NCBI GenBank assembly: GCA_024280095.1
Contig: JAJRQU010000057.1
Span: forward strand, 1 to 39,006
Reading direction: 5' to 3'
Source of the DNA: Alphaproteobacteria bacterium
GTDB lineage: Bacteria; Pseudomonadota; Alphaproteobacteria; Sphingomonadales; Emcibacteraceae
DNA length: 39,006 nt
Below are positions 1-39,006 of this stretch, piece by piece. Numbering within the stretch: position 1 is the stretch's first letter; every line of letters begins with the position of its first letter. The translations under genes were made by a program, and so were the position numbers. The notes under the pieces are model-generated. The model worked only from the letters and a program-made list of their open reading frames with translations, was not told the origin of the DNA and made no database searches.

Positions 1-38
1 ACATACGGATAAAAAGCAGTAAAACAAGCTTAGAGTAT

Positions 39-358
39 GCGTCTGTGGTGAAATTGGTAAACACAGCAGACTTAGATTTTTTTGAGCGTATGGGCAGAAA
101 TGTTCATATTGTATTGGGTGAATTCAGTGAAACCTTAACACATAATGGTGATGGCAATACTGAGCCAAGCCTCGAAAGAGGAAGGTGCAGAGACTAGGTG
201 GTTACACCCTAGAGCGCCCGACATCTAAACATGTCATGATGTAGATGATGATATAGTCCAGACCACAAACTACGTGAGGTAGGCTATGAAAATAGTAGAT
301 GGTAAGAAAATCTGCCGACCGCAAGGTCTTGCCGGTTCAAGTCCGGCCAGACGCACCA
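39..358 (+). tRNA. tRNA-Leu(UAA), split by a group I intron
   Basis: The 5' exon is 39-73 and the 3' exon 307-358. The joined exons fold into a complete class II tRNA. The acceptor arms GCGTCTG (39-45) and CAGACGC (348-354) pair perfectly. The D arm is GTG/CAC, and the anticodon stem GCAGA pairs with TCTGC around the loop CTTAAAA, giving anticodon TAA. There is a long variable arm (GACC-GCAA-GGTC), a T arm GCCGG-TTCAAGT-CCGGC, and an encoded CCA at 356-358. The break lies between the first and second anticodon bases, the canonical site for tRNA-Leu(UAA) introns. The 3' end is overlapped on the other strand by the tail of the neighbouring membrane-protein gene. Confidence 0.95.
74..306 (+). 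ncRNA. Group I self-splicing intron in tRNA-Leu
   Basis: This 233-nt intron follows a U at the end of the 5' exon and ends in G, as group I introns do. It carries the core segments of the tRNA-Leu (IC3-type) family: GGCAATACTGAGCCAAGCC at 153-171 (P4-P6 region), GGTGCAGAGACTA near 184-196 (5' side of P7) and GATGATATAGTCCAGA near 246-261 (3' side of P7). There is no room for a homing endonuclease gene and no ORF. Such introns are best known from cyanobacteria and plastids, with sporadic proteobacterial cases. The subclass is my assignment from the insertion site and core similarity; splicing is inferred. Confidence 0.92.
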
Positions 359-2124
359 CTCTGGCTTTTGCGGTTTCCTATTAATTTCATAATACGATCA
401 ACTGCTGATTGTCCGTGAAGTTTGGTCAATCCTGCCCGACATTGCGCGCTATTAAAGGGGATTTTGGTGCTGTTAGTGCCTTGATTTAAACGGCCATATA
501 TTCTGGGTGTTCCCTGATCGGATAATATCTTGTCGACCCGCTCCCAATTATCCAAATTTTTGGTGAGGCTTCCGTCTGTTTCAGTTACGCTTACGTTACG
601 GACATTATTGAGGAGAACTCTATATGCTCTATCCAGTTTGCCTTTTTTGTCTTGTTTGCATCTTAGTTCAATTGCAACCACGTCACTATATTTGGCCTGG
701 TGGACTTTCCCTGTCCAATAGTCAGTATATTCAATAAAGTTCGGCGCAAACAGATCATAGTCCCTGCGATCCAGAATCCAGAAATAAAGCGTGATGCAGA
801 AGAGAATTAACGTGGATATATTCATCCATTTCCCATAGCTCTTGCTGCGAAATTTCATATAGGATGCCGGATCAAAATTGTGTTTGTTGGTAATGATATA
901 TTTCCGGACGTCCAGAGCAATATCTTCTCCAAGTGTGCCCAATATGTCATCAGGGCCGGAATGTTCGAGCCTAGACCTGAGTAAGTTATGTTCAGATAAA
1001 TCTCGCCAATTGCGAAATAAATGAGTGAATAAAGCAAAGTAGCCAATTATAATGACAAAAAGACCAAGAATTTCTGCGGGACCAATCGAGTCCAGATATA
1101 TATACCATTCCAAGCCAGCAACTCTATCTGCCTTAAACCAACTGGACCCAACACCATCGCCGACAACGGCGACAAAAATATACCCCACCATAACGCCAAC
1201 GAAACCAATGATAACCAACCAATAGACCGACTTTACGAGGACGGAATATTTCTTTTCCTCAAGATATTTTTTTAGGCGCGATGTACAATGGTCGATGAGG
1301 GCGATCTCGTTATCACGCAAGTCTCTGTCAATATCATTCTGATCCTTTTTAAGCCGCCAGCGAATGATTGCCTTCCAAAGGCTGATAGAGCCAAATACAA
1401 GAGGGATAACTGTGATGATGGCAATGACAACAGGTATCAGTCCCTTGCCGGATTCACGGATAATCCGGAGTGTGATTTCAAATGACCAGATGTTATCATC
1501 AAAAAAAGCGGTTGATAAAAAATAATAATACAATAGGCCGATAATGAGAAAGAGAATGGTTAAGAAGCTGATTAAAATCTGATGTTTGATATTTACAAAA
1601 TCAGACCATAATATTTGAAGGGGATTGGCTTTGGTGACTTCGGAGGCAATCTCAGCATCAGAATATTTATCTTCGCCCATTCCCTCAAGATCAGCTTCTT
1701 TTTTTAAATTATCGTGCATTTCGTTTTGGCTATAATTCAGCCAGCTGAAATAGACAGGTAATGCCAGAAAGATGACCCATAGATCATCAGCTTTCATCTG
1801 AAATAAAGCGACACCAGAAAGAATAATATTTATGGTGGAAATGGCCAAAAGTCCCAAACTCATAAATACATAGAGCCAAATCATCAATGTTGACAATGGT
1901 CGATATGGATTTTGCAACTTGCGCTTTGATGCTGTGAAAAGGCCTGCCATCAAAAACAGATGAAATGCCAATGGGCCGGAAGCTTGGAAATCGATATTTA
2001 CGAAGGCTATATTCGCGGTATGCAATGATATTAAAGTCCCAAGGCTGAAAAGTACCAAGGATAAGATAGTATTAGCACGGATCAGCCCGTGATTAATTTC
2101 CCCGTATTCTTTAACAATTTTCAT
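337..2124 (-). CDS. Large multi-pass membrane protein of unknown function
   Basis: A 595-residue protein that I do not recognise. About nine to ten hydrophobic segments are visible: roughly residues 15-37, 45-65, 80-105, 115-132, 180-205, 235-260, 298-325, 345-370 and 430-450. A long acidic/basic linker lies around 135-175, and a soluble tail of about 140 residues follows the last membrane segment. The ATG start is supported by a strong GGGGGAG ribosome site about 4 nt upstream. The stop codon (337-339) lies inside the T loop of tRNA-Leu, so the last seven codons are antisense to the tRNA 3' end. No catalytic motif stands out and no neighbour suggests a role. Confidence 0.75.
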   Translation of the reverse strand: MKIVKEYGEINHGLIRANTILSLVLFSLGTLISLHTANIAFVNIDFQASGPLAFHLFLMAGLFTASKRKLQNPYRPLSTLMIWLYVFMSLGLLAISTINIILSGVALFQMKADDLWVIFLALPVYFSWLNYSQNEMHDNLKKEADLEGMGEDKYSDAEIASEVTKANPLQILWSDFVNIKHQILISFLTILFLIIGLLYYYFLSTAFFDDNIWSFEITLRIIRESGKGLIPVVIAIITVIPLVFGSISLWKAIIRWRLKKDQNDIDRDLRDNEIALIDHCTSRLKKYLEEKKYSVLVKSVYWLVIIGFVGVMVGYIFVAVVGDGVGSSWFKADRVAGLEWYIYLDSIGPAEILGLFVIIIGYFALFTHLFRNWRDLSEHNLLRSRLEHSGPDDILGTLGEDIALDVRKYIITNKHNFDPASYMKFRSKSYGKWMNISTLILFCITLYFWILDRRDYDLFAPNFIEYTDYWTGKVHQAKYSDVVAIELRCKQDKKGKLDRAYRVLLNNVRNVSVTETDGSLTKNLDNWERVDKILSDQGTPRIYGRLNQGTNSTKIPFNSAQCRAGLTKLHGQSAVDRIMKLIGNRKSQSGASGRT

Positions 2125-2410
2125 AAACTCCCCCGCATCAATTACTCATTTGACGGCAATATTATGAAATAATATATTACAGAGAATTTTTTACAACTCA
2201 TACTTAGGGGGGTATCAATATAATAGTAATGGATTTTTTAATAGGATAGTTTGAGGTTTCTCAAATACTCCTTGTTGAATACTGCATGCATCCCCGTCGG
2301 CTTAAAATGCGTGAGGTTTTGGGGGTGGATGAGAATCACTATAGTCCAGTTGTGCGTAAAATATAAAAAGGCAATAATACAGGACAGAGGTTGGCCAAAT
2401 GGAGAAATGA

Positions 2411-2632
2411 GTGATGCGTAGTAAATTTTGGATTAGAGCCGGATATATCATTGGGGCATTGTTCTTAATTCAATATTGGATTATTGTCTGTATGGCATTC
2501 GCAGATGGCAAGCTATTTGCCTACAAAAATTATTGGAATGCGGATATTAGCACAATGGGTATGTTTATAATGCTCATATTCCTCACCTTCGCGTGGCTAT
2601 GGACAGTACCAAAATACTGGAATGGACAATAA
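2411..2632 (+). CDS. Small two-helix membrane protein, hypothetical
   Basis: This 73-residue protein has two clear hydrophobic helices (about residues 9-30 and 48-67) separated by a short polar loop (FADGKLFAYKNYWNAD), and ends in a tryptophan-rich tail. It starts GTG-ATG, so initiation may be at 2411 or at the ATG at 2414. Its 3' end overlaps the metalloprotease gene by 11 bp in another frame, which indicates one transcriptional unit and probable translational coupling. I recognise no family. A membrane partner or anchor for the protease is a plausible but unproven role. Confidence 0.6.
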   Translation: MMRSKFWIRAGYIIGALFLIQYWIIVCMAFADGKLFAYKNYWNADISTMGMFIMLIFLTFAWLWTVPKYWNGQ

Positions 2633-3434
2633 TGATAAGCAGGGTAACATCATGTCACCAGATATTCAGAAACACCTGAAGTCATTGTCCTTTGGCATCA
2701 TGCAGGGCTCTTACGAACAGGTCTATAAAGCTCATCATGCGCTATATAATATCGGTGCCGAGGCTTTGTCGCTTATCGAAGAAACAATTCTCAAACAGTC
2801 TTGGAAAGACGTGAAGCATGGTGCGCAAATGGGGCAATTGATCGGGAAGCTCAACCTCATTCATGATATAGATGAAGCCCGGGCTAAAGTCGTGGGTGAG
2901 CAGATCAGGAAGGCTGGTTGCAGCGTAAAAGTTAATCGCAGAATAGCCGCTATAACCAATTTCACGGTGGATAATTTCAATTGCTTTGAGGTCGCGGGCG
3001 TGAAGATATTCCAGTCAAAGCAGCTCGGCAAACAAGCGCCCTTTGAAAGAAGAATGAAAAAGTGGCTGGCGGTGGTACCACGGGAGGATCTGGCTCAGAT
3101 CGAAAGGTTCTATCTCGTGCCGGAAAGCGACAGTGATTATCTCGGCTATTATATGCCTATCCTTTGCAAGATTGTGGTTGAATGGGATGTGCCTGTGTCA
3201 CGTATAAATCCGGCGTCATGGCTTTTTCTTTTTCTTATAAAGAAGACTTTTTACCATGAGATAGGGCATCATGCCCACCGGCACACCTTTGGACAGGATC
3301 CGGATCAGGAAAGGGAAGCGGATCGTTATGCCGTGAAATTACTCTTCAAAAGCCATCCCCTGCTGATGGGAGCACTCAAGTTAATTGTCGGTATTTTCGT
3401 AAAACGCAAGAAAGCAGAAAAATCCAAGCCATAG
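2622..3434 (+). CDS. Putative zinc metalloprotease (HExxH family)
   Basis: A 270-residue protein with a gluzincin-type zinc site: HEIGHH at 212-217 (ligands H212 and H216, catalytic E213), followed by EREADRYA at about 230-237, where E232 would be the third ligand. A hydrophobic stretch (WLFLFLIKKTF, about 200-210) lies just before the active site and another (LMGALKLIVGIFV) near the C-terminus, suggesting membrane association. The N-terminal 100 residues look helical and unrelated to proteases I know. It overlaps the preceding small membrane protein by 11 bp. An alternative start is the ATG at 2652 (MSPDIQK). The substrate is unknown. Confidence 0.72.
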   Translation: MDNNDKQGNIMSPDIQKHLKSLSFGIMQGSYEQVYKAHHALYNIGAEALSLIEETILKQSWKDVKHGAQMGQLIGKLNLIHDIDEARAKVVGEQIRKAGCSVKVNRRIAAITNFTVDNFNCFEVAGVKIFQSKQLGKQAPFERRMKKWLAVVPREDLAQIERFYLVPESDSDYLGYYMPILCKIVVEWDVPVSRINPASWLFLFLIKKTFYHEIGHHAHRHTFGQDPDQEREADRYAVKLLFKSHPLLMGALKLIVGIFVKRKKAEKSKP

Positions 3435-3541
3435 GCGTATAAATATTTTTTCCAGATACAGGGCTTGACCTCTAGGAAATCTGGGGACAAGTATAAACTT
3501 GGCAGATAAACCTGAGTAAACCTGGGGACATAGCGTAATCC
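3435..3541. other. Intergenic junction with CTGGGGACA repeats, possible mobile-element remnant
   Basis: This short AT-rich stretch lies between the metalloprotease stop and the truncated E1-like fragment. It contains CTGGGGACA twice (near 3481 and 3521), with AAGTATAAACTT between them, followed by AGCGTAATCCCTACTCTGACC running into the fragment. Similar CTGTCCCC-type motifs often flank Y1/REP-type transposase remnants, but no transposase is present. It marks the breakpoint of the degraded gene. Confidence 0.35.
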
Positions 3542-3715
3542 CTACTCTGACCCTGAGGGATTCACCTTCAGCCCATCCCGGGACGGCCTGATATGGTTCG
3601 CATGATGGATCATATAGTTCGCAAGCCACAACAGCTTCTTCTCAAGAGGAGACAATATGGGCATGTCGGATTCTGTCACAATATATGAGGGGTCAGAAAT
3701 AATCTTCTGGGTCAT
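3542..3715 (-). pseudogene. Truncated 5' fragment of a transketolase/pyruvate dehydrogenase E1-like gene
   Basis: Reading down from the ATG at 3715 gives 57 codons. Residues 19-51 (LSPLEKKLLWLANYMIHHAN, then HIRPSRDGLKV) match the N-terminal thiamine-diphosphate domain of the alphaproteobacterial AceE-like transketolase family, which normally continues ...GGHQAS and runs to several hundred residues or more. Here homology stops after LKV, and six unrelated codons lead to a stop. The ATG overlaps the racemase stop as ATGA, so the intact gene was once translationally coupled in this operon. The DNA beyond the break holds repeated CTGGGGACA motifs typical of mobile-element edges. The family assignment is from memory of the motif, without a search. 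Confidence 0.65.
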
Positions 3716-4893
3716 ATGATTTCCCTAAAACGCCCAAAGACCCCGGCCTCTTTAAATTTCTGCATTTCGTCTTCTGTATAGCCAAATTCCGTCATCAGAA
3801 GACCGTTATGTTCGCCCAAAGCACAGCCCTTGGATTTGAGTTCCTGGGGACTTTCTGACATCTTAATCGCGCATCCAACCTGTTTGATGCCGTCCACCTC
3901 AACCACCATATTACGGCTGAGAAACTGTTCATGCTGGCAGGCCTCTGCCAAGGTGAGGACCGGTTCGACACAGGCATCCGCAGCCTTGAATAACGCCAGA
4001 CATTCTGCGTAGCTCATGCTTTTGAAACTTACCGCTATCGCGCTTTTAAACGCCTGTTGTTGCTCACGGTCGGGTGAAAAGGCCATATCCACAAGGTCCG
4101 GTCTTTCCAGTGCCGCGCATAACGCCCGCTTGAATTTAGGCTCAAGTCCGCCAACGGAAAAATAACGCCCGTCACTTGTCTCATAATAATCATAGAACTG
4201 CCCACCATTTAACAATTCCTGCTCCGGGCCGGTTTCAACACCAGCCCCCAGATAGCTGGATACCGGAATGGCATTCAGGGTAAAGGCGGCATCGGTCATG
4301 CTGATGTCAATATATTGTCCTTGCCCCGTATCCGTACGCTGGATTACCGCCGCCAGAAGCCCCGCCACCAGATGCAGGGAACCGCCCGCAAGGTCGGCAA
4401 TCTGAATACCGGCCGGAACCGGGGCCTGCCCCCGCCTGCGGCTATGGTCCTGAACACCGGCAAGGGCCAGATAATTATTGTCATGCCCGGCCCGGTCGCG
4501 GTAAGGGCCGGTTTGGCCATAGCCGGTTAGGGAACAATATATTAACCGGGGATTGACGGCTTTAAGGTCATCATACCCCAGCCCGAGTTTATCCATGACA
4601 TCGGGGCGAAATTGCTCAACCACAATGTCATAATCCATCACCAGCCGTTTTATGATCCGGGCGGCCTCCGGTTTTTTCAAATCCAGACCCAGTGATTTTT
4701 TCGATCGGTTAAGATAACGGTGAAGATAGGCACTATCGCCGTCTTTCGCCCCCGTTTCCCGGGTAAGTTCCAAGCGGTCCGGGGCCTCCACCCTCAACAC
4801 CTGCGCCCCCAGATCCGCCAGCATCAGGGTGCCAAACGGTCCCGGCAACAGAGTGGAAAAATCCAGTATTTTCAGGGAAGACAGTGCGGCCAT
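3712..4893 (-). CDS. Alpha-methylacyl-CoA racemase-like protein (CaiB/BaiF family)
   Basis: This is a CaiB/BaiF superfamily member of about 393 residues. The residues that define the racemase branch are all visible: His in RAGHDNNYLALAG (about 137), Asp in IADLAGGS (about 167) and Glu in GGLEPKF (about 251). They match the H126/D156/E241 set of mycobacterial MCR and human AMACR. It would interconvert (2R)- and (2S)-methylacyl-CoA so that branched chains can enter beta-oxidation. I start it at the ATG at 4893, which has AGAGG 8 nt upstream; a TTG two codons earlier (4899) is also open. It lies 20 nt after the acyl-CoA dehydrogenase and its TGA overlaps the next ATG. Confidence 0.85.
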   Translation of the reverse strand: MAALSSLKILDFSTLLPGPFGTLMLADLGAQVLRVEAPDRLELTRETGAKDGDSAYLHRYLNRSKKSLGLDLKKPEAARIIKRLVMDYDIVVEQFRPDVMDKLGLGYDDLKAVNPRLIYCSLTGYGQTGPYRDRAGHDNNYLALAGVQDHSRRRGQAPVPAGIQIADLAGGSLHLVAGLLAAVIQRTDTGQGQYIDISMTDAAFTLNAIPVSSYLGAGVETGPEQELLNGGQFYDYYETSDGRYFSVGGLEPKFKRALCAALERPDLVDMAFSPDREQQQAFKSAIAVSFKSMSYAECLALFKAADACVEPVLTLAEACQHEQFLSRNMVVEVDGIKQVGCAIKMSESPQELKSKGCALGEHNGLLMTEFGYTEDEMQKFKEAGVFGRFREII

Positions 4894-4913
4894 AACCAAA
4901 CCTCTTAAACGGA

Positions 4914-6071
4914 TTATTTAATCAGCTCACGGCTGATAATTTCCTTCATGATCTCCGAGGTGCCGCCATAAATGCGCTGGGCACGGGCATCAGCATATTC
5001 ACGGGCAATTCGATATTCAGTCATATAGCCATAGCCGCCAAATAATTGCAAACATTCATCGGCCACAACGCCCTGTAACTCCGTTGTATGGAGCTTGGCC
5101 ATTGAGGCCGTTGCCGCATCCAATTTGCCCTCTGCCAACAGGAGGATACCCTGATCAACAAAGGCCTTCTGCACCCGGACTTTTGTCGCCAGTTCGGCCA
5201 GCTTGAAGCGGGTATTCTGAAAATCCGCGATGCGTTTGCCAAAAGCGTTGCGTTCCTTGACATACTCAAGCGTTATATCCAGCATCCCCTCACAGGCCGC
5301 TTGCGCGCCAACGGCCAGAAACATTCTCTCCCGGGGGAGTTCCTGCATCATGGCGATGAAACCACCGTTCAGCGGCCCCAGCAAAGTGCCATCAGGCACG
5401 AACATATCCTCAAAAAACAATTCTGACGTATCCTGACAATGCATGCCGAGTTTTTCCAGCTTGCTTCCGCGAACGAACCCTTTTGTATCTGTCTCGACAA
5501 GGAATAATGACACTCCCCGCGCCCCTGCCGCCGGGTCTGTTTTGCAGGCCAGAATGATAATATCGCAATGTTGGCCGTTGGAGATGAAAATCTTGCTGCC
5601 ATTAATCAGATAACCGCCATCGGTTTTTTTAGCCGACGTCTTGATGTTTTTCAGGTCACTGCCCGCGCCGGGTTCGGTCATGCCGATGGCCCCCACATAT
5701 TCCCCGGTGGCCATTTTGGGCAGGTAAGACATCTTTTGAGCCTTACTGCCCATATTAGAAATATAATGAGCCACAATGCCCGAATGAACCCCCATACCGC
5801 CGCCCGCAACCGTGCCAACGCCCCGGCGGTAAAAAATATCCGCAATCAGGGCCGAAAATTCAAAACCAACACCGCAACCGCCATATTCCTCTGAAATATC
5901 CACGCAGAGCAGGCCCGCCGAGCCGAGCTTGTTCCAAACCTCACGCGGCATCCATTTATTGCGCTCCCATTCGACGTAATGGGGTTCGATTTCCTGATCA
6001 ATAAATTTATGGACTGAATCCGCGAAAATGCGCAGGTCCTCGGTCATCCAACTACAATAAAAGGGCAACAT
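4914..6071 (-). CDS. Acyl-CoA dehydrogenase
   Basis: This is a 385-residue FAD-dependent acyl-CoA dehydrogenase of normal length, catalysing alpha,beta-desaturation of acyl-CoA. The FAD-binding signature MTEPGAGSDL is at 131-140 and the C-terminal signature YGGTSEIMKE at 367-376. The usual catalytic glutamate of the medium-chain type is replaced by Gly in YGGT. Glu261 (ACEGM) in helix G instead matches the catalytic residue of the long-chain and isovaleryl-CoA types, so branched or long substrates are likely. The start is supported by an AGGA 8 nt upstream. It is first gene of the unit with the racemase and the broken E1-like gene. Confidence 0.93.
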   Translation of the reverse strand: MLPFYCSWMTEDLRIFADSVHKFIDQEIEPHYVEWERNKWMPREVWNKLGSAGLLCVDISEEYGGCGVGFEFSALIADIFYRRGVGTVAGGGMGVHSGIVAHYISNMGSKAQKMSYLPKMATGEYVGAIGMTEPGAGSDLKNIKTSAKKTDGGYLINGSKIFISNGQHCDIIILACKTDPAAGARGVSLFLVETDTKGFVRGSKLEKLGMHCQDTSELFFEDMFVPDGTLLGPLNGGFIAMMQELPRERMFLAVGAQAACEGMLDITLEYVKERNAFGKRIADFQNTRFKLAELATKVRVQKAFVDQGILLLAEGKLDAATASMAKLHTTELQGVVADECLQLFGGYGYMTEYRIAREYADARAQRIYGGTSEIMKEIISRELIK

Positions 6072-6148
6072 ATGTTTTTTCCTAAACGGGTGGCTTGGCC
6101 AGGCTTCCTAATTTTATATATCTCACTTCAAGTCTCAATCTCAATATC

Positions 6149-6419
6149 ACTAGTGCCCTGTGTCACCTTATTTGCATGGTTTGGACGGTTTTACAAGTCT
6201 GCCGAGCAGGCGCGCGGCGTGCCGTCATGCCCCGCATAACAAGCGTCGGGCAACGCACACGGCAGGCTTGTAAAGCTGCCCGAAGAGTCACCTGTCCCGT
6301 TCCCTGGAGGGCGTCACCGCTGCTTGCCGATGCTAAAGCATCGCCCGCGCAACGCTTCCTACCCAGAAAATGGGATAGGTGATCCAAACCATGCAAATAA
6401 GGTGACACAGGGCACTAGT
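6149..6419. mobile_element. MITE-like element with 37-bp perfect terminal inverted repeats
   Basis: The 271-bp element is bounded by 37-bp inverted repeats with no mismatch, at 6149-6185 and 6383-6419. Each outer end reads ACTAGTGCCCTGTGTCACC. Inside lie a second, imperfect inverted repeat (6190-6204 with 6260-6274) and a small hairpin CGATGC-TAAA-GCATCG (6328-6343). The interior is GC-rich, unlike its flanks. No transposase is encoded; the short ORFs crossing it simply read the repeat arms. Either CTAG or TA could be the duplicated target, because the arms themselves end in these bases. It would have to be mobilised in trans by an autonomous element elsewhere. Confidence 0.75.
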
Positions 6420-6456
6420 AGCATAAGTACTATTCGCCGCCGTGATCCACGACTGC

Positions 6457-6486
6457 TTTCCTTCTTCAATATATTGAAGAAGGAAA
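6457..6486. repeat. 30-nt perfect palindrome
   Basis: TTTCCTTCTTCAATA is followed immediately by its exact reverse complement, centred between 6471 and 6472. It lies 38 bp outside the right end of the MITE-like element. It could form a cruciform or hairpin. With no clear T-run after it on either strand it is a weak terminator candidate, and an operator or element remnant is equally possible. Confidence 0.6.
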
Positions 6487-6571
6487 TAAACCCATATGGT
6501 CACTTACACAGAATATAGGATACTACCCATATTTTCAATAGAGTTTCTGGTGGTTCGAAATAAATAAACAT

Positions 6572-6592
6572 CCCCGCTGCCAAGCTGCGGGG
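6572..6592. terminator. GC-rich hairpin, possible terminator
   Basis: CCCCGC (6572-6577) pairs with GCGGGG (6587-6592). The inner GC/GC pair extends the stem across one T-T mismatch and leaves a CAA loop. It is followed by GTATTTATCCTCTTT, only loosely a T-rich tract. No gene ends directly upstream, so its client is unclear. Confidence 0.35.
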
Positions 6593-7012
6593 TATTTATC
6601 CTCTTTGAATTCCGCCGGGGCGCCGCCAGAGTCTGCGCTCCCGGCGGTCACCGGTCGCCGCGCCACTCCTTCAATTTCGCACCCCCCCAATCTTGCGCCA
6701 AGGGGCGGGGAATAAATCCCCTGCGAGATTTAAAGATGTAAAATGTGATTTTATATTTTTAATTGGAAAGGGGGCTTGCGTTAAAGAATAGAATCTTTAT
6801 ATAATGGCTTGTTCAAGCTTGCTTGAATGGATGAAGGGATGTTTTACTTAATCTGACCCCCAACAGATTTGTGTGAAACATCCCTTTACTTTAATGTCCC
6901 CATTTCCCCCAAAGTTGCCCAGCTTGCTTTATAGGTTTCTGGAGCAGGGGCAACTGCCTAAGCACACGCATTATATGGCGTTTTTTGTCTGGCGTAAATA
7001 AGACAAATGTAA

Positions 7013-7044
7013 CTATGCTATAGTTCATTTGTACTATAGCATAG
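7013..7044. promoter_or_regulatory. Inverted repeat upstream of the response-regulator gene
   Basis: CTATGCTATAGT (7013-7024) and ACTATAGCATAG (7033-7044) are perfect 12-bp inverted arms separated by TCATTTGT. The spacer also pairs with ACAAATG just upstream, and AAGAC/GTCTT flank the whole. It lies about 130 bp before the LuxR-type regulator and would suit a dimeric DNA-binding protein, possibly that regulator itself. No terminator-like T-run follows. Confidence 0.4.
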
Positions 7045-7169
7045 GTCTTGAATTATATTTCAATGCACTTTTTTATATATTTCATTGTTTATCCATTTCG
7101 ATTATTGTGACCATTCTATTTTGATATCGCCTTATGATTTGGCCACGGCATACGTAAAAATGAAAGATT

Positions 7170-7796
7170 TTGTTGGTGAAAATTTTATTGGTAGATGATC
7201 ATACTTTATTTCGCGACGGGCTGAAACTGGTGTTACAAAAGATTGCGGATGATGTTCTTATTAGTGAATGTGGGACTTGTGCGGATGCTTATGAGATCAT
7301 CAAAAAAAGTGACGGATTTGATCTGATTTTACTGGATGTTGGCCTGCCTGTTATATCGGGCATGGACGGATTACAGGAGTTTCGAAAACTTGACCCGAGC
7401 GCTCCCATCGTTTTCTTATCTGGTTCAGATGACCAGAATTTAATCAGAAAGGCCCTTAATTTAGGGGTTATGGGCTATATACCAAAAACCCTTAACAGTG
7501 AAATTATGCTTCAGGCTATTCATTTAATTCTAAAGGGGGGACGGTATGTTCCGGATAATGTCTTGCAGGATGACGACAGATCAAATCATTCAAAAATCAA
7601 CCTCACATCACGGCAAAGTGAAATTTTGACATTAATTTCTCAGGGTAAATCGAACAAAGAGATCGCAAGAACCCTCGGTATTGCAGATAATACAGTGCGC
7701 GTTCATATCTCAGCCGTTTTCCAGGCTTTAAAGGTTAATAACCGTACAGAGGCGGCTTTTACGGCATTACAGGAAGGGCTGATTTCGCCGTATTAA
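7170..7796 (+). CDS. LuxR/NarL-type response regulator
   Basis: The protein (about 208 residues) has an N-terminal receiver and a C-terminal LuxR helix-turn-helix. The receiver has the acidic pair D9-D10, phospho-acceptor D56 in LILLDVGLP, S84 and K106 in YIPKT. The DNA-binding domain (about 145-200) carries LTSRQSEILTLISQGKSNKE and the recognition helix NTVRVHISAVFQAL. No ATG is available: TTG at 7170 or GTG at 7176 (giving VKILLVDDH) are the options, and GTG fits the usual receiver N-terminus better. The hybrid kinase follows after 61 nt, so the two probably form a cognate pair. Confidence 0.88.
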   Translation: MLVKILLVDDHTLFRDGLKLVLQKIADDVLISECGTCADAYEIIKKSDGFDLILLDVGLPVISGMDGLQEFRKLDPSAPIVFLSGSDDQNLIRKALNLGVMGYIPKTLNSEIMLQAIHLILKGGRYVPDNVLQDDDRSNHSKINLTSRQSEILTLISQGKSNKEIARTLGIADNTVRVHISAVFQALKVNNRTEAAFTALQEGLISPY

Positions 7797-7857
7797 ACTC
7801 TTTCTAATAAAGGGTCGTCATGCGGGGTAATAAACCGACCTATTATACGGAGTTCCT

Positions 7858-9606
7858 ATGGGCGCAGATATAAGAAATAAAAATGTTTCTGTTGAGCAGG
7901 TAAAACTGCTGTCTGAAAAAACACCGTCTATGGCGTGGTTAACGCTTCTGACGGTGATTATTATTTCATTGGTATTATATGGAAATGTTGCAACATGGAT
8001 ACCCGCCCTGTTGTTTTTTAGCATGACGCTTTCGATTTTTCTCCGGCTTTGGCATCATAAAATCATGCAAAAGAATAGCGTTAACGATAATAACGCGGGG
8101 ATTCATCTGGTATTTTTTGTTGGTTTTGCTTTTATAGGCGGGTCAATTTGGGGCATTCTTGGACTGATCATACCGATATCGTCGGATATTTTTCTTTTGG
8201 TTCTTATCGCCACCTTGTTATGTGGATTGGTAGCGGCGGCGGTGCCCTATTTATCCATATATAAGATTGCTTTTTTTGCTTTTGCAATCCCCTGTATAGT
8301 TCCATTTGCTCTGCGGTGTATTTTGATGCAGCAGGAAATATTCGTCGCCATTGGCATATTGATGTTGTTATTCCTATTGGTCAATTTATTCAACAGCCAT
8401 CTTACGCAAATTAGTGTCCTGAAGAGTATTAATCTGGAGCAGAAGAACAGAGATTTAATCGAAAGTCTGAAATATGAAAAAAACAGCGCTGAGGAAGCCC
8501 GTGAAATTGCAGATCATAATAATGCCGCCAAATCGCGTTACCTTGCGGCGGCCAGCCATGATTTGAGGCAGCCCCTTAATGCGATGGGCTTTTTCGTCGA
8601 AGCCCTGAAAGACGAGAAAGATCCGGCTAAAATACAGCATCTGATCGCGCGTATATCGCAATCTTCTGATTTGCTCAGAGATTTGATCGGCTCGTTGCTT
8701 GATATGTCAAGAATCGAGGCCGGCGCTATAGAACCGCGAAAGAAGCATTTCATACTGAATGATCTTTTAACAAATATTGTTCAAGAATATGCGGATCAGG
8801 CAAATGACAAAGACATTTGCCTTGATTTTGAACCATGCCTGCAAACGGTTTATAGTGATATGGATATGCTCGGCAGAATATTACGTAACTTGGTCAGCAA
8901 TGCTGTTCAATATACAGATCACGGGTTTGTAAATATTTCCTGCGATAGGGAAAGCGGGTCGGTAACGATCAAAATTTCCGATAGCGGCAGAGGCATAGCG
9001 CAAGAAAATACACATAAAATTTTTCAGGAGTTTTATAGGGTGCCAAGTGAGGTATCTGAAGCATCGCGGGGGCTTGGCCTTGGCCTGTCAATCGTGGACG
9101 GATTATGCCGGTTGCTTGGGCATGACATAAAATTTCATTCAGAATTTGGGGTTGGTACGGTATTTTCAATAAAAGTCCCGCAAGGTGACATGAGTCTGGT
9201 GGCGACATCAGAATCTCTGAATCTTCCAGAGGAGGCCCTAGCCAAAGTTATTATTCTAAGCGATGAAGAGCAAATGCGACAATATGTAAGCGAGATGATG
9301 CGCCATTGGGGTTATATCGTCGCAGATTTTGCAAGCAGTGAAGAAGGACAGGCGTTTCTTGACTCTGAAGATTTCATACCAGATCTGATTATCTCTGACA
9401 TCAAGCTTAAGGGCGCGCCCGAGTTTGAGGCTGTCGTGAAAATTCAGAAGAATATAACCTTTAAAACGGGGCATGAAATTCCCGCCATTATTTTTACGGA
9501 GGGGCAAGAAATACCGCAAAGCCATGACTTCATGATATTGCAAAAGCCAGTGCAGCCTGCAAAACTCCGAAGTATGGCTTCTTATCTTGTGAGCGGGGAT
9601 GTTTAG
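7858..9606 (+). CDS. Membrane hybrid sensor histidine kinase
   Basis: Six hydrophobic segments (about residues 25-180) are followed by a coiled linker (190-225). A HisKA domain has His234 in AASHDLRQPLNAM. The HATPase domain has N347 in the N box, DSGRG 375-379, and RGLGLGL 404-410. The C-terminal receiver has D469/E470/E471, phospho-acceptor D514 in LIISDIKL, and K563. The SHDLRQPL variant of the H box is common in a distinct hybrid-kinase group. There is no extracytoplasmic sensor domain, so the signal is probably sensed in or at the membrane. The ATG start has GGAG about 6 nt upstream. It lies directly after the LuxR-type regulator. Confidence 0.9.
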   Translation: MGADIRNKNVSVEQVKLLSEKTPSMAWLTLLTVIIISLVLYGNVATWIPALLFFSMTLSIFLRLWHHKIMQKNSVNDNNAGIHLVFFVGFAFIGGSIWGILGLIIPISSDIFLLVLIATLLCGLVAAAVPYLSIYKIAFFAFAIPCIVPFALRCILMQQEIFVAIGILMLLFLLVNLFNSHLTQISVLKSINLEQKNRDLIESLKYEKNSAEEAREIADHNNAAKSRYLAAASHDLRQPLNAMGFFVEALKDEKDPAKIQHLIARISQSSDLLRDLIGSLLDMSRIEAGAIEPRKKHFILNDLLTNIVQEYADQANDKDICLDFEPCLQTVYSDMDMLGRILRNLVSNAVQYTDHGFVNISCDRESGSVTIKISDSGRGIAQENTHKIFQEFYRVPSEVSEASRGLGLGLSIVDGLCRLLGHDIKFHSEFGVGTVFSIKVPQGDMSLVATSESLNLPEEALAKVIILSDEEQMRQYVSEMMRHWGYIVADFASSEEGQAFLDSEDFIPDLIISDIKLKGAPEFEAVVKIQKNITFKTGHEIPAIIFTEGQEIPQSHDFMILQKPVQPAKLRSMASYLVSGDV

Positions 9607-10112
9607 TCTGATCTTGGTTTTTCATGTGTCAGAAGCCATCCTTTGCGGCCCAAACCGCCGGCAAAACCCGTGAGGGATCCATTCTGCCCAATGACCCTAT
9701 GGCAGGGCAAAACAAGGGCAATGGGATTTAAAGAATTTGCGTAGCCCACCGCTCTTGCGGCTTTTGGGCGGCCTATATCGCGGGCAAGTTCGCCGTAGCT
9801 CATTGTTGTCCCCGCGGGAATTGTGCGCAGGTTTTGCCATACCTCCTGCTGAAATTCGGTGCCGGTCAGAGCGATATTCACCGCGTTAAAGGCTAAAAAG
9901 TCTCCGGCCATATAATGATCCAGACAAGCCTTGAAATCATATGGGTCATCTCTATGTTCCAGATGATGCTGTGGATAGCTTTTCTTCAGCAAACGCAAGC
10001 AGCGATCTTCATGATCCTTGAAATCAAGCGCGCATAAGGCGCCGTCATGGAAGACGGTGATTACTGTCCCAATTTTTGAGCTAAGATAATCTATGATGAG
10101 TTTTTGTGTAAT
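9603..10112 (-). CDS. ogt: Methylated-DNA-[protein]-cysteine S-methyltransferase with apparent ATT start
   Basis: This suicide enzyme removes alkyl groups from O6-alkylguanine. The active-site PCHRVIG (Cys137 from the start used here), the wing motif MSYGELARDIGRPKAARAVG and the C-terminal GFAGGLGRKGWLL are all present. The first standard in-frame start is TTG at 9998, which would give only 131 residues and delete most of the N-terminal subdomain. The frame stays open upstream with convincing protein (TQKLIIDYLSSKIGTVITV, then FHDGALCALDF) back to an ATT at 10112 preceded by AAAGG. That gives 169 residues, the normal Ogt length. The ATT start overlaps the ada-alkA gene by 22 bp, so the two are co-translated. 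Confidence 0.85.
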   Translation of the reverse strand: MTQKLIIDYLSSKIGTVITVFHDGALCALDFKDHEDRCLRLLKKSYPQHHLEHRDDPYDFKACLDHYMAGDFLAFNAVNIALTGTEFQQEVWQNLRTIPAGTTMSYGELARDIGRPKAARAVGYANSLNPIALVLPCHRVIGQNGSLTGFAGGLGRKGWLLTHEKPRSD

Positions 10113-11569
10113 ATGACCTTTTCCGTATTGCCTGGGTCATTAGCCCATAAATACATGGCGGCATAGGCGCGCCACGGACGCCAGTCTTCGGAGATGGCTT
10201 CGAGCTTTCTGGCTGTTGGTCTTTGGCCATTTTTTTGCATACGCTTAAGCAGGACAAGATCGGAACTTGGAAAGGCGTCCGTCTCTTTCATGGCGCGCAT
10301 CGCCACATAATTTGCCGTCCATGCGCCGATCCCCGGCAAGCGGCATAACATGTCGACAAAATCCACCAGATTTGTTGCCCGCTGAAAAAAAGAAGGGTCA
10401 TCCACCAGCATCCGGGCCAGATGATGAATGGCCTTAACCCTGTTTTGGGTTATGCCCAGCCCGGACAAATCCGCATTAGCCAAAATTTGAGCTGTGGGGA
10501 AAATATGCGTTATTTTCTTTTCAGGCGTATCCGCCCTTAATCCGTGCCGGGCAACAATCCGTCCAGATAAGGTGGTTGCTGCTGCGACGGTGACTTGCTG
10601 TCCTAAAATGGCGCGGATGGTAAGCTCAAAAGGATCCCATGCGCCAATAACGCGGATGCCCGGTGTCATTTTGACGCGCCATGCCATGTCAGGATGGGCA
10701 GATAAATGACGGTTTATCGTATCAATATTACTATCAAGGTCGAATAGGCTTCTTGCGCGGGATAAAATGAGCGGGATTGAGGTTATCTCGGCATTATGAA
10801 TGGTCAGGCACAATATATCTTTATTCGGGTGGGGGAAAACGGTGAAACAACCTGATTTTCCATTGATCTGGAAACTTCGTGAATAGCGATTTTTCTTTAT
10901 GATTTCAACGCCCGGAATGGCGCGGATAGCAAGGTAAGCTGCAATATGATCCCAGTGAAAAGGGGGCGTATAGCTTAGTTGCAAAGTCAAGCTTTCGGCT
11001 TTATTCAGCAGCGCGGCAGGGTGTTTTTTTATCTCTGTCGGTTTGAGCCTGAAATTTTTCTTCAGCGCATCATTAAATCGGCGCAGGCTTTGAAAACCGG
11101 AAGCCAGGGCGACTTGGGTAACGGAAAGACTGGTTTCTGTTAAAAGTTGTTTGGCCATTAAAAGCCGCCGATTAAGCGCCACAACATTGGCTGAGGTTCC
11201 CATGTGTTTATGGAATAATCTGCGGAAGTGCCTTTCCCCAACCCCGAGTTTTTCTGCCAGCTGCGGAATATTATGGTCGTTCAAAAAACCATCAGAAATA
11301 TATCTGAGCGCCTTGGTAACCGTCGCGGATGTCCCGTGCCATCCGGGATAGTTTGGTGATAATTCTGGACGACACCTCAGGCATGGCCTAAATCCCGCAG
11401 CTTGCGCTGCGGCGGCAGAAGGCCAAAACAGGCAATTTTCTTCTTTGGGCGTTCTGGCAGGACAAATTGGCCTGCAGAATATTCCTGTGGTAATGACAGC
11501 CGTAAAGAAGCGCCCATCATAGCGTCTGTCGCGGGCCAGAACCGCCTTGTAACAACTTTTATGATCCAA
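10091..11569 (-). CDS. Ada-AlkA fusion: methyl-sensing activator and 3-methyladenine DNA glycosylase
   Basis: A 492-residue fusion. Residues 1-70 form the Ada zinc domain with C32 (FCRPIC, the methyl-phosphotriester acceptor), C36, C63 and C66. Residues 85-185 are an AraC-type helix-turn-helix. From about 195 to 300 is the AlkA N-terminal domain, and 310-490 the HhH-GPD glycosylase with LPGIGAWTANY at 411-421 and catalytic Asp437 in PSSDLVLLK. It would sense DNA methylation, activate transcription and excise alkylated purines. The separate Ogt domain of classical Ada is supplied by the overlapping downstream gene, so the pair rebuilds a full adaptive response. The start is ATG (MDHKSCYKAV). 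Confidence 0.92.
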   Translation of the reverse strand: MDHKSCYKAVLARDRRYDGRFFTAVITTGIFCRPICPARTPKEENCLFWPSAAAAQAAGFRPCLRCRPELSPNYPGWHGTSATVTKALRYISDGFLNDHNIPQLAEKLGVGERHFRRLFHKHMGTSANVVALNRRLLMAKQLLTETSLSVTQVALASGFQSLRRFNDALKKNFRLKPTEIKKHPAALLNKAESLTLQLSYTPPFHWDHIAAYLAIRAIPGVEIIKKNRYSRSFQINGKSGCFTVFPHPNKDILCLTIHNAEITSIPLILSRARSLFDLDSNIDTINRHLSAHPDMAWRVKMTPGIRVIGAWDPFELTIRAILGQQVTVAAATTLSGRIVARHGLRADTPEKKITHIFPTAQILANADLSGLGITQNRVKAIHHLARMLVDDPSFFQRATNLVDFVDMLCRLPGIGAWTANYVAMRAMKETDAFPSSDLVLLKRMQKNGQRPTARKLEAISEDWRPWRAYAAMYLWANDPGNTEKVILHKNSS

Positions 11570-11841
11570 ACTTTATCCCTGCCTCTCTTTCTTATTAAAT
11601 ATAAATAACCGAATTTATTCTGAAATTCTCGCCATTTTCGGACTCGAACGTTAATTAAATCAGTCAGTCATCCATTTTCTTATGCTGGCAGGGCGTTATG
11701 TCGATAATTTAATGTTTTTTTTAATCTTTGTTAATAAAGCTAGCATATAACAAATATATAAAATGGAATTGAAATATAGGCAGATAGGCCTCGTAGGGCC
11801 ATATAATTATAAAAATCAAGGGTAGATAGGACGTAAAAGGA
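11570..11841. other. Intergenic region between ada-alkA and the DUF2336 operon
   Basis: This 272-bp AT-rich region separates two divergently transcribed units and must hold both promoters. I see no gene in it and no clear operator. An AGGA about 9 nt before the ATG at 11842 is the likely ribosome site of the DUF2336 gene. Confidence 0.4.
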
Positions 11842-12966
11842 ATGCTAAGCACGAAGGTAGCATCCAAGGATTTATTAATTCTGGCACAGGAAAAGTCTGT
11901 TTCTGCCAGAAGTGAGCTGCTTGAAAATATCTCGGACTTATTTTTATCTCCCGAGGGACGATTGAATGAGCATGAGCGCGCTCTCATGAATGATGTTTTG
12001 TTGAAACTCATCAATTCAGTAGAAAAAAATGTTAAAAAAGAACTGAGCAAACGCTTAGCCAATATAGACGATGTTTCCCCTGAACTGGCCGCAAAGCTCG
12101 CCAGCGAATCCATTGATATTGCAGAACCCATGTTGCGGAAAAGCGGCGTACTCAAAGACGAGCAATTGATTGAAATCATTCGCAACCGGTCTGATGCGCA
12201 CCGCATGGTCATCGCTATTCGCTCCCACGTGAGCGAAGATGTCAGCGGGGAATTGATTGAAAATGGAAGTGAAGATGTTCTCGAAGCCCTTATTCGCAAT
12301 GAAAACGCAGAACTTTCAGAACTTTCTATAAAGTATCTGGTTGCGGAATCGAAAAATGTTGACCGTTTCCAGGAACCACTTTTGAACCGCGAGGATCTTC
12401 CTGTAGACATGGCTTATCGTATGTATTGGTGGGTTTCAGCGGCCTTGCGGCGTAAAATTGTATTAGAATTCAATCTGGACAGCTCTATGGTAGATGATAT
12501 GCTCGAAATGGCGACGAAATCAGCCCTTCAGCACCATAATTCTACGGATGGCGTTATGAGGACAGCTCTTAAACTTGCCAAGGAACTAGCCCGTAAAAAT
12601 CAATTGACGATCATATTTTTGCGACAATGCCTGCGGCAGGAAAAAGTAAATTTATTTGTGGCAGGTCTGTCGGAAATGACAGGCCTGGACGTAAAAATTA
12701 TCTGGCGCGCCATGCGAGAGCGTACAGGGGAAAGCCTGGCCATTATCGCGAAATCCCTTGAAATAGATCGTGATAGTTTTGCGTCCATTTTCTTGTTAGT
12801 CATACAGTCCCGTACAGGCGGCAAGGCCAGAACAACCGGACTGGTAAATTCTATTTTATCATTGTATGATGAGATTAAGGTCATAAATGCGAAGGTTGCC
12901 GTGAGGCATTGGCAACGTGACTTTGGGTTTCAAGATTCCATATTGTCTATGAAGGATGCAATATAA
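11842..12966 (+). CDS. DUF2336 family protein (first copy)
   Basis: This 374-residue, all-helical protein has no signal peptide or membrane segment. The DUF2336 hallmark is REDLPVDMAYRMYWWVSAAL (about residues 183-202), preceded by a helical-repeat-like region with LLKLINSVEKNVKKELSKRL. The biochemical function of the family is not established to my knowledge. It is found mostly in alphaproteobacteria. Only 2 nt separate it from the PAS histidine kinase that follows, so the two are almost certainly co-translated, which suggests a role tied to that kinase. A second, diverged copy lies 2.5 kb away in opposite orientation. Confidence 0.85.
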   Translation: MLSTKVASKDLLILAQEKSVSARSELLENISDLFLSPEGRLNEHERALMNDVLLKLINSVEKNVKKELSKRLANIDDVSPELAAKLASESIDIAEPMLRKSGVLKDEQLIEIIRNRSDAHRMVIAIRSHVSEDVSGELIENGSEDVLEALIRNENAELSELSIKYLVAESKNVDRFQEPLLNREDLPVDMAYRMYWWVSAALRRKIVLEFNLDSSMVDDMLEMATKSALQHHNSTDGVMRTALKLAKELARKNQLTIIFLRQCLRQEKVNLFVAGLSEMTGLDVKIIWRAMRERTGESLAIIAKSLEIDRDSFASIFLLVIQSRTGGKARTTGLVNSILSLYDEIKVINAKVAVRHWQRDFGFQDSILSMKDAI

Positions 12967-12968
12967 AA

Positions 12969-14669
12969 ATGTTTGGCAGGCCGGATCCAGATATAGCAAG
13001 AGTTAAAAGGACAGGGCAAATGCCGGTGCTAAAGCTGAAGCATCAGACAATCATTCCACTGGCTGTTGTGCGAAATATTTCAAACGGCACGAAGGTCAAT
13101 AAGCGCAGCAACAAAACTGATGCCGTTATGGAAAAGATCCATAAACTTGTTGGTCAGATGAATTTTGATTCCACTATTCCCCTATATATATCAACTGTTT
13201 CTGGTGAATTGGCATATGTTAATGAGGGCTATAAAACCCTCGTATCTTCTTGTGAAAGTGATAAAACGCCTGCGGCGGATGATACTCGTTTGCCAGCCAG
13301 TCTTACGGCAATATTGCATGAGGTTCAATTGACAAGACAGAATGTGTCCGTTGCAGAAATCATAAAAATTAACAATAATCCACGGCAATTCAGGTCTCGG
13401 CATTTTCCTGTATGCGATGATGATGGTAAAGTCATCGCCGTTGGTGGAACATATGTGGATTGTACGGAAAAAGTTCAAACTCTTGGACATGAAAACCTGA
13501 TGCAGGAGAGATTCCGTGATTTTGCGCGGGCGACATCAGACTGGTACTGGGAAATTGACCGTGATTTCAATATTACCTATGTTTCAGACAGGTTGACGGC
13601 AATCACGGGCAAACCCGGCATATTAATGAAGGGAAAATGCTTTGAAGATATTGGGGAATTAAAGTTTGATATTCCAGAACAAAGGCAGCCTGAGACGCAT
13701 TTTCTTGAGGCGAGGAAACCTTTTAGGGATCAACTGTTTCTCATCAAAAACAGTGAAGACGAACTCATATATAACCATTTGAGCGGTGTGCCGATTTTCG
13801 ATAATGCCACGGGTGAATTTCGGGGCTATCGCGGTGCGGGCATGGATGTGACCGCAAGTTATATGGCGCAGCAAGAAACATTGTCTGTCCAGAAATCGCT
13901 GGAACATACGCTCGAAGAATTGACAAATAAAAATGTTCAGCTGGATTTGGCATCGGCTGAATCAGAAGCGGCCCTTGGGGCCAAAAGTGAATTTCTTGCG
14001 GCGATGAGCCATGAACTGCGAACGCCCCTGAATGCGATCATCGGATTTGCAGAGGCGATGAAGATGGAAGTTTTTGGTGATTTAAATCCACAATATGTAT
14101 CCTATAGTAACGATATAATGTCAGCAGGTAAACATCTGCTGGCATTGATCAATGATGTGCTTGATGTGGCCGTGTTGGAAAGTGGAAAAATCAAACTTGA
14201 TGCTGAAAATATCTCATTACGGGAAATCATAGACAATGCATTGAAGCTTATCGTTTTGCGCGCTAATCGCAAAAATCTGGATATTGATGAAATAACAGTA
14301 CCAGAAGATTTCATGATTTATGTTGATGAACGACGCGCGGTACAGATTTTTGTGAATCTATTCAGTAATGCTGTGAAATTTACTCCGGATTTTGGCAAAA
14401 TCGGCCTTAAAGTTTATCAGAAAGATGCCTCTACTGTTGCCGTGACTGTTTGGGACACAGGGATCGGTATCCCAGAGGATCAACAAAAACTGGTCTTTGA
14501 AAAATTCCATCAGGCGACCGATAATATTTATTCCCGTAAAGTAGAGGGTACAGGCCTTGGGCTGCATATCTCACAGCATTTGGCCCGTCAGATGGGCGGT
14601 AATATTACGCTGCGAAGCGTTGTCAACGAAGGCTCTGAGTTTACCGTGATATTTAATTTACATGAATAA
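12969..14669 (+). CDS. PAS-domain sensor histidine kinase
   Basis: A 566-residue soluble kinase. Two PAS-like regions are visible (about 66-170, and 180-300 with WYWEIDRDFNITYVSDRL), then a coiled coil (305-340). HisKA has His348 in AAMSHELRTPLNAIIGFAEA. The HATPase has N467 (LFSNAVKF), DTGIG 496-500 and GTGLGL 527-532. The IIGFAEAMKMEVFGDL stretch is typical of the PleC/DivJ-like alphaproteobacterial group. There is no transmembrane segment and no attached receiver, so the partner regulator is elsewhere. The first 45 residues are basic and low in similarity to anything I know; a later start is possible. It is coupled to the DUF2336 gene upstream. Confidence 0.9.
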   Translation: MFGRPDPDIARVKRTGQMPVLKLKHQTIIPLAVVRNISNGTKVNKRSNKTDAVMEKIHKLVGQMNFDSTIPLYISTVSGELAYVNEGYKTLVSSCESDKTPAADDTRLPASLTAILHEVQLTRQNVSVAEIIKINNNPRQFRSRHFPVCDDDGKVIAVGGTYVDCTEKVQTLGHENLMQERFRDFARATSDWYWEIDRDFNITYVSDRLTAITGKPGILMKGKCFEDIGELKFDIPEQRQPETHFLEARKPFRDQLFLIKNSEDELIYNHLSGVPIFDNATGEFRGYRGAGMDVTASYMAQQETLSVQKSLEHTLEELTNKNVQLDLASAESEAALGAKSEFLAAMSHELRTPLNAIIGFAEAMKMEVFGDLNPQYVSYSNDIMSAGKHLLALINDVLDVAVLESGKIKLDAENISLREIIDNALKLIVLRANRKNLDIDEITVPEDFMIYVDERRAVQIFVNLFSNAVKFTPDFGKIGLKVYQKDASTVAVTVWDTGIGIPEDQQKLVFEKFHQATDNIYSRKVEGTGLGLHISQHLARQMGGNITLRSVVNEGSEFTVIFNLHE

Positions 14670-14679
14670 AGTCAGTGGG

Positions 14680-15453
14680 TTAATTGATAAACTGTTCGTT
14701 TAAAATTCTTTCCTCCAAAGTATGATGACTATCAAACATTAGATTTATTTTGATGGATGTGTCTTGTTCAACGGAAACTTTAGTGACATTGCGCACTTCT
14801 TTAATATCGGCCACTGCGCTAACAGGTCGTTTCTCAGGATCAAGAATTTCAAAAGTGACTTTTGAATTTTGCGGCAGCAAAGCCCCTTTCCAGCGCCTTG
14901 GGCGGAACGCGCTGATGGGTGTCATGGCCATGATTTCTGCTTTCATAGGAATGATTGGCCCGTGCGCCGACAGATTATAAGCTGTACTGCCTGCGGGTGT
15001 CGCCAATATAACGCCGTCACAAACCAGTTCTTCCATTCTTACCTGATCATCCACCAGAATTCTTAATGTGGCGGTTTGCCGCGTTTGGCGGAGCAGGGAA
15101 ACTTCATTAATGGCCAAGGCTTCTATCTTTTGGCCATCTTCGGTTTGGGCTGTCATTCGAAGAGGGTGCAGGGTGATTGAGGCGGCGTTATTAATCCGTT
15201 CAATAAGCCCTTCTTCATGGAAATCGTTTAGCAGAAAACCGACTGTGCCGCGATTCATGCCGAATATTGACGCCTTATGGGGCATGATGTCATGAATAAG
15301 ATGCAAAATAAACCCATCCCCGCCAAGGGCAATGATGATATCCGCATCGGATAAGGGAACGAATTCATAACGTTCCTTCAATGCCGCCGCCGCTTTTTGT
15401 GCGGCATCTGTATCAGAGGCAGCAAGAGCAATATTCTTATAACGATCAGCCAT
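14680..15453 (-). CDS. nadK: NAD kinase
   Basis: This 257-residue enzyme phosphorylates NAD to NADP. It shows the GGDG motif (44-47), GMNRGTVGFLLND (65-77), the conserved NE (116-117) and the TPAGSTAY nucleotide-binding loop (152-159) followed by SAHGPIIP. The length is typical of the short alphaproteobacterial form. The ATG has AGGA about 6 nt upstream. It converges with the PAS kinase, with 10 nt between the stops, and is followed upstream by the second DUF2336 gene in the same direction. Confidence 0.95.
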   Translation of the reverse strand: MADRYKNIALAASDTDAAQKAAAALKERYEFVPLSDADIIIALGGDGFILHLIHDIMPHKASIFGMNRGTVGFLLNDFHEEGLIERINNAASITLHPLRMTAQTEDGQKIEALAINEVSLLRQTRQTATLRILVDDQVRMEELVCDGVILATPAGSTAYNLSAHGPIIPMKAEIMAMTPISAFRPRRWKGALLPQNSKVTFEILDPEKRPVSAVADIKEVRNVTKVSVEQDTSIKINLMFDSHHTLEERILNEQFIN

Positions 15454-15515
15454 GATTATCCTGCTATGATTTTTCTGCCATTATTGCCAGTTTTAAAACT
15501 TTATGGAGCTAAAGA

Positions 15516-16631
15516 CTAGAATATAGAGCCGCCTGTGGCTTCTGCAACCCATTTTTGTATCGTTAAATGGGCTTTCTTTCTATCAAGCTTTTTAAAATGT
15601 GCAAAAGCCTTGGCCGTTTCGTCATCAGAAATTTCAGTTTCGATATTCTGTGCGGCCCGCGTGAGCTGGAAAATGGTTAAAAATACGCTTTGATCTATGC
15701 CCGCTGCGCAGCAGGAAACAGCTAAGGCCTCGGCACCCCTGTTATAAAGAAAAGAGCGCATTATTTTGCGGGGTACATTGATTATTTTTGCAAAAGCAAT
15801 CTCAAAGAGGGATGATTGCCCTTGATTCAAACATTTCATTAAAAAAGCAGGTGATAGCTTTTTGGCCTGATGCAGCTTGTTAACAAGAATAATTTCAGAC
15901 TTTTCACGGGAAACCTGATCCAGACCACCATTGGTGAGTTCTTCGATGGTCGTGAGTAAAATTTCGTCAATGTCGGATTCACTTATGTTTAAATTTGTTA
16001 ATATTGACTGTTTTAAACTATCCGATACCCATTGATACATTTTGGCGGCCATTTCTGGTGGCAGGTCAGGCCGCTCTATGATTGGTGGTTGGAGGGGCTG
16101 GGCATTCTTTGATTTTTCAATCAGGTCAGCAAAGGAGCTATTATCAATTTTTGCATCATGATTATTGAGCAGAACGATCAGTGTTTTGGTGTTGCCAACA
16201 GTGACGAGTTCGCGGCAAACATTGGAAGATATTTTCTGCCGGCTGGCTATACTCAATTGATGTTGAGCTGTTTTATGCCGGATAATTTTAATCAGTTCAT
16301 TATCGGAGAGTAATTTGCTTAATTCCAATACGGGCAGGGCAACGTCTATTTGATCATTCGCCAGCAAGACAATTAAATCAAGCGGTGCTTCCTTGTTCAA
16401 CGCCAGGCGTTCGGCCAGTTTCTTACGGACAGTCATCTCAACGGTATTGAGGAGCTTATCCAGAATTTCGGACATCAGGGTCTGCTCGGTCTGAGACAAT
16501 TCTGTGTGATATTCTTCTAGGAAACCAGTAATTTTATTGAACAGTAGGGATCGCCCCTCTGCGTTTTTTACGTAGGATAGTTGGAGAATATTAGAAATTT
16601 TCTCGTTTAGATTTGCTTGCTCTGAAGTCAT
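15516..16631 (-). CDS. DUF2336 family protein (second copy)
   Basis: A 371-residue helical protein sharing the DUF2336 hallmark RPDLPPEMAAKMYQWVSDSL and the N-terminal LLNTVEMTVRKKLAERLAL with the copy at 11842, but clearly diverged elsewhere. It lacks signal peptide and membrane helices. The NAD kinase gene follows 62 nt downstream on the same strand. Function unknown. The presence of two copies around a histidine kinase argues for a signalling role, which is inference. Confidence 0.82.
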   Translation of the reverse strand: MTSEQANLNEKISNILQLSYVKNAEGRSLLFNKITGFLEEYHTELSQTEQTLMSEILDKLLNTVEMTVRKKLAERLALNKEAPLDLIVLLANDQIDVALPVLELSKLLSDNELIKIIRHKTAQHQLSIASRQKISSNVCRELVTVGNTKTLIVLLNNHDAKIDNSSFADLIEKSKNAQPLQPPIIERPDLPPEMAAKMYQWVSDSLKQSILTNLNISESDIDEILLTTIEELTNGGLDQVSREKSEIILVNKLHQAKKLSPAFLMKCLNQGQSSLFEIAFAKIINVPRKIMRSFLYNRGAEALAVSCCAAGIDQSVFLTIFQLTRAAQNIETEISDDETAKAFAHFKKLDRKKAHLTIQKWVAEATGGSIF

Positions 16632-16829
16632 GCTTTTCGGTAATTTCTAATCGTTTTGTTACTCATAAGATACTCATCGTATTACTATATATTCTTGTAA
16701 CTATATATTTCAATAGATTAATTTTGCGTAAATCTTTAAAAACATTAAAAAAAATGGCTTTAATTCCCCCTTATTGAGGAGAATTTCAACCATGAGATTT
16801 TAATGTTTATTTGTAATTCTATGAAAAGG

Positions 16830-16871
16830 ATGTGAAAATATAATCAGTAGAAAGTGATTATCACTGATAGA
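16830..16871 (-). terminator. Possible terminator or palindromic site after the flgC-like gene
   Basis: Just past the stop of the rod-protein gene, AGTGATTATCACT forms a near-perfect 13-nt palindrome, and an outer ATCAGT/ACTGAT pair surrounds it. On the minus strand it is followed by the T-rich TTATATTTT. It could terminate the flgC-like transcript or be an operator. Confidence 0.35.
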
Positions 16872-17279
16872 TTAGACTTTTAGGAGGGCTTTAAAAGTTT
16901 CATCAATGCTGCTCAGGGTTTTGGCATTCGCTTTATAGGCATGGCTGGCTCTGATCATCTCTGCAATTTCAGCGGGAAATGACACATTGGGTAAATTAAC
17001 AAAACCGCCCTCTCCGGCAAATGATGAAGAGGGGTCATATACGGATAGGCTCGCGGGGGAAACGGATATGGTCGTGGCCCGTGTGCCGCCCGTAGGAAGC
17101 GACGTCTGTTCAACGCGCTGGGGCGTGTAACCCGCTTTGAAAGCCTGCCCGGCAACGGCGGTTCCTTGCGCCTCGGGGGAAGACCTGACCTGTGAGTTGA
17201 CAATATTATTTGCCGCCGCATTCAGGCGGGTGCTGGACGCGATTAATCCTGAAACACTGGTCTGTATTGCCTTGAACAT
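16872..17279 (-). CDS. FlgC-like flagellar basal-body rod protein
   Basis: This 135-residue protein has the N-terminal rod signature (ISVSGLIASSTRLNAAANNI, about 6-27) and the C-terminal rod helix (HAYKANAKTLSSIDETFKALLKV, 112-135). It has a short glycine/serine-rich middle, so it resembles FlgC in size and layout. It assembles in the periplasm via the flagellar export system if it is a true rod subunit. No other flagellar gene is nearby, unlike the usual flgBC-fliE cluster. It is transcribed alone. AAGAAGAG precedes the ATG. A paralogue rather than the housekeeping FlgC is likely. Confidence 0.75.
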   Translation of the reverse strand: MFKAIQTSVSGLIASSTRLNAAANNIVNSQVRSSPEAQGTAVAGQAFKAGYTPQRVEQTSLPTGGTRATTISVSPASLSVYDPSSSFAGEGGFVNLPNVSFPAEIAEMIRASHAYKANAKTLSSIDETFKALLKV

Positions 17280-17475
17280 TCTGCTCTTCTTTAAATGCTC
17301 CGATCCCTTGACTTGTCTTGCAGGGCGGATGGGTTACATTTTTGTTGTATCGTTGCGGGTTCGGGGAAAGGTTATTTTCAATCGATGCCCAACGTGATTC
17401 TGGTAACTTTACAGGGCGAGTTCTAAAATTATCTTAACAAAAGATAAATTTTTCATTGTTCATGAAATAGGCTTG

Positions 17476-20400
17476 TTATTTATTTTGCGCGGTCTTGTTT
17501 TGCGCTGCTTGGGCCAAGGCGCTTGCCAGATTTAAGGAACCCTGCAAACGGTTGGCTATTTTTGACCATTTGCGGACATAAACCAATTTGTGATCAGGGC
17601 GCAGTTTTGTGATGGTCGATTGATTAGACATAAATTCCACAAGCCCGGCCGGGTTGGCGAATTTTGACCCTCGAAAAGTGACAATGGCGCCTTTGGGGCC
17701 GGTATCAATCTTCTCAATTCCGGCCAGACGACAGAAATATTTGATAAGAATAACCCGCAGTAAATGTTCGACCTCCTCTGGTAAGTCGCCAAATCTGTCG
17801 ATCAGTTCGGCGCCAAAGGCATCTATTTCCCGCCGATCATTCAAGTCCGCGAGACGGCGGTAGAGCGACATGCGCAGATTAAGGTCCGGCACGTAGCTCT
17901 CAGGAATCAATATCGCGGCCCCTACATTGATTTGCGGCGACCAGATGCCATCTATTTCATCATCTGCGATACCTGTTTTCGCATTGGCGACGGCTTCTTC
18001 CAGCATATGCTGGTAAAGTTCCATGCCGACCTCTTTGATGTGACCGGATTGCTCCTGCCCAAGCAAATTTCCGGCGCCGCGAATATCGAGGTCATGACTG
18101 GCAAGGGTAAAGCCCGCGCCCAGCGTATCCAGCGTTTGCAGCACTTGAAGACGTTTTTCGGCTTGCTTCGTCGGCAGTCTGCGCGGTTCTAGCGTAAGAT
18201 AAGCATAGGCCCGGGTTTTCGATCGCCCAACCCTTCCGCGAAGCTGATATAATTGCGCAAGGCCAAACATATCGGCCCGATGAATGATCATGGTGTTGGC
18301 CGTTGGTATATCCAGCCCGGATTCGACAATTGTGGTAGAAATCAGAACATCGTATTTGCCGTCATAGAAGGCATTCATGATATCTTCAATCTGGGTGGGG
18401 GGCATTTGGCCGCTTGCTACGGCACATTTGACTTCCGGCACATGTTCGCGCAAAAGCTCTTCGATATCTTTTAAGTCCGATACCCTTGGACAGACATAAA
18501 AACTTTGCCCGCCCCGGTAATATTCCCTGAGCAAAGCTTCCCGGATCACCATACTATCCATGGGCAGGACAAAGGTGCGAATGGCCAGCCGGTCTACAGG
18601 CGGCGTGGCAATCAGGCTTAAGCCGCGCATGCCGTTCATGGCCAGTTGCAGCGTCCGCGGTATGGGGGTCGCCGTGAGGGTCAGCACATGGACGTCATGT
18701 TTCATTTTCTTCAGGCGTTCTTTGTGACTCACGCCAAAATGTTGTTCCTCATCAATGATGATCAGGCCAAGATTTTTGAAATTTATGGTTTTGCCGAGCA
18801 AGGCATGGGTGCCAATGACAATCTCGCAGGTGCCTTGGGCAAGTTCCTCGCGGGTTAATTTCTGATTTTTGGAAGTGACCAGTCTGGACAGATGGCCAAT
18901 TTTGACCGGCAGCCCCCGGAAACGATCCGTAAAGGTTTTATAATGCTGGCGGGACAGTAGCGTTGTCGGGGCGATGATGGCCACCTGAAAACCTTCCATC
19001 ACCGCGAGGAAAGCTGACCGCAAAGCAATTTCTGTTTTCCCAAAACCCACATCGCCGCAGATAAGTCTGTCCATGGGTTTGCCGCTGGACAGATCGCCAA
19101 TCACATCGGCAATGGCGCGCAGTTGATCATCGGTTTCGCTATAGGGAAAACGCGCGCAGAATTCATCATATAATCCTTCCGGCGGTAAAATGACAGCGCC
19201 TTTGCGCAAGGCCCTCTGCGCGGCAACCTTGATCAATTCATCGGCCATATCCCGAATGCGCTGCTTTAATTTGGCTTTGCGTCCCTGCCATGCCGCCCCG
19301 CCGAGCTTGTCCAGCTGGCCGTCACTGCCCTCTGCCCCGTACCGGCTTAATATTTCAATATTCTCCACGGGGACATATAATTTATCGCCGCCGTGATAAG
19401 TCAGATGAACGCAGTCATGGGCGGCGCCATTAACGTCAATGGTGATGAGCCGCTCATAACGGCCAATACCATGATCCATATGAACCACAAGATCGCCGGG
19501 GGTGAGGGCAGAGGCCTCCTGAATAAAATTCTCCGCCTTGCGGGATTTTCGAACTTTACGAACCAGACGATCTCCCAGAATATCCTGTTCGGCGATGATC
19601 ACGAAGTCATCTGTCTCAAAACCATGTTCCAGCGGCAGAATAACAAGGCCCAGAACATCGGCGGATAATTTTTTGCAATTGGCCCATTTATGTATTATTT
19701 GATGGTCGGGCATGCCATGTTCGTTTAGCAGAGCGGCCAATCTGTTTTGCGATCCTGCGCTATAGGAGGCAATAAGGACTTGCTTGCCGGCACTCTGTCT
19801 TTCGGTGCAATGGCTGCGCAGGGCATCATAGACATTCAGGGCCTGATTATTGTTTCTTTCATTATTCCTCTCATTGTTTCTTTCCGGGGAAAAATCGCGG
19901 CCAACTTTACCGTCGAGCATCATATGATTGACATCTGGCGGGGCGTGAAAGCTGGTGAATTGATGGATTTTCCGATCTTCACAATAATTTTGCCATTGCT
20001 GTGAGGTCAGATAGAGTTTTTCGGGCGGCAGCGGTTTATAGGTTGAGAAACTACCGGCGCGTCCTCTTACCGTTTGGTCATAGGCCTCTTTTCGGGTTTG
20101 ATAATAATCTTTGATGGCGGACAGGCGATCGGCAAAAGCCTCTCCCGTTAGAGGGTCCATGGTCACGGGGCAGCCCGGCAGGTAATCAAACAGCGTTTCA
20201 AGTTTAAAATGAAAATAGGGCAACCAATGTTCCATACCCTGATGCCGGCGGCCTTCCTTAATGGCTTCATACAGCGGGTCCTGGTCAAGAACATTGCCGA
20301 ATTGCCGTGTATAGGCCCCGCGAAACCGCCGGATGCTCTCTTCATCCAACATAATTTCGCTCATGGGGACGAGGGAAATTTCTTCGATATTATCTGCGGT

Positions 20401-21012
20401 GCGCTGGCTGACGGGGTCAAACTGCCGCATGCTTTCAATGACATCCCCCCATAGATCAATGCGCACCGGACTGTCATGGCCCGAGGGGAAAATATCGATC
20501 AGGCCGCCGCGAATGGCAAAATCACCATGTTCCATCACCGTGCTCGACCTTGCGTAACCATTGCGGATCAGGAAAACTGTCAGATGCGCCACGTCAATCT
20601 GATCACCAACCATGGCGCAAAATGACAGATTCTTAAGGCTATCCCGTTCGGGCATCATTTGGGCGGCGGCATTGATGGTGGTGATGATCAGGCGTTTTCT
20701 TGCCTGCGGCGGCGGCGCGGCCAATTTACTCAGGGTCGTCATGCGCTGGGCAATGATATTCGGATTGGGCGATACGCGGTCATAGGGCAGGCAATCCCAA
20801 GCGGGAAATATTAGAATTTCCGTTTTAGGGGAAAAGAAAGCAACAAGATCCGCAAAATTATGCAGGCGCTGATCATCGCGGGCAATATGTAGCATGTCGC
20901 CCTCTTTGGTATTATTTAATATCTGGGCAATGAATAAGGCGTCGCGGCCTTCCGGCGCTTGGGCAATGACAAGAGGGACTTCGGCAGATATGAATTGATT
21001 TTGTTTATTCAC
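17476..21012 (-). CDS. mfd: Transcription-repair coupling factor Mfd
   Basis: A 1178-residue Mfd that displaces stalled RNA polymerase and recruits UvrA. UvrB-like domains fill residues 1-370, and the RNA polymerase interaction domain follows around 510-570 (GDLVVHMDHGIGRYE). RecG-like helicase motifs come next: Walker A GDVGFGKTE near 650, DEEQHFG near 750, TATPIPRTL, and the C-terminal TRG/D7 region. It starts with GTG, overlapping the sdhE stop by 4 nt (GTGA). A threefold ERNN repeat at 377-388 sits in the linker before the polymerase-binding part. Order sdhE-mfd with divergent recG is common in alphaproteobacteria. Confidence 0.97.
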   Translation of the reverse strand: MNKQNQFISAEVPLVIAQAPEGRDALFIAQILNNTKEGDMLHIARDDQRLHNFADLVAFFSPKTEILIFPAWDCLPYDRVSPNPNIIAQRMTTLSKLAAPPPQARKRLIITTINAAAQMMPERDSLKNLSFCAMVGDQIDVAHLTVFLIRNGYARSSTVMEHGDFAIRGGLIDIFPSGHDSPVRIDLWGDVIESMRQFDPVSQRTADNIEEISLVPMSEIMLDEESIRRFRGAYTRQFGNVLDQDPLYEAIKEGRRHQGMEHWLPYFHFKLETLFDYLPGCPVTMDPLTGEAFADRLSAIKDYYQTRKEAYDQTVRGRAGSFSTYKPLPPEKLYLTSQQWQNYCEDRKIHQFTSFHAPPDVNHMMLDGKVGRDFSPERNNERNNERNNNQALNVYDALRSHCTERQSAGKQVLIASYSAGSQNRLAALLNEHGMPDHQIIHKWANCKKLSADVLGLVILPLEHGFETDDFVIIAEQDILGDRLVRKVRKSRKAENFIQEASALTPGDLVVHMDHGIGRYERLITIDVNGAAHDCVHLTYHGGDKLYVPVENIEILSRYGAEGSDGQLDKLGGAAWQGRKAKLKQRIRDMADELIKVAAQRALRKGAVILPPEGLYDEFCARFPYSETDDQLRAIADVIGDLSSGKPMDRLICGDVGFGKTEIALRSAFLAVMEGFQVAIIAPTTLLSRQHYKTFTDRFRGLPVKIGHLSRLVTSKNQKLTREELAQGTCEIVIGTHALLGKTINFKNLGLIIIDEEQHFGVSHKERLKKMKHDVHVLTLTATPIPRTLQLAMNGMRGLSLIATPPVDRLAIRTFVLPMDSMVIREALLREYYRGGQSFYVCPRVSDLKDIEELLREHVPEVKCAVASGQMPPTQIEDIMNAFYDGKYDVLISTTIVESGLDIPTANTMIIHRADMFGLAQLYQLRGRVGRSKTRAYAYLTLEPRRLPTKQAEKRLQVLQTLDTLGAGFTLASHDLDIRGAGNLLGQEQSGHIKEVGMELYQHMLEEAVANAKTGIADDEIDGIWSPQINVGAAILIPESYVPDLNLRMSLYRRLADLNDRREIDAFGAELIDRFGDLPEEVEHLLRVILIKYFCRLAGIEKIDTGPKGAIVTFRGSKFANPAGLVEFMSNQSTITKLRPDHKLVYVRKWSKIANRLQGSLNLASALAQAAQNKTAQNK

Positions 21013-21326
21013 TTGATAATCTTAAGATAATCGACGGCTTGAAGCATTTCCATGACATCATTTTGTAAATGATCGGGAACCTGTTTATCCTTGGTGATCC
21101 AGCCAACAATATTGCCATCTGATTCCCGCAATAAATTTTCATAACGATCCAGCTGTTCGGAAGTAAGACCGGCTATATGCGTGTCAGCAAAATGGCCAAG
21201 CAGGATATCGGCCTCTTTGATACCGCGATGCGCGCTCCTGAATTTTAGGCGTTTTATACGGATGTCATGTGATTCATCCGCATTAATTTCAGGTTCAATA
21301 AAACCAGGAGCATCAAAGGAAGGCAT
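21009..21326 (-). CDS. sdhE: Succinate dehydrogenase assembly factor (FAD flavinylation)
   Basis: This 105-residue protein carries the SdhE/SDH5 signature FRSAHRGIKEADILLGHFA. The RGxxE motif is needed for attaching FAD to the flavoprotein subunit SdhA. The C-terminal half (LDRYENLLRESDGNIVGWI) is also typical. An N-terminal extension of about 20 residues is unremarkable. Its stop overlaps the mfd start by 4 nt, so the two are coupled. Confidence 0.9.
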   Translation of the reverse strand: MPSFDAPGFIEPEINADESHDIRIKRLKFRSAHRGIKEADILLGHFADTHIAGLTSEQLDRYENLLRESDGNIVGWITKDKQVPDHLQNDVMEMLQAVDYLKIIK

Positions 21327-21413
21327 GGCTGTTACATTCTATTGTGAGTTAACTCTTTAAGGTATAATGTGCTAGTGATAGGAAAAATAACAACGTGAAT
21401 CAAATAGAAACGC

Positions 21414-23513
21414 ATGCGACCGGAAATTTTATACCCATTCTTTGCCGATACCGTTAGTCTCCCCGGCGTGGGGGGACGGATTGCGGCCCTGCTTGAAAAA
21501 ATACTGGGCCGCAAATTGCTGGATATATTCTGGCATTTGCCGGTGGATATTATTGATCGCAGGGCTTGCCCGCCCTTGTCAGAAATTAAATATGATCAGG
21601 TTGTCACGGTGAAGGTCACCATTGATAAACATGACGCGCCGCCGCGTGGTTCGCGCCGGCCTTACCGGGTGTGGTGTCATGATGATAGCGGCCGTTTGCA
21701 ATTGATTTTTTTTCATGCCAAGGGCGATTATATTCTGCGGCAATTGCCCGTGGGGGAGGTGCGCCTGATTAGCGGCAAGGTCGAAGTTTTTAACGAACAG
21801 CTTCAGATGAGCCATCCTGACTATATGGTTTCACCGGACAAACAGGATGACATTCCGGATGTGGAACCCATCTACCCCTTAACCGCAGGCATCAGCAGCA
21901 AAGTCATGACCAAAATTGCGCGGGGAGCCTTGGGAAAATTGGTGCCATTGCCTGAATGGCAGGATGCATCCCTGCGGTCGCGCGAAGCTTGGCCCCCATG
22001 GATGGAGGCGGTGAAGGCGGCCCATATGCCGCAAAGCCACGGGGACTTACCGATGAATAGTCCGGCCCGCGCGCGGCTCGCTTATGATGAGTTTCTGGCC
22101 AATCAGTTGGCCCTTGAAATTATGCGCCGCCAAAATCAAAAGAAAAAGGGGCGTTCTCTGAGGGCCGGGGGGACATTGAGGGCGCGATTGCTGGAAAATT
22201 TGCCCTATCAACTGACCAACGCCCAGAACCGCTGCATCGGCGAAATAGAAAAGGATTTGGCGCAGCCCTATGCCATGATGCGCTTGCTGCAGGGCGATGT
22301 GGGCAGCGGCAAGACGGTTGTGGCCTTGATGGCCATGCTGATCGCCGTGGAAAATAACGCGCAGGCCGCCATGATTGCGCCGACGGAAATTCTGGCGCGG
22401 CAACATTATGTCAGTCTGCTCGATATGACGGCAGGCATGGATATTAACATTGCCGTCCTGACGGGCCGCGATAAAGGCCGGGCGCGACAGAAAACACTGG
22501 ATGATTTGATGTCGGGGGAAATTGATATTCTGGTCGGCACCCATGCCTTATTTCAAAAGGATGTGATCTATCATGATCTGGCTTTTGCGGTGGTTGATGA
22601 ACAACATCGCTTCGGGGTTGAACAGCGCATGGCCTTATCTGCCAAAGGGGCAGCTCAGGGATATGGCGCTATGGATATGCTGGCCATGACGGCAACGCCA
22701 ATTCCGCGAACCCTGACCTTAACGGCTTACGGTGATATGGATAGCTCGCGCCTTGATGAAAAACCGCCGGGGCGAAAGCCTGTGGATACCAGAATAATCC
22801 CCCTGGGCCGCCTTGATGAAGTGGTTCAGGGGATTAAGCGGGCGCTTGTGGGGGGCAACAGGGCCTTTTGGATTTGTCCCTTGGTTGAGGAATCCGAAGT
22901 TCTGGATCTTGCCGCCGCCGAAGAAAGATACCGTCATCTTGAGCAGGTTTTCGGGACAAGGGTCGGGCTGGTTCATGGCAAAATGAAATCTAAGGAAAAA
23001 GATGACGTCATGACGCGGTTTGTCTCAGGTGATATTGATATATTGGTGGCCACCACTGTGGTTGAGGTTGGGGTGAATGTGCCAGAAGCCACCATCATGA
23101 TTATTGAACATGCCGAAAGATTTGGCCTGTCGCAGCTTCATCAGTTGCGGGGCCGGGTTGGCCGCGGGCTGGAAAAATCTACTTGTTTGTTGCTTTACGG
23201 GAATTTGAGCGGCACGGCGGCGAAGGCACGGCTGGAAATCATGCGGGAAACCGAAGATGGTTTTCGGATTGCCGAAGAAGATCTGCGCTTGCGCGGGGCC
23301 GGTGAATTGCTTGGCACCCGTCAAAGCGGCATGCCGGATTTTAAAGTGGCAAGCCTCGAAGAAAATGGGCAATTGATTGCCATAGCGCGGGATGACGCGC
23401 GGCTCATCATGGAAAAGGATCCCGAATTAAAAAGCGAACGGGGGCAGGCTTTAAGAATTTTGCTGTATCTTTTTGAGCGGGACGAAGGCGTTAAATATCT
23501 GACATCAGGCTGA
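21414..23513 (+). CDS. recG: ATP-dependent DNA helicase RecG
   Basis: This 699-residue helicase remodels stalled forks and branched DNA. The N-terminal wedge domain begins PEILYPFFADTVSLPGVGGR and includes an OB fold. Walker A GDVGSGKT is near residue 295, the DEQH box (VVDEQHRFG) near 392, then TATPIPRTL. The C-terminal helicase lobe has VVEVGVNVPEATIMIIEHAERFG and QLRGRVGRG. Length and motifs are normal. It is divergent from sdhE-mfd with an 87-bp gap, and its last 9 bp overlap the convergent DUF502 gene. Confidence 0.97.
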   Translation: MRPEILYPFFADTVSLPGVGGRIAALLEKILGRKLLDIFWHLPVDIIDRRACPPLSEIKYDQVVTVKVTIDKHDAPPRGSRRPYRVWCHDDSGRLQLIFFHAKGDYILRQLPVGEVRLISGKVEVFNEQLQMSHPDYMVSPDKQDDIPDVEPIYPLTAGISSKVMTKIARGALGKLVPLPEWQDASLRSREAWPPWMEAVKAAHMPQSHGDLPMNSPARARLAYDEFLANQLALEIMRRQNQKKKGRSLRAGGTLRARLLENLPYQLTNAQNRCIGEIEKDLAQPYAMMRLLQGDVGSGKTVVALMAMLIAVENNAQAAMIAPTEILARQHYVSLLDMTAGMDINIAVLTGRDKGRARQKTLDDLMSGEIDILVGTHALFQKDVIYHDLAFAVVDEQHRFGVEQRMALSAKGAAQGYGAMDMLAMTATPIPRTLTLTAYGDMDSSRLDEKPPGRKPVDTRIIPLGRLDEVVQGIKRALVGGNRAFWICPLVEESEVLDLAAAEERYRHLEQVFGTRVGLVHGKMKSKEKDDVMTRFVSGDIDILVATTVVEVGVNVPEATIMIIEHAERFGLSQLHQLRGRVGRGLEKSTCLLLYGNLSGTAAKARLEIMRETEDGFRIAEEDLRLRGAGELLGTRQSGMPDFKVASLEENGQLIAIARDDARLIMEKDPELKSERGQALRILLYLFERDEGVKYLTSG

Positions 23514-24176
23514 GGGTTTATCTTCTTTTATGGGCAGGCGGCTTGGATCGACAAGGCCAGCGGAGATAACATATTTGGCCCCTTCATCCGGGGTCATGTC
23601 GAGATAGATAACATCTTTTCTGGGGACGAATAACAGAAAACCGGATGTGGGGTTCGGCGTAGTCGGCAGGAAAACATTGACCACATCATCCTGCAGCTTT
23701 GCTTGCACTTCGCCGGTATTCTCACTGGAAATAAAGGCGATGGCCCAGATACCTTTGCGCGGATATTCCACCAGCACCACGTCCTGAAAACTGCCGGCAT
23801 CCTCGGAGATGACCGTTTCAAAAATCTGCTTCAATGTATTGTAAACACTTCTGACGATTGGCATACGGTTAAGTATTCTTTCGCCAATTCGGATCAGGCT
23901 TTTGCCAAGAAAATTTGCCGCGAAAAAGCCGAGGATCGTTAACATGAAAAAGAGAAAAACCAAGCCGATACCCGGCAACGGGAAAGGCAAATATGTTTCA
24001 GGGTTATACGCCGCCGGAATTAAAGGTTTGATATTGCGGTCAATTAAATCAATGAAGGCAAGGGCCAGATAAATCGTGATGCCCACAGGAGATGCCACCA
24101 CAAGACCGGTCAGGAAATATGTTCTTAAGCGCTGCATTATGGTTTTTTCAGGTTTAACTTTTAAAGGGTCAGTCAT
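23505..24176 (-). CDS. DUF502 family membrane protein
   Basis: About 223 residues from the ATG used here, with two membrane helices near the N-terminus (TYFLTGLVVASPVGITIYLAL, and the GIGLVFLFFMLTILGFFAANF region). The conserved LNRMPIVRSVYNTLKQ motif is followed by a beta-rich soluble domain (VVLVEYPRKGIWAIAFISSE, VFLPTTPNPTSGFLLFVPR) typical of DUF502. Function unknown. It commonly neighbours recG in alphaproteobacteria. A GTG at 24218 is in frame upstream; I prefer the ATG because homologues usually begin shortly before the first helix. Its 3' end overlaps recG by 9 bp. Confidence 0.85.
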   Translation of the reverse strand: MTDPLKVKPEKTIMQRLRTYFLTGLVVASPVGITIYLALAFIDLIDRNIKPLIPAAYNPETYLPFPLPGIGLVFLFFMLTILGFFAANFLGKSLIRIGERILNRMPIVRSVYNTLKQIFETVISEDAGSFQDVVLVEYPRKGIWAIAFISSENTGEVQAKLQDDVVNVFLPTTPNPTSGFLLFVPRKDVIYLDMTPDEGAKYVISAGLVDPSRLPIKEDKPSA

Positions 24177-24238
24177 ATGTTTCAATCTTATAAGTATAAT
24201 AAGAAAATAGGGGGTCACTATGGCATAAATATGTTTTT

Positions 24239-25384
24239 TTAAAGTGTTTTTGCATACATACGATAATTTTTATAGCGCCGGCAGCCGATGGTTTCCAGCA
24301 TTTTAGACAGGCGGGTATTTTCCTCCAGAACCCAAGAGAGCTCCGCATGTGTGCAGCCGGCCTTTGTCGCATGAATTCGGGATTCTTCAATCAGGGCAAA
24401 GGCCATTGCGCCGCCCACGGCAGTATTTTGAAATTCTTTCCGAACGCCCATCAAGGGGACGCGAACTGTTTTATAGGTTGGCCTGATTTTAAGGCGCCAT
24501 AACAGTTTCAATATGCCAAAGGGAAACAGGCTTCCCTTCATGTCGGCGATGATTTCGTTCAGGTTGGGCAGCGTGACCATCATCGCCATGGGCACCCCGT
24601 CATATTCCGCGATATAGGCGAAATCCTCACGGATCAAAAGCTTCATATCCTTTACGGTTTTATTAAGCTCGGCTTCGGTAAAGGGCAGGGCCATCCAGTT
24701 TTCTGACCAGGCATCGTTAAAAATATCGAGAATGGTTTTTAAATCTTCCTCGTAATTCTTCATATTTATGGGCCGTAGTCTGATTTTGCCGTCCCTCATG
24801 CTGCGGGTGATCATTTTTTTGATGGTTGGTGGCAGAACATCTTTGTCAAATCTCAGGTAATAGGCCCATAAATCTTTAGCCTTTTCCATGCCGTAACTGG
24901 TCATTAAATCCTGATAATAGGGCAGGGCGTGATTCATCATCAAACTTGGCGGCGTATCAAAACCGTCGACAAGCATCCCCGCTTCTTCATTGATGGACAG
25001 GCTGAAGGGGCCGATCATCTTGTCACGACCATTCTGTTTCAACCATTGAGACGCCGTGTCCAAAAGAGCCTTTGCCGCTTGTGCATCATTAATACATTCA
25101 AAGAAGCCGAAATGGCCAATTTTTTCATGATGTCGTTGTTCCACCAATTCATCAATCTGCGCGCTGATCCGGCCTATGATCTGTTCCCCTTTACAGGCCA
25201 GCCAGAATTTTGCGTGGGCATGCTCAAAATAAGGGTTCTTTGACGGATTCAATGTTTCCATACGTTCTAATATCAGGGGCGCAACCCAATTGGGATCATC
25301 TTTATAAAGATCCCAAGGCACTTTGACGAAGTGGTGCAAATCCTGTTTGTTTTTCACCTCTTTTATGGTGATGGCTGATGTCAT
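24239..25384 (-). CDS. bcerS: GNAT-fold N-acyltransferase, candidate bacterial ceramide synthase
   Basis: A 381-residue protein beginning with a conserved block (KVPWDLYKDDPNWVAPLILE) found in a family often annotated as N-acetyltransferase, with an acyl-CoA-binding GNAT-like fold. The C-terminal half has MGVRKEFQNTAVGGAMAFALIE, resembling the acyl-donor binding loop and helix, and ends in AELSWVLEENTRLSKMLETI. In Caulobacter a protein of this kind is the ceramide synthase bCerS, which N-acylates 3-ketodihydrosphingosine. The other four ceramide genes stand 3.4 kb upstream. It is last in an operon with lptF and lptG (10-nt gap to lptG). Assignment rests on family look plus context. Confidence 0.65.
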   Translation of the reverse strand: MTSAITIKEVKNKQDLHHFVKVPWDLYKDDPNWVAPLILERMETLNPSKNPYFEHAHAKFWLACKGEQIIGRISAQIDELVEQRHHEKIGHFGFFECINDAQAAKALLDTASQWLKQNGRDKMIGPFSLSINEEAGMLVDGFDTPPSLMMNHALPYYQDLMTSYGMEKAKDLWAYYLRFDKDVLPPTIKKMITRSMRDGKIRLRPINMKNYEEDLKTILDIFNDAWSENWMALPFTEAELNKTVKDMKLLIREDFAYIAEYDGVPMAMMVTLPNLNEIIADMKGSLFPFGILKLLWRLKIRPTYKTVRVPLMGVRKEFQNTAVGGAMAFALIEESRIHATKAGCTHAELSWVLEENTRLSKMLETIGCRRYKNYRMYAKTL

Positions 25385-25394
25385 GTGAGTATCC

Positions 25395-26522
25395 TTATTC
25401 TTCAGTCAGCAAAATAAAACTAAGCCCCGTGAGGGTAAAAAGCAAGAAGGGCAGCCAAGCCGCAATGATTGGCGGCACAGCGCCGTACTGGCCCAATGCA
25501 ACAAACAGGTTGTTTATAACGAAATAGCCAAAACCCATGGCACCGGTCAAAGCAATCCGGCCAAAAAGATTGCCGCCCCGGTGCAGCCCGAAGGCCGCGA
25601 GACCCGCAAGTAAAGGCATGAGCAGGGTGCTGAGCGGCGCGACGAATTTCTGATACAGCATGGTTTCAAAACTTGCCGTGTTGTGGCCTTCTTTTTTAAG
25701 CTGCGTAATGGCGGTGCGCAGCCGTTGGATGCTTACGCGGTCTGGTTTAAGGGCCAAGGCAATAAAACGTTTTGGGGGGATGTCAGTTTCCCAGATAAGA
25801 TTTTCCATGGGGGTGACTTTTAAAGTTTTGATGTCAAATTCCTTGACCTCGAACATTGTCCATTTATCATCGCGAAATACGGCAAAATCGGCCTTGATCA
25901 GGGAGGTGATTCGCTTGTCCTTATCCCGAATATACTGGGTCACTTTATCCAGAAGTAAAATGCTGCCATTACGGCTGGCACTTTCCGCCTTGACAAGATT
26001 ATTACCATCCGTGACCCATGTGTCATAAACCGTGTCAGGGGCAGGGGGCAGATCGGCAGCATATTTATTTTCTTTCCAGTTTTTAAGCTCTGCCTTGGCG
26101 TGAACAGCCACTGTTTCCGTAAATACAAAATGTAAACTGGCAATCAATAGAGACATGAGAAGCAGGGGCGTTATTATTCTAAAGGCTGACCAGCCCGATG
26201 CCTTCATAATAATAATTTCGCTGTGGATATTCAGGCCCGCGAGGCTGATGATCGCCGCCAAAAGGGCAACGAAGGGCGAAAAGAGCGATAATAATGTTGG
26301 GGTTCGAAGAGTTACATAATGCCACAGATCAGCATTGACCGCACCGTCACCGGCCAATATGTCGTCTGATTCAGACAAAAGGTCGAGCATTTGCAATGTG
26401 GCCACCAGGCCGATTAATATGATGATATACCGGCTGATAAAAAGTTTGGCCAGATAAACGTCCATACTGCCGGGGTTGAAAATTCCGCCGAGACGTCCCG
26501 AAAATTTGATAAATCGTTCCAT
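25395..26522 (-). CDS. lptG: LptG-type lipid export permease
   Basis: 375 residues in LptF/LptG family layout: three N-terminal membrane helices (about 30-55, 70-95, 108-130), a periplasmic beta-jellyroll region of about 150 residues, and three C-terminal helices (about 290-372). The inner-membrane LptB2FG complex extracts lipopolysaccharide. This gene follows lptF after one nucleotide and precedes the GNAT acyltransferase by 10 nt. The usual neighbours lptD and surA are absent. The first 20 residues are an extra N-terminal extension before the usual start, so an internal start (near MDVYLAKLF) is possible. Confidence 0.85.
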   Translation of the reverse strand: MERFIKFSGRLGGIFNPGSMDVYLAKLFISRYIIILIGLVATLQMLDLLSESDDILAGDGAVNADLWHYVTLRTPTLLSLFSPFVALLAAIISLAGLNIHSEIIIMKASGWSAFRIITPLLLMSLLIASLHFVFTETVAVHAKAELKNWKENKYAADLPPAPDTVYDTWVTDGNNLVKAESASRNGSILLLDKVTQYIRDKDKRITSLIKADFAVFRDDKWTMFEVKEFDIKTLKVTPMENLIWETDIPPKRFIALALKPDRVSIQRLRTAITQLKKEGHNTASFETMLYQKFVAPLSTLLMPLLAGLAAFGLHRGGNLFGRIALTGAMGFGYFVINNLFVALGQYGAVPPIIAAWLPFLLFTLTGLSFILLTEE

Positions 26523-26523
26523 A

Positions 26524-27699
26524 TTAATTGACTGTCCGTAATCGTCTGATGATACGGCTTATGGCCTCCACCATAACTTCATAGATAATTTCAATGCGGC
26601 GCAGGGGTAATCCGCCTACTTTATAGGTTCCAATATAATATAATCTTGCCGTGAGCAGAATGAAAACCAATGTGGGCAACCAGATCACCAACCAGGGGGA
26701 AACCCCCCCCATAGCCGAGAAATTAAGGCCGAATTCCAGTAGTTTATGATAAATTAGCAGAATGATCACCCCGACCGTGATGCCAAGCGCACGCCCGGAT
26801 CTTTTGGCAACCAAGCCCAGAGGAATAGCCAAAAACGGTACAATTAAAATTGAAAGTGCGCGGGCAATGCGGGAATGAATTGTCGCGATTACCGCCGGGT
26901 CATCACTCCCCCGCGCCTGCCAAAGTTCTATTATGGTCATTTCCTTTGCCTCTTGCCCCCGGTCACGGAAGGCGGCAAAATTTGGCACATCCATGGGCAA
27001 GTCATGCATATCAAAATTGACGATATTAGGTCGGCTCTGGGTTAAATCCAAATCTATGATCGTGCCATTATACACTCTTAAGATCAGAAAGCGTTGATCG
27101 AGAGAGACAAAAAAGCTGCCTCTTTCTGCGCTGATGGATTGAATTCGGCCATTCTCTGATTCTTTTTGGGCAAATATATTGATGAGTTCCCGTCCTGAAT
27201 CACGGGATTCTTCGATGCGGAGCATCAAGCCATCGCCAAGATCTGTAAATTCTCCTGCCTTGATACTGGCCCCTAATGCCCCGCTTCTAACGTCAAAGAC
27301 CAAACCTTGATAGGCATATCTGCTATAGGGCTGGACAAAGCCGACCACGATGACATTTATGATTAGCAGGAATATCGCGATATAGAAAGTGGGTACGGCC
27401 AAACGATTAAGGCTCATTCCTGTGGCCATCAATGCGTCAAGCTCGCTGTTCATCGCGAGCTTTCGTACCGCAAGAAGAACGCCTAAAAACATGGATAACG
27501 GCAATACCAGCGTCAGATATTGCGGCATTAGATTGCCTAGCATGCGCCAGACAATATCAATCGGGCCGCCCTGATTAATCACAAAATCAAAAAGGCTGAG
27601 CATTTTTTCCAATAAAAGCAACACAGCAGATATGCCTAAAGTTACAAATAAAGGCACAATCGTTGCCTGCAATATATATTTATCAATTTTTTTTAGCAT
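26524..27699 (-). CDS. lptF: LptF-type lipid export permease
   Basis: 391 residues with the LptF pattern. The N-terminal MLKKIDKYILQATIVPLFVT precedes helix 1, and the LVLPLSMFLGVLLAVRKLAMNSELDALMATG region contains the coupling helix that contacts the ATPase LptB. A periplasmic domain (about 145-275) and three C-terminal helices follow. It is first gene of the lptF-lptG-acyltransferase operon, reading from the 141-bp region shared with the divergent lipid kinase. No lptB, lptC or lptA is present here, so it must use subunits encoded elsewhere. Either the cell's only LptF or a second, specialised copy. Confidence 0.85.
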   Translation of the reverse strand: MLKKIDKYILQATIVPLFVTLGISAVLLLLEKMLSLFDFVINQGGPIDIVWRMLGNLMPQYLTLVLPLSMFLGVLLAVRKLAMNSELDALMATGMSLNRLAVPTFYIAIFLLIINVIVVGFVQPYSRYAYQGLVFDVRSGALGASIKAGEFTDLGDGLMLRIEESRDSGRELINIFAQKESENGRIQSISAERGSFFVSLDQRFLILRVYNGTIIDLDLTQSRPNIVNFDMHDLPMDVPNFAAFRDRGQEAKEMTIIELWQARGSDDPAVIATIHSRIARALSILIVPFLAIPLGLVAKRSGRALGITVGVIILLIYHKLLEFGLNFSAMGGVSPWLVIWLPTLVFILLTARLYYIGTYKVGGLPLRRIEIIYEVMVEAISRIIRRLRTVN

Positions 27700-27840
27700 T
27701 AAGTCGCTTTTGGTCTGGATTTAGCCTAATTTCAAACTTATAGCTTTTGATCTGTCAAGAATATAGCTAAAAGGAAAAATAATTTTTGCTTAATGACCTG
27801 TTTTTATGGTTTTTATAGGGCCAAAATAGAAAAATAACAG
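27700..27840. promoter_or_regulatory. Divergent promoter region between lptF and the lipid kinase
   Basis: This 141-bp AT-rich region must drive lptF-lptG-bcerS on one strand and the kinase on the other. I see no strong palindrome or consensus promoter. A GGAAG at 27843-27847 could serve as ribosome site for a TTG at 27853 in the kinase gene. Confidence 0.35.
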
Positions 27841-28806
27841 TTGGAAGTCGCGTTGGGTATCATTGCCATATTAAGTAGTCCGTCGTCTTTTGCCCATAAT
27901 GGCGAAATGGAGAAAATTCGCACCGTCATTTCAGAGGGGTCGGGAATTTTCCATTACGAAGTGGAAAAACATAAAGATATTGCCGAAGCCCTTACAAGAT
28001 TTCAGCAGGCGAATGTTGATGCCATTGTCATTCTTAGTGACCGGGCTCTGACATCGGCAACTTTTGAGCATATTGTTGAGAAAGGCCTGCTCAAAGGGAC
28101 GGATATCCCTTTGGCAATTCTGCCGGCAGGGGATAATAATATTGTTGCGGAAAATTTTGGAGCAACACGCTCGGAACCTCATTTGGTCTTGAAAAATCTG
28201 TTGGAGAACCATCAAAAAGGAAACCTCCCTGTAACAGAAGTCCCGCTGATCAAATTGGAAGGCGTCAGGGGCGTTGGCTATCTTTACGGGCTTTTCTTTT
28301 GTGCCGGTGAAGTGGTTAAACAAAATAAACTCTTTAAGCGGAAAATATACGGAAAAAACTTGTTTAAAAGCTTTCGTGACTGGCTGAATATATTAAACCT
28401 CATTCAATCCGCCTATCGCCGTTCCATGGGGAAAAATAAACTTGAAGAGGTTATTCGCATAAATCGAAATCAGCGCGGCGCCGTTGTCGGACATTTTTTC
28501 ATGCTTCTGATCACGACCCTTGATAAATCTTTTTGGGGGGTGTCCACCCCACAAAAGAAAGGGCAGGATAAGGCGCATTTCATTAGTGTGGAAAATACGC
28601 CAAAAGCAATTCTGGCAACGGGCAAGATGATGCTTGGCGGCAAATATGATGGTGACCATGTGGGCAACATCATTGCAGAGATCCAGCATGCCAGAATAGT
28701 GCTTAAAGCACCGTTTGTCCTTGATGGCAGCTATTATGAAACAGATGAGACAGGTGAATTATTTGTCACCGTGACAAGTCGCCTGAGATTTATCAAATTA
28801 AGCTAA
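27841..28806 (+). CDS. Divergent diacylglycerol/ceramide kinase-like protein
   Basis: About 321 residues with the diacylglycerol-kinase catalytic fold: an N-terminal Rossmann-like half containing VDAIVILSDRALTSATF (59-75) and IPLAILPAGDNNIVA (89-103), and a C-terminal half ending in the family's FVLDGSYYETDETGELFVTV block. The canonical GGDGT loop is replaced by LSDRA, and GTxND by GDNN, so nucleotide binding is altered. The Caulobacter ceramide kinase CpgB is an evolutionarily distinct member of this superfamily, and the spt context suggests the same substrate. No ATG is available: TTG at 27841 or 27853 are the options, the latter with better ribosome-site spacing. Its stop overlaps the convergent spt stop by 9 bp. 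Confidence 0.68.
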   Translation: MEVALGIIAILSSPSSFAHNGEMEKIRTVISEGSGIFHYEVEKHKDIAEALTRFQQANVDAIVILSDRALTSATFEHIVEKGLLKGTDIPLAILPAGDNNIVAENFGATRSEPHLVLKNLLENHQKGNLPVTEVPLIKLEGVRGVGYLYGLFFCAGEVVKQNKLFKRKIYGKNLFKSFRDWLNILNLIQSAYRRSMGKNKLEEVIRINRNQRGAVVGHFFMLLITTLDKSFWGVSTPQKKGQDKAHFISVENTPKAILATGKMMLGGKYDGDHVGNIIAEIQHARIVLKAPFVLDGSYYETDETGELFVTVTSRLRFIKLS

Positions 28807-30027
28807 TACGCGCTTGGGCATATCCTGCAGGAGACCAAGTTTAGTGCCGACCAGAATGAATTTCTCCAGCATAAAGTCGATCTGCTCAAGACTATGGGCC
28901 GCAGAAAGACTACAGCGCATCAGATTTAATTTTTTAGGGGTTGCAGGCGGCAGGGCAAGGTTAACATAAACCCCTTCCTTAATCATTTCTCCCCAAAAAG
29001 TAATGGCCGTATTTTGCTCAGCTATAATGATTGCCGCGATTGGACTTTCGCCTGTGGTGCCCATTTCAAATCCGGCTTGGCTTAACCCATTGTTGAGCCG
29101 CCTTGAGTTGCTGAGTAATTTGGCGCGAAGATTGCTGTTGGCAATTAATTCCAGTGCCTTGGTCGCAGAGGCGACAACGGACGGGGGCAGGGACGCCGTA
29201 AATATGTAAGGGCGGCATACAAGGCGCAGTACTTCGAATTTTGGATTGTTGGAGACGCAATAGCCGCCAATCGTTCCCACAGACTTACTAAAGGTGCCGA
29301 CGATGAAATCTATTTGATCCTCAACGCCCTGTTCCTGTGCGACGCCGCGTCCGGTTTCGCCGAATACGCCGATTGAGTGGGCTTCGTCAACAAGGACAAA
29401 CGCATTATGGGCCTTGGATATCCGGGTGAGCTCTTTTAAAGGGGCCTGATCACCAAGCATGCTGTATACGCCTTCCAAAACGACCAGAATACCGGCTTGG
29501 GGATCATTTTTTCGGATACGGGCAAGCTTTTTGTCCAGATTATGGGCATCATTATGCTTGAAGCGCACGACAGTGGCATTGCCCATGGCACAGCCATCAT
29601 AGATACTGGCGTGGCTGTCCGCATCGATAACAACATAATCCTTTGGGCCAGCAAGGGTCGCAATGATACCAAGATTGGCCTGATAACCCGTAGAAAAAAC
29701 GATTGCATGCTTCGTATCATAGAATTCTCTGAGCGTATCTTCCAATTTTTTATGGCTATTATACGTCCCATTTAGCATGCGAGACCCCGTCGTGCCGGTG
29801 CCTAAAGTAAGCAGGGCCTCTTGGGCGGCATCCATACATTCCTGATTAAACGTCATGCCCATATAATTATTGGTGCCGGCAAGGATGGTTTCCCGGCCAT
29901 TGATAATGGCGGTTGTCGGTGATAATACCTGTTCCATACTTACGGTGAAGGGGTTTCCCGCGCCCTTTGGAAGACTATTATAGTCATTCAGTATCGGGTC
30001 AAATTTTTCAAAAAGATCAAATGTCAT
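28798..30027 (-). CDS. spt: Serine palmitoyltransferase (alpha-oxoamine synthase family)
   Basis: This 409-residue PLP enzyme condenses serine with a fatty acyl thioester to 3-ketodihydrosphingosine. PLP-site features: Lys248 in GTFSKSVGTIGG, Asp214 in VDEAHSIG, and His139 in DADSHASIYDG, which would stack on the cofactor. The family members KBL and AONS share these. The neighbouring dedicated acyl carrier protein, epimerase-type reductase and acyl-AMP ligase point to Spt, as does the FSTGYQANLGIIATLAGPKD block. Its start overlaps the acyl carrier protein stop by 4 nt. In Caulobacter the same order spt-acpR-cerR-aasR is found. Confidence 0.85.
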   Translation of the reverse strand: MTFDLFEKFDPILNDYNSLPKGAGNPFTVSMEQVLSPTTAIINGRETILAGTNNYMGMTFNQECMDAAQEALLTLGTGTTGSRMLNGTYNSHKKLEDTLREFYDTKHAIVFSTGYQANLGIIATLAGPKDYVVIDADSHASIYDGCAMGNATVVRFKHNDAHNLDKKLARIRKNDPQAGILVVLEGVYSMLGDQAPLKELTRISKAHNAFVLVDEAHSIGVFGETGRGVAQEQGVEDQIDFIVGTFSKSVGTIGGYCVSNNPKFEVLRLVCRPYIFTASLPPSVVASATKALELIANSNLRAKLLSNSRRLNNGLSQAGFEMGTTGESPIAAIIIAEQNTAITFWGEMIKEGVYVNLALPPATPKKLNLMRCSLSAAHSLEQIDFMLEKFILVGTKLGLLQDMPKRVLA

Positions 30028-30287
30028 TGTTCACTCAATAATTGTTTTACGGTTTCGGCAAATTGACCAACTGTTTCCATATCCGGAAGCATGTTGAGAG
30101 GAACGGTAATGTCAAATTCATCTTCAATTTCAGACAAGATATCCATCACGTTCAGGGAATCAAGTTCCAGGTCAACGCTGAATAAGCTGTCTTTGGTAAT
30201 GGGGATGTTTTTTTTGTTAAAGGGGGCAATGATCTTGCAAATTTGCTCAAAAATTTCATCAACAGTTTGTGTCATATACATTTCCAT
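30024..30287 (-). CDS. acpR: Dedicated acyl carrier protein
   Basis: An 87-residue acidic carrier protein whose phosphopantetheine attachment site is Ser44 in LELDSLNVMD. Length and the three-helix pattern are standard. MTQTVDE (ATG at 30275), with GGA close upstream, is an alternative start four codons in. It overlaps spt by 4 nt, so carrier and condensing enzyme are made together, consistent with Spt taking its acyl chain from this protein rather than from CoA. Loading would be by the acyl-AMP ligase at 31390. Confidence 0.88.
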   Translation of the reverse strand: MEMYMTQTVDEIFEQICKIIAPFNKKNIPITKDSLFSVDLELDSLNVMDILSEIEDEFDITVPLNMLPDMETVGQFAETVKQLLSEQ

Positions 30288-30329
30288 CCGGAATAATCTT
30301 TGAAATTACATCCTGATTACAGGTGAATT

Positions 30330-31292
30330 TCACATCAAATTATTGTCTTTATACCATTTCAGGGTTTTTTCGAACCCTCGTTTTAAGCTAGTCTCTGGTT
30401 TCCAATTTGTCAGTCTCATAACATGTGGCCCATGACATATCCAGTCCGAGTGACATAATTCGTTAACTTTTTCAGGTGTGATCATGGGAATATAGCCGAA
30501 TAATGTCGAAAATAAGACATTAATATGGCCAAAAGCCTTTAATATAAATCGGGGCATAACGACATTAAAAACACTTATATTCAGTATATCAGCCGCCGTT
30601 TCATACATCTCCTGATTGGAGTAACCGTCTTTTTTCCCATCATCTACGTCAAGAATTCGGCCATAGCAGGCGTGATTATCGGTGACAGCAACCAAGGCGC
30701 GGGCCAAGTCCGGCGCATAAATCCAGGAGGCTCTGTTATCAGACCCACCGGGCAAAACGGTAATTCTATAAGAAACGGCCTTAAATATTTTAAGTGTCTC
30801 CTTGTCCTCTGGCCCATAAATTCCGGGGGGGCGAAGGATCGTCCAGTTTATATTTCCCGCCTGTTCGGTCAATATTTCTTCGCCTCTGCGTTTGCTCTGT
30901 GCATAGGCGGATAAATTTCTCTCCCGAGCGGCCAGTGATGATAATAAAATAAAATGAGGTTTTGCGCGAGATTTCATGGAGGACTGATGAATGACATCCA
31001 CCAGTGTTTTAACGGCGTAACTATTGACATGGTTAAAGTCATCTTTGGATTTGGCCTTAACCAGACCGGCCAGATGATAAACAACATCGGCATTCTTGAC
31101 GAGTTCCATCAAGGCCTGCCGATTATCAAGATCACCAGATATCCAGTTTATATTTTCTTTTTCCGGCTTTTCTTTTTTCGGCCGGGGCCTGCGGGTCAGG
31201 GCATTAACCTGAAACCCTTGGGCGATGAGTTCACATATTAAATGCTTCCCAACAAAACCTGTGGCCCCTGTAACTGCTGCAATTTTTGTCAT
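30330..31292 (-). CDS. cerR: NAD(P)-dependent epimerase-family reductase, candidate ceramide reductase
   Basis: About 320 residues, extended SDR fold. The nucleotide loop VTGATGFVGKHL lies near the N-terminus, the active-site Tyr and Lys are in SAYAQSKRRGE, and the Ser in LLSSLA. The substrate-binding half has LRPPGIYGPEDKE. In Caulobacter, CerR reduces the 3-keto group after N-acylation by bCerS. A UDP-sugar epimerase is unlikely in this context. The ATG at 31292 is chosen over a TTG two codons earlier. A hairpin overlaps the ribosome-site region. It lies 42 nt upstream of acpR. Confidence 0.8.
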   Translation of the reverse strand: MTKIAAVTGATGFVGKHLICELIAQGFQVNALTRRPRPKKEKPEKENINWISGDLDNRQALMELVKNADVVYHLAGLVKAKSKDDFNHVNSYAVKTLVDVIHQSSMKSRAKPHFILLSSLAARERNLSAYAQSKRRGEEILTEQAGNINWTILRPPGIYGPEDKETLKIFKAVSYRITVLPGGSDNRASWIYAPDLARALVAVTDNHACYGRILDVDDGKKDGYSNQEMYETAADILNISVFNVVMPRFILKAFGHINVLFSTLFGYIPMITPEKVNELCHSDWICHGPHVMRLTNWKPETSLKRGFEKTLKWYKDNNLM

Positions 31293-31301
31293 AATCAAAA
31301 A

Positions 31302-31329
31302 CGGTAATCCCTTTTATGAGAGATTACCG
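31302..31329 (-). promoter_or_regulatory. Inverted repeat overlapping the cerR translation start region
   Basis: CGGTAATC (31302-31309) and GATTACCG (31322-31329) form an 8-bp perfect stem with a 12-nt loop, 10 nt before the cerR ATG on the minus strand. The purine-rich AAGGGA that could serve as ribosome site lies in the loop and 3' arm. It may modulate cerR translation or bind a dimeric protein. Confidence 0.4.
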
Positions 31330-31389
31330 CCATAAGTGTTTGTTCGTCAATAAATTCTGACCTTTATTGTCCACAGATCCTAGGTGGTT

Positions 31390-33129
31390 TTAAGAGAATA
31401 GTTGGCCGTCAAGATATTGCTGGCGGGCTTTCACACGGCTTAATTTTCCAGATGATGTACGCGGAAGGGAGCGCGGCGGAATTAAGGCAACAATTGGGGA
31501 AATGCCAATTAAGGTATGGACTGTTTCCTTGATTTTATTTTCTATTGCGGCGCGTTCGGCCTCATCGCGGGTTCGGCATTGTACCAGAATTGCGGGGGTT
31601 TCCTCGTCCTGTTTGCCGGGAATGGAGACGGCGGCGATATCACCTGCGCGCATATCGTCCAATTGCTCTACAGCCCATTCGATGTCTTGGGGCCAATGGT
31701 TCTTGCCATTGATAATAATCAAATCCTTGATCCGGCCAATGATATAGAGGGAGCCTTCTTTCATGTAGCCCATATCGCCGGTATCGAGCCAACCATCCTC
31801 GGACAGGCACAGATCAGTGGCCTCTTGATCCTGAAAATATCCAACCATAACACTGGTTCCGCGAACGCAGACCCGGCCAATTTGATATTCCCCGAGGTCA
31901 ATATTATTATCATCCCGAATTTCCAGTTCATATTCAGGAATAGGAACGCCGCAGTTCACAACCCTGCGATAATTGGCACCGCTGCCGTTTACCTTGAGCT
32001 CTTTCAGGCATTTTTCTTCGCCGGTTAATACTTTCTCATCCACCAGGTCAATTTCAAAACCAGTATTCAACGGGGCGAAGCTAACGGCAAGCGTACATTC
32101 CGCAAGGCCATAGCTGGGCAGGAAAGTCGTGCTTCTGAAACCGACATCTTTGAAAGTTTCCTGAAATTGTGTCAAGACATCAGCGCGGATCATATCGCCG
32201 CCAATTCCCGCCACGCGCCAACTCGACAAATCCAGTTCGGCTATGGTGGTGGGGCTCGCGCGGCGTGCGCAGATATCATAGCCGAAAGTCGGGCTATAGG
32301 CGAGGGTGCCTTTGTTCCGTGAAATCAGTTTGAGCCACTGTAATGGGCGGCGGGCAAAAGCCTCGGTCGCTAAATAATCTGTTGTGACCTGATTGGCAAT
32401 GGGGGACAGCAATGTGCCGACCAGCCCCATATCATGATAAAAGGGCAACCATGACACAACCCGGTCATCTTCATTCAGATCCATGCCGACATAGCCAATA
32501 CCATAACTGTTTGCCATTAATGATTTATGGGTCACGGAAACGCCGTGAGGGAAACGTGTGCTGCCGGATGAATATTGCAAATAGGCCAGGTCTTCTGGTT
32601 TTGCGACATGCAGCGGAATAGATTTAATGTCTTTTGCAGAGGATTGCTCTTCAAATGTGGTTGAGGTTCCAACGAACTTCATTTTCAGGCCCGAGGTGGC
32701 TTCATCCAGTAAAGGCAACATATAGGATGCAGATATGGCCACCGATGCGCCGCAGCTTTTCATTTGTTGGTTAAGCTGGCTGGTATATCCCTCGCGGCCC
32801 CCGAATGATGTAGGCAAAGGCAACGGAACCGGTAACAATCCGGCATATTGGCAGCCGATGAAATAACAGACAAACTCATCACTTGTTTCGGCGATTAAAG
32901 CAACGCGGGAGCCTTTTTTAATGCCGAAATGGATGAAGCGCCGGCCAATTTCCTGAGCTTTTTTACAGATTTCGGAAAAAGTGATGCTGGTTTCAAGTTC
33001 GCCTCTGGGGGAATAAAAATTCAAACCTCGAATACCACCTGCGGCATACTCAATAGCTTCCAAAAGGGTGCCGAAATCAGCAAACCTGCGGGGAAGAGTA
33101 GGGTCTTGTGTTGGTAAAACTTTGCGCAT
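31390..33129 (-). CDS. aasR: Fatty acyl-AMP ligase / acyl-ACP synthetase
   Basis: A 579-residue ANL-superfamily enzyme. The P-loop is LQYSSGSTRFPHG (185-197); SWLPFYHDMGLVGTLLSPI and PSYGLAECTLA are FAAL hallmarks; DGWLDTGDMGYM holds the adenylate-binding Asp; and the C-terminal PRTSSGKLSR carries the catalytic lysine. FAAL-type enzymes activate fatty acids as adenylates and pass them to carrier proteins rather than CoA, matching the acpR gene in the same operon and the Caulobacter AasR role. It is first gene of the aasR-cerR-acpR-spt run. The start is ATG, with no obvious ribosome site. Confidence 0.88.
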   Translation of the reverse strand: MRKVLPTQDPTLPRRFADFGTLLEAIEYAAGGIRGLNFYSPRGELETSITFSEICKKAQEIGRRFIHFGIKKGSRVALIAETSDEFVCYFIGCQYAGLLPVPLPLPTSFGGREGYTSQLNQQMKSCGASVAISASYMLPLLDEATSGLKMKFVGTSTTFEEQSSAKDIKSIPLHVAKPEDLAYLQYSSGSTRFPHGVSVTHKSLMANSYGIGYVGMDLNEDDRVVSWLPFYHDMGLVGTLLSPIANQVTTDYLATEAFARRPLQWLKLISRNKGTLAYSPTFGYDICARRASPTTIAELDLSSWRVAGIGGDMIRADVLTQFQETFKDVGFRSTTFLPSYGLAECTLAVSFAPLNTGFEIDLVDEKVLTGEEKCLKELKVNGSGANYRRVVNCGVPIPEYELEIRDDNNIDLGEYQIGRVCVRGTSVMVGYFQDQEATDLCLSEDGWLDTGDMGYMKEGSLYIIGRIKDLIIINGKNHWPQDIEWAVEQLDDMRAGDIAAVSIPGKQDEETPAILVQCRTRDEAERAAIENKIKETVHTLIGISPIVALIPPRSLPRTSSGKLSRVKARQQYLDGQLFS

Positions 33130-33376
33130 ATATGTTTAAAATCACTCACATTGTAATGTGGATAGGTTCACCACTTCATCAGGTACAAACCATATCAGCT
33201 TGTCTCCCTATTACAGTTCTTTCATCTTCGATACATTTTGTCTGGCTGTATCGCAAGGGTTTTATTTCAAATTTAGCTCGATCACATAATTTTTTTACAG
33301 CTATTTTATAGGGTGTTGTACCACTTTCCAACTTATTTTTTAAATCTTATTCTGTTGAGCTATTTGGTCAGGTATT
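33130..33376 (-). promoter_or_regulatory. Upstream region of the ceramide operon, with a small palindrome
   Basis: These 247 bp separate the eamA stop from the aasR start and must hold the ceramide-operon promoter. CACATT (33147-33152) and AATGTG (33155-33160) form a palindrome with a 2-nt centre, 18 nt before the aasR ATG, a position suitable for an operator or 5'-UTR hairpin. The rest is AT-rich with no gene. Confidence 0.4.
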
Positions 33377-34276
33377 TTAGCGGGGTATTTTTAATGTGTT
33401 TTTTTCAGCAAGGAAAATGCCTGTGAAAATAAATAATACGGATATGACATAGGTGATTTTCAAGGGTTCATCCAGCCAAATATATCCGGATGCTATACCG
33501 ACAAGCGGCAGCATGTAAGTGCTATGAGAAACAAAAGTCGCGCCGGCCAGATGGGTTAAATGAAACAATATAAGGGCTGCGATCCCTGTAGAGAATATCC
33601 CCAGCGCGAATAAGGCATACAGGGCGGAAGAGGTTGGTGAAATCGTCCATGGCTCTTCGAAAAAAAGCGCAAGGGGAATGGTAATAAGAGACGAGGAAAT
33701 CAACATGGCAGAAGATGTGCTGAGCGGATTTTTATTCTTAAGCCCCCTGATCAGTACGCCTGACAGGGCATAAAAAAATGATGTGAGCAACAGGGCAAAC
33801 AAGGCAAGATACAGGTTCACTGAGCTATCCAATCCGGATATTGTTCCGTAAAAAAGGCTGCTCACACCGATGATGCCGAAAATAATGCCCACCAGTTTGT
33901 TCATTTTAAATTTTTCATCCTGAGTCAAATAATGGGCGAGAAGGATGGTAAAGAGGGGCAAGAGTGACATGCATATGGCGGCAAGGGAGCTTTGAACATA
34001 TTGCAGACCCCAGCTCATTAGGAAAAAGGGCACCACGGCCCCCGCAAGGCCTATGATCGTGCAATGGCCCCAGTCTGAAAGTTTTTCTGGCAGCTTCACC
34101 CCCATTTTAAGGGCGATAAGAGATATAATTGCCGCTCCAATCACGGTGCGTCCGGCAGAAATGGTCAATGGCGGTATGCTCTCCAGCGCAATTTTCACAA
34201 ACATATAGGCCGTCCCCCATAAGAGGGCGAGAAGGATCAGGTAAATAAAATGGCTTGGGGCTCTGTTTTCAGTCAT
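33377..34276 (-). CDS. EamA/DMT family transporter
   Basis: 299 residues with ten hydrophobic helices in two EamA repeats: residues about 10-140 (beginning YLILLALLWGTAYMFVKIALE) and 150-290. The substrate is not predictable. It is read in the direction of the ceramide operon but separated from it by 247 bp, so it is probably independent. Its ATG lies 24 nt from the divergent recX ATG. Confidence 0.88.
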   Translation of the reverse strand: MTENRAPSHFIYLILLALLWGTAYMFVKIALESIPPLTISAGRTVIGAAIISLIALKMGVKLPEKLSDWGHCTIIGLAGAVVPFFLMSWGLQYVQSSLAAICMSLLPLFTILLAHYLTQDEKFKMNKLVGIIFGIIGVSSLFYGTISGLDSSVNLYLALFALLLTSFFYALSGVLIRGLKNKNPLSTSSAMLISSSLITIPLALFFEEPWTISPTSSALYALFALGIFSTGIAALILFHLTHLAGATFVSHSTYMLPLVGIASGYIWLDEPLKITYVISVLFIFTGIFLAEKNTLKIPR

Positions 34277-34300
34277 GCTACTCTGATACTATTTATAATT

Positions 34301-34870
34301 ATGAATAATGAAAAACGAAAAAAACGGTTGTTGACCCGTGAATATCTCCTTCGGGCAACTTATAACTACCTGCAGAGATTTGCAACTACGGAGAAAAACC
34401 TGCGGCTTGTTCTGGATCGAAAAGTTCGCCGGCGGTTACCTGAGCTTGATTCAGAAGATTTATATGTTCAGGCAAAAATCTGGATTGATGAAATTGTTCA
34501 AAAGACTGTCGACCAGAAACTTGTTAATGATCGCATATTTGCCGAGGGAAGGGCCGCTTCGTTGGTCAGAAGCGGTCATTCAAAAATGAAGGCCGGCCAG
34601 AAATTGCAAGCCAAAGGGATCGCACCGGATATGGCGGCTGAAGTGATAGAGGAACTTGCCGAACAATATGAAGACATGGACTTTACGGCGGCGGTGAAAT
34701 ATGTTCGAAAAAGAAGATTTGGCGCGTTTTCTCTGCGCCATGAGGCTACTGACGTTGTTGAAAAAGAATTGGCCAGCATGTGCCGCGCCGGTTTTTCATA
34801 TGGCACGGCGCGTAAGATATTAAAGATGACGCACTCAGAATTAGAAGAAATTTTATACGCCGCCCCATGA
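34301..34870 (+). CDS. recX: RecX-like regulator of RecA
   Basis: 189 residues from the ATG used here. The RecX three-helix repeats are recognisable: the DRIFAEGRAASLVRSGHSKMKAGQKLQAKGI segment, the AVKYVRKRRFGAF block and a final SYGTARKILK helix. It modulates RecA filaments. An in-frame start at 34250 would overlap the divergent EamA gene and add 17 hydrophobic, unrelated residues, so I reject it. The tandem repeat array begins shortly after its stop. Confidence 0.78.
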   Translation: MNNEKRKKRLLTREYLLRATYNYLQRFATTEKNLRLVLDRKVRRRLPELDSEDLYVQAKIWIDEIVQKTVDQKLVNDRIFAEGRAASLVRSGHSKMKAGQKLQAKGIAPDMAAEVIEELAEQYEDMDFTAAVKYVRKRRFGAFSLRHEATDVVEKELASMCRAGFSYGTARKILKMTHSELEEILYAAP

Positions 34871-34896
34871 CACAAGGTTAAAAGGAAAGGGCAAAA

Positions 34897-35165
34897 CAGA
34901 AGGAGCCACAGCGACAACTTAGCGACCAAGCGGGAGCACAGCCCCCAGCGGCGCCTGAGCGGAATCCAAAAACAGGAGCCCTCGCGACTTAGCGACCAAG
35001 CGGGAGCGCAGCCCCTAGCGGCGCTTGAGCGGAATCTAATAAACAGGAGCCCCGCGACTTAGCGACCGACCGGAAGCGCAGCCCCTAGCGGCGCTTGAGC
35101 GTAATCTAAAAAACCTTTAGCGGCGCTTGAGCGGAATCTAAAAAACCTTTAGCGTAATCCAAAAA
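34897..35165. repeat. GC-rich tandem repeat array A, period 70
   Basis: Three nearly complete units and two truncated ones. Each full unit contains TTAGCGACCAAGCGGGAGCG, then CAGCCCCTAGCGGCGCTTGA, then GCGGAATCTAAAAA. The TTAGCGACC anchors fall at 34919, 34989 and 35059, exactly 70 apart. The two partial units retain only ACCTTTAGCGGCGCTTGAGC plus tail and ACCTTTAGCGTAATCC plus tail. It fills almost the whole 326-bp gap between recX and the MFS gene. A related array starts at 38806. No ORF runs through it convincingly. Confidence 0.85.
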
Positions 35166-35196
35166 GATTAAATAATTTTAAAAAGCCCACAAATTT

Positions 35197-36420
35197 ATGA
35201 TCAAAAAAGACTATAGTAACGGCTTTAAGAATCCTGTGGCCTATAAGGTAGGGGCGGTATACAGCGGGCTGTTTATGTTCATCGGCGCGGCGTTGCCTTT
35301 TTGGGCGTTATGGCTGTCGAAGATGGGCTTGACGCCCGGGGAAATCGGTTTTCTGATTGGTTTTCCGGCTTTTCTGAAGGTTTTATCCGCCCCCTTTGTC
35401 GCCCAGTTATGTGATAAATGGGGCATGACGCGCCGGCCCATGATGGCGCTGATGGCGCTCTCTGTTATATTTTTCTGCGGTTATTTCTTCACCAGAAGTT
35501 TTATGGCCTTTGTTTTGGTGACCCTTGTTTTCAGCGTCACATATTATTCCGTATCCCCGTTGGTTGAAAGCTATGCGGTTCGGACATGCGATAGATATAA
35601 CCTGCAATATGGCCGGCTGCGCTCCGTGGGCTCAATTGTCTTTGTCTTCACGTCTGTTTTATTTGGTATTTATCTTGACCGTTCCGGCTATGATAATTTT
35701 CTGTATTTTTGCCTTGGCAGTTTGGTTCTGACGTTTATCGCTATTTTTCTGCTGCCAAAAGATGGCAGAAAATTTCCGGCCCCTGTTTCTGAATCTATTG
35801 AGAATGATTCTGGGCCGGCCATCAGGGATCAGGTGCCGTTAAGGTTTCTTCTGACCAGTCAGCAGTTCATCATGTTTCTTGTTGTGATCAGCCTGATTCA
35901 GATGAGCCATGGCTTTATGTATGTTATGGGCAGTTACCATTGGGCGGCTCAGGGCATTAATAATGAGACCATAGGTCTGCTGTGGAGTATCGGGGTTGTT
36001 GCGGAGATACTGGTGTTTATTTTCGCGGGTAAAATCATTGCGCGTATTCGGCCCATGTATGTTTTAGGGGTTATCGCCATATTCGGGGCTGTGCGCTGGG
36101 GGATTATGGCCCTCACATCATCAGTGCCACTATTGATGTTCTTACAGACATTTCACGGTTTAACTTATGGCGCGGCGCATTTGGTTGCCATGTATTATTT
36201 ATCAACCCGCGTTCCAGACCAATATTTCACGACGGCGCAATCTTTATATAGTTCGATACCCATGGGCCTGTCCATTGGGGTGGTCATGCTATTATCAGGG
36301 CCCTTGTATGATGGATTTGGCGGTCAGGCGTATTTCTTCATGGCGGGGCTGTGTTTTCTGGTATTATTTGTCGCGAGATATGTGCGGCGCATTGATCATG
36401 ATGTTCTTCACATAAAATAA
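35197..36420 (+). CDS. MFS transporter (MFS_1-like, HcaT-type)
   Basis: 407 residues, twelve membrane helices. The N-terminal GAALPFWALWLSKMGLTPGE and LIGFPAFLKVLSAPFVAQLCD are typical of the nucleoside/phenylpropionate (HcaT-like) branch, with the helix 2-3 loop CDKWGMTRRP. A soluble loop of about 30 residues separates the halves. The substrate is not predictable from sequence. It starts shortly after repeat array A. No ribosome site is evident before the ATG. Confidence 0.88.
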   Translation: MIKKDYSNGFKNPVAYKVGAVYSGLFMFIGAALPFWALWLSKMGLTPGEIGFLIGFPAFLKVLSAPFVAQLCDKWGMTRRPMMALMALSVIFFCGYFFTRSFMAFVLVTLVFSVTYYSVSPLVESYAVRTCDRYNLQYGRLRSVGSIVFVFTSVLFGIYLDRSGYDNFLYFCLGSLVLTFIAIFLLPKDGRKFPAPVSESIENDSGPAIRDQVPLRFLLTSQQFIMFLVVISLIQMSHGFMYVMGSYHWAAQGINNETIGLLWSIGVVAEILVFIFAGKIIARIRPMYVLGVIAIFGAVRWGIMALTSSVPLLMFLQTFHGLTYGAAHLVAMYYLSTRVPDQYFTTAQSLYSSIPMGLSIGVVMLLSGPLYDGFGGQAYFFMAGLCFLVLFVARYVRRIDHDVLHIK

Positions 36421-36541
36421 TTGCAGGTTTTTGAACGAAGGCCATTAAACAAAATGGATTTTAAATCATTCATGGCTTGCAGTCCGGTCAAAGGCAGACT
36501 ATTTTGCCAGCAGAATAAAGACATTTTTTAGGAGCTTCCCT

Positions 36542-37420
36542 ATGCTAAAAGGATCAATCACCGCCCTTGTTACTCCGTTCCGCAATGGACAGGTTGATGA
36601 AAAGGCGCTGCGTAAGCTGGTGAATTGGCAGATAGAGCAAGGAACCAGCGGTCTTGTGCCTTGCGGCACGACAGGAGAATCCCCGACGTTAAATCATGAT
36701 GAACATCATCTCGTGACGGAAATATGTATTGCAGAGGTCGGAGGCCGCGTGCCTGTTATTGCCGGATGTGGGTCAAATTCAACAGAGGAAGCCATAAGCT
36801 TGCTTACCCATGCCAAAGCGGTCGGGGCAGATGCGGGCCTGATCGCCATGCCCTATTATAACAAACCCAATCAGGAGGGGCTGTTTCAGCATTTTAAAGC
36901 CTTGAATGATGCGGTGGATTTACCCTTGGTCATATATAATATTCCGGGCCGTTCGGTGGTTGACATGTCAGTGGACACAATGGCGCGTTGTTTCCGTGAA
37001 TTGGAAAATGTTATTGGGGTCAAGGATGCCACAGGTGATGTGGCGCGGGCGGCGCTTCAGCGTATGGCCATGGGGACGGACTTTATACAGCTCTCCGGCG
37101 AGGATCAGACGGCCCTTGGTTTTAACGTCCACGGCGGGGTGGGCTGTATTTCGGTGACGTCAAATGTTGCCCCAAAAATGATGTCGGACTTTCAAAATCT
37201 GTGCCTGGCGGGTGATTTTACAGCGGCGCTTGAAATTCAGGATAAAATGACGGCCCTGCATCACGCGTTATTTGTGGAACCGAATCCCGGGCCGGTAAAA
37301 TATGCCCTGTCATTATTGGATATCTGTACGGCGGATATGCGCCTGCCCATGGTACCCATTGGGGCAGAGACGAAAGCCATGGTAAAGGCTGCGATGGTTC
37401 ATGCCGGATTGTTGACATAA
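36542..37420 (+). CDS. dapA: 4-hydroxy-tetrahydrodipicolinate synthase
   Basis: 292 residues, TIM-barrel. It condenses pyruvate with aspartate semialdehyde in lysine/diaminopimelate synthesis. The Schiff-base Lys161 is in GVKDATGD, Tyr132 in [12 protein letters not shown], and GTTGE at 42-46. Length is standard. AGGAG sits 7 nt before the ATG. smpB follows after 7 nt. Confidence 0.96.
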
Positions 37421-37427
37421 GAGATCA

Positions 37428-37922
37428 ATGGCAAAAGCAAAAGCAAAATCTTCTGGAAAATGGGTTGGAGGCAAACGGACAATCGCCGTTAACCGTAAGG
37501 CTCGCTATAATTATTTCATTGAGGAAGATTTCGAGGCCGGCATTATCCTTACCGGAACCGAGGTAAAATCCCTGCGTGCGGGTGAGGCGAATATTACCGA
37601 CGCTTACGCCGAAGCCAAAATGGGGGAGATATTCCTGATCAATGCTTATATCAAGGAATATGCCATGGGCAACCGTTTCAACCATGAAGCACGAAGGCCC
37701 CGTAAATTGCTTATGAAACGGCGTGAAATTGGCAAAATTGCTGCCGCCATTCAGCGTAAAGGCAAGACTTTGATCCCGCTGTCACTTTATTTCAACGAAA
37801 AGAATAAGGTCAAGGTCAAAGTCGGCCTTGCCAGCGGCAAAAAAGGGCATGATAAACGGGCCACCGAAAAAGAACGCGACTGGAACCGCGAAAAAGGCCG
37901 GCTGATGAAAGAGAATAGATAG
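37428..37922 (+). CDS. smpB: SsrA-binding protein SmpB
   Basis: 164 residues, the tmRNA partner in ribosome rescue. It shows [60 protein letters not shown], and the basic C-terminal tail [20 protein letters not shown]. dapA and the NUDIX gene are immediate neighbours; its TAG overlaps the next GTG by one base. No tmRNA gene is visible in the window. Confidence 0.97.
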
Positions 37923-38758
37923 TGGCCAATGAACCTGTAACAGCCATTGATTCGGCTTCTGTCCTGATTGTTCGGGACGGCGCCGCGCATGCGCGTCATG
38001 GCACGTTACAGATTTTGATGGTGAAACGGCATAAGGATATCCGTTTTGCCGGCGGGGCTTATGTTTTCCCCGGCGGCAAGCTGGATCCCGCAGATTGCGC
38101 CCTTGAAAAAGCCGACAATTCTAATATGAAAGATGCTGGGCCAAAAAATACTGGACAAGATATTAAACCAGAATTTCTTGGCCTGCGTTATGCGGCTTTG
38201 CGGGAAGTTTTTGAGGAAACCGGCTTGATCATCGGTACAATCGATAAGCAGGCCATAGGGGAAGACCAGCGTAAAGCCATTGATGCGGGTTACAGGGCTT
38301 CTGTTTTGAATGGGACAATCGACTTAAAAGATTTTCTGCAAAAAACGCAGGTCACCTTGGATATGGGCGATTGTTTGCCATTTGCCCATTGGATTACGCC
38401 CAAGGCCTACCCCATGCGCTTTGATACCCGTTTTTTTCTTTGTGTCGCGCCGAAGGATCAAATTCCAAGTCCCGATGGCCGTGAAATTACTGAGGTAGAA
38501 TGGATGTATCCCATGACATTGGTCGAGGAATCCGACGGGGTTCTCATGTTTCCGACCATGATGAATCTCAAGAAATTAGGTCAGGCAAAATCCGTCACCG
38601 AAGCCCTTGAATTACTGAGGGAAAGGGAAATTGTCACCGTCATGCCAGAAGTGATCACCGGCGATAAAGTCCGCTTTCGCAAAATCCCCGAGACCGCAGG
38701 ATATGACGATGTGGACCAAAGCCGAACCCGCGCGGCCATCGATCTTGAAAAGGGTTAA
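37922..38758 (+). CDS. NUDIX hydrolase
   Basis: 278 residues. The Nudix box is recognisable but interrupted: VFPGGKLDPAD, then about 35 extra residues (LEKADNSNMKDAGPKNTG and following), then ALREVFEETGLI, which holds the metal-binding REVFEE. This layout resembles the NUDT19-like, long-Nudix group acting on CoA derivatives, so substrate may be an acyl-CoA or nucleotide sugar; undecided. It starts with GTG overlapping the smpB stop (TAGTG). Repeat array B follows. Confidence 0.82.
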   Translation: MANEPVTAIDSASVLIVRDGAAHARHGTLQILMVKRHKDIRFAGGAYVFPGGKLDPADCALEKADNSNMKDAGPKNTGQDIKPEFLGLRYAALREVFEETGLIIGTIDKQAIGEDQRKAIDAGYRASVLNGTIDLKDFLQKTQVTLDMGDCLPFAHWITPKAYPMRFDTRFFLCVAPKDQIPSPDGREITEVEWMYPMTLVEESDGVLMFPTMMNLKKLGQAKSVTEALELLREREIVTVMPEVITGDKVRFRKIPETAGYDDVDQSRTRAAIDLEKG

Positions 38759-38805
38759 ATCTCGCAAGCATTCATTCCCCCCCATGATAAAACCGGAAGG
38801 ATGAC

Positions 38806-39006
38806 CCGGAAGGCGCATAGCGCCGACCTAGCGACCAAGGGGGAGCGCAGCCATTAGCGGCGCTTGAGCGTAATCCAAAAAACCGGAAGGCGCATAGCGC
38901 CGACCTAGCGACCAAGGGGGAGCGCAGCCCCTAGCGGCGCTTGAGCGTAATCCAAAAAACCGGAAGGCGCATAGCGCCGACCTAGCGACCAAGGGGGAGC
39001 GCAGCC
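38806..39006. repeat. GC-rich tandem repeat array B, period 77, cut by window end
   Basis: Units begin CCGGAAGGCGCATAGCGCC at 38806, 38883 and 38960, exactly 77 apart. They continue GACCTAGCGACCAAGGGGGA, then GCGCAGCCCCTAGCGGCGCT, then TGAGCGTAATCCAAAAAA. The first unit differs only in CCATTAGCGG against CCCCTAGCGG. Each unit includes a GGCGC-ATA-GCGCC hairpin which, read on the minus strand, is followed by GGTTTTTT like a terminator. The core is shared with array A. The array continues past the window. Confidence 0.88.

Follow-up and report, generated by a model that had tools for sequence, protein, structure and literature searches.

Gene content and layout of the locus

The window, meaning the whole 39,006-nucleotide stretch of DNA that was analysed, comes from a marine Emcibacter-like alphaproteobacterium placed by GTDB in the Sphingomonadales. 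A block of ceramide and export genes occupies positions 24239 to 33129, and all eight of its open reading frames lie at the coordinates given by an initial annotation of the same DNA. The predicted features of the block and its flank are as follows.

23505 to 24218, minus strand: DUF502 membrane protein (PF04367, E 7e-38), 20 nt downstream of bcerS
24239 to 25384, minus strand: bcerS, GNAT-superfamily bacterial ceramide synthase, 381 aa (PF00583, 28.8 bits, cut-off 20.7)
25395 to 26522, minus strand: lptG, sphingolipid-linked type (LptG2), 375 aa (TIGR04408, 274.8 bits, cut-off 240; clade; residue comparison)
26524 to 27699, minus strand: lptF, sphingolipid-linked type (LptF2), 391 aa (TIGR04407, 251.5 bits, cut-off 230; clade, 100/100)
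27700 to 27840, no strand: divergent intergenic region of 141 nt between the kinase homologue and lptF (from gene coordinates)
27841 to 28806, plus strand: cpgB homologue with a DAGK/sphingosine-kinase fold, 321 aa, TTG start (AF2 model, Foldseek)
28798 to 30027, minus strand: spt, serine palmitoyltransferase, 409 aa (NCBIfam Spt equivalog model NF047599, 610.9 bits, cut-off 500; PLP lysine in GTFSKSVG)
30024 to 30287, minus strand: acpR, dedicated acyl carrier protein, 87 aa (PF00550, E 8e-10; DSL phosphopantetheine motif)
30330 to 31298, minus strand: cerR, SDR/NDUFA9-like ceramide reductase, 322 aa, TTG start (Pfam Epimerase, E 3e-27)
31300 to 31331, minus strand: strong stem-loop with a T-rich tail in the aasR/cerR gap (13-pair stem, terminator scan)
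31390 to 33129, minus strand: aasR, fatty acyl-AMP ligase with an acyl-ACP synthetase role, 579 aa (NF006624 fatty acyl-AMP ligase, 799.9 bits, cut-off 600; beside cerR-acpR-spt)

Read in the direction of transcription, the minus-strand genes aasR, cerR, acpR, and spt follow the Caulobacter order. The acpR stop and the spt start share 4 nt (ATGA), and at its 3' end spt shares 9 nt with the 3' end of the convergent kinase homologue gene. The five ceramide genes plus LptF and LptG that the initial annotation placed in one 9-kb locus are all present, as are the gene order and the 4-nt overlap that it described. The lipid-export permease genes it mentions number two, with LptF and LptG making up one permease pair. 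Gene spacings of only 1, 10, and 20 nt suggest an lptF-lptG-bcerS(-DUF502) operon, which likely starts in the divergent intergenic region. The adjoining of bcerS and the DUF502 gene is a conserved arrangement in Emcibacter-like loci, and the two are probably carried on the same transcript. The stem-loop at 31300 to 31331 is a possible terminator or attenuator; as the scan returned a total of 17 against 12.1 +/- 3.6 expected, this long stem is the only notable one. The eight-gene order is repeated in those Emcibacter-like loci that are of sufficient length, and the core order is found again in many other Alphaproteobacteria, so the arrangement is not a product of chance.

The published counterpart is the ceramide and ceramide-phosphoglycerate cluster of Caulobacter crescentus, CC_1168-CC_1152 (Olea-Ozuna et al. 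2024, PMC11324152), which shares the aasR-cerR-acpR-spt order, a kinase gene near spt, and lptF2-lptG2 beside cerS. Unlike that cluster, the window locus lacks cpgC, cpgA, cpgD, and other headgroup genes, and its kinase is catalytically degenerate; it amounts to a reduced form of the published cluster. The genes of Sphingomonas wittichii are spread over six regions (PMC11324152), whereas those of the window lie in a single block. The initial annotation held that loci of this completeness are described for few lineages, which is too strong: Spt exceeds its cut-off in 36 of 40 relatives from the same order and in 38 of 241 members of the class, and homologous clusters of 13 to 17 genes have been published from alpha-, beta-, and gammaproteobacteria (PMC11324152).

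Ceramide synthesis genes

Among solved structures, the best homologues of Spt are Sphingomonas-type serine palmitoyltransferases (504 to 473 bits, with 2x8u at 504), followed by KBL at 216 bits and AONS at about 170. The initial annotation had named grouping with AONS or KBL as the result on which this identification would fall; the tree instead separates 20 Spt-locus proteins from 11 AONS/KBL/ALAS-like paralogues, drawn from the window genome and its relatives, with 100/100 support. The window protein also keeps the residues conserved across Spt proteins. AcpR, encoded next to spt, contains 'LELDSLNVMDIL', seen directly, has the phosphopantetheine serine in its DSL motif, and scores 39.3 bits on the PP-binding model (cut-off 20.8). 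The best solved homologue of AasR is the fatty acyl-adenylate ligase 3pbk, at 525.7 bits.

CerR is an epimerase-type SDR whose best solved homologues include the NDUFA9/39-kDa subunits of complex I, and the CerR of Caulobacter has likewise been compared with NDUFA9 (PMC11087976). Its assignment comes from this family likeness. Similarly, bCerS is assigned from its GNAT family and its linkage to lptG and spt; throughout the class, loci with spt have its homologues adjoining lptG, and a search of the PDB found no relative. From these homologies, we infer that the five-gene set makes ceramide, with dihydroceramide as the predicted product. AasR would put a fatty acid onto AcpR, and Spt would turn acyl-AcpR and serine into 3-ketosphinganine. 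The second acyl chain would be supplied by bCerS, and reduction of the keto group by CerR would give dihydroceramide.

The degenerate kinase homologue

The initial annotation also read a lipid kinase, and with it headgroup phosphorylation, into the locus. The fold stands, as the AF2 model (pLDDT 79.7) matches SphK1, DgkB, and YegS in Foldseek with E values of 1e-15 to 1e-12, and the protein shares locus position, DAGK/SphK fold, and homologous sequence with the ceramide kinase CpgB (PMC10331486). The enzymatic assignment does not. The first sign of degeneracy is a DAGK_cat score of 19.4 bits, under the cut-off of 23.6. CpgB and human CERK are reported to share a GGDG motif that takes part in ATP binding (PMC10331486), whereas in the window homologue GGDGT has become SDRAL and DGE has become DGS, removing the glutamate; the N14 position and T100 are likewise lost. 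G68, D69, and G70 are found in 61 of 61 other kinases and E298 in 57 of them, compared with 0 of 12 Emcibacter-type kinases for GGDGT and 0 of 12 for E298. A genome-wide search found no homologue of the partner CpgC, which acts next after the kinase, in the window genome or in any relative with a degenerate kinase, and CpgC is present in L252, the one family member with an intact GGDGT. With its diagnostic residues and CpgC gone, an active ceramide kinase was rejected.

These losses bear on the reading in which ceramide is made, phosphorylated by the locus kinase, converted to ceramide phosphoglycerate in the Caulobacter manner, and then exported. A DAGK/SphK-fold homologue does lie beside spt, where Caulobacter has CpgB (PMC11324152), and its gene is under purifying selection (dN/dS 0.05-0.20). 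However, the catalytic features named above are lost, the loss of GGDGT is common to all 18 family genomes read, with a CpgC homologue in none, and a search at the locus found no CpgA- or CpgD-like genes there, which makes this pathway improbable. As the motifs are lost while the gene remains under purifying selection, the homologue is probably a maintained pseudokinase. The phosphoglycerate-headgroup branch would have been lost from this lineage, and the protein may persist as a component that has no catalytic function and possibly binds lipid. The case is a caution against inferring ceramide phosphate from gene names.

The decayed kinase and the loss of CpgC in the lineage might also suggest that the locus is vestigial and that the organism makes no sphingolipid. 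This is scarcely credible and was rejected, as dN/dS is low for spt (0.03-0.08) and also for lptF, lptG, aasR, and cerS, the conserved Spt residues are kept, and the locus is retained in nearly all relatives. In the dN/dS comparison with locus L062, the low identity of AasR is a contig-end artefact.

The LptFG pair and probable sphingolipid export

The locus LptF and LptG belong to the same family as those of the LptB2FG LPS exporter of E. coli, Shigella, and Klebsiella, with the same length and equivalog-level matches (PMC5548808, PMC6744409). Scores above the equivalog cut-offs and clear homology to the solved LPS LptFG would both suit an ordinary LPS exporter that lies next to ceramide genes by happenstance. 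Against this, LpxC and LpxB were each found in none of the 40 order relatives, window genome included, and in none of the 29 high-quality genomes among them (E. coli and Caulobacter controls were positive). In addition, a tree of 78 LptFG pairs splits an LPS type (29) from a sphingolipid-linked type (49) with 100/100 support and places the window pair, which is linked to cerS and spt, in the latter; four pairs that have neither spt nor cerS next to them owe their assignment to the sphingolipid group to the tree. Genomes that have both LPS and Spt retain a separate LPS-type pair. The plain LPS exporter is thus very improbable and was rejected.

LpxC was also found in none of the 14 genomes behind the named loci, including Eilatimonas, Kordiimonas, Pseudokordiimonas, Sphingopyxis, Erythrobacter, and Emcibacter MAGs. 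LPS synthesis therefore appears to be absent from the whole order. With the window genome in 221 contigs and 85% complete, any single absence could be a gap, and the claim rests on its relatives. If LPS synthesis is absent, the locus LptFG, the sole pair found in the window genome, would be the only one in the cell, unlike the second pair of Caulobacter. Exactly one pair is present in 32 of the 36 order relatives with any match, mostly adjoining spt or cerS, and LptD is present in 38 of 40 and in all 29 high-quality genomes; the Lpt components sought were LptD, LptF, and LptG. Sphingomonas, a member of the same GTDB order in which Spt is present and LpxC was not found, has glycosphingolipids in place of LPS (PMC11087976).

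The end of TM1 in the window LptG is acidic (SESDDIL) where LPS-type alphaproteobacterial LptG has RR, at the equivalents of K40/K41. E. coli LptG K40E/K41E leaves growth unaffected (PMC5548808), and the RR-to-DD contrast is thus a correlate and not proof of substrate.

Among the 241 Alphaproteobacteria, genomes with both LpxC and Spt have at least two LptFG pairs in 15 of 16 cases, those with Spt and without LpxC have a single pair in 21 of 23, and those with LpxC and without Spt usually have one. Loss of LpxC is associated with Spt (23/35 versus 16/206; Fisher p 1.6e-13, uncorrected for shared ancestry). There are exceptions: G102 has LpxC and Spt with one LPS-type pair, the second pair of G245 forms a long, unplaced branch, and six genomes without LpxC or Spt still keep LptFG. 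Two more, G093 and G272, have Spt with neither LpxC nor any LptFG match, which means that sphingolipid synthesis can exist without a sphingolipid-linked permease. Alternatively, then, ceramide synthesis may be read correctly while the LptFG pair could carry a different outer-membrane lipid or glycolipid precursor, with the linkage reflecting shared envelope regulation. This is unlikely, though the least so of the alternatives, since the presence of the second LptFG type follows that of Spt class-wide, in genomes with and without LPS, and this type is tightly linked to cerS.

The explanation that we consider probable is a compact locus for ceramide synthesis and export in which the sole LptFG exports sphingolipid in place of LPS and the kinase homologue is inactive. 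An Lpt bridge with LptF and LptG as its permease in the inner membrane would carry finished sphingolipid to the LptD translocon, where the lipid would replace LPS in the outer leaflet. This export role is drawn from comparative genomics, which suggests that the only Lpt pump, beside the ceramide genes, now exports sphingolipid. The initial annotation allowed for transport only as a possibility and understated it, given that no other pair was found in the genome, that the tree groups this one with the sphingolipid-linked type, and that lpxC and lpxB went undetected in the order.

The route of bacterial sphingolipids to the outer membrane has been stated to be unknown (PMC11324152). In the literature found, which mostly excluded subscription papers, LptF2G2 is reported to move sphingolipid to the outer membrane in no organism, and nothing decisive appeared on the LptFG-sphingolipid pattern, an alphaproteobacterial LPS-loss survey, or Emcibacter lipids. 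The locus is of value chiefly for the genomic support it lends to a dedicated sphingolipid Lpt permease, an idea previously only suggested. The class-wide pattern, in which LPS has its own LptFG pair and another, distinct pair tracks Spt, sharpens that suggestion into a testable claim, and sphingolipid bacteria without LPS offer natural settings for an Lpt machine running without it. More tentatively, the whole Lpt bridge of Emcibacter-like bacteria may be given over to sphingolipid left unphosphorylated by CpgB, with the dead kinase as a non-enzymatic partner, for example a lipid-presenting or regulatory one. This is comparable in spirit to the human TIM22 complex, where acylglycerol kinase acts independently of its kinase activity; acylglycerol kinase is also among the Foldseek matches of the kinase homologue.

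The ceramide locus and its enzymes

The ceramide locus (24239-33129) is genuine and represents a reduced version of a cluster already known. All of the open reading frames of the initial annotation are present in the window, in the same places and order. The minus strand carries aasR, cerR, acpR, and spt, with a 4-nt overlap between acpR and spt that is confirmed in the sequence, followed by a kinase homologue on the plus strand and then by lptF, lptG, bcerS, and a gene for a DUF502 membrane protein on the minus strand. Gaps within this last run are 1, 10, and 20 nt, and this close spacing suggests that it may be a single transcript, apart from the spt group. Similarly, a remark on the Caulobacter-type cluster places cerS apart from the operon that holds the remaining four genes for ceramide (PMC11324152). 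The DUF502 gene (23505-24218, minus strand) begins 20 nt after bcerS and remains its neighbour in those Emcibacter-like loci that were examined. Between aasR and cerR lies a stem-loop of 13 pairs whose tail is rich in T (31300-31331, minus strand), a possible terminator or attenuator within the gene group. Elsewhere in the window, two DUF2336 proteins (11842-12966, plus strand, and 15516-16631, minus strand) are encoded on either side of a PAS histidine kinase (12969-14669).

Spt scores 610.9 bits on the NCBIfam equivalog model for serine palmitoyltransferase (cut-off 500), and its best solved relatives are serine palmitoyltransferases. When placed in one tree with paralogues of the AONS, KBL, and ALAS kind drawn from the window's genome and three relatives, Spt is split from all of these with 100/100 support, as opposed to grouping with AONS or KBL. 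AasR clears the cut-off of the fatty acyl-AMP ligase model, CerR resembles the NDUFA9 proteins of complex I, a likeness recorded for Caulobacter CerR (PMC11087976), and bCerS is a GNAT protein that co-occurs with lptG and spt across loci. Likeness to Caulobacter was judged through models, solved homologues, and a class member (G264, locus L201) whose gene order is that of the published Caulobacter cluster. Gene content, order, and families bear out the ceramide part of the pathway first proposed, and the reactions would be those described in the Caulobacter work.

The window's genome is 2.63 Mb in 221 contigs and 85% complete. By Spt, the closest named records are Emcibacter-like marine MAGs, namely NORP63 (98% identity) and two Emcibacter sp. 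MAGs (83-85%), followed by Kordiimonadaceae and Sphingomonadaceae.

The kinase homologue and CpgC

The initial annotation also proposed headgroup phosphorylation, which is unsupported given the loss of kinase motifs and of CpgC in the family. The kinase protein matches Pfam DAGK_cat only below the cut-off, and it is predicted to fold like sphingosine kinase 1, DgkB, and YegS. Compared with the 61 homologues of other loci, it lacks the conserved Asn in the N-terminal SNP motif, the GGDGT motif as a whole, the Thr in GKTN, and the Glu in DGE. GGDGT is gone from every one of the 18 Emcibacter-family genomes readable at that position. GGDG is described as the ATP-binding motif common to CpgB and human ceramide kinase (PMC10331486). 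The gene is nonetheless under purifying selection, with a dN/dS of 0.20 against NORP63 and 0.05-0.08 against two congeners.

In other loci, CpgC stands between spt and the kinase gene. It occurs in 14 of the 40 order genomes, is missing from the window locus, and was not found in any of 23 family genomes apart from G018, the sole member to keep it, which has also kept GGDGT. CpgC homologues in two relatives (L252:8080-9075 and L070:11265-12224) have a predicted fold like that of the CDP-DAG synthase Tam41 (Foldseek top five, E about 1e-6; model pLDDT 86), and for this reason CpgC might make CDP-ceramide from ceramide-1-phosphate and CTP. The simplest reading of these sequences is that the phosphoglycerate branch has been lost and that the kinase protein has been kept in a putative non-catalytic role. 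In the literature searched, with subscription journals mostly outside its scope, we found no description of this Emcibacter-type pseudokinase or of the two-type LptFG pattern discussed below.

In relatives the locus additionally encodes a polysaccharide/MATE-type flippase (L252:2484-4142), a fatty acid hydroxylase (L252:1577-2377), and a DUF2141 protein (L252:6436-7020). All three are absent from the window locus. The Caulobacter cluster, too, includes a potential flippase gene (PMC11324152).

LptFG types and proposed sphingolipid transport

Glycosphingolipids are known to take the place of LPS in sphingomonads (PMC11087976). LpxC and LpxB were each found in none of the 40 order genomes (29 high-quality), with controls matched, and LpxC in none of the 14 genomes behind named loci, including Eilatimonas, Kordiimonas, Pseudokordiimonas, and several Sphingomonadaceae. 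LptD occurs in 38 of the 40, exactly one LptF/LptG pair in 32 of the 36 with any match, and this pair adjoins spt or cerS in most order genomes examined.

Across 241 alphaproteobacterial genomes, Spt occurs without LpxC in 23 and together with it in 16 (one of these on a partial Spt match), LpxC alone is present in 190, and 12 lack both. Absence of LpxC is associated with presence of Spt (Fisher p 1.6e-13, a test that treats these related genomes without regard to kinship). At least two LptFG pairs occur in 15 of the 16 genomes with both markers, one pair in 21 of the 23 with Spt only (among these, G244 has an additional third, weaker match), and usually one in LPS-only genomes. In a maximum-likelihood tree built from 78 LptF+LptG pairs, an LPS type and a sphingolipid-linked type form separate groups (100/100 support). 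The latter takes all pairs sharing a stretch with a cerS or Spt gene, as well as the only pair in each LpxC-less Spt genome examined, and the former takes all pairs found in those LPS-only genomes that were examined; four pairs without cerS or spt neighbours are typed from their position in the tree. The pair in the window belongs to the sphingolipid-linked type.

The two types also differ at the end of LptG TM1, where the LPS type conserves RR and the sphingolipid-linked type has mostly acidic or neutral residues, DD in the window. The equivalents in E. coli LptG, K40 and K41, contact the LPS 4'-phosphate and inner core (PMC6744409). As a sign of substrate the contrast is only suggestive, because K40E/K41E leaves growth unaffected (PMC5548808).

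Transport, first raised as a possibility, is more strongly supported by the LptFG clade and the lack of detectable LPS genes in the order, and sphingolipids would be exported via LptFG and LptD. Olea-Ozuna et al. (2024) considered LptC2, LptF2, and LptG2 to be probably involved in sphingolipid transport and called the route unknown (PMC11324152).

There are exceptions to the pattern. G102 has LpxC and Spt, yet a single LPS-type pair; G245 has a second pair on a long branch for which the tree gives no placement; and six genomes without LpxC or Spt keep LptFG. Two near-complete genomes of family f62 (G093 and G272) have Spt and match neither LpxC nor any LptFG, and for these two one must therefore consider either a different route of sphingolipid placement or an outer leaflet free of sphingolipid. 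Apart from these exceptions, lptF and lptG of the LPS type are widely separated in two LPS-only genomes (G061 and G079), in contrast to the tight sphingolipid-linked pairs.
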